In this document: one piece after another, positions 1-64,000 of the stretch
How positions within the stretch are numbered: the first letter of the stretch is position 1
How the letters are laid out: each line of letters starts with the position of its first letter
The notes under the pieces: model-generated
What the model saw: the letters and a program-made list of their open reading frames with translations, nothing else
The model's database searches: none
Told to the model about the DNA's origin: nothing
Position numbers and translations under genes: made by a program
NCBI RefSeq assembly: GCF_964204645.1
Contig: NC_134034.1
Location: forward strand, 13,645,962-13,709,961
Source: Tubulanus polymorphus
Taxonomy: Eukaryota > Nemertea > Palaeonemertea > Tubulaniformes > Tubulanidae
Direction: 5' to 3'
Length of the DNA: 64,000 nucleotides

Positions 1-280
1 TTTAAGGCCTACCCCCATTTTTGTTCATCTGACAACTGAACCTTAGTAAGCTACAGTCAAGTAAAATTTTCAAAGTCCAAAAAACCAGACTTGAGAGGAG
101 TCTACTGTATCATCCATCTCAGATAACCACTCTCAAGTCAAACATCCGATTTTAGTAGAGTTGACTTCTAAAAACCGGTACATATCTTTCATAAATTGGA
201 TAAATAGACTAGTTCCTAGTTCAGTCACCATATGGCAGCACTTGCTGGAAGAACGCTGGGAATGAAAGGATTACACTTAC

Positions 281-516
281 GGCTATAGTATTCGTCCAGT
301 TTTTAACGATCTCTTTCGACCTGTCTCGGAGGGCTTCGCGTTCCTCGCGTTCCTTGCGTATTTTCTCCTCTTCGATCTGACGTCGGTTGAGGCTGTATTG
401 AATTCGTTCCCAGTCGGATTTCGACAGAATCGTCATCGATCGCAGTTCGTCGATCGTCATATTGTTGCCGCTGCCGACACCAGGTGGCAGGCTGTTCACA
501 TCTATCAGACCGGCTG
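281..516 (-). CDS. CFAP210: Internal exon of a CFAP210-like (CCDC173-like) ciliary protein
   Basis: One coding exon on the minus strand. It is bounded by an acceptor at 518-517 (TTTTCCACCACAG, with a second possible AG three bases on) and a GTAAGT donor at 280. The encoded stretch has the WERIQ segment, a charged helix rich in E, K and R, and the run EEREALRDRSKEIVKNWTNTIA. That closely resembles the N-terminal region of CFAP210 as I recall it, including the W-NTIAG junction that would continue into the next exon. CFAP210 is a microtubule inner protein of ciliary doublet microtubules with a trichohyalin-plectin-type coiled coil. The other exons are not in view: downstream ones would lie before base 1 and upstream ones were not found. 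Seen: the exon and its splice sites. Inferred: family membership. Confidence 0.6.
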
Positions 517-593
517 CTGTGGTGGAAAATAATACGTACCATTCAAACTTCAGATCTGATATCACTCTCAAGTCAGAAGATCCGCCTTTTGAG

Positions 594-780
594 CACAGGG
601 CGTATTTGAAGTTTGGGCATGAACTGTAGCTTAGATCGTCCAATATCCAAGCTACTTATAAAAAGAATTCTTTTCTATATATTTCTATATTCTTTTTATA
701 TATATATAGTACCTTGGATATTGGATGATCTAAGCTACAGTTCACCCCCAAACTTCAAATACGAGCCCCTGGCCCTGTGG
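594..780. repeat. Inverted repeat, MITE-like
   Basis: Arms at about 594-655 and 711-780 are near-perfect reverse complements. They share the AGTTTGG, CTGTAGCTTAGATC and CCAATATCCAA blocks and are separated by about 55 A/T-rich bases. It lies just upstream of the CFAP210-like exon, probably in its intron. No transposase is present, so a non-autonomous fold-back element is likely. Confidence 0.65.
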
Positions 781-841
781 TCTACTGTAACTGTTCACTC
801 AACTGAGGAAGATAGGCTTAACGGGTCTATTTAATGAGAGG

Positions 842-1990
842 GGGTCGATTTCATTGAATAGAGGTATTAGAGGGTAAAACGATCATGATGAGTTTTATGG
901 AAGGTTTCCCTTAAGTCCAGCACAGTATCTCGTTCCAAGGCAAAGACGGTTTCCCAGAACAGCAGAACGAAGTAGGTTCCGACCGTTCATACCGTTTCCT
1001 TTCAATTTAAAGGTCGTTAAACGCTCGATGTCTTAAAATTGCTTACATTTTGATTGTCCTTTACGTCGCCCATGCATGACTGTCGCTGAAGCCATTCTTC
1101 CCTGACTCCAATCTCCGTGATTCTCCCCTAAAAACTGGTCGCGAACCCAAAAAGGTTTTTTTACAAATAGAAAACCAGGAAGTAAACCAGTTGTCAAGGA
1201 AAACAATGTGACGTCACCAGAACGTGTGTACTTTCAGCGCGCCGTCTATCGCTGGAGGAAGGAAGCCGAAAAACGAGTTGGGTTCGAATCCGCCTTTTTC
1301 CTAGACTGGTTACCGAATTGGTAGAATTGGACAGACAACCAGTCTACCTGTTTCCTAAAACTGCTGCTGTTCTATTGGGTTCGAATCCGTCCCATCACGG
1401 TTTTTTTTCATGTTCGAATCCGTTTAGTGTCGTGGCCTCTCAGCTTATTGAAGGTTCATGTCATTAAATGTCATAAAAAACAAGAACGCAGTTTTCGGAA
1501 AAGAATAGAAATGTATTGTGAGAAAATATCATCATTACCGGTGGAAGTTGTATTCGGAGCCGCCTTCTCACCGGCGACTCGCAATAAAACATTATTTGAA
1601 ATGTTCATAAACCTTGAACATCATAAATAAATTGACTAGATACTCATTACGTACCGGTAGTAAAAATGTTAATAATACACCGATATATACTATAATTTCC
1701 TTATCGTTATTTTTAAAGAATAAATGTAATCCTTGCGATATTGTCATTTATTTCAAATTAATCTAATCAATAAATAAGCATTAATTCGTTCATTCATCAT
1801 TTATCTATTTACATTACGGTGGACAAGTGTTCGCATTTCATATACATATGTACAGAATTTATTGACAATAAATATCGGGCAAACGTATAAAATTATGAAT
1901 AAAATAAATTCTTTTTTTTTACAAGAAAACAATATTGCACTTAGCTGGCCATTATCTCGTCGCGACTCTATCTTTGTATAATAGTTATTA
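842..1990. other. Gene-free stretch
   Basis: I see no exon with convincing splice sites and protein similarity here. It contains two GGTTCGAATCC strings near 1280 and 1378 that resemble a tRNA B box, the small inverted-repeat element at 1302-1347, and otherwise A/T-rich sequence. Confidence 0.5.
1302..1347. repeat. Short terminal-inverted-repeat element, copy 1
   Basis: A segment of about 46 bases has TAGACTGGTTA at one end and its near reverse complement AACCAGTCTA at the other. A second copy lies at 57252-57305, inside a tRNA-like repeat. Both copies sit close to a GGTTCGAATCC box. Confidence 0.5.
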
Positions 1991-1999
1991 GAAATTGTG

Positions 2000-2181
<182 letters not shown>

Positions 2182-2212
2182 TATCTATGTGGTTTTAGTT
2201 GCGTCTCTAAAG

Positions 2213-2329
2213 ACCGGGTCCAGTTTTATAGACTGGTATTACCTTTAACCTGAGGGCTAACTCAGTTGAAAATGAATTGCGTTAGCCCCCGGGTTAAAGA
2301 TGATACCAGTCTATAAAACTTGCCCGGGA
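2213..2329. repeat. Fold-back inverted repeat
   Basis: Arms of about 48 bases (beginning ACCGGGTCCAG and ending CTTGCCCGGG) are reverse complements with few mismatches and a short loop. This is a MITE-like hairpin immediately after the (TA)n tract. Confidence 0.7.
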
Positions 2330-2687
2330 ATATAAAAACAAAATCGCAAAAAATTAATGGCTCAGGCGTAGACTTCTGACCAAATTTGGTTCTACAGCCA
2401 ACTTAAAACTACTCTAAGCTCATATAGTTTCATAGCCAAATTAAACAACGTTTAAAAAGTTCAAATCTCCAAGTACCTTTTCGGACTAATGAAACTGAAA
2501 CATACGCTCACATTTTGAGGACATGTCTGATTTATGAGCACTTGGGATCGGAATAATATGAATATATATATATACATGAATAATTCATCATAACATACAC
2601 AACTTATGGACATACAAAAATAAATAAAGTATATACAGATAGGGGCGCATTAGCATCGTCACAATAGGTCTTAATATATTCAATTAG

Positions 2688-2919
<232 letters not shown>

Positions 2920-3406
2920 GAGTGCAGATCACACACCTTTTCATTTTTTCACAGATTATAAATGGTTCTTGACTCGGCGGCTTATGATAATATATTGATT
3001 TTTCTGTCTACCGTCTGCGCGCGCGCCCATTTACCGATTAATGTATGCAAATTTTAATAAAACTAACAAAGGGTATAATATGAATATTAATACGGCCTGC
3101 ATCTCTGAAAATCATCAGGTGTCGACTGATGTAGCGCGTATTTTCAAGGTTTCATTATATGAAATTCATACCTGATAGTAATAAAAACAATTCATTACAA
3201 TATTGTGCTTACATAGGAGTGTCACATCTGGTAGCTGCCACCTGATGGATTCCTCATTAGAAAGTTAAATGAACCTCGCCGCGTTCACACAAATCATTAC
3301 ATTTAATACACTAAATATAAAATTCATAATATTCTCAATTTCGCGCATTGATCAAAATGCAGCAGCAGCCAGACCGATAAATAATTCCCGAGTATAAAAT
3401 CCAGCA

Positions 3407-3579
<173 letters not shown>

Positions 3580-3778
3580 CCGATCCTACCTAGATTCAAA
3601 TGTCATTTAGGAACTCGCTGGTTTGAAACACCGATGATTATATAAACTTCGTATTTAGAGGCTAAAATGCGCTCGGAGTGCAAGTCTGACTTCGCCGAAT
3701 AGGAGGCTCGCTGAGATTTCACCACTGGCTGATCGGCTGTATACATAGCCTGCACTGGTGGCAGTGTCTCTAAAGAGT

Positions 3779-4555
3779 TCAGTATCCCAGATACATATTG
3801 ACATCACCCCTACGCGCGCCTGTCATAGCGGAGGCTATCTGAATGTGTTGCGAATGGGAATGTTGACGATGAGATTGGTGGTGAGGATGAGAGTGAGGAT
3901 GGTCGTGATGGGGATGATGAGAACACGCCATGCCGAAATGTATCGGAGGAAGTGGTTGGCTAGTCGGTTGGTGATGATGATACGGTACGGCAGGGGGCAC
4001 CGCTGTGTGCGGAGGAGGCGCACCCGCGACCTGACCGGGACTGGGGGTCTCCCACAGTAAATCGGACATGAACGAAATATACGACATCGCCAGACGAAGA
4101 GTTTGAATTCTGCTGAGTTTGCGCTCGTGCGGAAAAACGGGCACGCTCTTTTTCAAACGTTCGAACGCCGTATTCAAACTCAGCATGCGTTTCCGTTCGC
4201 GTTTGTTGGCCGCCAGACGTTGGTCTTTCGTAATACGGCGTTTTCGTTTAGCGCCCTCTGTCGGCGGTTGTCCGCGTGTCGTCTGTTGACCGGTGTTCGG
4301 TAGTTCGTCGAACGCGGAGTAATACGGCGGTGATCGATCGGCGTCCGCGATGCCGTTCGTTTCGCTGTCTCCTTCGTACAAATCATCGTCATCTTCATCG
4401 TCGTCGTCAGTGACCGGCTCGAGCTGATAGTCCGGCGAGGAGTAACGCTTATGTCGCAGCCTGGTACCGACCCCGGCGCTGGTCGGCGGTTCGTCGTCTC
4501 GGGACATCTCTTCTTGTAACCGCGAGGCCGCGTTCGTTTCTTCGTCGGTCGACAT
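3779..4555 (-). CDS. bHLH transcription factor, Fer3/FERD3L-like
   Basis: Intronless gene for 258 residues. An acidic run sits at about 50-64, a basic stretch KRKRR at 103-107, the basic helix-loop-helix at about 111-168, and a proline- and histidine-rich tail (His-dense at about 213-237). The basic region has [12 protein letters not shown] with the E-box-contacting glutamate, helix 1 has [10 protein letters not shown], and the loop and helix 2 read [18 protein letters not shown]. The LSRI-TLRLA-YISFM pattern is closest to the Fer3/FERD3L branch of group A bHLH factors, with PTF1A, HAND and TWIST as more distant relatives. These are nuclear proteins that bind E-boxes as heterodimers with E-proteins and act in neural or mesodermal specification. 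The long N- and C-terminal extensions are not ones I recognise. The start is the first ATG of the frame. Seen: the domain. Inferred: subfamily. Confidence 0.88.
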
Positions 4556-7500
4556 TTCTGTTCACCTAGAATTAATCGAACAACGATACTAGAAAATATT
4601 CTCAGAGGCGAAAATCCGATAAGACATTTTCGCTTAAAGTTTCAGTCAATCCGTAACACATCAGTGTAAAAAACATGACGTTTTTATTTCCTTGAGTCGG
4701 TGTAAAATCTATTATGCTATAAATTGTTACCGATAAACTACTGAGTTTATATTATGGAGATGTAAATATAAAGAATAACAATTCGTGTTTTTATTTTCAA
4801 CCCATCCGATAAAAAGTATGGACGAATTTTAGAGAAAAAAATTCAAATCAGAAAAAAAAACGGAAAAAAATTTCAAAATTCGTGGACGGCATGAGAAAAA
4901 CCTCGCTTAACGAATTTAGGCATTGGTTTTATTTGTCATTATTCCATTTTAAATACATCTTAGATCTGAGATAACAATTTCTTTCATCACCGAAAACCTT
5001 TGATGAGTAAGAAATGGATTTATCGATCTCGAAATAACGGAAGAAATTGAATAGCATAAAAAAGCGTTTACCTTTTTACATTGCCTATTTTTGATACTTT
5101 TCGAAAAATTCTCGACAAATTATGAAGAAGTCTAAATTCAATAAGCTGTGCTGCCAATCTTTACGGAGGACCCCTCCTAATGTTGAATTAAAACGGAAAT
5201 ATTGAAAAATTGAAAAATCGCACTTTTCTAAAGAGTTTTGTTTTCGAAGTGTTCTATCGGCTTCAATTCTCTAAAACACTGAATTTTCTTTCTAAATGTA
5301 GTAGAGGTTTTTTTAGTTACAACTTTAAATTCAGTTTGAAATTATTGCAATATTGATCCGCGTGAAAGAAACTGTAAGTTCGTAATAACCGATAAATGAT
5401 CGCGATAGAGGTCGTTATAAGGAATTTCCGCAGTGAAAACGACGGTGATAATTTGCCGCGCAACTGGGCGCGTAGGATATGAACATTAAAAAAAAAAACT
5501 TACTTTTGAGTGTGACAAAACGATCCAAACTGTTTTTGGTGGATATTCTTTTTTCCCGGCAAACAATGTCGACTTTGATCAAGTGTTTTTCGATCGGCGC
5601 GATGTTCAATACATGGAATCTGATTGATGGTATGTGTTTGACGCCTCGTGCTCTATCTAGTCTGATGGTTGTAATATCGATACGATTTCAGTTTTATATC
5701 CTCTGTACGGCCCCCCTTGAACAACCTGTTGCATCGCTAAATTTGAATTTCAAATTTACGCCGGCCACGCCTACTTCGCTTGATCGACGTGCGCTTTCAT
5801 TGTTATCATCGGCTGCGCGACGACGGCGATCGGTCGGAACTGTTCGGGTGTTTCCGTGTATCGTGTCTCACTTATTATCATTGTTAGCGGCTGGTGGACC
5901 TCTCAGCGGGCAGGTGCGTGCCACGTGTCAGGGCAGGGTTTCCGTTGAAAAGAAGTTAAGAAAAACCAAACCGCGATTACATGCGCATAAACTTTAGATA
6001 TCAAAATATCTCCAGTCGTAGAGACCTGTAGACCTGTAACGCATATAGGACAAGCGAGAGGACATGAGAGAAATTACGCAATAAATTCTTAAATATATAT
6101 TTGCGCAGTTTCGGCTACAGACTATTTATCAGTCACCATGAGTCGCACTGAAGATGTACCGCCCTATTGCTGGACTGGTCGCTCGCTTTTTATGATTCCT
6201 AGTGCGCGTAACTTTGCCGTCCATTGCCCTCAATCGTTAGAGGACTACCACTTTAACATCGGGAACCACGACGCAATTCTTTCTGAATTACGTAGATAGA
6301 CTCAATTCTTAAGCTAGCAAGATTAAGCCCATCTACTTTAGGCCATTATTGAAGATCAATATTGTGCATATTAGCCTATTAACGACGACCAGTATTTTGG
6401 AGAAAACTATTTCGATGCCGACGACATAGAAAAAAAATCTAAAACCACTCCCCAAACGTGGTTCTAATTTAAATCAGAAATTCAAATTATGGGACATGCG
6501 CGTAACCGAGGATTTTTAAAATTTAGAATATGTGCATACATGAATGGCGGGGATAGGTGCCCGAACGCGCCCGCAGCGTTTTGAAATCATTCAGTTAAAA
6601 CGGATTTATTTCATTCATTCGTTAAAATTTTTGTTTTCACACAACTCCATTTACTACATAATAGTATGTAGTCCAATTATCTGGAAGAACACTGGATACA
6701 CACATACAGTGCGGGTCGCGTGAGGGCCCTCTAAACACGTGCGTGGGTATAAACTAGTTTATCCTAATGGAACGTAACGGACCCCTATATCGCTCGCGCA
6801 CCCATAGAGCCCGATCCCAGCGCGTGCCAGGTAACAATAGCGGGATGGACTCTTGCGCTCTAATACACTACATTAAGTGACCTTGTACAAGTCCACGACC
6901 AGCCGACCAGAACAAATCTAGCCTATAGGCTAACGAGAAAAGATTTTATACCTTTTCACTAAAATGAATTCATCTATCGTGAAATTATATAATGAATTAT
7001 CAATAAACTTTCCAGAATATTAAGGCATACTTAATTTTGTTAGGGAACCATTACAGGGGTGGATCTAGGGTCTGTTTCAGGGAGGGATGCGTCCCACAAT
7101 ATATGGCATATCATAATTAGTTAGGCCATTGTCTCCACACATAAATCAGTTACACCTTGGAGTAATTCAGTCTAATTACTCCAAGGTTGCAGCACTAAGC
7201 CCCTCCATTTGTGGACACAGAGCTTATAGCAGTGTCGTTATTGTCGCTAGTTCTTGTCCGTGACGCCAGTTCTTGTCTTGACGATTGACCTCCAGTAGGT
7301 GGGGTCCATCGTCTGTCGACTGTCGGCCACAATCGCAAAGAACTTCATTTTCTGGTCGTCAATTCCAAGGTAAACGACGAAGGAAAACTCACCGTAAGAC
7401 ACAAAAACTCATTTAATTCAGACGACAACAACATCTCGATGTGGGCCGTGCAGCGATGGTTAAACACCGAACCGCGCAGCGAGAAACAAAATTCTGTTTT

Positions 7501-9644
7501 TCAATGCTACTTTTTTTACAAATTCAGTTGTTGCTCGAGACCACAATGAATGGTGCATGTTGTAGCGACAGCTGTCATTGTTAAAGGAGCCCATTAAACG
7601 GAGGGAAACAAATTATAGCTGTCGTTTTGGCAGGGACATTTGACTACGATGAATGTAAAGTCCTGGGAGTTTGCTTTAGAGATCGAGTGCTGACGATTCT
7701 TCCTTGTATTCGCCTCGGCCTCGCCCGATCGTGGGGAATCAATGGCCGCGATCACACGTGGTCACCGATCAGGCCCGAGTCAAATTTGGCACGTGCCTAA
7801 TTAGAGAACTCGCACCACTCGGTCAGCGCGAGGTTCAGCGGTCAGTAACGCGCGGATGATTAACGGGTTTACTAACTATTGAAAATACAAAACACGGACC
7901 AGACGATCACACAATAAAATACAAACTGACGGTTTGATAGAGTACCAGTCGCAGTCAAATGAAACTGATCAGATAACGGGTTTGTTTTGAATGGAGGATG
8001 AATTGTGTATTTCTGGTGGCCCGCTGGCATTTTTTTGTGGCCGCACGTGTTCAAGGTGCAGCGTTTTTGTAAAAAGTGAATGGTGGCGCTTTGATGGAGA
8101 TCGTGGTTACGGTGAGCAGATCTTATCAACACTGGCTGAACCTTTAACCCCCCTTAGATATGATAAGCTAATCAATTGAATTTGTATAACATGGTTGGAT
8201 TGGCTATAAAGCCAAAACGCACATGTTTTCCTCGTGTGCGGGAGAGGCGAAACAAAAAACACCGAACTGAAAAACGTTATTCACGAGCAAAAATCGTTTG
8301 CTGAAAAACGTGTTTTCTGTTTCGGCGAAACAAATGTTTTTCGTGTGCGTCGGGGTTAAAACTGAAATACGTATGGGACGGATTAGATGGACATTAAAAG
8401 ACCAGTTCTAGCCGAGCTATATATCTATATATATATATAATTTTTTGACGTTTTTCACGTTAGTGCGACGTTTCTCGTTGTTTTTTTTTCTTAAGTAAGA
8501 TACCGATGTTTTGAAATCTATACTATATAAGTTGTTCGTCCCGGTACTGTAAAATTAACCACCTGCACACACCCGCCCAATAAGCGCGTCACACAATATT
8601 TGCAATAATAGAAATTGTCTGTAATATTGGGTTAAGTATGTCTCGGGTAGAGAGAGAGAGAGAGTCTTACTATGACTGTATGGTGTAGGCCTACGTGTTA
8701 TGTTTTCGCTTAGACGTGTTTCTTGAAGTACGAGTTACGCAAAACGCTTTAATCTGTAGTAATGGTGTGAGCATATTTTGTATAAAGCTTTATTGATTTT
8801 GGACGGACGACTGACAGTTGAATAAACGAAAGTTCTTCATCGAGAGGCGCTTGGATATCTTCGTCGATTTGTGTTCGATGCTATGGATCTAAGTTCGATA
8901 TGTTAAGCTTGTAGGATAGAAAGACCGATGTTTTATATCGAAAAATGGATTTAGATAATTTCATCTTGATCGCGGCGATAGTTCGAAAGGTTTGTTTCGA
9001 GTGTTGATATTAGTTTTCATGAAATTAAATACTGAACTTTTATCTTGTGTGGAAAGAATTGGATGACATTTTCGTATGATCTGTGAGGGGAAATAACGCG
9101 GTATGTACGGGTAAGGTTAGACACGTCGCAGATTCAGGACCCAGCTCCACCGCGGCCTTGAAGCATCAATATCGCGGTATTGCGTAAGAAATTGACGTTC
9201 ATATGCGCATTATTTCGATTTCATTCTATATAATGTATTACAACAGGCGTCCGCGCTTCCGTAATGAGGACTTCGTGCCACCAGCTATCCCGCTAGATGG
9301 CGTGCGTAACAGTGCGACAGCCCCGTCAAAATCTAGCGAATTTTCAATGAACTTTCATCTAGATTTTTAGCCACCCTCATCAGAAATTATAGGCAAATCA
9401 CTGCTCTTGATAAACTCGGATGATCTTAAGGTTCATATCTAAGGTTGTCTTTACTGATCACCATTCAAAGAATTTGAGAAATTACTGATAGACTTCAATT
9501 GAATATGAGAAGAAATCCGGCAGTTGTTGTCTGAGTGTACACTAGCGAACCTGGTGAATCCTCACTTGCCACAAGTGGAATCCTCGATCGCGGATCCTCA
9601 TTTGGATGATATCGTGATAAGCGCTGCAGTGGCTCCGTGGTAAG
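4556..9644. other. Gene-free stretch of about 5 kb
   Basis: No exon could be supported on either strand. The longest plus-strand frame (5479-5997) has no recognisable domain and no splice context. The region holds a perfect short hairpin at 7155-7186, a (TA) run near 8415-8441, a short (AG) run near 8649, and a fragment of a dispersed repeat at about 9533-9600. It may contain upstream regulatory DNA for the bHLH gene or 5' exons of the four-pass gene. Confidence 0.45.
7155..7186. repeat. Perfect short hairpin
   Basis: CCTTGGAGTAATT is followed by a six-base loop and its exact reverse complement. There is no obvious U-tract or gene next to it, and its function is unknown. Confidence 0.6.
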
Positions 9645-10454
9645 ATGCATGAAAATCGGTCTGCGTACTTCCTCCGACCGGTATCGGAACCGATACCGCA
9701 ACATCATCAACAGCATGATTCAAACTATCGACCGGTTTTATATCATCAAGGGTCGTATCGTTTAGCGCTAGGACGTGACGAATATAACGATTCATCGACG
9801 CCTGATCCGTCTCGGTCGCGAGCAGACCCGCCGCCGCCCAGAAATCAACACCAGCTCACCGTACCATATCGTACTCAAACCTACCCCAGTCGACTAGGTC
9901 CCGAACTTTATGGCGGTCACCAAACGCCCGTTATTAATCAACCAGCGCCAAGCGACGTTTCGATGGAGCAGGGGGCGCCACCGTCCGGTCTGCGAATAAA
10001 TCGCCTGTTATGTTGCGGTTTGACGCTTTTCGTGTCGGGAATTTTACTGGCGATGTTATGCAGCATCGTCGTAGCTGGCGGTCACGTGGCAGTCGTTATG
10101 GGCTTCTTGTTCGCGGCAGTTTTCATGGCGACCGGAATTTGGGCTGGAATATTCGTACGAATCGAGTGCCGCTGTATGAAGGGGAGATGTTTACCGGTGG
10201 GGCTGATAACGATGTCGACTCTATCGGCAGTGACGGCCGGTATAATGGCGCTGGTTAACTTCGCGGTGACCATACCGCAGATGAACGTGGTGGCGGCCTC
10301 GGATTGTTCGTACGCCTGGGAACATTACATATCGACTTTAATCGTTCTCGTAATGTCGAGTTTAATCTATTTATTAGTGATGGTCGTTTCGATTGTAACA
10401 ACGGTTTTCGTGTGTTTGTCCCACTGCCGCACTTTGAAACAACCTCCTAGTTAG
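9645..10454 (+). CDS. Four-pass membrane protein of unknown family
   Basis: An open frame of 269 residues with no introns. Residues 1-115 are polar, proline-, tyrosine- and histidine-rich and probably disordered and cytoplasmic. Four hydrophobic segments follow at about 121-145, 147-171, 183-210 and 229-258, then a short tail. A CRCMKGRC cysteine cluster lies between segments 2 and 3, and one cysteine lies in the last extracellular loop. The tetraspan layout recalls claudin/TMEM/MS4A-like proteins, but I see no W-GLW-C-C claudin signature and no CCG tetraspanin motif in the large loop. The family is therefore unassigned. The first ATG is used; an upstream exon cannot be excluded. Codon use is even and there is no stop over 810 bases, which supports a real gene. 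Confidence 0.7.
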   Translation: MHENRSAYFLRPVSEPIPQHHQQHDSNYRPVLYHQGSYRLALGRDEYNDSSTPDPSRSRADPPPPRNQHQLTVPYRTQTYPSRLGPELYGGHQTPVINQPAPSDVSMEQGAPPSGLRINRLLCCGLTLFVSGILLAMLCSIVVAGGHVAVVMGFLFAAVFMATGIWAGIFVRIECRCMKGRCLPVGLITMSTLSAVTAGIMALVNFAVTIPQMNVVAASDCSYAWEHYISTLIVLVMSSLIYLLVMVVSIVTTVFVCLSHCRTLKQPPS

Positions 10455-10683
10455 TCAAAATAGTCAAAATAATCATCTATGTTTTAAAGCGATTTTCTGT
10501 ACATTGAGGCGTATGCTTTTAGTAAAAGTACAATCATACATTCATGAAATCTGTCTTCGTTTAAACTGTAAATGATTCTGAATAATTTTTTAACGGAAAA
10601 TTGTCTTGTATTGATGGTGGTTGGTTGCTGTTCTCGTTCAATTTCTTAAATGTCTTGCTCAGCTTTTTTGGCTCTGATACCGA

Positions 10684-11580
10684 GTAGTACTCCAAACTTA
10701 GTAGTATTTGACAACTGGATACTGGATCCTGTATTTCCTTCAAACCGAGGACTCGGTATTTGACAGCTGGATACTGGATACTGGATTTCCTTCAAACCGA
10801 GGACTCGGTATTTGACAACTGGATACTGGTTCCTGTATTCCCTTCAAACCGAGGACTCGGTATTTGACAGCTGGATACTGGATCCTGTATTCCCTTCAAA
10901 CCGAGGACTCGGTATTTGACAACTGGATACTGGTTCCTGTATTTCCTCCGAACTTAGTAGTATTTGACAACTGGATACTGGATACTGGTTCCTGTATTTC
11001 CTCCAAACCGAGGACTCTGTATTTGACAGCTGGATACTGGTTCCTGTATTCCTTTCAAACTGAGGACTCGGTATTTGACAGCTGGATACTGGATACTGGT
11101 TCCTGTATTCCTTTCAAACTGAGGACTCGGTATTTGACAGCTGGATACTGGATACTGGTTCCTGTATTTCCTTCAAACCGAGGACTCGGTATTTGACAGC
11201 TGGATACTGGATCCTGTATTCCCTTCAAACCGAGGACTCGGTATTTGACAACTGGATACTGGTTCCTGTATTCCCTTCAAACCGAGGACTCTGTATTTGA
11301 CAGCTGGATACTGGTTCCTGTATTTCCTCCGAACTTAGTAGTATTTGACAACTGGATACTGGATACTGGTTCCTGTATTTCCTCCAAACCGAGGACTCTG
11401 TATTTGACAGCTGGATACTGGTTCCTGTATTCCTTTCAAACTGAGGACTCGGTATTTGACAGCTGGATACTGGATACTGGTTCCTGTATTCCTTTCAAAC
11501 TGAGGACTCGGTATTTGACAGCTGGATACTGGATACTGGTTCCTGTATTCCTTTCAAACTGAGGACTCGGTATTTGACAA
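10684..11580. repeat. Minisatellite with higher-order structure
   Basis: Tandem units of about 55-65 bases are built from TATTTGACAGCTGGATACTGG, CCTGTATT and CAAACCGAGGACTCGG-type blocks. A variant block AACTTAGTAGTATTTG occurs at 10951 and 11332, and GATACTGGTTCCTG occurs at 10981 and 11362. A segment of about 381 bases has therefore been duplicated as a unit. Long open frames across it are by-products of the repeat. Confidence 0.9.
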
Positions 11581-11838
11581 CTCGATTTCGACGAGAAACG
11601 AAAATATTATATCATAAAATCATTTATTGACGCATTTTTTGGGGGGACATATCTATTTTTTAAAAATAACATATCTTAATTTATCTCCTTTTTACAACAA
11701 TTAATATAATTTTATAAATTCAGCATCAAATAGTTTGTAAAAAGAGGTAAGAACTTCGTGAAGAGATTCCAATAAATATATCTTACACTTTAACATATAT
11801 CAGTGATTTGAACAGTGATTTGAATATAGAACCCACGA

Positions 11839-13102
11839 TTATTTCTGTTTGTATATTTCAAATAGATTCTCAACTCGTGCGGTCAAATTTTTTTTCGTGA
11901 AATCTTGCACCTGGGTGAATTCCGCTGCGCCGCCGAGAGCGGTTTTCATCTCGGTCGCAACTTCGTCTCCAATTTTGGCATTTTTCACGAACTCGTCCAC
12001 GTTTCCGGCGCTGGCGTCGAACGCCGTTTTGTAATGCGGTTCGATTTTTTCGCTGCAAATTAGAGAAAGCAGAAATAAATTGTTTTGGAATTTTTCGTTG
12101 TAAATTTGTAAATTAATCGCGGTCGAAATTGACTCTGAATCTCGGGGGTTTAATTTGAATATGGATGAACCAGTTCCACAATTGCGTGAGTTGAATTCGA
12201 CTCTGAACCCAGTTCCACAGTTGTGTGGGTTTAATTTGACCATGGATCCAGTTCCACTGTTGTGTCAGGTTTAATTTGACTCTGGATCCAGTTCCACAGT
12301 TGTGTGGGTTTAATTCTAATCTGCATCTACTTCGAAAGTTGTATGATGTGGGTTTAATTCAGCTCTGAACTTAGTTCTGTAGGTTTAATTTGACTTGTAT
12401 ATCTACTAAGGAGAAGACCAGGAAGACGACTTACTAAAGGAAAGCGAACACGTATTCAACTAGTGAAATAGAACCGTCGCCATCAGTATCCTCACGATTC
12501 AAACGACCCTAACAGAAAAAAGAAAGCAAAAAGCAAATTTAAAGAAAAACTGATTGTCATTTAACTGTTCCACAGTTATTCGGGTATAACTGTATATCCT
12601 AATAGAACGATAACCACACTCAAACGTGGTGAACGGATGATAAGATAAAATCCCACTATCTACAGATTAAAAGAATTTAAAAACAAGAATTTATTTATTT
12701 CAATCAAAAATACACGACGTTTCGATCTCACCCTAGAGATCACCGTCAGGTGTCAGGTCCGGACGATGATCTCTAGGGTGAGATCGAAACGTCGTGTATT
12801 CTATATATTTTAGATTGAATAAATAAATTCTTGTTTTTAAATTCTTTTATCTGTAGATAGTAGGTATTTATCTGTATATCCTAGTATTTGACTCTGAATG
12901 CGTGAGAATTAATATGTATACTTACAGCCAGATCATCTTCCATCATATTTTTTGACAGTTCATCTTTATCCAGTTTATAATCTCTATAATCTCCAACTCC
13001 CTTGTCTAGTTTCTCGAATATTCGAACCGTTCTCTTCATTTTACTTTCTAGATTATTCTCCAAGCCGTACATCGTCACCAAACAGTTAAATGTGTCGGCC
13101 AT
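11839..13102 (-). CDS. Small EF-hand calcium-binding protein, three coding exons
   Basis: Coding exons at 13102-12926, 12508-12435 and 12052-11839 join in frame (phases 0 and 2, GTAAGT donors) to give 154 residues. Exon 2 carries a canonical EF-hand loop DTDGDGSISLVE at about residues 66-77, with Asp at 1, 3 and 5 and Glu at 12. The preceding helix region (about 26-58, FEKLDKG...KLDKDEL) looks like a degenerate first EF-hand. The C-terminal 70 residues are helical and match nothing I recall. A leader exon ends at about 13561 (donor GTATG) and an acceptor (TTTTACATTTTAG) lies just before the ATG, so the 5' UTR is split. An AATAAA on the minus strand near 11625 could serve as polyadenylation signal. 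It is probably a cytosolic calcium-binding protein; partner unknown. Confidence 0.8.
12130..12400. repeat. Dispersed CAGTTCCACAGTT minisatellite, intronic copy
   Basis: About six units of roughly 40 bases with the core CCAGTTCCACAGTTGTGTGG followed by TTTAATTTGACTCTG. They lie in intron 2 of the EF-hand gene. Related arrays occur in introns and intergenic DNA across the window. Confidence 0.85.
12653..12862. repeat. Fold-back MITE
   Basis: Arms of about 95 bases are almost perfect reverse complements. The outer end is CCCACTATCTACAG and the inner end is ATCTCTAGGGTGAGATCGAAACGTCGTG-like, around a short loop. It lies in intron 1 of the EF-hand gene. The GAAACGTCG core recurs in other fold-backs here (near 42760). 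Confidence 0.85.
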
Positions 13103-13260
13103 TTTGTCTAAAATGTAAAAAGGCAAATACGTCTTGTCAAGAGATCTGCGATGTCTATGAATCTTTGCTAACGTTATAGAAAATCTGGGGGGGGGGGGCA
13201 GTTGCTCAAAAGTTGGTTAAAGATAATCCGTGGATAAATACTATCGTAACAATGAAGTTT

Positions 13261-13390
13261 TAATTGTCACTGTGTCCGCTATCCACTGGTTAACTGTTAC
13301 CAACTTTCGTGAATATCAGGGGCGTGTTGCAGTTTCTCAAAAGTTGGTAACAGTTAGTTAGTGGATAATGGACATAGTGACAATTAAAAG
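13261..13390. repeat. Inverted repeat
   Basis: Arms at about 13261-13306 and 13342-13390 (TAATTGTCACTGTGTCC against GGACATAGTGACAATTA) are reverse complements. A G-run lies at 13186-13198. Confidence 0.65.
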
Positions 13391-13640
13391 TTATAAAACG
13401 AAAATAGGAAATCAAGGAATTTATAGACACGACATTAATTCATACACAGAACCTGCGTTTCTGTATAAACATCTTAATTTTCATTAAAAATAAGTTATGT
13501 TCGAATTAATTGATCATACAAATTCAAATATATTAATAGGGCCTAAACGTGTAACATACCTCGATAAGTATCCGTGTGAGCCTTTACTTCGTAACGTCGC
13601 GGACTATGGCAGAGAGTGTTTAGAAATAGATTGAGTTCGC

Positions 13641-13650
13641 CTTATATACA
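13641..13650 (-). promoter_or_regulatory. TATA box of the EF-hand gene
   Basis: The minus strand reads GTGTATATAAGGCG, a good TATA box. It lies about 80 bases upstream of the donor that ends the untranslated leader exon (13561), which would put the transcription start near 13612. Confidence 0.5.
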
Positions 13651-14203
13651 CAAGCCTGTCGACAATAATCCTGGCCTGTTCACGTCCGGGCAACCTACAT
13701 GTATTGGAACTGAAATTCGGCACAAACATGTTTCAACCGTTTTAATTATTACTAATTGCCCTTGAAAAGCCGAAACATAATGTCGCCATCCAGCCCTTAT
13801 TAGAAGGCGACCAGCGGAAATAAACCGCGAACTTGCCGGTTCAGGCTGGTTGGAAGATTATCTAAACGAACCAGAACCGATAGATTTCAATTTATTTTAT
13901 TCAATTAAAGGAAATCGCTTAATAAAATCGTTCGATTGAAAACTTCGATCTCCGATTCGAAAATCAAACCCATCGTTTATCTTTTATCTAATGTGGAAAG
14001 ATTGAACTCTGAGGTGAGATATCGCGGGCGCGGTGTGTTGCGCGGGTATAGGGAACGATACGAAGATATTCTGGAAGAGTTTAAGCACAAGCCTCAATAG
14101 CCCTCTATCTCTTTCAGCTTTTGAAAATAGTCTTCATCATTTCCTTAGTTCTAACTATTGATTGTTATCATTTGCGTGCTATTGCTCGTTTTTCTATTTT
14201 GTG

Positions 14204-14378
<175 letters not shown>

Positions 14379-16369
14379 TAATGTTTGGTAACATGTGCAT
14401 ATGAGAGTGAATGCGGGTGCGCATGCGGGAGTGAATGGACGAGGGATTAGGACTAGTTTAAGCCAACTTTTCCTAATTCCTCGCCTTAACCTATTGCTAC
14501 AATGGTTGTTATTATATTTTCATACTATTCCGTATCATAATTACATATCTTTGTATCAATCTATTATGCAAATTTTAAATATACTTCTATACAGATGAAA
14601 TTTCAATGAAAGTTCGTTTAGATATATGTAATTTAGTAACTAAAACTATCAGATTTCTCATAAAGAGTGAGACTTAAAATGATTATTGCAGTATCTATAT
14701 ACGGGGTGCAGCAGTGTAGTAACTAAAACTAACTTTGCGCCTAATTATTCATGAGTTTGATTATTCTTACATAAATTAGCAGCATTTTTGGTTACTCTGT
14801 CTCTACTCTGTCTCTACTCTGTCTCTACTATGTACGACTCTAACTCTTAGGCCATTTAGAGCGAAGAGCATTCGAGATTAATCGTCACGTTCGTCACGTT
14901 TGCTCGACTGCTCTGTTGAACCATGGACTCTAAAACGAAAGAGTCCATGGTTGAACTGAATCATCATTCATGTACATGTAGACCGGAAATGAATTGGAGT
15001 TACGCATGCGCATCTATTAATCTATTAATATTCTGACACTCAATACACTATTTGCCTTACACTTTCTAAACTTCCTTCCGCGAAGCGACGCAAGGCTGGC
15101 TTCATGTCGACGCCTAGACCAACGCAACCGGCCGGATAATCCCCGATCAGCGCCACATAACCTCAGCGTTTTCAAACTTCCAAGCATTTTCAAACTTCAA
15201 AAGAAAAGATGCCATTGACCGCAATTCAAGAATGGCCAGTGACCTACCTGCAATACCTTTTGAAATCATTCACCGAAGCTTTTATTATTGGTGATGCAAC
15301 CAATCACCGGCTACGAATTTTAAGGGGTCAGTTAAAAACTAGTGGGCGCTCCTACAAGTTGTCATTACACTTGGAAATTCTACACGGCAAAGAAGTCTCT
15401 GTCGCTGGATATTGCTCAGATAGGACACGTTTTAGAAAAAGAGAATTTTCATTAGATTGTAACAAACGCAGCTGAGCTGATAAACTATTTGTTATAAATA
15501 CAACTGGATTTTGGCAACAGGACACGGAATTTAAAAATGACTTTAGGATTGACTCTTAAATAAAAGGATTACATTTTCAAATTGCTGCTTCATCCGCGTA
15601 ACAAGGTTGCTGTAAGGTAGGTGGAACATTTATTTAACATTAGCGGTCGAAATTATGTTTTATAGATTTAGGAAAAAATAGTTGCACTTTAGGTTAGGGT
15701 TAGGTTAGGTTTAATTAGCAGGTACCGGTACCCAGTGTTACAGCTTCATGGAAGATACAACAGACTCGCCTACTGATGAAAAAAAAGAGCGGTCCGAATT
15801 GAATAAGGTAGGACATATTTAAGCGTGGACTTGTCAACTAGAGTTGATACGTCCATGATTTCAGTGAGAAGAAAAAGACCCCCCGAGCCACAGAAGATCG
15901 AACCCGAAGTTGAATGATGATGACAGAGTGGCTTGAAAAAATTCAGGTGCGACTTGTATGACATGTCTAATAGTTCTTGTAGATAAATAGAATTGATAGA
16001 ATTTATTTTAGTTCTAACTAGTTATTTGACCCCCCAATTAAAACATAATTTCAACCGTTAATTCTTAGGTATCTTGAATATATTTCACAATTATCCAACG
16101 CCCCCCGCCCTCACCCCTCCCCTTTAAACGTAGGTTCCACGATTTTGTGGGTTAAGCGTGACTTTGGTAGGATGAGGAATTATACGATTTGGACTTGACA
16201 ACTTTTTTCTACATAATAGAAACTACATAAACGTTAACACATGTAGAGCTAGAGGGGTTGGACTATTAACCCCTCAAAACACATACAGATAACAGTGATA
16301 CAAATATAAAACAATAGACAAATTTACACTTATACAATATTACACATTAAAATGACAGAATTAAATTTT

Positions 16370-16495
16370 TCACGCGCCATTTTATTTTGAAGTCTCATCT
16401 CGCACCATTTTATTTTGAAGTCTCATCTCGCGCCATTTTATTTGGAGGTTATCTCGCGCAGTTTTATTTTGAAGTAATTTCGCGCCATTTTATTT
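16370..16495. repeat. Tandem repeat, CGCGCCATTTTATTT unit
   Basis: Five imperfect units of about 25-30 bases, each with CGC(G/A)CCATTTTATTT and GAAGTCTCATCT. Confidence 0.75.
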
Positions 16496-16565
16496 GTCTT
16501 TTTGCGCCTCCCAGATACATCATTTATTTTGTTGTTCTGTAATTAATCATAAATCAACTCACTCA

Positions 16566-16760
16566 GTTATGTATTGTAATATATGTATTGTAATATGTAT
16601 TGTATTATGTATTGTACCATGTATTGTATTATGTATTGTACCATATACTGTAATATGTATTGTACCATGTGTTGTATTATGTATTGTACCATGTATTGTA
16701 TCATGTATTGTAATATGTATTGTACCATTTATTGTAATATGTATTGTATCATGTATTTGT
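16566..16760. repeat. Tandem repeat, ATGTATTGTA unit
   Basis: About 13-14 units of ATGTATTGTA(C/A/T)(C/T)-type, period about 14 bases with variants. Confidence 0.8.
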
Positions 16761-17945
16761 AATTACTCTTCTCACTCGGTTCTCTCTAATTACTGTCAGT
16801 CTGCCGATAAATACTGATTAGTAGCGAAAGCTTGTGCGTCAAATAAACCTATATTGTATACTTATACTTGTCTCGTTATGATTATTCCTAACCCGGTTTA
16901 TACCCCAGGCTCCTCTACGGAATAAGGGAACATCGTGTTTTAATTCCCGATTCGGACCCTCTGTCGCAGCCTTTGCAGTGGACACAGGACAACTCGGGCT
17001 GGATTCGAACCCTTGAAAGCAGCAGGCCCGTTTCTCTTGGACATTGTGGAAAACTTCTAAGACTAAGATTCGATTTCAGCCTTCTTTGACGAAGAGAACT
17101 TCAGTGGGACAATACTCAGAATTCGAACTTGTGGAATGAACCTGATTTGGAATTTTCTGCGAAAGCTTCATTTTTCTAGAGGAAAATAAATCAATTTCAT
17201 ATCGGTAACTATTACAACGAGTAATAGGAAAAATTGTGCCGAAATTGAGAGTATTGAAACAAACACAGCTAACCTACACGGCTGTCTGGATTCAGTTGTT
17301 TCGGGATGAAAAATTTGCAGAAAATTCCGAAACATTTTCATTCCATCACGAGGAGACTGAAATTGACTGGTGACCCACGTACGCTGGGCGAACTTTGGTT
17401 ATCGGAGTTAGTCGCGACTATAGTCGAACTAAGTGAAACCGAATGTCAGTTAGTTGGAACCATAGTCTGGAAATAGTTCGGAAATAAAGCGCATTCGGTT
17501 ATTAGTTCCGACCACTAGTCGACTAGATACGAGAACCGAATTTGGCCCTTACTGAGGAACTAGGATTCTGACCCGGCGGACAGGACCATCAGCCAGTAAC
17601 AAGATAGTCCCGACCAGTCTGACCAGTGTGTGGTCGGCGGATGAGAGAGGATTAATGTACAAGGCAAGCAACATCGGAGCCTCGCTTGGAAGGTCTCCAC
17701 TGAAGGCGCTGCGATGCACTAATCTCGGTAAGTGGACTTTTAGTAAGTGGACTTTATTAGAATAACATGACACTAAACGCAGACCGGTATCGATTCTATA
17801 AAGCGGCGCGCGTACCGCAACAACAGACGTCCGAGTAGAGTCTACTCAACGCAGTGCTGCCGCGATCAGTTTTATATGCGCATCTATAAATAACTCGGCT
17901 AGCCGCGTGACGTCAATATCTAAATATAACTTCCTGGAACGATTC

Positions 17946-17953
17946 CTATAAAG
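17946..17953 (+). promoter_or_regulatory. Possible TATA box of the UBL-vWA gene
   Basis: CTATAAAG within CGATTCCTATAAAGCGCTG lies about 200 bases before the start codon. A similar CGATTCTATAAAGCG occurs near 17793. Either could direct transcription of the downstream gene; no other support. Confidence 0.35.
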
Positions 17954-18152
17954 CGCTGAAATATCGCTGCGTCAGTCGACAGTCTAGAACTAGCGGCCGG
18001 GTTAGATTATCAATAATAATAAATATCCGCATATTTTCGGAGATTTTTTCGAACGAACACATAAAACTAGGCATTGCAGACACAGTCGGCTGATTAGAAA
18101 CGGATTTCTTTCGACAATATTCTTATTTTTTGGAAACGCGTTTAATTTGAAT

Positions 18153-21100
18153 ATGGCTCATTGCGCCGAAAGCGGAGTTTTGGAGGTAAGCGTGAAGATG
18201 GCGTCTAGCGGAAAAACGAGACATTTCGATATGTCTCGCGACGACCGAGTGGCAGACGTTAGGGAGAGAATCGCCACCGATGAGAAGGTCGACGCGCGAC
18301 GAGTCGTGTTGAAATACATGGGTAAAATACTGGAACGTTTCGCCGTACTCGGCAAATTGGGCGTCTGCAAGGACACGATCCTGAAAGCCGAGGTAAGTTC
18401 TTATTTGATTTAAAAATTGAACTTGATTCAAAGAGTATTACGATTTTCGAGCTTTCGGATTGTTTTAAGATAAGGATTTATCCTGATATTTGTTTGGTAG
18501 ATTTCGTTTGATTTTTTTTATGATTTGGTGCCCCTTAAAAACCCACCACACCAGTTGCCGGTAGCGAAACAGGTGATTTGATTCTGAAATCTGAAATCGA
18601 AGTACCGGCGTACATTGAATAATTCACTCAAAGAAAATCTAGTCCAAATTCTTGATTAATTTGACATTTAGAAAACGAATATTTATACGTTACCTTTCAT
18701 GATTTTGCTGGATCCTTGAAATTTGCGAGAATGAAAACGTTGCATTAGAGACGTAATCATGTTTAGTTATATTGGATAGAATGATTAATCAGTAATTGAA
18801 ATATAACTTATTCGTTGAAGTTATTGAGAATGACGTCATTCAACTAATCTTGATTATATATTCTGAATCCCGAAAGCTTGAAAATTCAGATGTTACTCGT
18901 AAATCAGTTATATCAACAATGACCTATAAGTCTAAATGTACATTCAAAAATAATTTATGACGACAAACAAGAGGAAACGATTATTCGAATTGAAAGTGAA
19001 ATGGCCTCCAAGGCTGTATATTGCCGCCTCTTGAAGACGGACAGTTAAAGGCGTAGACCCCGCGCTGTCTCATCTGGTATAACAATACAAAGTACAAGAA
19101 CAAAAGAGATAAAATCAATTTATCGTCTCGAATTCGTTATGAAAAATAATTCGTCAAAATTCACCTCATATTCGTTTCTTTCCTTTTTAATAATGTTTTT
19201 TGTTTTGTTTCTAAATGTAAGATATCGACCGTAAAGGATTGGACAGTTACTATTGAGATAGCTGATGAACCACGTCGTGCTGTGACGCTTCACGTGCAAA
19301 ATATAACGACTTTCAACGAAATATCGCGTATGCTAAAATATAAGGAGGGACTCGAACCCGGACGAGACGGATGGCTGTATCTGAAGGTAATTTCGGATTG
19401 ACCGCAGTAGAGTTGTGTAAACCCAATTTCACTGTTGGATGGGACTTATTTGATCCAGTCCCAAAGTTGTGCGAATTCGATTTGACTCTGGACCCAGTTC
19501 CTCAGTTGTATGGTTGGATCGAGTATCACAGTTGAACTGATGAAATCTGACTCCAAACCCAATTCCACAGTTGCACCTGCCTGGATTCAATGCAACAGAA
19601 TTTTTCACAGTCTTTCTTTAATCTAACTTTTAGGACGACTCCGGTAAAAAAGACTTCCGCGATGGAGAAACGGCCGTTAAAGATGTCGGACTAGCAGACG
19701 GCGCAGTACTAATCTTAAAGAAACGACAAATTCCGGTTTCACCAGGTAAGTCATTTTTGCACCAGGTGGACTTAAATTGATTGAGTAGATTCACCATTAA
19801 TTTAGATTCCCGACCGGATGAAAAATTATTCCGGGCGCTCTATGAATAACTTATGACAAACTATTTATTTGGGCAGTTGGAATTCTTTTTTTCTTTGTAG
19901 AGAGAAGTTCAGAAGATAATGAAACCTTGCAGGTACAAGAGGCTGGCGCCGACGCGGACAAAGTTGATGTACGTCGATAACAAATGGATCCAGTCGGGTA
20001 TGATTCTTCGTTGTTTGATTTTAAGTCTTCTTTTTTCTCAAATTTTAGGAGGTCATGTCCAGTTTTCAGACGGACGGTCGGTCTATTGAAGTCGTATTTT
20101 CGTTCGATACAACCGGAAGCATGTATAGCTGTTTAGAACAGGTCAGTGCAGGTTCTCATCAACCACTCCTTTCGATGCCGCGTTGGGTAAGCGGCGACTT
20201 CAAAGTCCCAGATGAAGACTTTCTCCTTTCACGAGTGTGCTAGAATTGGAGGTTCATAGCGAACCCCTCACCACGAGGCGGATCTTTTAGCGATCGAAAA
20301 GTCTTCTGAATTCAACATTTAATTCCCTCATTTATGTATTTCAGGTAAGAACTAAACTCCGCGAGACAGTGACCCGTCTGTTAAGAGACATACCAACGAT
20401 CAGAATCGGGATCATCGGTCACGGTGATTACTGCGACGATACAACCGCCGGCGGAAATAAGTACGTCGTCAAAATGAAAGATCTTACGACGGATGTCGAC
20501 GATCTTGTGTCGTTTGTCGAGTCGGTTCCTTCGACGTGCGGCGGAGACTCACCGGAGGTACGTACGGTAGTGCCCCCTAGTGTTTTTTTTCTGTAAATGA
20601 TATCCCGTGAATTATCTAGAAATTGAATCTTTCTTTTAAAAGCATCATTCATTCGTTTAATTTTTTTTCTAAGACTTATTCGCACACTTTGGCATCATCG
20701 GCCGAGTTGTTGTCGGTTGGGCCAGATCTTAGATTGAAATTGTTTTGTAATTTCTATGGTGTGGTCCACTTATCATTCAATGCATTTGCCTATGATATAT
20801 CTATCATGAGTTTTAACAATTTTGCAAAGTTCGGTACCGTTATATATGGAAAAGGGGAATTATTAGTAATGATAATATGTATGAAAATCGCTGTTATGAT
20901 GTTAGCTTTAACTGATGTATTATATATTTCAGTGTTACGAATGGGTGCTGCATAAAGCACAACAACTCGACTGGGGCGAGCATTCAGCGAAAGCGTTAGT
21001 GATAATCGGTGATGCCTGTCCGCATAATCCTGGCTATACCGATTTATACATCAACTGGCTGGACGAATTAGATATTCTTAAAGGGATGGACATCAAGGTA

Positions 21101-22522
21101 TAAAGCAGTAAGCGTTAGTTTTCATTCACGGGCAAGGCGCAAAGTCCTGAAAAGATTTAGATCAACCCCTATAGCCAATAAAGAAGTCTTAACATATTGT
21201 CGTTCAAATCGAGAGATTACGATCAAGACCATCTTGAGAGATCGAAGAACAACATTTAAGCTCATTTTGGGGCTATTAGTAAAAAAACTGAGACTTGAAA
21301 TGATTTACCTTGATGATAAGATCGATATTTTATCATGAGATTAGTCTCTTCAGGAGTCAGGCGTGTGCTTTGGTATAAAACGGTTTATTTTGATATTGTC
21401 AGGTCTATGGAGTGCAGGCACTGAGTAATTCCCACGCCGCCTGTTTCTATAACGAGATGTCTTCACGGACAGGGGGCGCTGCTCTGGCGTTGAAAGATTT
21501 CCAACTGATCACTGACATGTTTCTGGCAGGTAAGCGACGCACCTTGAGGCATATCAACTTTTTTAATTAATAAAAAAAAAACGGTCGCACAGACGTGAAC
21601 AAAAATGATCCACCATGGATTATTGGTATATATGAATGATGAAATAAAAGTTCGGGTTTTTAATTATAGTCTGTTACAACGAATCGAGTCCGGAACAACT
21701 GCAGCAATACTGCGAGGAAATCGAACAAGAAGGACGTATGAACGAAGCGACGAAAGAAATGTTCGATAAACTGGAAGAACAACAACAGGAACAAAAAAAG
21801 AAAGAAAAAGAAGGAGAGAAAACGAGCGAAAAACTGAATGAAAATAAGGTCGGTTGAATAGAGGGGTATTTGAGTGCATTAGGTTCAGTTCATCATGAAT
21901 CTGATCCTCAATGGGGGATTTTGGCACCAGTCGTTAAGATCCGCCAGGTTCGCTAGTAGTTACTCGCAGTTCTATTAACATTTCCAATTAAAAATCGAAC
22001 CAAATTTTCTCAGGTATTTAAAAATGTTCATCGATTCGAAAACTGAGTAAACAAGTCAATCTTATACCTGTATCTGTTACGTATTTGACGAAGCTTGATA
22101 ACATTTGGATTTGGAAGCAAAAAATCCAATCAACTTTAACTCGCTTACTTCCATTAGATTACGTAACGTTGACTAGTTGCACCATGGACTTTTTGAAACC
22201 ATGCCTCACTGAAATCACATCTGGTCTATCTTTGTATCGTTTTTGTGTTTTCTAGGAGTTTAAAGCATCTTGGTGGAGAGACGACCGAACCAAGTCGCCT
22301 AAATATTCTTACGACTCCGTGAAAGACAAATGGCATCCTTACGGTGATTGGAACAGATATCCCGATATCGAAAAAGACGACAGTGCACCGGAACCGGTGA
22401 CGTCATCGCCGCCACCATCGCCGACGTCGTCGTCGAATCGATCGTCTGCCGGTGAAAAGAAAACCGTTTGGAAACGAATAAAACGTTCATTTTCAATACG
22501 CAAACGCAAAACAAACAAATAA
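18153..22522 (+). CDS. Ubiquitin-like / vWA domain protein, ten exons
   Basis: Exons 18153-18392, 19222-19386, 19634-19745, 19901-19968, 20049-20141, 20345-20557, 20933-21097, 21403-21529, 21670-21848 and 22256-22522 join in phase to 542 residues. Residues about 8-80 and about 82-165 each look like a ubiquitin-fold module: a beta-hairpin, then a helix, then LKYMGKILE in the first and DGWLYLK...VGLADGAVLILKK in the second. Residues about 208-385 form a von Willebrand A domain. It starts VVFSFDTTGSM, with the MIDAS-type D-x-T-x-S at 215-219, and continues through IGIIGHGDYCDD and ALVIIGDACPH. A Glu/Lys-rich coiled region and a very basic tail (WKRIKRSFSIRKRK) follow. The vWA resembles the type found beside alpha-kinases and in bacteria; no kinase is present. 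Function unknown. It could be a ubiquitin-pathway adaptor, but that is inference. Confidence 0.85.
19425..19590. repeat. Dispersed CAGTTCCACAGTT repeat in intron 2 of the UBL-vWA gene
   Basis: Four degenerate units with CCCAATTTCACTGTTG, CCAGTCCCAAAGTTGTG and CCAATTCCACAGTTG, the same family as at 12130-12400. Confidence 0.65.
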
Positions 22523-22524
22523 AC

Positions 22525-23095
22525 AACAACGCGACGAAATTGTGTGATTGAAAACAACGCGACGAGATTGTGTGATTGAAAACAACGCGACGAGATTGTG
22601 TGATTGAAAACAACGCGACGAGATTGTGTGATTGAAAACAACGCGACGAGATTGTGTGATTGAAAACAACGCGACGAGATTGTGTGATTGAAAACAACGC
22701 GACGAGATTGTGTGATTGAAAACAACGCGACGAGATTGTGTGATTGAAAACAACGCGACGAGATTGTGTGATTGAAAACAACGCGACGAGATTGTGTGAT
22801 TGAAAACAACGCGACGAGATTGTGTGATTGAAAACAACGCGACGAGATTGTGTGATTGAAAACAACGCGACGAGATTGTGTGATTGAAAACAACGCGACG
22901 AGATTGTGTGATTGAAAACAACGCGACGAGATTGTGTGATTGAAAACAACGCGACGAGATTGTGTGATTGAAAACAACGCGACGAGATTGTGTGATTGAA
23001 AACAACGCGACGAGATTGTGTGATTGAAAACAACGCGACGAGATTGTGTGATTGAAAACAACGCGACGAGATTGTGTGATTGAAAACAATGCAGC
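22525..23095. repeat. 28-bp tandem repeat in the 3' region of the UBL-vWA gene
   Basis: About twenty near-identical copies of AACGCGACGAGATTGTGTGA plus TTGAAAAC, period 28, beginning directly after the stop codon. Edge units are diverged. Because 28 is not a multiple of 3 and the unit has no stop on the minus strand, all three minus frames stay open and read as the same 28-residue repeat. I regard those frames as non-coding. AATAAA follows near 23262. Confidence 0.95.
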
Positions 23096-23639
23096 GAAAT
23101 GTGTGAATGAAAACCATGTCAGAATGATTCATAACCACGCGACTATCATAGTTAGACACGGATAACTAAACAACTGTTTAAGTAACTTTGTAAGGAGTGT
23201 TGAATTCAGAAGGCGCGTGTAACTTGGTTTAAACAGTGTCTAATTGATGAACGTGTATAAAAATAAACACCCTTTGTAGTTACGGCCCTTTAATAGTTAT
23301 TGAACTTGTTTCTGTTGTTGATGTTACTAAGTGCAGTTTGACGCCTAGGAATGACAGAGGATGCGGCTATAACGTGTACTGTTTGTGTGATATTTCGGTA
23401 AACCTGATCGGTGTGCACCTCTTCTACCGAATTTGATCTTTTTTAACGCCATTAAAACCGCTACAATGATTTTTTAGAACATTTAAACATGTTGTTAACT
23501 ACTATGCGTTATTCAAGGCGTTCTGTGTTTGTCAATGTGCACTACGTCATCAATATTTGGTGTTTATAAATGACAATTTATTTGTATTCAAACGTATTTT
23601 TGACTCAATACTGGATAAATAAACGATACACGTTCAAAA

Positions 23640-24115
23640 CAAATAAGTTAGCAGAATCTATTGATAAAAAATTTACCGAAGCATAGGAGGCGATTATCAA
23701 TACCAAAACCTTGCGGGCCCAAGGAAAGTAGCCCCAACCTTAACTGGCTCGTAACCCTAACCCTAGCTCATTCGTAACCCTAACCCTAGCTGACTCGTAA
23801 CCCTAACCCTAGCTCCAGCTCGCTAGCTAACAGGTTTCGAACCTGTGACCTCCAATATGCCAGCCGTGCACGCTACCCACTAGGCCACTGAGCTGTAGTG
23901 ATTGACACAGTTTGTAAATACGTCCGGTCAGTGTGGTGACCAGTCAGGTGCGATCGGCGCTATTCACCAAAGGCACCCTCTCATATGTTGTTTAAAGAAA
24001 TATGGACATCCTAGATTCCACACTTACTCGGTCGGTTCAATATCCGTGAAGTTTTACTTGAATATTTTCGGCATAAACTTATATTTCCCTGGTTGTAAAC
24101 TTAGGTGATTTATTT
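23640..24115 (-). mobile_element. Composite tRNA-related repeat (SINE-like), copy A
   Basis: Read on the minus strand, a body segment (GTGCCTTTGGTGAATAG, CTGACTGGTCACCAC, CCGGACGTATTTACAAA) is followed by a tRNA-like head: A box TGGCCTAGTGGGTAGCG, then B box GGTTCGAAACC about 44 bases on. Next come three GAGCTAGGGTTAGGGTTAC units and a tail ending GATTCTGCTAACTTATTT. Copy B at 33848-34303 is collinear over its whole length; copy C at 57150-57460 is partial. Confidence 0.75.
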
Positions 24116-24518
24116 ACAAATAACTCGTGTTTTCTATTCAATGCATTTTCGTGTCAGTTGAATTATAAAGTTTGAGTGGATATGCCGAATCGATTTATTT
24201 TTACTTATCAATTTTTATTCAAACTCACAATAATTTTTGTTGATCCTTAATAATAATATATTGTATTCATTGTCGACAATATACGATACTTAGTGAGTTT
24301 GGGCATTGAAGGTTTCGTACCAACTAGTGAGGTCGTTTATTCATTGATTGTTGACTCATCCACCTGATGTAGCTATTATACATTAAACTCCTAAAGATTA
24401 GTTAATTCTAGTTTATTCAGTTCTGTCTGTTCCCGTTACACTTTTTACCGTACTGTCTTTCTTTATACGTTGTACTGAATAAGCGAAAATGTTTTATCAA
24501 ACTTGAAATCAATCGCGG

Positions 24519-25469
24519 TTATTTCTTTGAATTTCTACAGCAGATTTTCATACAGAAATATTCACGAATTTCTCGTCCCAGTAAAAGATATATGTAGAAA
24601 TTAACTACAAAGTTACACATTTGGAACTGAGCAAATATGTCATATAGAAATTCTCTCTGTTTCTGTGGTACTCGTAAAAATGTAATAACAGTGGTTGGAA
24701 GTGTAAATATTGCAAATGCGAGTGAAACTGTTAGAAGCATTATTGTCGTACGTTTTGATTTTGTAGTTTTCTGATCGGACGAAACCACTTTTGAACCCCT
24801 GAATAACTGAAATATTATAACAGAATTTGATATGACGATCAGAATTAAGGGTAAAAGGTAAATGAAAATGGCAATTATGAAGAAAAATCTTATTTGGTCG
24901 AATAATTCGTGGTAACATCCGAAAAACTTATCGGTGAAATGTATCGATAAAGTTGGAAGAAAATATAGAACCATCGAATTCATTACAATAATTATCAATA
25001 TAGTAAATCTAGCGAATCTCGGTGTACATATCAAACGAGATGTGAACGGGAAGAGAACAACTGCCGCTCGTTCTAGAGATATCGCTATAATTAACCAGGA
25101 ACTGTTGCTTGCTGTGAGTATCATTACAAATTCGTAAATTTGACATGTGATCAGTGAATTCATGATGAATATCGGACCGTCTTTAACGTGCAAGAGAACG
25201 AACTGTAAAAGAGGCATCAGCGTAAAACTCATGCAGTACATAAAATCACTGACTGACAAAACGATCAGATAGTTAGCGTAAGATAAACTGCGGAATCTAC
25301 GACTTATCATTATCAGGAAAGTAGCTGAATTTCCAAAGGCTCCTAACAACAACAAGGTAGGCAGAATCACCAGTGATACAGTACGGTAGATTCCAGATCT
25401 GTTTTCCACAAACATGATGATGAGGTAACTGCTGTAAGTTCGACCGATTTGAATCCGAGTAGAATTCAT
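24519..25469 (-). CDS. Rhodopsin-class G protein-coupled receptor, intronless
   Basis: 316 residues with seven hydrophobic segments at roughly 31-57, 65-90, 106-135, 153-172, 195-222, 241-265 and 276-298. Family marks are GAFGNS in TM1 (N47), LSVSD in TM2 (D75), the C109-C185 pair for the ECL2 disulphide, SLERA in place of the DRY motif at the end of TM3, P207 in TM5, a TLPTT segment in TM6, and NFYIY in place of NPxxY in TM7. Two N-glycosylation sequons lie in the short N-terminus. The layout fits invertebrate peptide-type or orphan receptors; the ligand is not predictable. A single-exon gene in a region of intron-rich genes suggests a retroposed or lineage-expanded receptor. It is convergent with the UBL-vWA gene. 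Confidence 0.88.
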   Translation of the reverse strand: MNSTRIQIGRTYSSYLIIMFVENRSGIYRTVSLVILPTLLLLGAFGNSATFLIMISRRFRSLSYANYLIVLSVSDFMYCMSFTLMPLLQFVLLHVKDGPIFIMNSLITCQIYEFVMILTASNSSWLIIAISLERAAVVLFPFTSRLICTPRFARFTILIIIVMNSMVLYFLPTLSIHFTDKFFGCYHELFDQIRFFFIIAIFIYLLPLILIVISNSVIIFQLFRGSKVVSSDQKTTKSKRTTIMLLTVSLAFAIFTLPTTVITFLRVPQKQREFLYDIFAQFQMCNFVVNFYIYLLLGREIREYFCMKICCRNSKK

Positions 25470-25512
25470 AATGATTCAATCAAAATCGAAATTAGAATCG
25501 AACTAGTGTCTT

Positions 25513-25790
25513 CTGTCTATCCGAGAGTGTCTACTGACTGTCTGAGAGTGTTCCGATTATCTGAGAGTGTCCTACACTACCTGAGACTGTACTGACTGTC
25601 TGAGAATGTACTGACTGTCTGAGACTGTACTGACTGTCTGAGACTGTACTGACTGTCTGAGAGTTTTCCGATTATCTGAGAGTGTCCTACACTACCTGAG
25701 ACTGTGCTGACTGTCTGAGAGGGTGCTGACTGTCCGAGAGGGTGCTGACTGTCTGAGAGCGTACTGACTGTCTGAGAATGTTCCGGAACT
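25513..25790. repeat. Tandem repeat of CTGACTGTCTGAGA units
   Basis: About 14 imperfect units of about 19 bases (TACTGACTGTCTGAGACTG) start about 40 bases upstream of the GPCR start codon. An internal set (TTCCGATTATCTGAGAGTG plus TCCTACACTACCTGAGACTG) occurs twice, so a larger block was duplicated. Confidence 0.85.
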
Positions 25791-26536
25791 GATCGTGTCT
25801 TCCTGCGTATCATGGCAAAATTAATTCAAATTTTATATTAAGGTATCAATAAAGTCTTCTTACAAGTGCAATTCATTTGTAAGATTTATTGTTAATAGCA
25901 AATGAAAAATCAATTCTCAGAAACCTTACACAATGAACTCAGGATTTGCGAAAGTTTATTATCGTGGAGAATATAATTGTAACTGAATTAGATATAAATA
26001 TTCGTTGTACAAGAATTCATTGTAAATGGTGAAATATGTTACAGTAAAACATCTGAACAGGTTGGAAAATGTCTATTACAATACAGGGGACACATAGGTA
26101 GAACAGCACCAGTTCATTATTCAACGAGATCCATACACACACCCGTCGTAGCCAGTTGATTGCGTAACCATGACAAAGAAGCATTCGCTGCAAACTTGTC
26201 TGATCAAAGTAATAAAGAATTAAATGACGACATCAATTGACTAATAATCAATGATGACGTAGGACAAATATGGATATTGAATTGCTATCAAATGAAATTA
26301 ACGGAGTGAATATAAAAGAAGGTGCCATCAAAACACAGCCAAAAAAGATAAGAAATTGCAGACCAAACAACTACATGATTGGGGAGGGGGGGGGGGGGGT
26401 CGATTGTATGTGGTTTAAACCAATAGCCGTTCAATTGCGAAAATCTTATATAACATACTAATTATTTCATTTATTCTTAACAAAAATCAGAGCAATTAGT
26501 GCATGATAAAAAGTGCGTCTTTACATTCGATGGAAG

Positions 26537-26755
26537 TAGCGATGTGTGACGTATGCAAGAATTCCTGCGCTGGTTGGTTGAAATTACGTCTGCTGTGTGA
26601 CGTAAGCAGGAATTCTCGCGCTGGTTGGTTGAAATTACGTCTGCTGTGTGACGTAAGCAGGAATTCCCGCGCTGGTTGGTTGAAATTATGTCTGCTGTGT
26701 GACGTAAGCAGGAATTCTCGCGCTGGTTGGTTGAAATTACGTCTGCTGTACTTGA
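26537..26755. repeat. 51-bp tandem repeat over the 3' end of the adenylyl cyclase gene
   Basis: Four copies of a 51-base unit (GTGTGACGTAAGCAGGAATT, then CGCGCTGGTTGGTTGAAATTACGTCTGCT). The stop codon and last codons of the cyclase fall in the outermost copy. Confidence 0.9.
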
Positions 26756-28112
26756 TTTGGCAACACGCCATATTTTTCGCTACTTGTCGTGGTCGAAATT
26801 TTGCCGTTAACGTAATACGTCATCAGTTGGCCTTTTCCTTTCACGTTCACCAGACCTCGTTTCTCGAAGGCGTAACCGAATTTAATCAGTATTTTCATTG
26901 TGGCCTCGACAACCTGCGGAATGAACGGAATATAGAGAACAGAATCTGATGAAAAGCAGGGGGCGTTGATCGCGACTTTTTAAAGCGTTACTTGTATACG
27001 GCCTGAGATTCCAGTTGACTCCATGCGACTGGCTACATTCACCGTGTTACCCCAGATATCATAGTGAGGCTTACGCGCTCCGATTACACCGGCGATCACC
27101 GGACCATGGCTTATACCTGGACAAGAAAAAACTAACTTAAAAGTTTATTGACCTCACGAAGAGAAATATCCAAATCGTCTGAGGAGCAGTTTGTTACAGG
27201 TGTAAACTCAACACAATTAACGGCGTATTTAGCATAGAAGTCGCCTGCGTCATGTTACTGAACCAAACCCGAATCGGATGATGTTCTCAAAAACAAATGC
27301 GCCTCAAATTCTGTTTTCCGCCGTGTTACGTGGTTCAGTAAGGCCCTATATAGATTGGATACTTTACTTACCTATTCGAAGTACGAAATTGTTAAACGAC
27401 TGCGAGTTTATTTTATCCAGCGAATCCCGCATCGCGAATGTGAAATCAACTAAATCCGATAGATGGCTCCAGCTCACCTATCAAAGGAAACGGCGAGAAA
27501 GCCCTGAGACATTAACATACACACAGTCATAGTAGACAGATCAGTGAAAGTGCATGTAGGTTATTACGTGAATTCGACAATTAGTCTCGTGATGGTAAGA
27601 AGAGGACTTGAGTTACGACGTCCCGGGTTCTAGCAACTCCCACTTGGAGAAAGGATTATATTCGTATGACTAAAACCCGCTATATACAACTCACAATAGA
27701 CAAATTTAAAGATTTTAATCTTTATAGACTAAAACGAATCTTTTTCATCAAATCAAAATTAACGGGATTTTGGGGCTCCCTCTATTAGCCATGGTTGGGA
27801 ATTGATTCAGCCATGGTAAGGACAACCCTGTAATGATGCTAGGCGAGTATCTCTTACCCGTTCTTGGAGATGTTGCGTTTTAGTCATGCCGCTAGCCGCC
27901 ATGTATGTCGATCCGATAGTCTTGATTTTTGTGACCGCGTGAAATCGTGGTTCATTTAAAAGCTAAATAAAAACGGAGTTTATAACGGAGGTTTTACATC
28001 ATCTTTGATTAACGTAACAAGAAAAACTATTGTTAACTAATCGAATCGACCTTGACACCTTTTTCTAGTAGGAATTTTATATACATATATTGCATAACTT
28101 AAAATGACTTAA

Positions 28113-28167
<55 letters not shown>

Positions 28168-31100
28168 CATTAGCAATTGGACTTACTTTCCAATAACCTT
28201 TTTTGGTCATGTGGGGTTAACTAGAATTGTTTTTTTTTTGGTAAGATTTAATGATGTCAATGGGGACTCAATGGAAAAAGCCAACTTTTAGATGCTTTAG
28301 ATATTTGATGATGTCATGGGGGAGGGAGGGTTGTAAGGAGGCAGCCATCTTCTCGCGATGTGCGAACTAAAAAATCTTTGATGATAACAAGAGGGATCAC
28401 CTAGCTACTCGCGGAGGTAGATTTTCCTGTACTAATCTGCGTTTTTAGGTAATTAGAAAACTAATTGAAACAATTAAGGCAAGAAATAGCGGACAAACCT
28501 CGTCGTAGTCGGATATGATCTCGTTCAAGAAACGGAGACATTCCAGACCGTTATTATTTATAGAATCTTCGGTGTAGAAATCATTGAAATTCGCGCAGGC
28601 GGCGAAAACGACACCGACCTCATCATACTGCTGACAGTATAACTCCTGAAAATAACACAAAGCTGACAGTATAACTCCTGAAAATGACATACTGCTGACA
28701 GAAACATCAGACACTAGGCATTTTTGTCGGCACACTTTCAATAACTGATTGCCCAGACGTCACCGAGAATGGTGATCGTCTGCAGAAGGATGTGGCTCCA
28801 GGCTGCATTTATTAAAACTTTTTTGAAAGATGAGAAAAGGAACTTGATACAATATTTGTGGGTCTATTCAACATCTTTTACCTCATCTGAACGATTTGTT
28901 CCCAGGAAATCACGAGCCACTTGAGGCGGTAGAATATTGTCGACGAGTTGTTGATTTTTCTGTCGAATCGACGTCACCTGGTCGTTTCGTTCGGCGATTT
29001 CGCGTTTTCTGACGAACAACTTCCGCCGCACCAACGCCGTCTGTCGGAATCGAAAAAAATGAGGGATATGTGAAAGTCTGTGTATATGTTTATTGAAATC
29101 CTTTAAAGATAACACTTCGATTTTGAAGAATACTTGCATATCTGTACAGAGAGATGGAAGCGACTGTAGCACAGATTAAAGATATCACCACCGAATATTT
29201 CGAAGATATAAAACTGTAATAATATAAGAACCAGGGAACTACGTTATGAAAATACTTTCTCCAAGGTCCAGTTTCACGGTCATTGAGAGACTTCAAAGAG
29301 TTCTTTTCCGTGACACAAGTCCAGTCACAAGAAACCGAGAAATTGTAAGCTTAGGATCTTATTACAACTACGTCAACTAGTAATAGTGAAAAAGTTATCA
29401 ACTTTTCAAGCATCACGGGAATACGTCATCAGAAATAAACGCAATCAAAGGTGCTAAGATTTTGAATTCATGCACTTAATATAGGAAACGAGAAAGTTTA
29501 TTTTCTAAATTATGCTGGTAATGTAAAATACTAAATTATACTATTCATATAAAATACTTTTAACCAAATGTATATTCTCGTGGTCTGGAATACTTTCGTT
29601 TAATTCACACACAACTAACTGAACGTTAATAATATAATACTGATGACAATTGAAAACTGTACAAAACATCCATCTTTGGACGTATCTGTAACGTACCTAT
29701 TTTTGTTAATTATCAAATCGTAATTATCGAATTGATCTGGACGGACGATCAGAATCCAGCAGCAGACGATTATCAGTATAACTACCGTCAATATAACACG
29801 TGACATGTAACACGTCTGAATGAGCAAAGTCGTTCCCAGTTGTGACGTCATTAGTAGACTAGCGAAATACGTCACGTGTTCGTTCGCGGTGACCTTGACA
29901 TCGCTCGAAGCCTAAAATTTGAATGTTTATATAGGCAGGTTTCCATTGGTGTATATCTATCGATGACGCAATCGAATGCAAAGTCCAATAACCCAATTTC
30001 GAAGGGTGTGACAGTTTAAATACATACCAATTTCACGAACTCTGTAGCTCCCGATGCCGCCGAGACGAGCAGCAGGGCGACTAAACGCGGCAGATTATTC
30101 ATTTCTATGATACGAGCTGAATTGACTAAACAACGAGGAAATACCTGTAAAAAATAAACTGACGTCTGCCGGCAAAATTGTGGTGATCCAATTCTATGAG
30201 CCGCCATTTAAATAAAAGTTAGTATGAAGATGTTTTAAAAATGGCCGATATTTGAGTCGAAAATGTCTCACAGCTTTTGTTTTTTCAATTGAATTATTAA
30301 TAGTCACTTGTTGTCTTAGAAACCTGCTGAAAAGTTGTTTAAAGTTTGGTTGTTTAAAGTTTGATGTATTGTTTTCATAATATGTTCATGATAATACAAT
30401 GCTTCATATATTGTTTTACCTTCGGGAAGTTGGAAGAGATAGAAATCAGGAACAGAGTAACTGTAATAACCGTGGATAATGTGAATATAATACCAGCCAC
30501 TGGGTTCCTGTAAAAACATGAATGAATATATCAAATACTCGTGTGTAGCCTTTTTCAAAGATTCCATACGAAATTAACTACGTAGGCTAGCAGATTCTTA
30601 GAAAAGGCTTATTCTTGTTGAAAATGGCATAAATGTGCATATCAAAAAGTGTTTACCAATGCACGTGAAACACAGCCATTTTGACTGGATTACTGGAAAA
30701 GGGCCTAGGATTGGATGGGTGGTATTATTTGTCTATTTGCCTCAGATATATGGATTCGGAAGCTTAAAAATCGATTGAGAATGAATGTAACACTCCCATT
30801 TCTACTAGAAATTTGATTGGATATGTTGAAAAATACTTACGTGCTGAAAATGCATAGACTTGACAAATAGTTCAGCAAAACGACCAATAAACTGACCAAT
30901 ACCGACTGCGGTATTTGTCGCGCGTGCGCACTGGCGTATTGACTCTCGAGAGTTTTATCACGGAACGCTAGCGTCACCTGGCGGACGTTACGCTTCAATT
31001 TCCTGTTTCAAAAGTAATGCGAGGAAAAACATGTTTTTAATCGATAACATAAAGGGTGTTTTCGGAAATTGACGAGGCGATTTTTGTTATTTATTCTATT

Positions 31101-34100
31101 CAAATGAAACCCCGTCGATTCTGCAGTTGCAGCCAATTTCTAATCGTGTAAAAACATTTCATTGTTTCCATGGTAAATAAATCTACTACGCGTTCGATTC
31201 CAATTAGTGATTGATTTTCTATTCAAAACTTGCATTTGTTTCATCTATCACAGGCTTGGAGCGTTGCCAATTCCACACGGATTCAGATTCCCGCCCGTTA
31301 TCAAGGGGTTTACAAATACATCTAAAATCCTACCTAAATGCTTTTTTAAATTGGGGCTGTGCGACTGACTCCTGGGGCTTTTACGTAGGTCTTATGTTTC
31401 AAATCGAAACATTAGAAAGCATTGACCATGTACGTACGTGTGAATTTCCCTATCTGTAACGGTCAAGTAAAGTCCCGTATCGAAAGTGTCTATTTTCCCT
31501 GTTTCGGCGACATCACGTGGTTCCTCCTGAGAAAAAAAGACACTTTTGGTAAAAAACCAATAATTTCGAACAGGGTCACCAGGATATTTGATACGGGGTC
31601 GAACGAATGGGACATCTACCGTGGACGCGAACGCGCGGGATTGAATGCATGGTGGCTTCACTTTGATTTCTGGTGTAGTAGATAGAATGTTATATACTTA
31701 CTGCGATAGACCCTGTCGGAGATTGTGGGGGTAACACGGCCATCATGTCAACCTCGTTCAACGTTCCTTGCGGATACTACGTAAAAAAAAAAATATTTTC
31801 ATCGAAAAGCCTATTAACATTTAGTGAAATTCTTCCAATATGGCTGCCCTGCCCTTATCAACGTCCGAATGACTAAATAACAATTGCGATTTGATGATGT
31901 CATAGGGGGATTTAAAACGAAGTTGTAACATAGCGTATCTATAAATTTCCACAAGTCAAAATCACGAAGGTAATTCAATGTCAGGATTGAGGGAGGCAGC
32001 CATCTTGTGTCTGGATTAGATTTACAGTGCGAGTCTTACTGGTTTAACGATTTCTTTAATGAGGAATGTTTTAATTCCGGCGAGTTTAATTCGTTCGTCT
32101 CTCGTTTCACCGTCGCCCGATTCGAGAATGAATTCACCATTCAGAAACGACGCCGTCGTCTGTGAAATGTGCACACGACTTTTTGTAACGAAATAAAGTA
32201 AGATTTTATTATTATCGCGAATTATAATCAATATACATTTACAGCACGTTACGAGTATTGCGTATATGGATTATTTCATCAGACTCTGAGACCAGTCCTG
32301 TAAGGGTTAAATTCTGGACAAGTTTTTGGAGTTAGTTCACTTGACTCTGAATCCAGTTCCGCAGTTGTGTGGGTTTAATTTGACTCTGAATCCAGTTTCG
32401 CAGTTGTGAGTTAGATTTATAGTTGTGTGGGTTTAGTTTTACTAAGTTAATTGACTCGTACCCTGGAACGCCCCCGCTTTCCATTCTGTTTGCCAGTGAC
32501 ACCTCTTTACCCAACACATCGTACTGCCACTGTTTCAGACCCAGCACTCCAGCGAGAACAGCTCCCGTGTGGATACCAACTCTCATGTTCACTCCAGACT
32601 GAGTCTTCATTCGAACTATTCTATAAATATATTCAAAATCATTGATAAATTTGACTCTTAGGTTATCACAATTGAAACTGGTTTAACTCACTCGAACACT
32701 CACCCGATAACCTCGACCATGCTGAGGCCCATGTGAATAGCTAACACGGCGTGGTCGGATCTGGGATAGGGGGCGCCACTTATACAATAATAACAGTCCC
32801 CTAAAATCTTGATGCGTAACTGGTTGTATTTCTATACAAGAAAATTATCGATTTTTAAAGTTTATCAAGTGATCAATCGATCTATCGTTGCAGGGTCGGT
32901 CCAGGGGCAGGATCTGAGGGTTTTTCCCTAATTCTGTGAGGGCAGATGAATTTAGACAATTAATTGGAGCACGGATTTGTTCGATGAAAAATGGTACGGC
33001 AAAGAGAATAGAATAATATTCATGAAAAAAAAAGAATCACATTTGAGGCGTTTTAAGATGGAAGACTAGGCAAAAATAGAAATAAAGTTTCATTTATCAT
33101 TTGAGCACTTCCGACAGAAGATCTGGGAAGGAATGCGGGAAAATTGTGTTGCATTGAATACAAACAAAAGGGCGTTACAGCCGTGGTGCCGGAAATCAAA
33201 ATCATGCCTTCTTCGAAATCATAATTTCGAGGGTTTTACAGAAGTCTCATCACACCCCCTATAGGTCCGCCCCTGCATCGATTATCTCAATTACGATAAA
33301 AAGTCACCTGTGATAATTTGTCGAAGCGAGCGAACAGATCGTTGAGTATTTTGATGAGGTCTTTCGCTGAACAGGACGACGACAAAGCCGTGAAACCGAC
33401 AATATCAGCGAACAGAATACTGAAAAATAAAGATCACCCGGAACCGGCCCAGTTCTACAATGTTCTGGTGGTTTAGTGGTGTGCGTTTGGTGAATGGCGG
33501 TGTTGAGGTATAGATGAGGGGATGGATGGATGCGGGAATGGCGGTGTTGAGGTATAGATGAGGAGATGGATGGATTCTCACAATACCTGACGTTCTCATG
33601 TCGACCCATATAAATCCGTCTGAATTGTGTATCATCTGCCTGTTTATCTATATCAGTTAGAACCTGATCAGCCACGTGTTTAGGAAGAACCGACAATAGC
33701 AGACGTTCCTGTATAAACAAAGACAAAAAAACGACAAATCATAATTTGAGTTCCAAATCTCTCTTTCCGGGAACTCGTTATTTCGGGGGCTCGGCTGTTC
33801 CCGTTGATATTTCTTTTGTCGACATAAAGTTTGCTTTAAACCGGGGCTGTAAATAAATAACCTAAGTTTACAACCTGGGAATTATGAGCTTTTGCCGAAT
33901 ATATTCTAGTAAAAGTTCACAGATGTTGAAAATACCGAGAATTATTGTGGAATCTAGGATATCCATATTGCTTTAAACAACATATGAGAGGGTGCCTTTG
34001 GTGAATAGAGTCGACCACACCTGACTGGTCACCACACTGACCGGACATATTTACAAACTCATTCTATCAGTCCTAGTGGCCTAGTGGGTTAGCGTGCACG

Positions 34101-37100
34101 TCTGGCATACTGGAGATTGCAGGTTCGGATCCTGCTAGGGTTAGGGTTACAAGCGATCTAGGGTTAGGGTTACGAGCGAGTTAGGGTTAAGGTTGGGGCT
34201 AATTTTTGACCGGCGAGGTGTTGGTATGACAATCACCTCCTTGGCTTGTGTAATTTTTTGGTCAATAGATTCTGCTAACTTATTTGATTAGAACGTGTTT
34301 TGAACAGTTTCCCAGACCTATTCCCACGCTGCTGTTCCATCAGTTCATCAACTCATTGCTGAAAGGCTTTCGTAATCGTTGGACGACCGAGTATCTATCT
34401 ACCTTAAAAGAACTGGTTTCGGGAAACAACATCTCCGAAATCAAACATATTTGATTCAGTGCATTTATGTTTCCCCGCGGTTCTCGTGCGCTGACGTCCA
34501 TGTGCCATGGACCGCAATGTCTCCTCTTAGTTCATCTCATTTTGCAGCAACAACCTACGCTTTGAAGGGCTTTTATTGTTATTAATCAGAATTCATCCGT
34601 CATTAATCATCACCGTTTTCGCCATTAACACGAATCGAGGTATCGTTTATAAAAATTACCCCGATCTGACGATTGATTATGATTTTCTCATAACGCGAGC
34701 TCTGAGATGAGTATATTTAATTCCTAGGTCGATTTGTTATACAAGTTACGGGGTCAAGGGCGCTTTAACTAACGATGTATATCGCGTAACCGAACTGAAC
34801 TCCAATGATGGCTTCGGTGCGGATTTCAGGGCGTTGCGCGCCTCCGATTGATTGGAACACATGATCTGTCTCCTTTAAAACCGATGTATACAACTCTTCT
34901 TATTGAAAATAATGATTTTAAATGCATCAATTTTTCTACATTTCCCGGAGGACGATCCCTAGGGGTAGGCGAATCGGTCGTATAGGTCCCTGCGCCAGCA
35001 TTAATCTATTTTCGTAGAAAGTGAAGAGATGATCTGCGCTCACACGTGGTGCGTGTTTGAGTCTGATAACATCGATTTGTCAGACGATGACGACGACATT
35101 TCACCTGCGCGCGCGCGCTCTGCGCCCCGCGAATTGATCTATCGTTAAAGCGATAAGCGGACTGAAACGGGCATCATAATCATTTCTTTCGTTTATCGAG
35201 CAGTTCGAAAATCTATATTATATAATTACTATTAAATAGACAAGCGGGCGCCGTGTTATAGATAGAAATGTACGCCGATATTGATTGGTTGATTGATGAT
35301 AAACTAGGTATCGGGTATATCGATCGAATCACGAGATTATCACAAATATATAGATGGCACTTGTTGACTTGTTGGGCCATGAAGACCGGTTAACTCCAAA
35401 CAGAAAATCTCTGGGACAAGCGTTCTACGTTTTTTGCACCCATTACGAACTACTTTTATACGGGTTTTGGCCCGTGCAAAAATAAGGCCCGGAACATCTG
35501 TTCACACGGATGCAAAATTGGCCGAATTCGGCCCGACCAAAAACGTTGGACCGGGCCCGAGCCAAATTTTAGGATGGATCAAATTATTGTTGGTGAATTG
35601 CAACTGGTTCCAGAAGTGACTCCACTTCGCTTTGTTTAAGCATGTTGTTTAGTATCGAGTGAGTGGTTTGTGACTGCGCTCTCTGATTAGGCACGGCCAA
35701 AACTTTGGCCCGATCCAAATCGTCTCCATGTGATCGCCGCTTAAAGCTTACTGCTAAACAAGAGATTTCAGTGGGGATTAGCGTTTTGATTTTTTTCTGA
35801 CTCTGACTTGATTTACAGGTCGCGAGTTGGGAGCGGTTTTAACGGATACCTGTAGTTTGCTTTCGTCTTCAATCTGATGTTTAACTTGCAACGATTTTTC
35901 AGTCTGGGAGAACACGGCTCTGTGTCTCTGATCAAACATATAGTAAAGTGTTACCCCGGCTAGATTTACCGACGTCATCAGCAAAAAGTTCGCCGCGATC
36001 TGAAACAAAAAATCATCGGTTTTCATTTACTCACTGATTGTGATTATTGGAAATTTGATAATGGTGGAAAAAACATGTTTGATGAATTGCTAGCATCCAC
36101 TAATTCCTCGGAATTGTTAGATTTACCGAAAGGCGGTTTAACCAATAGTTTGGCAGCCGATCTTATAAGAAATATGAGGTGACTGTTGAGATTGGTTTTG
36201 GATGTTTTTGCGCACACGTGGATAATGGTTTTGATCTTGAAATAGGGAATTGTGCCTGTTATTTACTTGATCGATGGAATGATTTGATTTGGGTATTTTG
36301 TATTACCTTACAAACCCATCACGTCAGACACGTGACCGAAACGGGTGGCTAATGGTTCAAGTAATAATTACGAAAAAGCCGACATACGTATTTCAATATT
36401 CTAAAGTTGTTGGTTTTTTATCAGTTTTTTTTATCAAACCTATCTCAACCACAACTTTTTTACTAAGTGCCTCAAACTTAACCAATACGGTAAAACTAAC
36501 TGGATCCGGTGTCTACTTACTTTGAAAGTTTTCGAAAGACTTACCTGGTTAGCGGCGTCCTCGCGGTGTCGGGTTCGACTATCCGTCAGATATTTGACTA
36601 AACCTATAATCGTGTAGATCAACGCTAGAATCAGGTTTAGAAATAGGCACCACCTCAACGCCAAGGGCAGGGCTACGAATGTCAAAAACATTAATGCTAA
36701 AACCCATTCTAGTTGACCGTACAGAACCGTGTAGGGTTCCAGTATCCCGACGTACAGCAAAATCTGCAGGGCTAAATTCGTCCAGATGAGATAGGGAAGT
36801 TTTTCTAGTACGAACTGCCCGCACAGATCCAACGATAGCAGAACGGATAAAGTAACTGCGCAGGATAGCCACAAAACTGAGAAAACTAACAGAACAGCTT
36901 CCGACGTGTGACCGTTGAAATTCAGACAGACGCGTATCAAAACCGCCAAACTGTAGAGTATCGAAAACTTGACGAAACACCCGATTGCCGAAGTTCGTTT
37001 CTCTTGCGCGAAATATCTTCGATAGGAAAGCTCATCGTCTTCGTCCGGAAATATCCGTCTGCGACCGAATTGTAACCACTGAAATCTCGCAGACGATTGC

Positions 37101-37168
37101 GACTGGACTCTGTTAACTTTGGGCCCGCTACCTAGACTGGACGGAGTTCGAGGGCTATTCGCTATCAT
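26737..37168 (-). CDS. ADCY8-like: Membrane adenylyl cyclase, ADCY8-like
   Basis: Exons: 37168-36545, 35999-35850, 33708-33587, 33419-33308, 32831-32704, 32620-32462, 32178-32040, 31776-31702, about 30992-30841, 30507-30420, 30144-30028, 29911 to about 29693, 29040-28882, 28645-28499, 27962-27858, 27477-27372, 27116-26992 and 26913-26737; about 967 residues. It converts ATP to cAMP at the plasma membrane. Order: six-pass M1, C1 ([38 protein letters not shown]), six-pass M2, C2. Both metal-binding Asp of C1 are present. C2 keeps [28 protein letters not shown] and VKGKG, so the adenine-, ribose- and phosphate-contacting residues look intact. [21 protein letters not shown] is closest to ADCY8 as I recall it. 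The C1 site has YDVLG where YDVWS is usual. Two junctions (exons 8/9 and 12/13) do not join with the best splice sites. Confidence 0.92.
28116..28166. repeat. (TA)n microsatellite
   Basis: About 51 bases of AT in an intron of the adenylyl cyclase gene. Confidence 0.9.
32332..32445. repeat. Dispersed CAGTTCCACAGTT repeat in an adenylyl cyclase intron
   Basis: Three degenerate units with GACTCTGAATCCAGTTCCGCAG followed by TTGTGTGGGTTTAATT, just downstream of coding exon 6. Confidence 0.7.
33848..34303 (+). mobile_element. Composite tRNA-related repeat (SINE-like), copy B
   Basis: Full-length relative of copy A in the opposite orientation, within intron 2 of the adenylyl cyclase gene. tRNA-like A box TGGCCTAGTGGGTTAGCG and B box GGTTCGGATCC are followed by TAGGGTTAGGGTTAC units and the TTCTGCTAACTTATTT end. 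Confidence 0.75.
34304..35849. other. Rest of adenylyl cyclase intron 2
   Basis: No exon or repeat that I can support. Two short frames here lack domains. Confidence 0.4.
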
Positions 37169-38278
37169 TATGCCACGATCTTTCCGCAGGGCACCTTGAC
37201 TCTATTCGCACGAATTCAGATAGAGTTGCGCAAAAAATATTCAATGACGAATTAATTTCCGATTTTTTTTCCGAACAAAAATAACTCCACTCACAGAATA
37301 ATGTTCCAGACGAAATGTGAGTTTTGGAATTGAATAGTTTGTTGGTGGGCGAATTTTATCCCTTCAGCTGATGTCATGGTAACAGCGACAGACGATGTAT
37401 TATTTTGATCGATGATCGCTCGCTCAATGATCGCTCGCTCGCGCTGCAGAAAGCGTAATCACGTAATAAACTGATTTTATTTAATTCATACAAATCGAAG
37501 TTTGTTCTCCGATCCAGAGTTCCAAGTCAGCGTTATCGAGTTCCCTGATTCTCAACTTGGTGAAATATTTACAGTAGTCTCAACACGCTACCGACTTCCC
37601 TGATTGTCAACTCGGTGAAATATTTACAGCAGTCCCTCCCTGATTCTCAACTCGGTGAAATATTTACAGTAGTCTCAACGCTACCCTGATGCCAATCTCG
37701 ACGAAATATTCACACGGTTTTCTTCACTGAAGAGTTTCTCAGATTCTCAACTCGGCGACAGTAACAGTCCATTATATATACCTACATAACGGCATCCGTG
37801 CAAAGCTACGGGTGTTTGAAGAAATCAAGGTCGAATGGTTCCCAATTGAGAGATTGGCATTTGCCCATCAAAGAAACACATCCAAAAACTGACTCAAAAA
37901 GGCTTTTTTTAACAACTTTATCACAATATATTTAAGATAATCATTTCATTATAATCTAACATTATATATAAGTTTTTATACTAAATGAAACACGTGGACG
38001 GAACGAAGTCGTCATAAATCACAATTCTTATTTTTAGATGAAAAATATAGACATTAATATCGAGGAATGTATTAAACTTTTTCTTTGCTTACAGATTTAT
38101 TTTCGACATAAAATGTCTTTAAATAAACTGGGCACATACAATTTCGAGGGACAGTCTCATAAATAGCAAAGCGCCCTGAAAACGTATCGTTAACTCTACT
38201 CTACAAGACGAGAGGAGGAGAACGCAGTGATTTAATCATTCAATTTTGAAAAATAAGTTCAATGAACAAAATACGTGT
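37169..38278. other. Gap between adenylyl cyclase 5' end and CFAP221 3' end
   Basis: Both flanking genes are on the minus strand, so this holds the cyclase promoter and the CFAP221 3' UTR. It includes the minisatellite at 37505-37765. A minus-strand AATAAA lies near 38096. Confidence 0.5.
37505..37765. repeat. Minisatellite, CTCAACTCGGTGAAATATTT unit
   Basis: About five units of roughly 45-60 bases with TTCTCAACTCGGTGAAATAT, TTACAGTAGTCTCAACACGC and TACCGACTTCCCTGA. Two further units lie at 39310-39395 in a CFAP221 intron and run into the donor of a coding exon. Confidence 0.8.
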
Positions 38279-41200
38279 TTATTTCAGTAAAAGGTCCTTG
38301 TTCACTGTCAGTCCTGACATGTGTTTAATCCGCGATTTTATTTTCTGACCGAGTCGATCGTATTTCTTGTTCAGGAAAAAGTCCAATTCTTGTTCGCGTT
38401 TTTCTCTGCGGAAAGAAATCGAAAATCGATGTTATTTTTGTGTTTTTCGAAAATTCATATTTAGTGGTGAAGAGTTAAGGGGTTAAACGTACCTGGGAAC
38501 CGGGCCGGTCGCCGATACCGGGATATTCGTAGCCGGCATCTTATTTCCAAATGGAAACATATCCCTAGAAAAACAACACACAAGAGGGGTTTTTAGGGTT
38601 AGTTTTCCAATTGCATGCACAGAGTTTCAAGGTTCTGATTGGGTCAGAACATCAGTACTGAACTCATTTCAACTCAAACTCACAACTGTTGAACCCGTTC
38701 CTAATAGAGGGCGATACTTACTCTTTGGGTTTTTCCGTAGAAGTTTCGGCGTCAATGTCGACCAATGAAAATTGTGCGTTTACCATTTGCGGCGTTAACA
38801 TCACCTTACCCTCAGTATCTCTACAAATATACATAAGAAACAAACTTTCTTTATAATGATACAAGGGAATTATATCTACCTGGAAAATTTGTACATGTTA
38901 AGATAACACACATACAATAGATGCAATGTGTCCGTCTACTGAAGACTAACTTATCTCTTAGATTGTCGAACTAATCACATGTATATGTAACATGTAAGAC
39001 AACATGCACATGTAAGATGTAACCAGTGTTGTCTGCTCGATACTTACTCGTCATCTTCGATGATGTTTGTTTTATCGTGTTCTGGTAACCCGTCAAACAG
39101 AGCAGGAACAGTGTCCGGTAACAGCTCGCTACTGAACGGGTTCGACCAGCGAGCCATCCACACGTTCGTTAAGGTCGGCGTGTTCGCCAACGATGTCAGA
39201 CCCTGAGACGGAAACTTCTTCCACGTCATTAAACCTTTTACAACATCCTGAAAGCAAAACACATTTCATGAGATGCCGTAACATCAACTTGGTATAGGGC
39301 CACAACACTCCATGATTCTCAACTCGGTGAAATATTTACAGCAGTCTCAACACGCTACCGAGTTCCCTGATTCTCAATTCAGTGAAATATCTACTTACGT
39401 CCTTATCGAGGAATTGTTTCTGCGTTGATGAATGAGGACTATCTTTATTTTGACAGGTATAACGTGGTATAGGACACAAGTGATAATCGGGATCAGTTTC
39501 AGCGTACGGTAGAGGTGGCTGGTAGACTTGTAAACCAGGCTCGGGATTCTGTAAATAAGTCAATCAACTTTCAGGATTGATTCAATAATACAGTTGTGCA
39601 GTGAAAATTACTAATTTTACAATTACTTTAACTCTACAGTCAAAATTAGTCCATTTCCAATTTCTTGCACTTTTAGTTGGACTCGTTTCATGAAAGAACT
39701 TACAAAAATATGTAAAGGTGGATATTTGATTGATTTGAATAGTGATTCGGGTGGTTTTAACGCAGTCAGTGATTCCTCCTCGGCGCCGCCCTCTAAGTCT
39801 TCCAGACGTAGGTCACCCTCGATTGTTTCATCGGCGAACTCAACCGGTAATAGGGACGGCATTGTGGCCGGCAAATTGATAACTTCATCCTGGAAAATGA
39901 ACAAAATCAAACAATCACTAGTCATGATATGAAATGATACGGCCAAGTTCCGCTGCCACAGTAGTGGTAGTCTACACTAGTGACACCTGGTGGATCCTCA
40001 CTTGCAACAAGTTGAATCCTCTATTGCCGCAGTAGTTGATGTCCTACTGCACACTAGTGACACCTGGTGGATCTCAACTTGCCACATTAGCGTTATTAAC
40101 CCAAAAACAAATGGCAAAATTGTTGAGAATTAAGCGCGTAATATTTACCTCAGCTCCGGTACGTAATGGTTTAGCGAGATTCGGTGGCACGTAACCGCTG
40201 GCAACTTCGTGTACATCGAATGCGTGGTAACCGTGCAGCTTGTATTGTTGCGGTACTTTCAGGTTGAAATACGGAACCTTCTTTTTCACGTCGACGATCG
40301 TCGGATCGACGGGGATTTTATCTAAAGCGTCCGGTGCCTGAAAAATGTTCAAACAAATATGTGCAGGTACAAGGGCATAAATCATGGATTTCTGCAAATA
40401 TTTGTTGAAGGTTTATTTACCATGTCATCTTTAACATTAGGAGGCACGTAGGTAGGAAATGTGACCGATTTGACTTTCTCCGCGGATAAAACTGTATCTA
40501 TTTCATCTCCTTTTTCCGCGTCTTCTTTTTCTTGTAAAATTCGACCTTCAAAATTCAGAAATCCTAACATTTCAATCTAAAGCAATGATCTAAAACTCGA
40601 TGCGTTTATGACTTCCATTTTGGCTCAATGATGTCATCCACTTCCCAGTTTTAGTCACAGTGACTTCAACGTTTAAATTTCTTGGTCTTCGTACACGCAA
40701 CCTTAACAATTGAATGTCCCTGACAACAAGATTCAACAATATTTCTGTCTAAATGACGTTTAATCGATGTTTCAGTCACAGTGACTTCAACGATGAAAAT
40801 TCTAAGCCTAAGTGGCTACAATGAGTCGATATTTCAGTCTAAATGACTCAATATATTGATGACTTCATTCAGCGTTTCAGTTTTATCAATCGCAACAATT
40901 CAACGTCTCAAGGTCTACAGAACTTACTCGGTGAAACGTATGGATTTTTACTGTTTTTACACTCATCGACGAGTGGTTTCAATAACGACAGTTTGTAGTC
41001 GATTCTCTGACGAAGCACGATTTTGCGGGCGACCTGTGCGAACCGGTTCAACGCGTAGTATCTCACCGCCCACGAGTCGTTACTATACATATCAAACTTT
41101 GTGTCTTCTTTCGCCAACTAGAAAAGAAAGATTCAAAATTTGAACCATTTCGGTTTCACTGATGACCAATTCTTACCTTCATGAGCGGGATATACAATTT

Positions 41201-44200
41201 TTTGAAAATTCTATTGCGTAAAATTGTATCTACACTGCAGTGCGGTGTATTGTAAATAACTGATTTTTAGCAATCTTTTAAAGTTTAAATCTCAAATTCT
41301 ATCTGCACGAAAACAAATCTCAAGGCCGGGAGTTTTACTCAAAATGTTTAACCATGAAGTACCAGTGCTGTCCTCTAAAGCTTACCTCGCTCGCATCCCT
41401 CATCGTTTTGCGGTAACTCGATTCAGTTTTCACTCTTTCGAGTTCAACATCAACGAGAGGATCGCCCCGATTATACTGAAAGAAAAACCACAAATAACCT
41501 ACATCTTTAATATGATAAAACCCACTATATACGGATAAACAGTTAAAAAATTGACGTTTCCATCTCACATTCGAGATCATCGTCAGGTTCGAATCTAAAT
41601 CCGTATCGTGGAGACTGAAATCATAATGATTCTCTTCATTGTTTACAGCAGCCTCACTGTCGACTGAATTGTTTTTGAGGAAATTTCAAAATACAGCCCC
41701 CTAAATCCACCAATGATTTCATCGAATTGACTACCAGGGATTTGATGATGTCATAAGGGATTTAGCATCTTAAACAGAAGGGTCTACTGGCTGGATATGA
41801 ATATGCCATTTATACTTCTCAATTTCTTATATTGTCGAGAGTAGGATTACTTTGGGCCCCATACTGTCTGAAAGCGCCCCCTGGTGTTCATACCTTGTAA
41901 TCGCTCCACGCCTGTTTTCTCGTTTCTAACACGTCTGTTCGCTCGTTCGTCGTCATTCCCTCGTCGCCGACCTTGACCTGCCAGCGCAGCTGATTCTGAC
42001 GCTCTTCGTAGACGTCTTGACGAACCGCGTGTTCAAACATCGCTTCCTGCAACAATAATGGATGTTATTCTTCATCAGACGTCATTTTTGAACAGGAAAT
42101 TTTTGGAGAAGTTACAACAGGATGGACACTTTTATATGGTTTGAATTCCCCTGTCTTTTCCCTGACATGCACGTAATTTTTTCATGACTTGATCCGCTCC
42201 AAATTCAATCAATTAACACAGTTAGACACAAAGACGGAGACTGTTGGTAAGTAGCCACCCTGAGTTTTCGAGCAGACTATCTTTTTCAACAGTTATTATT
42301 TTCTCAAAATCTTCAAACTCCAGCATTTTAGGGTAAGGATAAGTCAGCACTTAAAGAGTAAAGCTTAATTTTTTCACTTACTGAACCCAGGAGTCAAAGA
42401 TGAAGCAAAAAACTGTATAACTAAGTGCTGTTTTCGAACGCGACATACCTTCATTTGTCTCGTGGATGCCGTCGACCCACGTTTCGTGTGAATTGCTTCT
42501 CTCATATCTTTAGCTCGTAATTTCCCCGGTTCCTGATTCAGCACGCACGCCACCGCGTACGGTGTGTTCAAATCTACCGGAAACGAAATCCCCGACTTTT
42601 CCATCACCTTCAGATAAAAACATAACCAGAATAGAGACGTTGTTAAGATTGAAGAAGGGTAGTAGCAACCACCAGAAATGACAAGAGAAATCCCACAATA
42701 ACGAAGCCAAGATTTAAAAGTACGCCTGATGATGGTTACAGTTGTTAGCCGAAACGTCGCTCCTCAAATATAATCATTCTGATATAGAATTTTTCAATCT
42801 TGGCTTCGTTATTGTGGGATTTCTCTCGTCATCATCATACACGGATATTGTGTATCTTCTCGTCTAATCACCAGAAATATTTCCAATTCTAAATAAACTT
42901 TTTAGAATTGTTCATATATTGTGGGATTCTTACTCATCAAGTCTTATCACGGATATTGCCATTCTCAACTGATTCAGCTTTAATTTCTGTTTGTATGAGT
43001 GTACAAACCTTTGTAAATCCGGAAGCTTCTTGCGAGGAAGGTTTTATTTTTCTCTTTGTTCTCGAACGACCGATTGGAGACACATTGACCGGATCTAAAA
43101 CCGTTTCGTTCAGTTCCGGATACGACTGCATCGATATTTCCCTGTTGAATAAACACATACATGTGACATGAACATTTTGTATAAACAGGCACATGTCATA
43201 CAAACTTGCACATGTTACATCGAGGCACATTTTATTCAAGCATGATGTTTTATTCAAATTGGCAATGTCTTTTACATGAACACATTCGAAGTGCATGTTA
43301 CAATAAACAGTCAGGGTCCAGTTCCACAGTTCTGAGTTATGATTTAACTCTGAGATAACTCATTGAAAATGAACTAACTCTAACTCAAACTCTAACTCAG
43401 AACTGTGGAACTGGGTCCAGGTATTTTACTTACTTGAGTAATCCAGGAGTACTGTTACCGCTGACTACGCAGACCATCGGTTTAGAATTAAACTGTGAAG
43501 TTGTCACTTGCATTTTCATGACGGAAGTTGAAAATTCGGAAGGCGAAAAAGTAACGTTTATATCGACTGCTTCGTACGGTCGAATCGTACCTGTCAAATA
43601 GATGAAACATGTCTCACAGCTGAACATGTACCTGTGAATTCACATGAACATGTTTAATGGCTGCACATGTACCTGTGAATTCACATGAACATGTTTAATA
43701 GCTGAACATGTACCTGTGAATTCACATGAACATGTTTAATAGCTGAACATGTACCTGTGAATTTACATGAACATGTTTAATAGCTGCACATGTACCTGTG
43801 AATTCACATGAACATGTTTAATAGCTGCACATGTACCTGTGAATTCACATGAACATGTTAAATGGCTGCACATGTACCTGTGAATTCACATGAACATGTT
43901 TAATGGCTGTACATGTAAAAGTTCAACTTACCAGCCATTGGTTCGACAGTAAATGCAGGATGAGGCTGTAATATCGATATTTGATATTCAAACTCAATGG
44001 GAGCATTGTCTGAACGTAGCTGAACCGTACGAGTCGCACTGAAAAACAGAGAACAAATACATTCATTCAAATTAAACAGAAATAGTTTTCTGGAGCAAAC
44101 AATCCGATATCAACATTATGAAACATTAGAAGTTCTTGTTATAAGGCACTTTGATTGATTCTAAATACAACTTGCAACTGGCCTACACTTATCAAACTCA

Positions 44201-45799
44201 CCTCTGACCAACTGGAATAGAATTAAAATCTAACTGTCGCGGAAAATCGGCCATGTTCATCGTGGGATAAGCGTGAATAGGAATCACGAGGTTGTCATCT
44301 CCCTAAACAATAGAAATAGAAGATGAAAATCGGAATTATCGTGTTAAAGAAATAGTTTATACTAGAAAAACTCGCTTTTTTTAAACGTTTTTCATACCTG
44401 ACAATGAATACGAATACAATCGTAGTAATACCTCCATTCATCGGGATTGAACTCGACGATGCAGTCTAGAGTTAAACCCGGCACTAATCTTTCCTGTTTC
44501 GATTGAGAAAAACAGAAAAAAACTTATAAATCATCAACTAAAGTAAACCATACCGATAATATACAACATGAGGCATAGATACTATATGACTAAAGCGGTA
44601 CATCTGCTTCTAAGGGAAGGGGTTTAAATATATGACTAAAGCTTCTCATTTCAGAATCTATACACATTAACCCTTTCAGTGCGGTGTATTAATCAGTGAT
44701 AGATTTTGCCAGTACACCGCGGTGTATTGATGTAATTAGTAATTATCTCTCTTGAAGATGGCAGCACCTGTCAAACATAGTGAAATACTAGTAATTAACG
44801 ATACACCGCGCCGTGGTGTAGACGCACTATAGTGGTATTCCCGTTATTCAAAACACTAGGGTGGAATTTTTAGAAATTTTCAAATTATCTCCAGCACTTT
44901 AGGGTATTGATTAGTCAGCACTGAAAGGGTTAATACAAAACAATGTACCAAATTGGGCCTTTAAATCATGTGTGGTGGTCAATCATTGTAAACTAATGTA
45001 AATGTGGTTTCGGATGTTACTCTAGTTTATTTCAATGTGATGTCGACTTACATTTTTCGTGTATTTGATGTTGAAATATTTAGTTTGCGGTGGAATTATG
45101 TGATATCGTTGAACTTCCGTAGAAACGTTCGCTAGGCGTAATTCTAAATTGTTCGTTCGTCCGACCTCGAAGTGTAAAACGGAAGGTCGCGCTTGTACCA
45201 CCGAGTTCTGAGCGACTTTCGAATATATTTCTACAACGGAAACAAAGAGAATAATGTTACAAATACAGCAACCTAGTATCATGGTATTTAAACACTGGTT
45301 GAAATTAAACAACCTTTCAGCAACTGAATCCTTTACCATGGCATTCAAACACAAATCCCTTATTTAATGATTAAAGTTGGTAAACCATTCTGAGCACATC
45401 TAGTGGATACTCGATGAAAATTGAAATGCTGAATACTGAATAGCATTGAGCTGACTGTATACAGAATATACCCCTGAATAAAAAATAAACCGCCGAAACT
45501 TTCTAAATCCCTGGTCCAGTTTCATGATCCCGTTACAACTTACTTGTTTCTAACAGATGATTTGGTACGAGTTCCGGCCCGTGTTTTCGCGGAGCTATCA
45601 GCTGCATAGTCGTTATATCAAAACTACGTCTGCCCGTCGACGCCGTTTGTTTCTGAGATCGCGAACTCAAAACCAACAATTCATCCTCCCTCTCATCTTC
45701 GCCTTTCATCATCGGTATTTTGAAACTGTTCGTTAGCGGACCCGCGTTACCGCTGCCGAACCCGGCCGATATCGGTTGTACGGGTTTCACGGCCGCCAT
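38279..45799 (-). CDS. CFAP221: CFAP221 (PCDP1), central-pair ciliary protein, complete
   Basis: Nineteen exons: 45799-45544, 45230-45052, 44493-44398, 44302-44202, 44038-43932, 43590-43434, 43141-43009, 42607-42449, 42046-41894, 41475-41386, 41117-40928, 40563-40421, 40337-40149, 39889-39704, 39548-39399, 39247-39048, 38820-38722, 38564-38494 and 38403-38279. Phases agree throughout and give 927 residues (human about 840). The N-terminal third has the ASH/MSP-type immunoglobulin-like repeats: [17 protein letters not shown]...[57 protein letters not shown]. These match CFAP221 as I recall it. The rest is charged, with [15 protein letters not shown] near the end. CFAP221 sits on the C1d projection of the central pair with CFAP46, CFAP54 and CFAP74 and affects beat frequency. 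The last exon stays in frame only with the acceptor GCAGAG, two bases past the first AG. Its start is 1.9 kb from the divergent RETSAT gene. Confidence 0.93.
39955..40090. repeat. Dispersed GACACCTGGTGGATCCTCACTT repeat, intronic
   Basis: Two units of about 78 bases (CACTAGTGACACCTGGTGG, ATCCTCACTTGC, CAACAAGTTGAATCCTC) in a CFAP221 intron. Relatives lie at 48010-48150 and 9533-9600. Confidence 0.75.
42676..42831. repeat. Fold-back MITE
   Basis: Arms beginning GACAAGAGAAATCCCACAAT and ending in its reverse complement are about 40 bases long. The interior has TGATGATGGTTACAG and GCCGAAACGTCG. In a CFAP221 intron. Confidence 0.8.
43313..43425. repeat. Inverted pair of the CAGTTCCACAGTT repeat
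   Basis: GGGTCCAGTTCCACAGTTCTGAG at one end faces its reverse complement CTCAGAACTGTGGAACTGG at the other, with TAACTC-rich DNA between. In a CFAP221 intron. Confidence 0.7.
43615..43918. repeat. 41-bp tandem repeat
   Basis: Seven copies of GCTGAACATGTACCTGTGAA followed by TTCACATGAACATGTTTAATA, period about 41, in a CFAP221 intron. The unit is itself rich in ACATGT palindromes. Confidence 0.9.
44667..44933. mobile_element. piggyBac-like MITE, intact copy
   Basis: TTAA-CCCTTTCAGTGC at one end and GCACTGAAAGGG-TTAA at the other: perfect terminal inverted repeats inside a TTAA duplication, as expected for piggyBac-class transposition. It is 259 bases between the TTAA sites with no coding capacity, in a CFAP221 intron. 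Homologous along its length (inverted) to the copy at 51937-52742. Confidence 0.85.
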
Positions 45800-47698
45800 T
45801 TTGTTTCTGTTGCGTTTTTTCCTGCTTAACCGAGTTCAATTTTCACTACAGTAAAAACCTGAAACGGAGTAAAATAGTAAATTGGACTGATGATAGCGGT
45901 CTGTAGTGTTACCCGTAGCCAGCCATCGTTGATATCCATGGATTCGATGAATGTGAGTGGTTGCGTCCCGGAGGTGGGTCTGGGGCCAATTTCAATGAAT
46001 AATGCCGCAATAGGGACTGTTACATGGTGGCGCGTTGTCGCGAAAGGCAATGATGAAAACACTGGCAAGTGAGGATGAGAAGTATAGCGAACATCACCAA
46101 ACCATTTAACAATGGAATTTGTGATTGCCGGATGGTTGGTCGTGATCGATGGATGTCTTTCACAGATGCAGATACAGAAGACGTCAGTCTGAGTCAAGTC
46201 GAAGAATTATTAGAATCTTTCCGATTCGTCCGGTCAGGTAATCTAAAATCTTGACTTTCTTTCTATCAAAAAAACCGCATCAAGGCCTAATCGAAAACCG
46301 TAATTGATCAATCCTTCATTATTTTATCCCCACCTTCCAAATCGATGCGCGATCTTCATTTCGAGGTGAAAACACTAATTATTTTGTTTCTAACGACAAC
46401 AACATTGCTTCAATCTTTTAGTTCAACTATAAAGTCGACGGCGGCGGCCATATTGTTTATACCAATCACTACCGCTTAGAAATAAGTCCTCGTTGAAAAA
46501 TAGGTCGTTGATTTTTCATCAGAAAAATACGAAAAAAGTATTTTTGAAGTCGAAAATCCAATAATTACTTCGGTAGAACATAGTGTAATAAAATTTAGGA
46601 GTATTTCTACGGGATTGGAGTCGATTCAGCAACTATCGTTAACGCGCATTAATTCAAGCTCGGGCGCTAGGCGACGGATTCAATTCAATTTTCACTTTAT
46701 TGAACATTTATTTATCAGCAAGGTTTTGTTAATACAAAATGAAACCTCCCAAAAAATCGTAGATTAGAACCATTAAACCCAAAACAATCAATCATTTTTT
46801 TTTTTAAATTTGAGTCCCGATTATAAAATCTTTCGTCGTACGACGTAAGTTGTGCACAAGCCGTATCGCATGTCGAATGTCGCGGCCGTGTCGTTTCTTC
46901 AAGAAAGAGGTAATGTCCCCGTGCCGTGTGAAATGACAAGCGATATCGCTTTCGTTTTTTATTTTATGACGTCAACTAGAGTTCAACGCGTCCTATCACC
47001 TCGTATCTGTTCGTGTCATGAAAAAGCTTATCTTATCTGTCCCAAGGCAAAAGCTTATCACGACACATAGGCAGTCAAACTCGAAGTCCAATTACAATCA
47101 GTGTTTATTGCGTCGTCGAGAAATAGAGACGTCGTGAGCATTTGGTCGAGGTATAATTAAATCAGGTTTCAGTTAGTGTTCCAACCGTAATTGCTTTTCT
47201 CTATATTTTTTGCTTTTTAAAAGCATAGTTTGTTTGGGTGAGTCGAGAGGTGTTAGTCGTTCCGTCGTTGTTTCCCAGCAGCAGGGATTCGGGGAACCCT
47301 AGAACATCGACTGGTATTATTCAGACTAAGTGAGAGACGCCGTCTGTCGTGTCACTCATAGCCTCCTCGTCCCTCTGACTGAACCAGGTTCCTGGGTAGG
47401 TCTAATCATATCGTCTATTTCAACTTGCTTCAATTTCAGTCTGCTCAGCTTCATCAGGGCATCCCCCAATTAGGTACAGCCCTTAGGGCTTGGGATGTCC
47501 TGCTTGAATGTATAGATTCAGTGACCATGTACACTAGTTATTTATGTTATTATGTATTAAACATTTGAGAAAAATATATTCATTCATTCATGTGACGAGT
47601 CCCTAGGCCTATGTATGATTTAGTAGGGCTACCTTCTCAACCTATTGTAACTTTGAAGTTGTTTTTTTTTGTAGGAGGTGTAACGTTCACAAATCAAA
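45800..47698. promoter_or_regulatory. Divergent intergenic region of CFAP221 and RETSAT
   Basis: CFAP221 starts leftward at 45799 and RETSAT rightward at 47699, so both promoters lie here. An acceptor (GTTTTTTTTTGTAG) at about 47674 shows that RETSAT has an untranslated leader exon further upstream, not located. The stretch 47440-47600 ends in TTCATTCATTCATG and could be a retroposon tail; weak. No TATA box stood out. Confidence 0.5.
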
Positions 47699-50600
47699 AT
47701 GGGATTAGTAACGAATGTTATTGAGTATTTGATCGCGAACCCGAAGGTAATCCTGGGACTGTTCTGTTTATACGTGTTACTGTTCGCGTTGTCCTTGCTG
47801 TTCTCATCGAAGAAACCCGGACCGAATCCGTTCGCCGACAGCACAATTCAGCCGCCCAGACCGAAGGTTTTCGACCAAGCGAAACGCGATCAAGTCCTGA
47901 AACAAGGTCAGTCGTTTAACCAGTTTTAAGACACCAAACTGGGTTTCAAAACTCAAAAGGTAAATCCTTTACCTGAGCTCAGTCCCTAGCAATAAATCAA
48001 CACGCAATCCTCAGTCGTTGATGTCCTACTGCACACTTCTGACACCTGGTGGACCCTCACTTGCCACAAGTGGAATCGTCTATTGCCACAGTAGTTGATG
48101 TTCTCATGCTCACTAGCGACACCTGGTGGATCCTCACTTGCCACGTTGATAGTCACTGTATCGTCATTTCGTTCGATTGATTTTCATTTTCTAATATCCG
48201 CAGGTTTCTCGATGCGTAAAGTTCCCGATAAACTCGACGCGATAGTTATCGGCAGCGGGATCGGCGGACTGTCGACCGCCGCGTTGCTGTCCCGTGCCGG
48301 TAAACGTGTTTTAGTGTTAGAACAACACGACCAAGCCGGCGGCTGCTGCCATACTTACATCGAAAAAGGATTCGAATTCGACGTTGGTAAGGAACTGGAT
48401 ATTTGAAAATATGATTTGTGTTTTGATTTATGTTTTAAGAGTTAAGAAGTCGTCACAGGACTGCAGTGAACTGATGTAAATCTCAGTGTGGAGTTAACAA
48501 ATGAAACCCATTTTATGAATTATTGTATTTTTTGTTCCTCTGATGATGAGGTTTAGTTTGGACCTCAAACTGTAAAGAAATAAACTGTTTTTACAGAAGT
48601 AACTGTGGGTTTCATTTGTTAAGTCGTCACAGTTTGTATCGGTGTGAATATTCTTCAGACCGAGATTTCATCATAGATGATTAAAATCAGTTGTGTTTAA
48701 AACAAAAAACAACAACAGTTCAATAATTATCTTCATAATCAGTTCATTTGGCTGAAGGATGAATCATAATGTGATGCTATGTTTTTGATATGCAAAATAG
48801 GGCTCCTGGGGCCAGTTGCACAGTCGTGACTTAAGTCCAAAAGTGGTCTTAAATCGTAAGACTGGTCTTAAGTTGTTAGATTGGCTATAGAACTAAGTTG
48901 GTCTTAGACTGGTCTTAAGTCTAAGCCATAACTATGCAACTGGCCCCTGGGGCCGGTTCCATAGTCATGGCTTAGACTTAAGACCAGTCTAAGACTTTCT
49001 CAGTTCTATAGCTAATCTAACAGCTTAAGACCAGTCTTAAGATTTAAGACCACTTTTGGACTTAAGTCCTGACTATGGAACCAGCCCCAGGAATATTCAC
49101 ACTGAGTTGAGAAATTGAGACTTTTCCAAAATGTATTACAGCAAAATTCCCAAAGTTTATTGGTTTAAGTAGGAGTCTATTGTATTTGTGTATTAAATAT
49201 TTTGTTGTTGTTATTTTAGGAATTCATTACATCGGTGAAATGACTGCAGGAACTCTTACAGATACTCTGATGAAACAGATCACTGACGGACAGCTCGAAT
49301 GGACTCCATTAAACGATCCTTATGACATTGTATGTTTAAACTATTCTTCCTCAGGATACACTGGCCCTTGTAGACAAATCATGAATTTGAACTTGATGAC
49401 ATCGCGAGAAACCGTTATTACGGGTATCTATGTTACCTGTCTAATTATGACATTGTTTTCAGGTTGCCCTTGGCGATCCGATGAAACCGAGGAAATATAT
49501 GATACGAGCCGGTCGGAAACAGTTCCGCGATCAGTTAGTGAAAGATTTCCCCGAAGAGCAAATCGCAATCGATCGATACATGAAATTTCTAGCCGTAAGT
49601 AAAATGTTATAGACCTCGAATTTCGTCCCAAATAACACGAGTTTGATACAATTTCATACTGCATAATAATGAACAGATTTCCTGTTGCGCTGAAGTTCGT
49701 TGTAACAATGTTTGGGATGCTTGAAACTGAGGTTCCACTTTGTATTGAGCTATCGGGTGAATTTTTTAGGAATCCCGGAAAAGCATCATGGGTAAAATCA
49801 CGATGAAATTCCTACCGCGTTGGATCGGACGTATTCTGATTAAAACCGGCCTCATACACGCGATGTCAAAGTTCTTCAAATACTCGCAACGAAGTCTGGC
49901 TGAAGTTTTAGACGAGTTAACCGACAATCAGGAGCTGAAAGCCGTTCTTGCTTACAGTTTCGGAGACTATGGTAGGTGTAATTCGATGATGATAACAAGC
50001 AGAGGGGATCACTTCAATAGGTGTACGATGTCATAGGGGGATTTTATGGGGATCGTTTCAGTAGATCGATGATGTCATAGGGGGATTTTATGGGGATCGT
50101 TTCAATAGATGGATGATGTCATAGGGGGATTTGATGGGGATCGTTTCAGTAGATCGATGATGTCATTTGGAATCTAAAAGTGTTTTATTTCCGATGTTAC
50201 AGGGACACTGCCTCAATACTCGAGTTCTACGATGCACGCGTGCGTTATGAATCACTTCCTCTACGGCGGATACTATCCAGTAGGTGGCGCCAGTGAAATC
50301 GCGTACAGTATGATACCCGGTATTGAACGAGGCGGTGGTAAAGTTCTCGTTCGAGCTCCCGTGCAACAGATTCTGTTCAACGAGAAAGGAAAAGCTTACG
50401 GTGAATATAGAAATAAATAGAATCTATACCTCGAGACCCGGTTCCACGTGTTGTGAGTTTGACTCTTCGAGGGTCGAAATAGTTCATTTTCAATTCATTT
50501 GACTCAAGAGTCGGATTTTGAAAAACTTGTTTAGTAAAAATTCAAAGAAATTCAGAAAATTGTTAATATTACTCATGCAACTGTGGAACTGGAGTTTAGA

Positions 50601-53600
50601 GTTCTCGAACATAACAGTTTGCTTGCAAGTAGCCCAGATCTGCCCTGATTATTACTCCTCAAGCCACCAGCATCCACCCTGACTATTACAAAATCTACAA
50701 TCGCCCTGTCATAATACTGGATTGCTGTCAAATCACTAATGTCTCCACGTGACCTTGGTATATTATATTTCAGGTGTACGCATACATAAAAGTTCAGGAG
50801 ACTTCGATATCTTTGCTCCGCGAATCATTTCAAACGCTGGTTTAATCAACACTTTCACCGGAATGCTACCGAAAGAGATTGCTGTCAAATCAAGTACGTG
50901 TTTTTTTTTTCACTTTGAAATTTACGCGGTTGTCGATCTGTAGCCGCACCCCTCTTCTGTGTGGTGAAGGTGTGCTGATAAAATGTCTGGTGTTCGTAGT
51001 TCATTTCCAATTGAAAATGAAGACGCGTGTAACAGGCTGTAGGTCAATATCACGCGTGAAATCACGGTTTTGGCGCGGGCGATTTTCTGATGACGTTTTC
51101 TTCGTTTCTCAGAATTGATGAAGTTTATTCAAAACAAGCGCGTCGAGTGCGGAGTTGGAGGGTTCTGCGTTTTTGTCGGTTTGAGCGGAAGCAATGAAAT
51201 GAACGGATTGAAAGCAGAAAACTGTTGGTCTTTCACCGGGTAAGAGGAGAGAATATGGTTTATTTTTGTTTAACCCGTATTTAGATGGTTGACTCTTTCA
51301 AATGGCCACTATGAAAATTCAAGCCTTTCAGAAAATGTACTATTCTAGAGTGACTGCTTTTAAAAGTAGCCAATATTGTTGATCTCGAGACTAAAGTAAA
51401 GCTGGACGTTCGAACGTAATAGTGGGATAGACATGTTCTTGGATTCAGCAATGAATTTCCATCTTCCCTCGGCAGGGATTCGAACCTGACTGATGGCATC
51501 GCTACACTCAGCCACAGCGCAAACCCCTGCCACGCTAGACCGCTTGCGCAGATTTGCTGCACAAATACTTATGACACCAATCAGAGTACTCGTTGTATAA
51601 CCACTGAGGCAAATTTCCCGAGCAATTATTAATGGAAAAACCCGGGCTAAAATGATTATTTTGGAGGATGGTCAAAGGATAAGTCGTAGTTTTATAATGA
51701 AAAAGATTTTACTGTAGATAATTTGTTGTGTTTTCCGTTGTTTTTAGGAATGATTTCGATCGAATTACGGAGGAATTTGTGAATAAATCGTTCGATGAAG
51801 CGATGGAAGATGATGTACCATTGTTGTTTACATCGTTTCCGTCTGCTAAAGACCCGACCTGGGACCAACGTTATCCCGGTAAAAAATCATTTCTTGAAAT
51901 TTAGAATTTCATCTAAACTTTTTGAATACAATACGCTTAACCTTTTCAGTGCTGAAAGTGCTGGAAATAATTTGAAAATTTTTAATAACTTCACCTCAAT
52001 TCATTGAATTGCAGGCATACCGGTTTATATTATTACATCTACACCATGGTGCGGTGTATCGTAAGTTACTATTATTTCACTAGTTTGACAGGTGCTGCCA
52101 TCTTTCAAAACAGATAGAAACTAATTACATCAATACACCGTAGTGCGATGTACTAATGTCTATTTATTAATTGATGAGACCTGTTTTTCTGGGATATTTT
52201 GCTTACTTTTTGGGGTACATACCTCATTTATGTCTTAACAGAATGCCAAAAATCGCGGACAACAACTGAATATCCGATATATTTCCAGTTCTGTACCAAT
52301 TAGATGGATTGGCAAAAAGACTCCTTAAGTCCAGTTGAATGAGAGAGAAAATCCTCCATTTTGTCAAATTTCTTGGATTTGAACATTGTTACCATGCCTA
52401 CGCCACCCTGATTTAGTTGTTGAGACCCCACAAGAAAAATAACTTCATTTTGTAGGCATGGTGACAATGTAAAAATTCAAGAAATTTGACAAAATGGAGG
52501 ATTTTCTCTCTCATTCAACTGGACTTAAGGAGTCTTTTTGCCAATCCATCTAATTGGTACAGAACTGGAAATATATCAGATATTCAGTTGTTGTCCGCGA
52601 TTTTTGGCATTCTGTTAAGACATAAATGAGGTATGTATCCCAAAGAGTAAGCAAAATATCCCAGAAAAACAGGTCTCATCAATTAATAAATAGACATTAG
52701 CAAAATCTATCACTGATTTATACATTGCACTGAAAGGGTTAAGTAAGTAACAATATACTGTATTATAACAGGCGCGTTTGAAGTTTTGTTGCATCGATCG
52801 CGTCCAATCAGTGATAAGGCGAGTGATTCTAAAACGTATAGTCATCCCTGACGATTGTCAAACGCGTTCGAAACTCAACAAAAATCAATTACAGAACTCA
52901 ATATAAAACTAAATTCAAATGAAAACTAAGTTCAGTTTCTTCTAGGGTTACAAATAAAAAACCCGCAGCAGATTTGTAGAGAAAGTTTATCATTTTAGTT
53001 TCTCTGATGATAGGGTTAAGAATTAACCTCTAGACTGTTAGAAAATTAACTTTTTCTGGGTTTTTTTTGTTAACTATACTGAGATTTATATCAGTTCTTC
53101 TAGGCTTTACCTTAGTTTCACAGATACCCTTATAAACATCAGGAAATCTACCGTCATTAAAGAGAGATAAGTATGAAGTTATCTGATGCATTACAGATAA
53201 ATCTACGTGTGCCATTGTAACTGAGGCGCCGTGGGAATGGTTCTCCGAGTGGGAGACAGGACGGGTGAAAAATCGCGGAGAGGAGTATGAAAATAGGAAA
53301 ATGAAGCTCAAACGTAAAATGTGGGACCAGGTGGTGCAACTGTACCCTCAACTTAAAGATAAGGTAAATCATATATTAGATTATGCCGAAATTTTTGATA
53401 CTGTCTTTTACTGCGGTAAAGTTGATACTGGTAAAAATTCTACCCCGAGTTGGTGTCAAATACTGAGTAAGAGTTTGTGAAATACAGTAGACTCTGTCTC
53501 TTACTGCGGTAAAGTTGAGACTGGTAAAATTCTACCCCGAGTTGCTGTCAAATACTGAGTAAGAGTTTGTGAAATACAGTAGACTCTGTCTCTTACTGCG

Positions 53601-54930
53601 GTAAAGTTGAGACTGGTAAAATTCTACCCCGAGTTGGTGTCAAATACTGAGTAAGAGTTTGTGAAATACAGTAGACTCTGTCTCTTACTGCGGTAAAGTT
53701 GAGACCGGTAAAATTCTACCCCGAGTTGGTGTCAAATACTGAGTAAGAGTTTGTGAAATACAGTAGACTCTGTCTCTTACTGCGGTAAAGTTGAGACTGG
53801 TAAAATTCTACCCCGAGTTGGTGTCAAATACTGAGTAAGAGTTTGTGAAATACAGTAAACTCTGTCTCTTACTGCGGTAGAATCTGAATTATACTTAAAT
53901 TCACATTTATATTACGTCTCTGATCTGAAAAAAACATGTTTTTTTTGACAGGTTGAATATATTGAAGCTGGAACACCAATTACAAACAAATACTACATCG
54001 GATCAAACAAAGGAGAAATTTATGGTCTCGATCACACGAGGTCCCGATTTTCACCGGAGGTTGTCATGGAAATGCGACCAAAAACTGATATTCCCGGACT
54101 CTATCTATGTGGTACGAAGTTTTTCATATGTTTTTTGGCATTTACTTTTTAGTCCACTTGGAGGCTTTAGACACAAGATGGCCGTGTTGTGGGGTCTTTA
54201 TATACCATATAAGGTCATGTAGTGTTTATTAGGATCTGAATTATATGACTTTTGGGCTTCTTAATGGTTTGTCATACCTTACCTATTACACTGTCTCATC
54301 AGGTTTCATTTGAGGGATGGAAAAATGTTTTTTGAGGAAATTATCAACAGGTTTTAACTTTAAGTTTTGATATTCAATGATTGTTAAGTCACTGGTATAA
54401 ATCACATCTCCTCGCATGCAATTCGGATTATCTAATTCATTTTCTCTCCCCACCAGGGCGAGTTAGATATTGAAATATATAAGATTTTCCATTTATATTG
54501 GTAAAATTTGTAACTCATGACATGTTCTATGAATGTGGCTTAATTCAAGGTAATTCCTTTCTATATATGTTCACCAGGGGGCGTTGAACGGCAATCAGTT
54601 GCAAATTTGTAACTCATGACATGTTCTATGATTGTAGTGAGTTCAAGGGTCATTTCTTATAACATCTAAATAGCCTCGAACAATTCGAGCAATTTACCCA
54701 GTGTGTCCTTGGACCCCTATAGAGTTTTAATTTTTATGAAGAATAAGATATGAATCGTTTTTTTTCTTTGCGAATGTATTTCAGGTCAAGACGTATTCAC
54801 TTGTGGATTTTCCGGCGCGATGGTTGGTGGTGTTTTGTGTGCTGCGCAAATTCTCAATCGAAACCTCTTCAATGACTGCATGAAATTCAAAAATCAACTC
54901 TACCCGAAAACCAATAAAAAGTCGCAATAA
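47699..54930 (+). CDS. RETSAT: Retinol saturase (all-trans-retinol 13,14-reductase), complete
   Basis: Twelve exons: 47699-47906, 48204-48386, 49220-49329, 49463-49594, 49770-49971, 50203-50400, 50774-50893, 51113-51239, 51748-51878, 53197-53363, 53952-54111 and 54785-54930. All phases agree and give 627 residues (human about 610). An N-terminal membrane anchor lies at about 17-36, then a Rossmann FAD-binding fold with [10 protein letters not shown] at about 85-94 and the LEQHDQAGG that ends it. Family signatures follow: [27 protein letters not shown]-type [63 protein letters not shown] (split by an intron upstream) and a C-terminal [20 protein letters not shown] second FAD-contact region. 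The enzyme saturates the 13-14 double bond of all-trans-retinol at the ER membrane, and some invertebrate relatives act on carotenoids. No broken exon was seen. Confidence 0.95.
48010..48150. repeat. Dispersed GACACCTGGTGGATCCTCACTT repeat in RETSAT intron 1
   Basis: Two units matching those at 39955-40090, including TTGATGTCCTACTGCACAC and GCCACAAGTGGAATC. Confidence 0.75.
48493..48622. repeat. Fold-back MITE in RETSAT intron 2
   Basis: GTTAACAAATGAAACCCA faces TGGGTTTCATTTGTTAA; the interior has CTCTGATGATGAGG. A diverged relative with the same terminal motif lies at 52946-53074. Confidence 0.75.
48798..49087. repeat. Long fold-back in RETSAT intron 2
   Basis: Arms of about 135 bases (CCTGGGGCCAGTTGCA, CTTAAGTCCAAAAGTGGTC and so on) are near-perfect reverse complements meeting at GGCCCCTGGGGCC. 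The arms themselves contain repeated GACTGGTCTTAAG blocks. A partial relative is visible near 63315-63470. Confidence 0.85.
49998..50166. repeat. 44-bp tandem repeat in RETSAT intron 5
   Basis: About four units of GGGGATCGTTTCAGTAGATC followed by GATGATGTCATAGGGGGATTTTAT. Confidence 0.85.
51455..51545 (-). repeat. Degenerate tRNA-like sequence
   Basis: On the minus strand TGGCTGAGTGTAGCG is followed by GGTTCGAATCC only 28 bases later, too close for a functional tRNA. It is probably the remnant of a tRNA-derived SINE, in RETSAT intron 8. Confidence 0.45.
51937..52742. mobile_element. piggyBac-like MITE carrying a nested element
   Basis: Starts TTAA-CCTTTTCAGTGC and ends GCACTGAAAGGG-TTAA. 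Its inner sequence (GACAGGTGCTGCCATCTT, TTACATCAATACACCG, CAAAATCTATCACTGATT) matches the reverse complement of the copy at 44667-44933. It is about 540 bases longer because of an insertion at 52156-52697. In RETSAT intron 9. Confidence 0.85.
52156..52697. mobile_element. TA-flanked fold-back element nested in the piggyBac-like MITE
   Basis: Arms of about 230 bases beginning ATGTCTATTTATTAATTGAT are near-perfect reverse complements around a loop of about 60 bases. TA flanks both sides (52154-52155 and 52698-52699), while the related MITE at 44667 has an uninterrupted site there. This suggests a Tc1/mariner-like non-autonomous element with a TA duplication. Confidence 0.8.
52946..53074. repeat. 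Fold-back MITE, diverged relative of 48493-48622
   Basis: GGTTACAAATAAAAAACCC faces GGGTTTTTTTTGTTAAC, with TTCTCTGATGATAGGG inside; in RETSAT intron 9. Confidence 0.6.
53409..53880. repeat. 92-bp tandem repeat in RETSAT intron 10
   Basis: TTACTGCGGTAAAGTTGA recurs at 53409, 53501, 53593, 53685 and 53777, with a last partial unit at 53869, an exact 92-base period. Units are almost identical and the first begins about 45 bases after the exon 10 donor. Confidence 0.93.
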
Positions 54931-56154
54931 TCGGAAACATTGATTTAAATGAGATTATGCTAAAATATGGCAAAATATTTGGCGAGCAAAATGGTTTAAT
55001 ACAAACAGTACAATGTATGAAGCGGTTTATAGAATCTTTCAGAGAATATGGCCACCCCCTCAATTGCCCCCCTCTCTGTGCATGTCAGGGAAAATCGAAT
55101 CAAATAAAAATGGCCACCCTGATTGTATCGCGGTAAAACAAATCTCACGATAGGGGACAATTAGATAATGTGAAAAGGACTTTAAAAGTCGACAAATTCA
55201 ATCTTAGGCAAATTTAATTCGGCAAATTTAAATTTGGGATATCGTGGAGGCCGCCATCTTTTGTGAAAGCTTCTGTAGATCAAAATAAAAGCCACGATGT
55301 CTATGTGTGGGGGGGGGGGATGTTGATCGTGGAACTAAAAAGTGTTTGCTCATTGAAATTCTACTCGGAATAATTTTGATATTTGATAATCAATATTTCC
55401 GCTGAAGAAGGTTGTTAATGTTTGCCAGTGGAAGTTGTCGTAAAGTGGCTGTTTGAGTTACCTAGAGGAAATTTGTTTAGATAATTATTAATTTCAATAA
55501 TCATTTTTACACTGTAAAGATAGCTGATATTTAATTAACTTATTTAATATATTTAATTTATCGTTTGAAGCTAATTGTAGAACGAACAATGATAGTACAG
55601 TACGAAGACCCTCGTTAAGAAGAATCTTGTGGGTTGAGGTGATGTTGTCATATCCAACTCCGGAGCTGGGACATCATGCTGCCGGAATCACCGGTGATCG
55701 CCGGAGCTGGGACATCATGCTGCTGGAATCACCGGTTTAACGGAATCGTTTTAACCCGGTTTAACTGTACCTGAAAGTATGTCTGTTATAACTGACATTC
55801 AAACTCGCCTGATCGTCGGAGTTCATCATCATCATCATCATTGTTGTTGTTATGTTGACTTCCAAATGAAGACTTTCATTCTCTACACTGAGTGAGTGAA
55901 TTCACTAAGAAATACAAAATTTGGACTGAAAAATAGTGGCAACAACTTGGGCCACGTTTCTGATGACGATTTAAGCGAGTTTGACTGTAGTAAGGGTATC
56001 ATTAGATTATTCATTTTTCTCATTTGCTTGTTCAATGAATTCATGTTTGGTGGTGTTTTCATCAATCGATGTAAAATCATGTTATTAATTGAATAAATGA
56101 TAATACTCACAATCTTGTATTTGACCTAATATTAATGATGATCTTGTTTTGATT

Positions 56155-56445
56155 TGAGCTGTGGATCCAGTTTCTAAAATTGTGTGGGGTTTGATATGTC
56201 TCTTGCTCCAGTTCCACAGTTATGTGGATTTAATTTTGATTATGGATTCAGTTCCACAGTTTTGGGGTTTAATTTGACTCTGGACTCAGTTCCACAGTTA
56301 TGTGGGTTTAATTTGACTCTGGACTCAGTTCCACAGTTGTGTGGGTTTAATTTGACTCTGGATCCAGTTCCACAGTTGTGTGGGTTTAATTTGACTCTGG
56401 ATCCAGTTCCACAGTTGTGCGGGTTTAATGTAACTGGAACTTTTC
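56155..56445. repeat. CAGTTCCACAGTT minisatellite, best-preserved array
   Basis: About seven units of 41-42 bases, GTTCCACAGTTGTGTGGGTT followed by TAATTTGACTCTGGACTCA, in tandem. The unit's open frames on both strands are by-products. Confidence 0.9.
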
Positions 56446-56585
56446 CCATGTAGAATTTCAGGGGGAGGGTGTACGCACCCCCCTAGGACCCGCCTCTGAT
56501 AGATACGTTATGCCGACAATTCCTGGAAAAAATACGCAAAGATAAGAATCCGTATTAACAAACAAAAAAAAAAAATCTTTTGAAA

Positions 56586-56633
56586 ATGTCTCGCGTTCCC
56601 TTTCATCTGGAATATTCAGACGTCGATTTCAAT
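56586..56633 (+). CDS. Possible short first coding exon
   Basis: ATG in the context GAAAATGTC is followed by 16 codons (MSRVPFHLEYSDVDFN) and a good GTGAGT donor. The residue mix looks protein-like and is followed by a G/C-rich stretch. No downstream exon in this window could be joined to it, so it may start a gene with a long first intron or be a chance frame. Confidence 0.3.
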
Positions 56634-57149
56634 GTGAGTACTCGCGCACGTGTGTTTGCTCCTTGCGGGGGGCGCACAAGTGCAACTGTCGCCGCTCCAT
56701 GAAAGGATTTACTCGTTAAAAACTGTTACGAAGTACTTTTCAAAACGCTCTCGACTTCGTGTTTGCCTTTACTGAACTCATTGTCTTCGTTCGGATGGAG
56801 AGTGTACCGTACACTCAACATCGTTCTGCAGGACGATACTTGTTGTTTGGTCCACGGGCTCGCTCAATCGCGCGCACGAGAAAAAAATATTTATTATATG
56901 TATTATAATATATACAATCATGAAGGCGACAAGTTAAAACATCGAAACGTTGAAATTATTTCTTTTTTCAAATCCAAATTTTCCGTTTAACGGTGATTTA
57001 GAATCGGGCGACCTCTTTACCTTATATGCAAATTTGAACGAATCAGAAAGAAGATCCACCTTGGTAATTATTGCCCATTGGTCCGTGTCGGACCAACCGC
57101 ACCGGTAACTACGCCGCTGTTAATAGGCGCGTGATCAGAAGTCTTGTTG

Positions 57150-57460
57150 AAAGAATATGAGAGGGTAGGCCTACCTTTGGTGAATAGTGTCGACCACGCT
57201 TGACTGGTCACCACTGACCGGACATATTTACAAACGCCGTCAATCGGGACTTAGACTGGTTACCGGTATCTATCTCAATATTGAATGGGACAGGCAACCA
57301 GTCTAATCGCGGCTTGTCTATGGTCTAGTGGTTAGCACGTACGCCTGGCATGCGGTCGCAGGTTCGAATCCTGTTAGTGTTAGGTAACGGGCGGCCTAGA
57401 GCTAGGGTTGGGAACGGCTTGGAGCTGTTTTTTAGGCCGTCTTGGCGTAACACTCCCCTT
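57150..57460 (+). mobile_element. Composite tRNA-related repeat (SINE-like), partial copy C
   Basis: Shares CCTTTGGTGAATAGTGTCG, TGACTGGTCACCA and CCGGACATATTTACAAA with copies A and B. A 54-base TAGACTGGTT...AACCAGTCTA element then interrupts it (57252-57305) before the tRNA-like head: A box TGGTCTAGTGGTTAGC, B box GGTTCGAATCC. Confidence 0.7.
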
Positions 57461-58189
57461 AAGCCGGAGTTATTTCTTTGTGAAAACACCAGGGCGTATC
57501 AGCGGGGGTTGCGCAAACCCTCCCTGTCATGTAAGGCGCCCTTTTAGTTTTGCGATATGCCCTATTTTGGGTTGCACCCTCCCTGAATCAGACCCTAAGA
57601 TCCGCAAAAATCAAAGTTATCAGGTAGACTGATACTTGGTAATGAAATGGATTCAAGTTTAGAAACTAGCCGTTGAAAACCCACAGGACCATGAAAATAT
57701 TGTGGGTTATATTTATGTTTTCAGCAAGTACGCGAGTGCGCGCGCGCCTTCCGGCTGGAGGCATCGCAAGCAACTGGCATGCGAGGATTGAAGTCACCTG
57801 CCTACTGTTGACATTGCGACATCATCCCCTTTCCTCTTCTCTCGTCTGCTTAGCAGAGTACCACGACAAACATTTTAACCGTCAACAACTCAAACAACTT
57901 CAACCTGCAGAGTCCGACCCGAGCCGGCTCGATCTCTCCGCCGCGGCAGTGCTTAGCCTCGAAATTAATTTCAAGCGCTTTTTACACACTTGTCAATGAC
58001 GTCAAGAGAGATAGAGAGATAGAGTTGGTCCGCTTCTAGTAAACCCGGAATAATTCGGTATAATTTCACTCTGCGCCAGAGTTGAAGTTGGTCTCGATTT
58101 GAAGCGACGCTGAATGAAAAGGGAAAATATGATTTTTGTTGTTTTAAGTCGCAAGACCAACAGCCGTGGGTTCTTATGATTCTGGGCCC

Positions 58190-58340
58190 ATGCAGTTCCA
58201 CAGTTGTGTGGGCTTTATTTTGACTGTGGATCCAGTTCCACAGTTATGCGGGTTTAATTTGACTGTGGTTCGAGTTCCACACATGTGGACTAGTTTATTT
58301 CCACGGTTTGATTTTGATGTGACTCTGAATCAAGCTCCGG
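58190..58340. repeat. CAGTTCCACAGTT repeat
   Basis: Four degenerate units with CAGTTCCACAGTTGTGTGG and TTTGACTGTGG. Confidence 0.75.
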
Positions 58341-60750
58341 ATGGACACTGCAATGTACAAACTGATTAATGATTTGATTTTCACATCGAATCGATTTATG
58401 AAGACGCAAAAAGACGAAATATTCAGCGAGAAAACAAAAACTCGTCCGCATCAAAATGATCCGTATCTCGTCTGCCGAGAACAAGACCGTCACGTGGGGC
58501 GCAAACAGATTTAAATAAAACCGGAGACAAATGGTGGAAAATCTCTCGGAAATATGCACCGTATTTCTGACGGTATAATCCGTTGTTTGCGGAACCATTA
58601 CTGGTGAGGATTAAGGGCGCACTTGAGTCGAGTTGGTCAGTCGGTGTCCATCGTGGGAAGAATGACCGACAGCCATTGAAACCTTGCAGGCATCTGGCGG
58701 CTATTTAACGACTAAAGTAAAATCTTGCTGAGCCGGCCGCGGAGAAGTAGAAGGTATGATTGTACTTTGAACGCGGATTTGAGTAAGAGCAAAGTTAGAG
58801 AAATGTTTTGCCAACACGGAGGTGCTTTCAAAGAACTACAGTTTGCGTTGGAATAACACCTTAGGATTATCCCATTTGATTTAACGATTGCCTTTTGAAT
58901 AAAATCAAGAAAATAATCCCAGAGAAAATTAGTTAATGATCAAGAATGCTTTGACCAACATGTATTTCATAGCTCACGGTTTGGGTAAAAGTAACGCTAT
59001 ACCGTGTCTGGCTAAAGATCCAACATTAGATCTGGTCCAGTTTTTGGGTACCCAGTTTTTGGTTTGGGATTTCGGATTTCGAGAATCGAAGTACCCCTTC
59101 CAGTGGAAGTCCCAAAACCACAATTCGGTACTGAGTCATACCATGGATGTATAAACTAGTTTATACGTTCATGGTCATACTGTTTACCGCTCAACCGAGG
59201 AATATTGGATTAACCCAGAATTATCATTATAGATGAATGGGCGAATTTATTTGTAATTATGCACAGGTTATTTTTGTGTAAATCCCATAAACAACAAGTT
59301 AAAAGAAAAACCAGGATTCCCAATTTCGGAATTATTTTCGATTTCATAATTCGCAGCTATTAAGTTAAACGAGTAAGTTTGAGTTCGATATTCGTCGATC
59401 TATGGCTATAAGGGAGATGGATGGTCCCCCTAGCTCTTCCCCTTGTAGACCCCGGGGCTATCACCAGCACGTGCGCGGCGAACGCTTTGTCGACTATCGA
59501 CAATCGAATACCATACATTTCAAATCATAATTACAAACAAATTCGCCCATTCATCTAAACACGTCAACTCGATGATTTCCTATTGACGAGATAATAATAT
59601 AAATTACTACGGCATTCTAAATTAATACGGCATTCTAACGGGTGAATGGACGAGTAGGACTGGAAGGGGGTATTTCAATTGTCAATTTTAGTCGAGCATC
59701 ACATCGGGTTTAATTGCTATATCATCCATCTATAAGTCGAATGAACTGTCGCGAAGGTCCATATATATATATATATATGTATAGGCTAAATTCTCATACG
59801 TACGTACATATAGACAGTAATTACAAACATTGATACCGGTATCAATAATCTTCATCATTCTTGCGAGAAATGCTGATAACATTTCTAATATCTGGAGTCT
59901 GTGATTCATTTTCAATCAAAAATGTCTCAGGTGAAGCACTGGACGCATGCGAAGTGTGGACGATCAGTTTTTTTTTGAAAGTGCGCTGATGAAATGTCTA
60001 ATGTCTGATGTTTGTAGTTCATTTTTAATTAGATATGTCTCAGGCGAAGTGCATAGAGTTGAAATCAGAATCCTCTAACAGCTTTTTGATTGTAAGATTT
60101 ATTCCTACAACAGTCACTAATTATCTATGAAAACCAAGTGCGGGGGATGTGTAACTGGACCGCTATCTGTTAACTTCCTTTCTTCATTTCGAAATTGAAA
60201 GTTTCCCCCGAAAACTACGAAATTCTGCCGGGGTTATTTCAGTCGTGGTACAGGCGTCATCTCCACGGAGCGCCAGCCCCATTCATATATATCGTGATAC
60301 TTTTAAACAGCCGATCACAAAGACTTACTTGCTTTTAAACTTTGACATATGTTATTGAAAAAATTCAGGGTGAAATTCGATCCGGAATTCTTTTAGTTCG
60401 AATAATACGCGAACCTATTGATTAAAACCACGGCGTGTACCCCGCAGCGAGTTCACGGGGTTGAATGCTACGTTTTTTTAGATATGACGTTCTTAAATGC
60501 GTTTAAAAATGCGTCAAGCTGTGATGCGGAGCCTTAGGGGGTAAAGGTGTTCGCGTGTAGCACCCAGAGAGGGCGTGGCGGAGCGCAGGTTCGTCTCTGA
60601 TCAATGGATCGGTCATATTCATTCTGCATGTCTCAGGTCCCTGCGAGTCAGCCTACAACCGTTCTGAGTTCTGAATTTGACTGCGATCATAGAAATGGTA
60701 CTGGATTCTATCCTTAGTTAATGCCTTTCATTGGTTATTGACCTCTTACC

Positions 60751-60821
60751 GGCTGTTGACTAACAGCCACCATCAGGTGGATTGATGAGTCCACCTGATG
60801 GCGGCTGTTGTTGACAGCCGA
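60751..60821. repeat. Hairpin with GACAGCCGAAATG core
   Basis: CGGCTGTTGACTAACAGCC and ACCATCAGGTGGA face their reverse complements. The arrangement (CACCTGATGG...GCCGAAA) resembles the fold-backs at 12653 and 42676. Confidence 0.65.
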
Positions 60822-61724
60822 AATGTGTGGTTTCATTCTTATACATTTTATCGTATAAGATTTGAATTGTTGGATTTCTTCAATTATCTACAGTTTACGC
60901 GGATTAGAGTGTTTTTAAGTTCTAAAATATCATGACGTATGTAAACAACGAATTTGCGTTAAAGCAATTGGAAAAGGCCCGTAATTTCTTAAGTGGACAT
61001 CATCCTTCCTCGGACCGTGGATGCGCCTCTGTTAGGTGAAAAACAGAATGCGTTTTTCACATCATAAATCACAGTATACCCGATACGGTATCCCGGTGTC
61101 GCGGTTCGGGTTCTCGATCTCACAAACCATTATCTCTTCTCCCGAACGGCTCAGTTTAAAGCGCGTCGACATATGTTATCATTTTATAAAACAATTACTC
61201 AATAATGGGCCACCGTGCACGGTGATAATGACTCGATCTTCAAACGTATTGTCGTCGGCAATGGACCGCCCGGGAAGCTGGGCTCCATCATCGCGTCGTT
61301 AGTGCTGTTAACCCCACCGAGGGGTCTCTATCGTGGCCACGAATTCGTGTTTACTAATTAGGTTAACTGAAATCTGTGGACCAGATTCTGGACTTTGAGA
61401 GTTCGCCCTGATCGCTAGCGAGCTCATCTGTCGCGGTTTTTAAATTTTGAAATTAACGACGCTTTTAACGGGCGACCGTCTGCCGTAGTGTTTTAATTCA
61501 CTAATGGCCACCGAAAATTTTCAAAAAGAAGATTGTAATTTTTCTCCAATTATCAAACTGCAGTGTTCGATCATCAGCTGGAAAATTAGAAAATTTAGTT
61601 GATCCTTGTTTTTTTTATGAAAAAAGATTTAAACCGAAATACAATGATATTGGACCAAGCGTTTCTTGAGTTTAAATTATTTTTCAGACGACGGATTTTC
61701 AATCAAATCAAAATCCAGATTCAA

Positions 61725-61860
61725 ATTGGATCCAGAGTCAAATTGTACCCATAAAACTGTGGAACTGCGTTCAGAGTCAAATAAAGCCCATAAAACTGTG
61801 GAAGTGGATCAAGGGCAAAGTAAAACCCACGCAACTGTGGAACTGGGCAAAGCTCGACAA
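61725..61860. repeat. CAGTTCCACAGTT repeat, reverse orientation
   Basis: Three units reading AAACTGTGGAACTG and GAGTCAAAT, the reverse complement of the arrays at 56155 and 58190. Confidence 0.75.
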
Positions 61861-64000
61861 TTCTGAGTCTATTGATATATCGTCCTGGAGGTGTGCGACA
61901 TAAACACTTCCGACACCCGCTTAATATTTCCGCCGGAATAAATAATATCGGCAATGATCCAGCAGCATGAAGTCATCAATTCAAATCTTTAAGAGTTGTG
62001 TATCACCATCATCATCATATACCCACATAGTATAATTACTTGTCTCAAGCTATGCAGAACTTTTGTACGCTCCACTCACGCCATCGCAAAACCGCAATTC
62101 ATCGATAAATGGACACCGCTTGGGGGGAGGTCTTATTAAAACCGACCCTCGCGGTGACTTTCCCTCTTCTCGTCTGCCGCGGCTGTGTACGCCGGCAACA
62201 GGAAGTTAACGACCTAGCACGGCTCCGAGTTCGCGCCGGCGGGGTCCGACTCGTTACGCGTCTTCAACAACGCCAGACATTGGCGAATACAATATCTGGT
62301 TTTTAGAATTTATTGAAATCGTCGGCAAAACATTGAAACTAATACAATGGAAGGAGAGATTGTATGTATGTATGGGAAATTTAGTAAGTTGCTCAATTCT
62401 TGCGTCCATCAACTTTGTTGATGAGGCGGCAATGTGGCGGCATATCTACCCACTTCTAATGCAGCCTAATATAACTATACCCATCACATGCCTCAAATTG
62501 TCTCACTCTGTTTACGCGTTTGCTTGGTGCTTAGGAAAGACTTAACGAATTTCCCAAAAAATCAAGTTTCTAGACATGACTTAAGAAATCGGAAAAAGGA
62601 AATTTGAAAATTAGTTAATCTGTTATTACGTACAGTGAAACAATTATTTTCTAAATCAATCAAACGAAATATTCAACGACGTCTGTTTAACGTAAGAAAC
62701 CAATTTAGACATTATTGCCCTTAACTTCGCCGTGAAATATTTCATGAAATTTAGATATTATTTTTCCGACTAGGGGAATTTATTCATGTGGAGATAACGA
62801 ATAAAACGATTCCCATTATATGAATTGACGCCCTGGGCGCAGAAAGGCAAGAGGCGCCATAGGTAAAACCGGCGTCCGTGAGATACATTGCGGTTAGGCA
62901 TCGCCCTCGGGGTGTTAGAAGCATCTCTCATGGGAACATTTATCATCGAATTTATAGACATTATTTCCGGGGACATTTTTACCTACATTCGATTTTTATT
63001 CATCATTAGTATAGAATTTGAGAAATCATTGATGGACTTTACATGAATAGTCGAACGTAGAGTCCTCGTTTGATGTGAGTGCTTCAACCGTATTTTTTAG
63101 AATATTTTGACATCCATTTGTGTTTATGTTCGTGATACAATCCAGGTGGCGCCAATGTGCTCAAAACGTATCAATGTATGAAAAACGTCACGTCACTTGT
63201 TTATCCAAAGGACGTGAACTATCTACGTATTCTATTAGTCTAAGGAATATTTATGAATCTTTGTTTGAAAACTAGGAACTCTTAAGAGAATTTTCGTTCT
63301 TTGTGGGTAGTTATGTATCCAAGGACCAACTGCACTTAGACTGTTGTTCTATGATTTAAGACCAACCTGAGCTTATTTCGGTTCTATCACAAATATTAGA
63401 TATTTCGACAGCGCGATTTGAGATCACATTTTTATTTAAGTAAGGAATTTGCAACTGGGCCCTGTGGTCAGTCTTTTGGTCTTGAATCTAAGGATCGATT
63501 GTAGAAGTTCGGCTCCAAATAAGTTTTTAAAATTAAAACGTTAAATTGTCGGTTGAACTGCGCTGTCGGGTGCGAGAGGCAAGTGGTTTCAATGTCAAGG
63601 AAGTTTTAATCCGTCGGTCGACTGAATTGACTCGCGAACAAAAACCACCACAATAAGAGACTGTAATGAATTTATTCGAGGTCGAAGTTAAAACAACTTC
63701 AGTCCGGATTAATAGACTTAATCCACTTAATTACGCAATCAAGTCGTGCGGAGTTAATCCGCATTTATAAAGCGGTTAACTAAACCGGACTTGCACCTGG
63801 AACACCGAACGCGAACAACCAACCGACCGACCGACCGATCGATAGAATCCGGAAGTACCCAGCGCAGACGATACGGATTCATTCAACTATTTGATTTAAT
63901 AATGATTTTTACACGTCGAGTATTGTTGATAACGTGTAGAGGTTTTGTTTTATGTCTGTTCCGCTGTTCACAATCTGATTAACTTCACTCACCCAAATAA

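Follow-up and report, generated by a model that had tools for sequence, protein, structure and literature searches.

A Tubulanus polymorphus gene model joining ubiquitin-like modules to a vWA domain of a bacterial and phage family

Does a single animal gene join ubiquitin-like (UBL) modules to a vWA domain, and what might its product do? The question is raised by a locus on contig NC_134034.1 of Tubulanus polymorphus, which was analysed within a stretch of 64 kb (the window; Table 1). Our answer is that an apparent animal gene joins ubiquitin-like modules to a domain closely resembling those of cyanobacteria, myxobacteria and phages, and that its product may serve the ubiquitin system as an adaptor that depends on a metal. 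The ten phase-consistent exons proposed by a sequence-only reading are borne out: the exons, at 18153–22522 on the + strand, splice in phase into an open frame of 1,629 nt that encodes 542 residues and a stop, and all 9 introns have GT...AG borders. The start codon at 18153 is the first ATG in its frame after an upstream stop at 18003, and GC content is 0.476 in the exons versus 0.354 in the introns. The 28-bp tandem repeat that follows the stop is probably the 3' UTR of the gene. The domain order predicted from the translation is well supported: UBL1, a probable UBL2, an acidic linker (net charge of residues 173–205 about -8), a vWA domain with MIDAS-type residues, a charged coil and a basic tail. 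The Glu/Lys-rich coil (residues ~401–454) and the basic end (residues 520–542, charge about +10) had likewise been described before and are present.

Table 1. Features of the UBL-vWA gene and its 3' flank (positions in the window)
Feature	Position	Strand	Details
Exon 1, UBL1	18153..18392	+	residues 1–80; ubiquitin-family domain 13–79; without C-terminal Gly-Gly; PF00240 match
Exon 2, UBL2 first part (probable)	19222..19386	+	residues 81–135; collinear with ubiquitin; hhalign p 0.0019
Exon 3, UBL2 second part (probable)	19634..19745	+	residues 136–172; collinear with ubiquitin
Exon 4, acidic linker	19901..19968	+	residues 173–195; first codon split with exon 3
Exon 5, vWA start, D215-T-T217-G-S219	20049..20141	+	residues 196–226
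Exon 6, vWA, MIDAS-type T290	20345..20557	+	residues 227–297
Exon 7, vWA, MIDAS-type D324	20933..21097	+	residues 298–352
Exon 8, vWA	21403..21529	+	residues 353–394
Exon 9, end of bacterial/phage-homologous stretch (to ~429), then Glu/Lys-rich coil	21670..21848	+	residues 395–454
Exon 10, no known domain, basic C-terminus	22256..22522	+	residues 455–542 and stop; without Pfam match
28-bp tandem repeat, 21.1 copies	22525..23114	.	begins 3 bases past the stop

Two N-terminal ubiquitin-like modules had been claimed. The first stands: UBL1 passes the PF00240 cut-off of 25.4 bits with exon 1 alone (31.1 bits, E = 2e-7) and within the whole protein (28.8 bits), and scores 30.9 bits in a genome-wide search. 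It is identical to ubiquitin at 17 of 70 aligned positions, with an hhalign p of 1.1e-4. Folded alone, exon 1 was predicted at low confidence (pLDDT 53.5) as strand-strand-helix, followed by a helix at the position of a ubiquitin strand. The module ends in ..LKAE, without the Gly-Gly of conjugatable modifiers of the FAT10/ISG15 type, and the ubiquitin patch L8/I44/V70 is replaced by S18 or A17/K54/E80.

Judged from sequence, exons 2 and 3 probably encode a second UBL, weakly similar and less firm than UBL1. UBL2 is collinear with ubiquitin over nearly its full length, with a five-residue insert (L134–S138) across the exon 2–3 join, and its global alignment score was equalled by none of 5,000 shuffles. 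Only 1 of 6,000 control segments from ORFs of bacterial and viral loci reached that score, many of the source ORFs being vWA homologs or purely mechanical ORFs. The hhalign p was 0.0019 (0.27 for a control vWA piece), but the corresponding probability was only 14%. UBL2 matched no Pfam family at E ≤ 10, PF00240 included, and scored 5.0 bits against a six-sequence UBL profile, a value matched by 70 shuffles out of 20,000, of which 17,234 gave a score, falling to 2.7 bits when UBL1 was added to the profile. These profile results and the low hhalign probability would suit a protein with a single UBL, in which residues 81–170 are a spacer or another fold; set against the collinear alignment, the shuffle and ORF controls and the hhalign p, that reading is improbable. 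The second module is kept as probable, with the shuffles in its favour and Pfam and the small profile not. UBL2 ends in ..LKKRQIPVSP, again without the Gly-Gly of a conjugatable modifier, and carries E96/L132/K164 at the patch positions. Origin of the two modules by tandem duplication was rejected: their sequences are unlike, and their mutual score (12.0) lies below the shuffle mean (13.2).

Exons 1–3 or 1–4 could also belong to a separate transcript for a short UBL-UBL protein, the vWA protein starting at M198 in exon 5. Read-through of the exon 3 donor (frame 19634–19780) ends after 11 added residues and a stop, which would allow a UBL-UBL product from a transcript that keeps the intron, and three paralogs described below appear to start shortly before the vWA. 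Two transcripts are nonetheless quite unlikely given that the phase is kept across every GT-AG junction and that no AATAAA or ATTAAA lies in 18153–21176, that is, before 21177.

The vWA domain spans residues 206–400. The MIDAS-type DxTxS attributed to it is present, and the MIDAS-type residues D215, T217, S219, T290 and D324 do not vary in either of two alignments, one with 7 of 7 rows and the other with 60 of 60 bacterial and viral homologs agreeing. Their spacing fits the consensus DXSXS-X70-T-X30-(S/T)DG, as given in the excerpted text of PMC6624252, although the last motif, GDA, departs from (S/T)DG. On this pattern, the vWA may contain a metal-binding MIDAS. The nearest named family is VWA_4 (PF25106), which the domain approaches with 25.0 bits, under the cut-off of 27, and which a cyanobacterial homolog passes with 29.5 bits. 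VWA_4 goes with alpha-kinases. The domain had been typed as one seen near alpha-kinases and in bacteria; the bacterial half of that assignment is upheld by the identities given below, whereas the alpha-kinase link is weak, with VWA_4 under its cut-off and no alpha-kinase domain in the 542-residue protein by Pfam, which does not place it with VwkA-type proteins. Pfam likewise gave no UIM, as in Rpn10/PSMD4, and no AAA+ module, as in Rea1/midasin. An NCBIfam search returned no match, nor did PHROGs for the vWA or for crAss001 gp52. The best sequence match of the vWA among solved structures is integrin beta-6 (E = 0.012).

Membership of the vWA in a bacterial and phage family is strongly supported by sequence comparison. 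Of 205 bacterial relatives (cyanobacteria, myxobacteria), the best 80 have a vWA that is 50–57% identical; identity reaches up to 51% in viral contigs, and a phage protein with 46% identity, whose blastp match spans residues 208–429, passes both PF00092 and VWA_4. An early suggestion that phages were the closest source was dropped because the bacterial relatives proved closer. The bacterial and phage standalone proteins (~355 residues) share with the animal protein the vWA and the stretch that follows it. The two differ in that (i) the bacterial proteins have an additional C-terminal domain of ~130 residues, of which the animal protein has no recognisable copy; (ii) the animal gene has introns; and (iii) no UBL was found in the bacterial proteins. 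Concerning the last point, a UBL profile of our own making revealed no convincing fusion in 152 bacterial and viral ORFs, some of them incomplete (top score 3.9 bits), 60 members gave no UBL by Pfam at E ≤ 0.01, and the UBL part of the protein matched nothing in phages. A neighbouring MoxR AAA+ gene is a mark of MoxR-vWA ternary conflict systems in the portion of PMC8195603 consulted. PADLOC had no match for any of three homologs (two bacterial, one phage), which does not support a defence role. The predicted structure of one homolog of the family is confident (pLDDT 92.1). The vWA links an animal gene family to a bacterial and phage family that has no specific name in the libraries searched and whose C-terminal domain has no known function.

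Three further genes of the same vWA family occur in the genome. Their gene models have an ATG shortly upstream of the vWA, no UBL was found near them, and their vWA domains are 33–44% identical to that of the UBL-vWA gene. Over residues 205–428, the span of both comparisons, the latter is 51–57% identical to 39 bacterial rows, with the same order in both halves; these rows had been picked by similarity, being among the best 80 of 205. The four vWA introns of the UBL-vWA gene share no exact position with the two introns seen in the paralogs (compared by eye). Both observations would fit a vWA acquired from bacteria or phages separately from the paralogs and then fused to UBLs, a history that we regard as doubtful: the bacterial rows were preselected, two paralogs reach 49–52% identity over the first half of the vWA, one intron is a mere three codons away from that of a paralog, and an old, slowly evolving gene would look alike. 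A first tree had 110 rows: the vWA of the UBL-vWA gene, 3 paralogs, 2 phages, 65 of the 72 viral loci and 39 of the 80 bacterial ones. L078, L088, L096 and L146, whose domains are identical, were left out, as were most bacterial loci with odd numbers. This tree did not place the UBL-vWA gene and grouped the paralogs with viral rows (93/90). A second tree of 64 rows, from which 34 viral rows (long-branched or distant groups) and 12 near-duplicate bacterial rows had been removed, is the only one in which the four Tubulanus genes group together, weakly (84/92) and with a long-branch warning. Placement with cyanobacteria (p = 0.43) or with all bacteria (p = 0.46) was neither rejected nor favoured.

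The combination had been called unfamiliar, and full-text searches of the open-licence PMC literature agree, with no UBL-vWA fusion among the matches listed. Rpn10/PSMD4 resembles the protein in having an intracellular vWA in a ubiquitin context; it differs in that its vWA is of the VWA_2 type and is followed by C-terminal UIMs, whereas no UIM was found in the present protein. UBL-vWA binding is already known between separate proteins; the present gene model places both in one chain. When the Rea1 MIDAS binds Rsa4 and Ytm1 through their UBLs, a glutamate of the UBL completes the coordination of the metal ion between them (excerpts of PMC6624252; the contact also appears in parts of PMC8837202 and PMC8122580). 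Rea1/Mdn1 (midasin) with Rsa4/Ytm1 thus likewise pairs a MIDAS-type vWA with UBLs, but as separate proteins, one a large AAA+ ATPase, whereas the present chain has no AAA+ match. In the consulted sections of PMC6102260 and PMC10185811, the C-domain of FAT10 binds the Rpn10 vWA, and UBLs bring FAT10 and NUB1L to the proteasome. FAT10 (UBD) with Rpn10 is comparable, as far as those sections go, in combining two dissimilar UBLs lacking the ubiquitin patch with a vWA; FAT10 itself is conjugated and has no vWA, unlike the present protein without Gly-Gly.

An adaptor role in the ubiquitin pathway, suggested from the outset, is a reasonable inference. By analogy with the known pairs, we tentatively propose an intracellular, non-conjugated adaptor that would carry UBLs and MIDAS in one chain, with a metal-site contact like that between the separate proteins. 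The protein would be intracellular because it has UBLs and, by eye, no hydrophobic N-terminus, and both UBLs would be permanent docking modules because neither ends in Gly-Gly. A ligand would supply an acidic residue to complete the coordination of a divalent metal at the MIDAS, much as the Rsa4/Ytm1 UBLs do in Rea1. The likeliest ligand would be a UBL: the protein's own UBL2 (a closed form), that of a second copy (an oligomer) or that of a partner. That it is a UBL we only infer, because any ligand with an acidic residue could bind at a MIDAS. Once released, an internal UBL might be exposed to partners of the ubiquitin system while the MIDAS takes a client. The fullest version, a switch in which a vWA from multicellular bacteria or their phages was fused to two UBLs and, in the cytosol, binds its own UBL or that of a neighbour at the metal site, the adaptor being opened or closed by a ligand with a ubiquitin fold, is a long shot. 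A proteasome or p97 docking adaptor would need no UBL-vWA contact: its UBLs would engage receptors for such modules on the degradation machinery while the vWA, with or without metal, holds a client. The missing Gly-Gly and the UBL-borne recruitment of FAT10 and NUB1L would accord with it; the ubiquitin hydrophobic patch is, however, replaced in both UBLs, so classical docking is less likely, and we consider this adaptor somewhat unlikely. Under the metal-site proposal, a chain with UBLs and vWA would be a simple test system for metal-dependent UBL recognition beyond ribosome assembly and the proteasome. The E/L/K at the UBL2 patch is also the triplet that replaces the patch in the FAT10 N-domain, according to the part of PMC6102260 consulted, a likeness that may be due to chance.

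The sequence-only reading had proposed a ten-exon gene (18153–22522), and translation of the exon joins bore this out: the phase is kept throughout, giving a 542-residue product. This protein comprises a first ubiquitin-like module (UBL1, exon 1), a probable second one (UBL2, exons 2–3), an acidic linker, a vWA domain (residues 206–400), a charged coil, and a basic tail. An in-frame stop precedes the start codon, and the GC content is higher in the exons than in the introns; neither AATAAA nor ATTAAA occurs between 18153 and 21176 of the window. A contaminant source of the DNA is unlikely, because the window lies 13.6 Mb into its contig in a 268-Mb, 77-contig assembly. Three of 10 window ORFs passed a Pfam test: a bHLH, a rhodopsin-type GPCR, and an adenylate/guanylate cyclase. 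Together with the presence of introns, these hits suggest animal DNA.

Repeats flanking the UBL-vWA gene in the window
Feature	Position	Description
Simple repeat	16570–16770	Long, TATGTATTGTA-type (by eye); upstream of the gene
28-bp tandem repeat	22525–23114	21.1 copies, 98% match; starts three bases past the stop codon
TAACCC-rich repeats	23735–23900	Followed by tRNA-like minus-strand sequence (by eye), perhaps a SINE; ARAGORN calls no tRNA

Exon 1 alone is a ubiquitin-family domain (PF00240) according to both Pfam and the genome-wide search. The second ubiquitin-like segment of the sequence-only reading, UBL2, is probable and has no Pfam match. It aligns collinearly with ubiquitin, with a five-residue insert past the F45 position, and its alignment score was equalled by none of 5,000 shuffles and by 1 of 6,000 ORF segments from the fetched loci, a pool that is not a clean protein sample. 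The profile comparison was moderate (p 0.0019, probability 14%; p 0.27 for a control piece), and the score with a small HMM was weak (70 of 17,234 scored shuffles were as good) and lower still once UBL1 was added. The low E-values of matches to poly-ubiquitin chains arise from summed repeats; for single stretches, the best E-values were 0.0038 for the whole protein (5vix_A) and 0.034 for UBL2 alone (7l97_B, an engineered ubiquitin variant). UBL2 would quite likely adopt a ubiquitin fold, and we are fairly confident that the fusion of the vWA with at least UBL1 is real. No UBL-vWA fusion appeared among the papers listed by full-text literature searches, and the same architecture may be present, unnamed, in eukaryotic sequence databases.

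Both UBL1 and UBL2 lack a Gly-Gly end; therefore, neither should be conjugated. The L8/I44/V70 patch of ubiquitin is replaced by S18 or A17, K54, and E80 in UBL1 and by E96, L132, and K164 in UBL2. According to PMC6102260, the FAT10 domains likewise lack this patch, and the FAT10 N-domain has E/L/K, the same triplet as UBL2, a likeness of three positions only that could be due to chance.

The vWA assignment was settled by homologs, since Pfam alone was hesitant (VWA_4, 25.0 bits; cut-off 27). Searches with tblastn gave 38 phage records, the best among the 30 listed reaching 46.9% over 98%, and 11 plasmid records, all at or below 31.2%. In viral contigs, 72 of 162 pattern matches proved to be relatives by profile scan (best 51%); in bacterial genomes 205 of 258 did, and the best 80 of these were retained. 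All 80 carry cyanobacterial or myxobacterial record titles except for one titled Comamonas, which was placed inside the myxobacteria in a 110-row tree; this taxonomic range rests on the best 80 of 205 and on a scan requiring set peptide patterns. The five MIDAS-type residues (D215, T217, S219, T290, and D324 in the window protein) are invariant in every row of both alignments (7 and 60 rows), and the last motif of the window protein is GDA, compared with the consensus (S/T)DG. In bacteria, the homologs occur as standalone proteins of ~355 residues; the model of a cyanobacterial one (pLDDT 92.1) alternates strands and helices, by eye as expected for a vWA. With L078, L088, and L146 excluded, all 79 bacterial ORFs and 42 of 70 viral ones continue for at least 110 residues after the matched stretch, and bacterial and many phage vWA proteins (L108:3989–5050, L001:1470–2546, and relatives) have in common a conserved ~130-residue domain at the C-terminus that Pfam does not name. 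The C-terminal part of two phage vWA proteins matches phrog_26613, annotated as of unknown function; crAss001 gp52 has the vWA and lacks the ~130-residue domain. In the cyanobacterial loci L108, L117, and L143, the ORF that comes next after the vWA gene resembles, by eye, an NAD-dependent DNA ligase.

Among 10 candidates scored in the own genome, three more loci of this vWA family were found, on contigs C1, C2, and C3. No UBL was detected near them by UBL-pair or PF00240 searches, both of which a UBL2-like divergence could escape, and no second copy of the UBL pair was found among 10 candidates scored, the rest being polyubiquitin (E at least 0.08). The window vWA shares 43.2%, 41.3%, and 33.6% identity with the C2, C3, and C1 paralogs, 46.3% with phage Rctr197k, and up to 56.5% with Microcoleus. 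Identity to C2/C3 versus 39 bacterial rows is 49–51% versus 53–60% for residues 205–349 and 30–32% versus 43–53% for residues 350–428; thus bacteria are nearer than the paralogs in both halves, in a comparison whose bacterial rows had been picked for similarity. Introns interrupt the window vWA after residues 226, 297, and 352 and inside codon 395; by eye, none coincides with either of the two paralog introns observed, one of which is three codons away. A separate transfer could account for this pattern, and so could an old split followed by unequal rates. The four own genes group together in a 64-row tree (support 84/92, with a long-branch warning), and the window gene is unplaced in the 110-row tree; tree tests rejected neither its grouping with cyanobacteria (p 0.43) nor that with all bacteria (p 0.46).

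PMC6624252 describes the Rea1 MIDAS as binding the UBLs of Rsa4 and Ytm1 via a metal ion that a UBL glutamate completes; this contact is weak in solution and a catch bond under load (PMC8837202), and PMC6102260 and PMC10185811 report binding of the Rpn10 vWA by the FAT10 C-domain. The window protein, with an acidic linker between its UBLs and its vWA, may most simply be read as an adaptor, in which a UBL would bind the MIDAS in cis or within an oligomer, or the two would act as separate arms. We regard the tethered UBL-MIDAS mechanism as tentative and somewhat doubtful. The Asp pair of the UBL2 insert (D136 and D137) would be our guess at a candidate ligand. The basic C-terminus could be a putative nuclear signal or membrane contact.

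The C2 and C3 paralogs have a basic stretch at the start. Downstream of the vWA in both is a frame of ~190 residues, similar by eye (L030 8616–9188 in C3; L008 in C2), and the C3 frame matches GIY-YIG weakly (E 0.0038). A separate strong VWA_4 match (105.9 bits), with one TAG within the matched stretch, lies on the minus strand of the own genome at C7:14591417–14600583 (L005 and L006). On contig C11 (~1524913; L212), a 1,247-residue open frame contains one ubiquitin-like stretch of 15.0 bits and several others at or below 0, and it perhaps encodes a poly-UBL protein.
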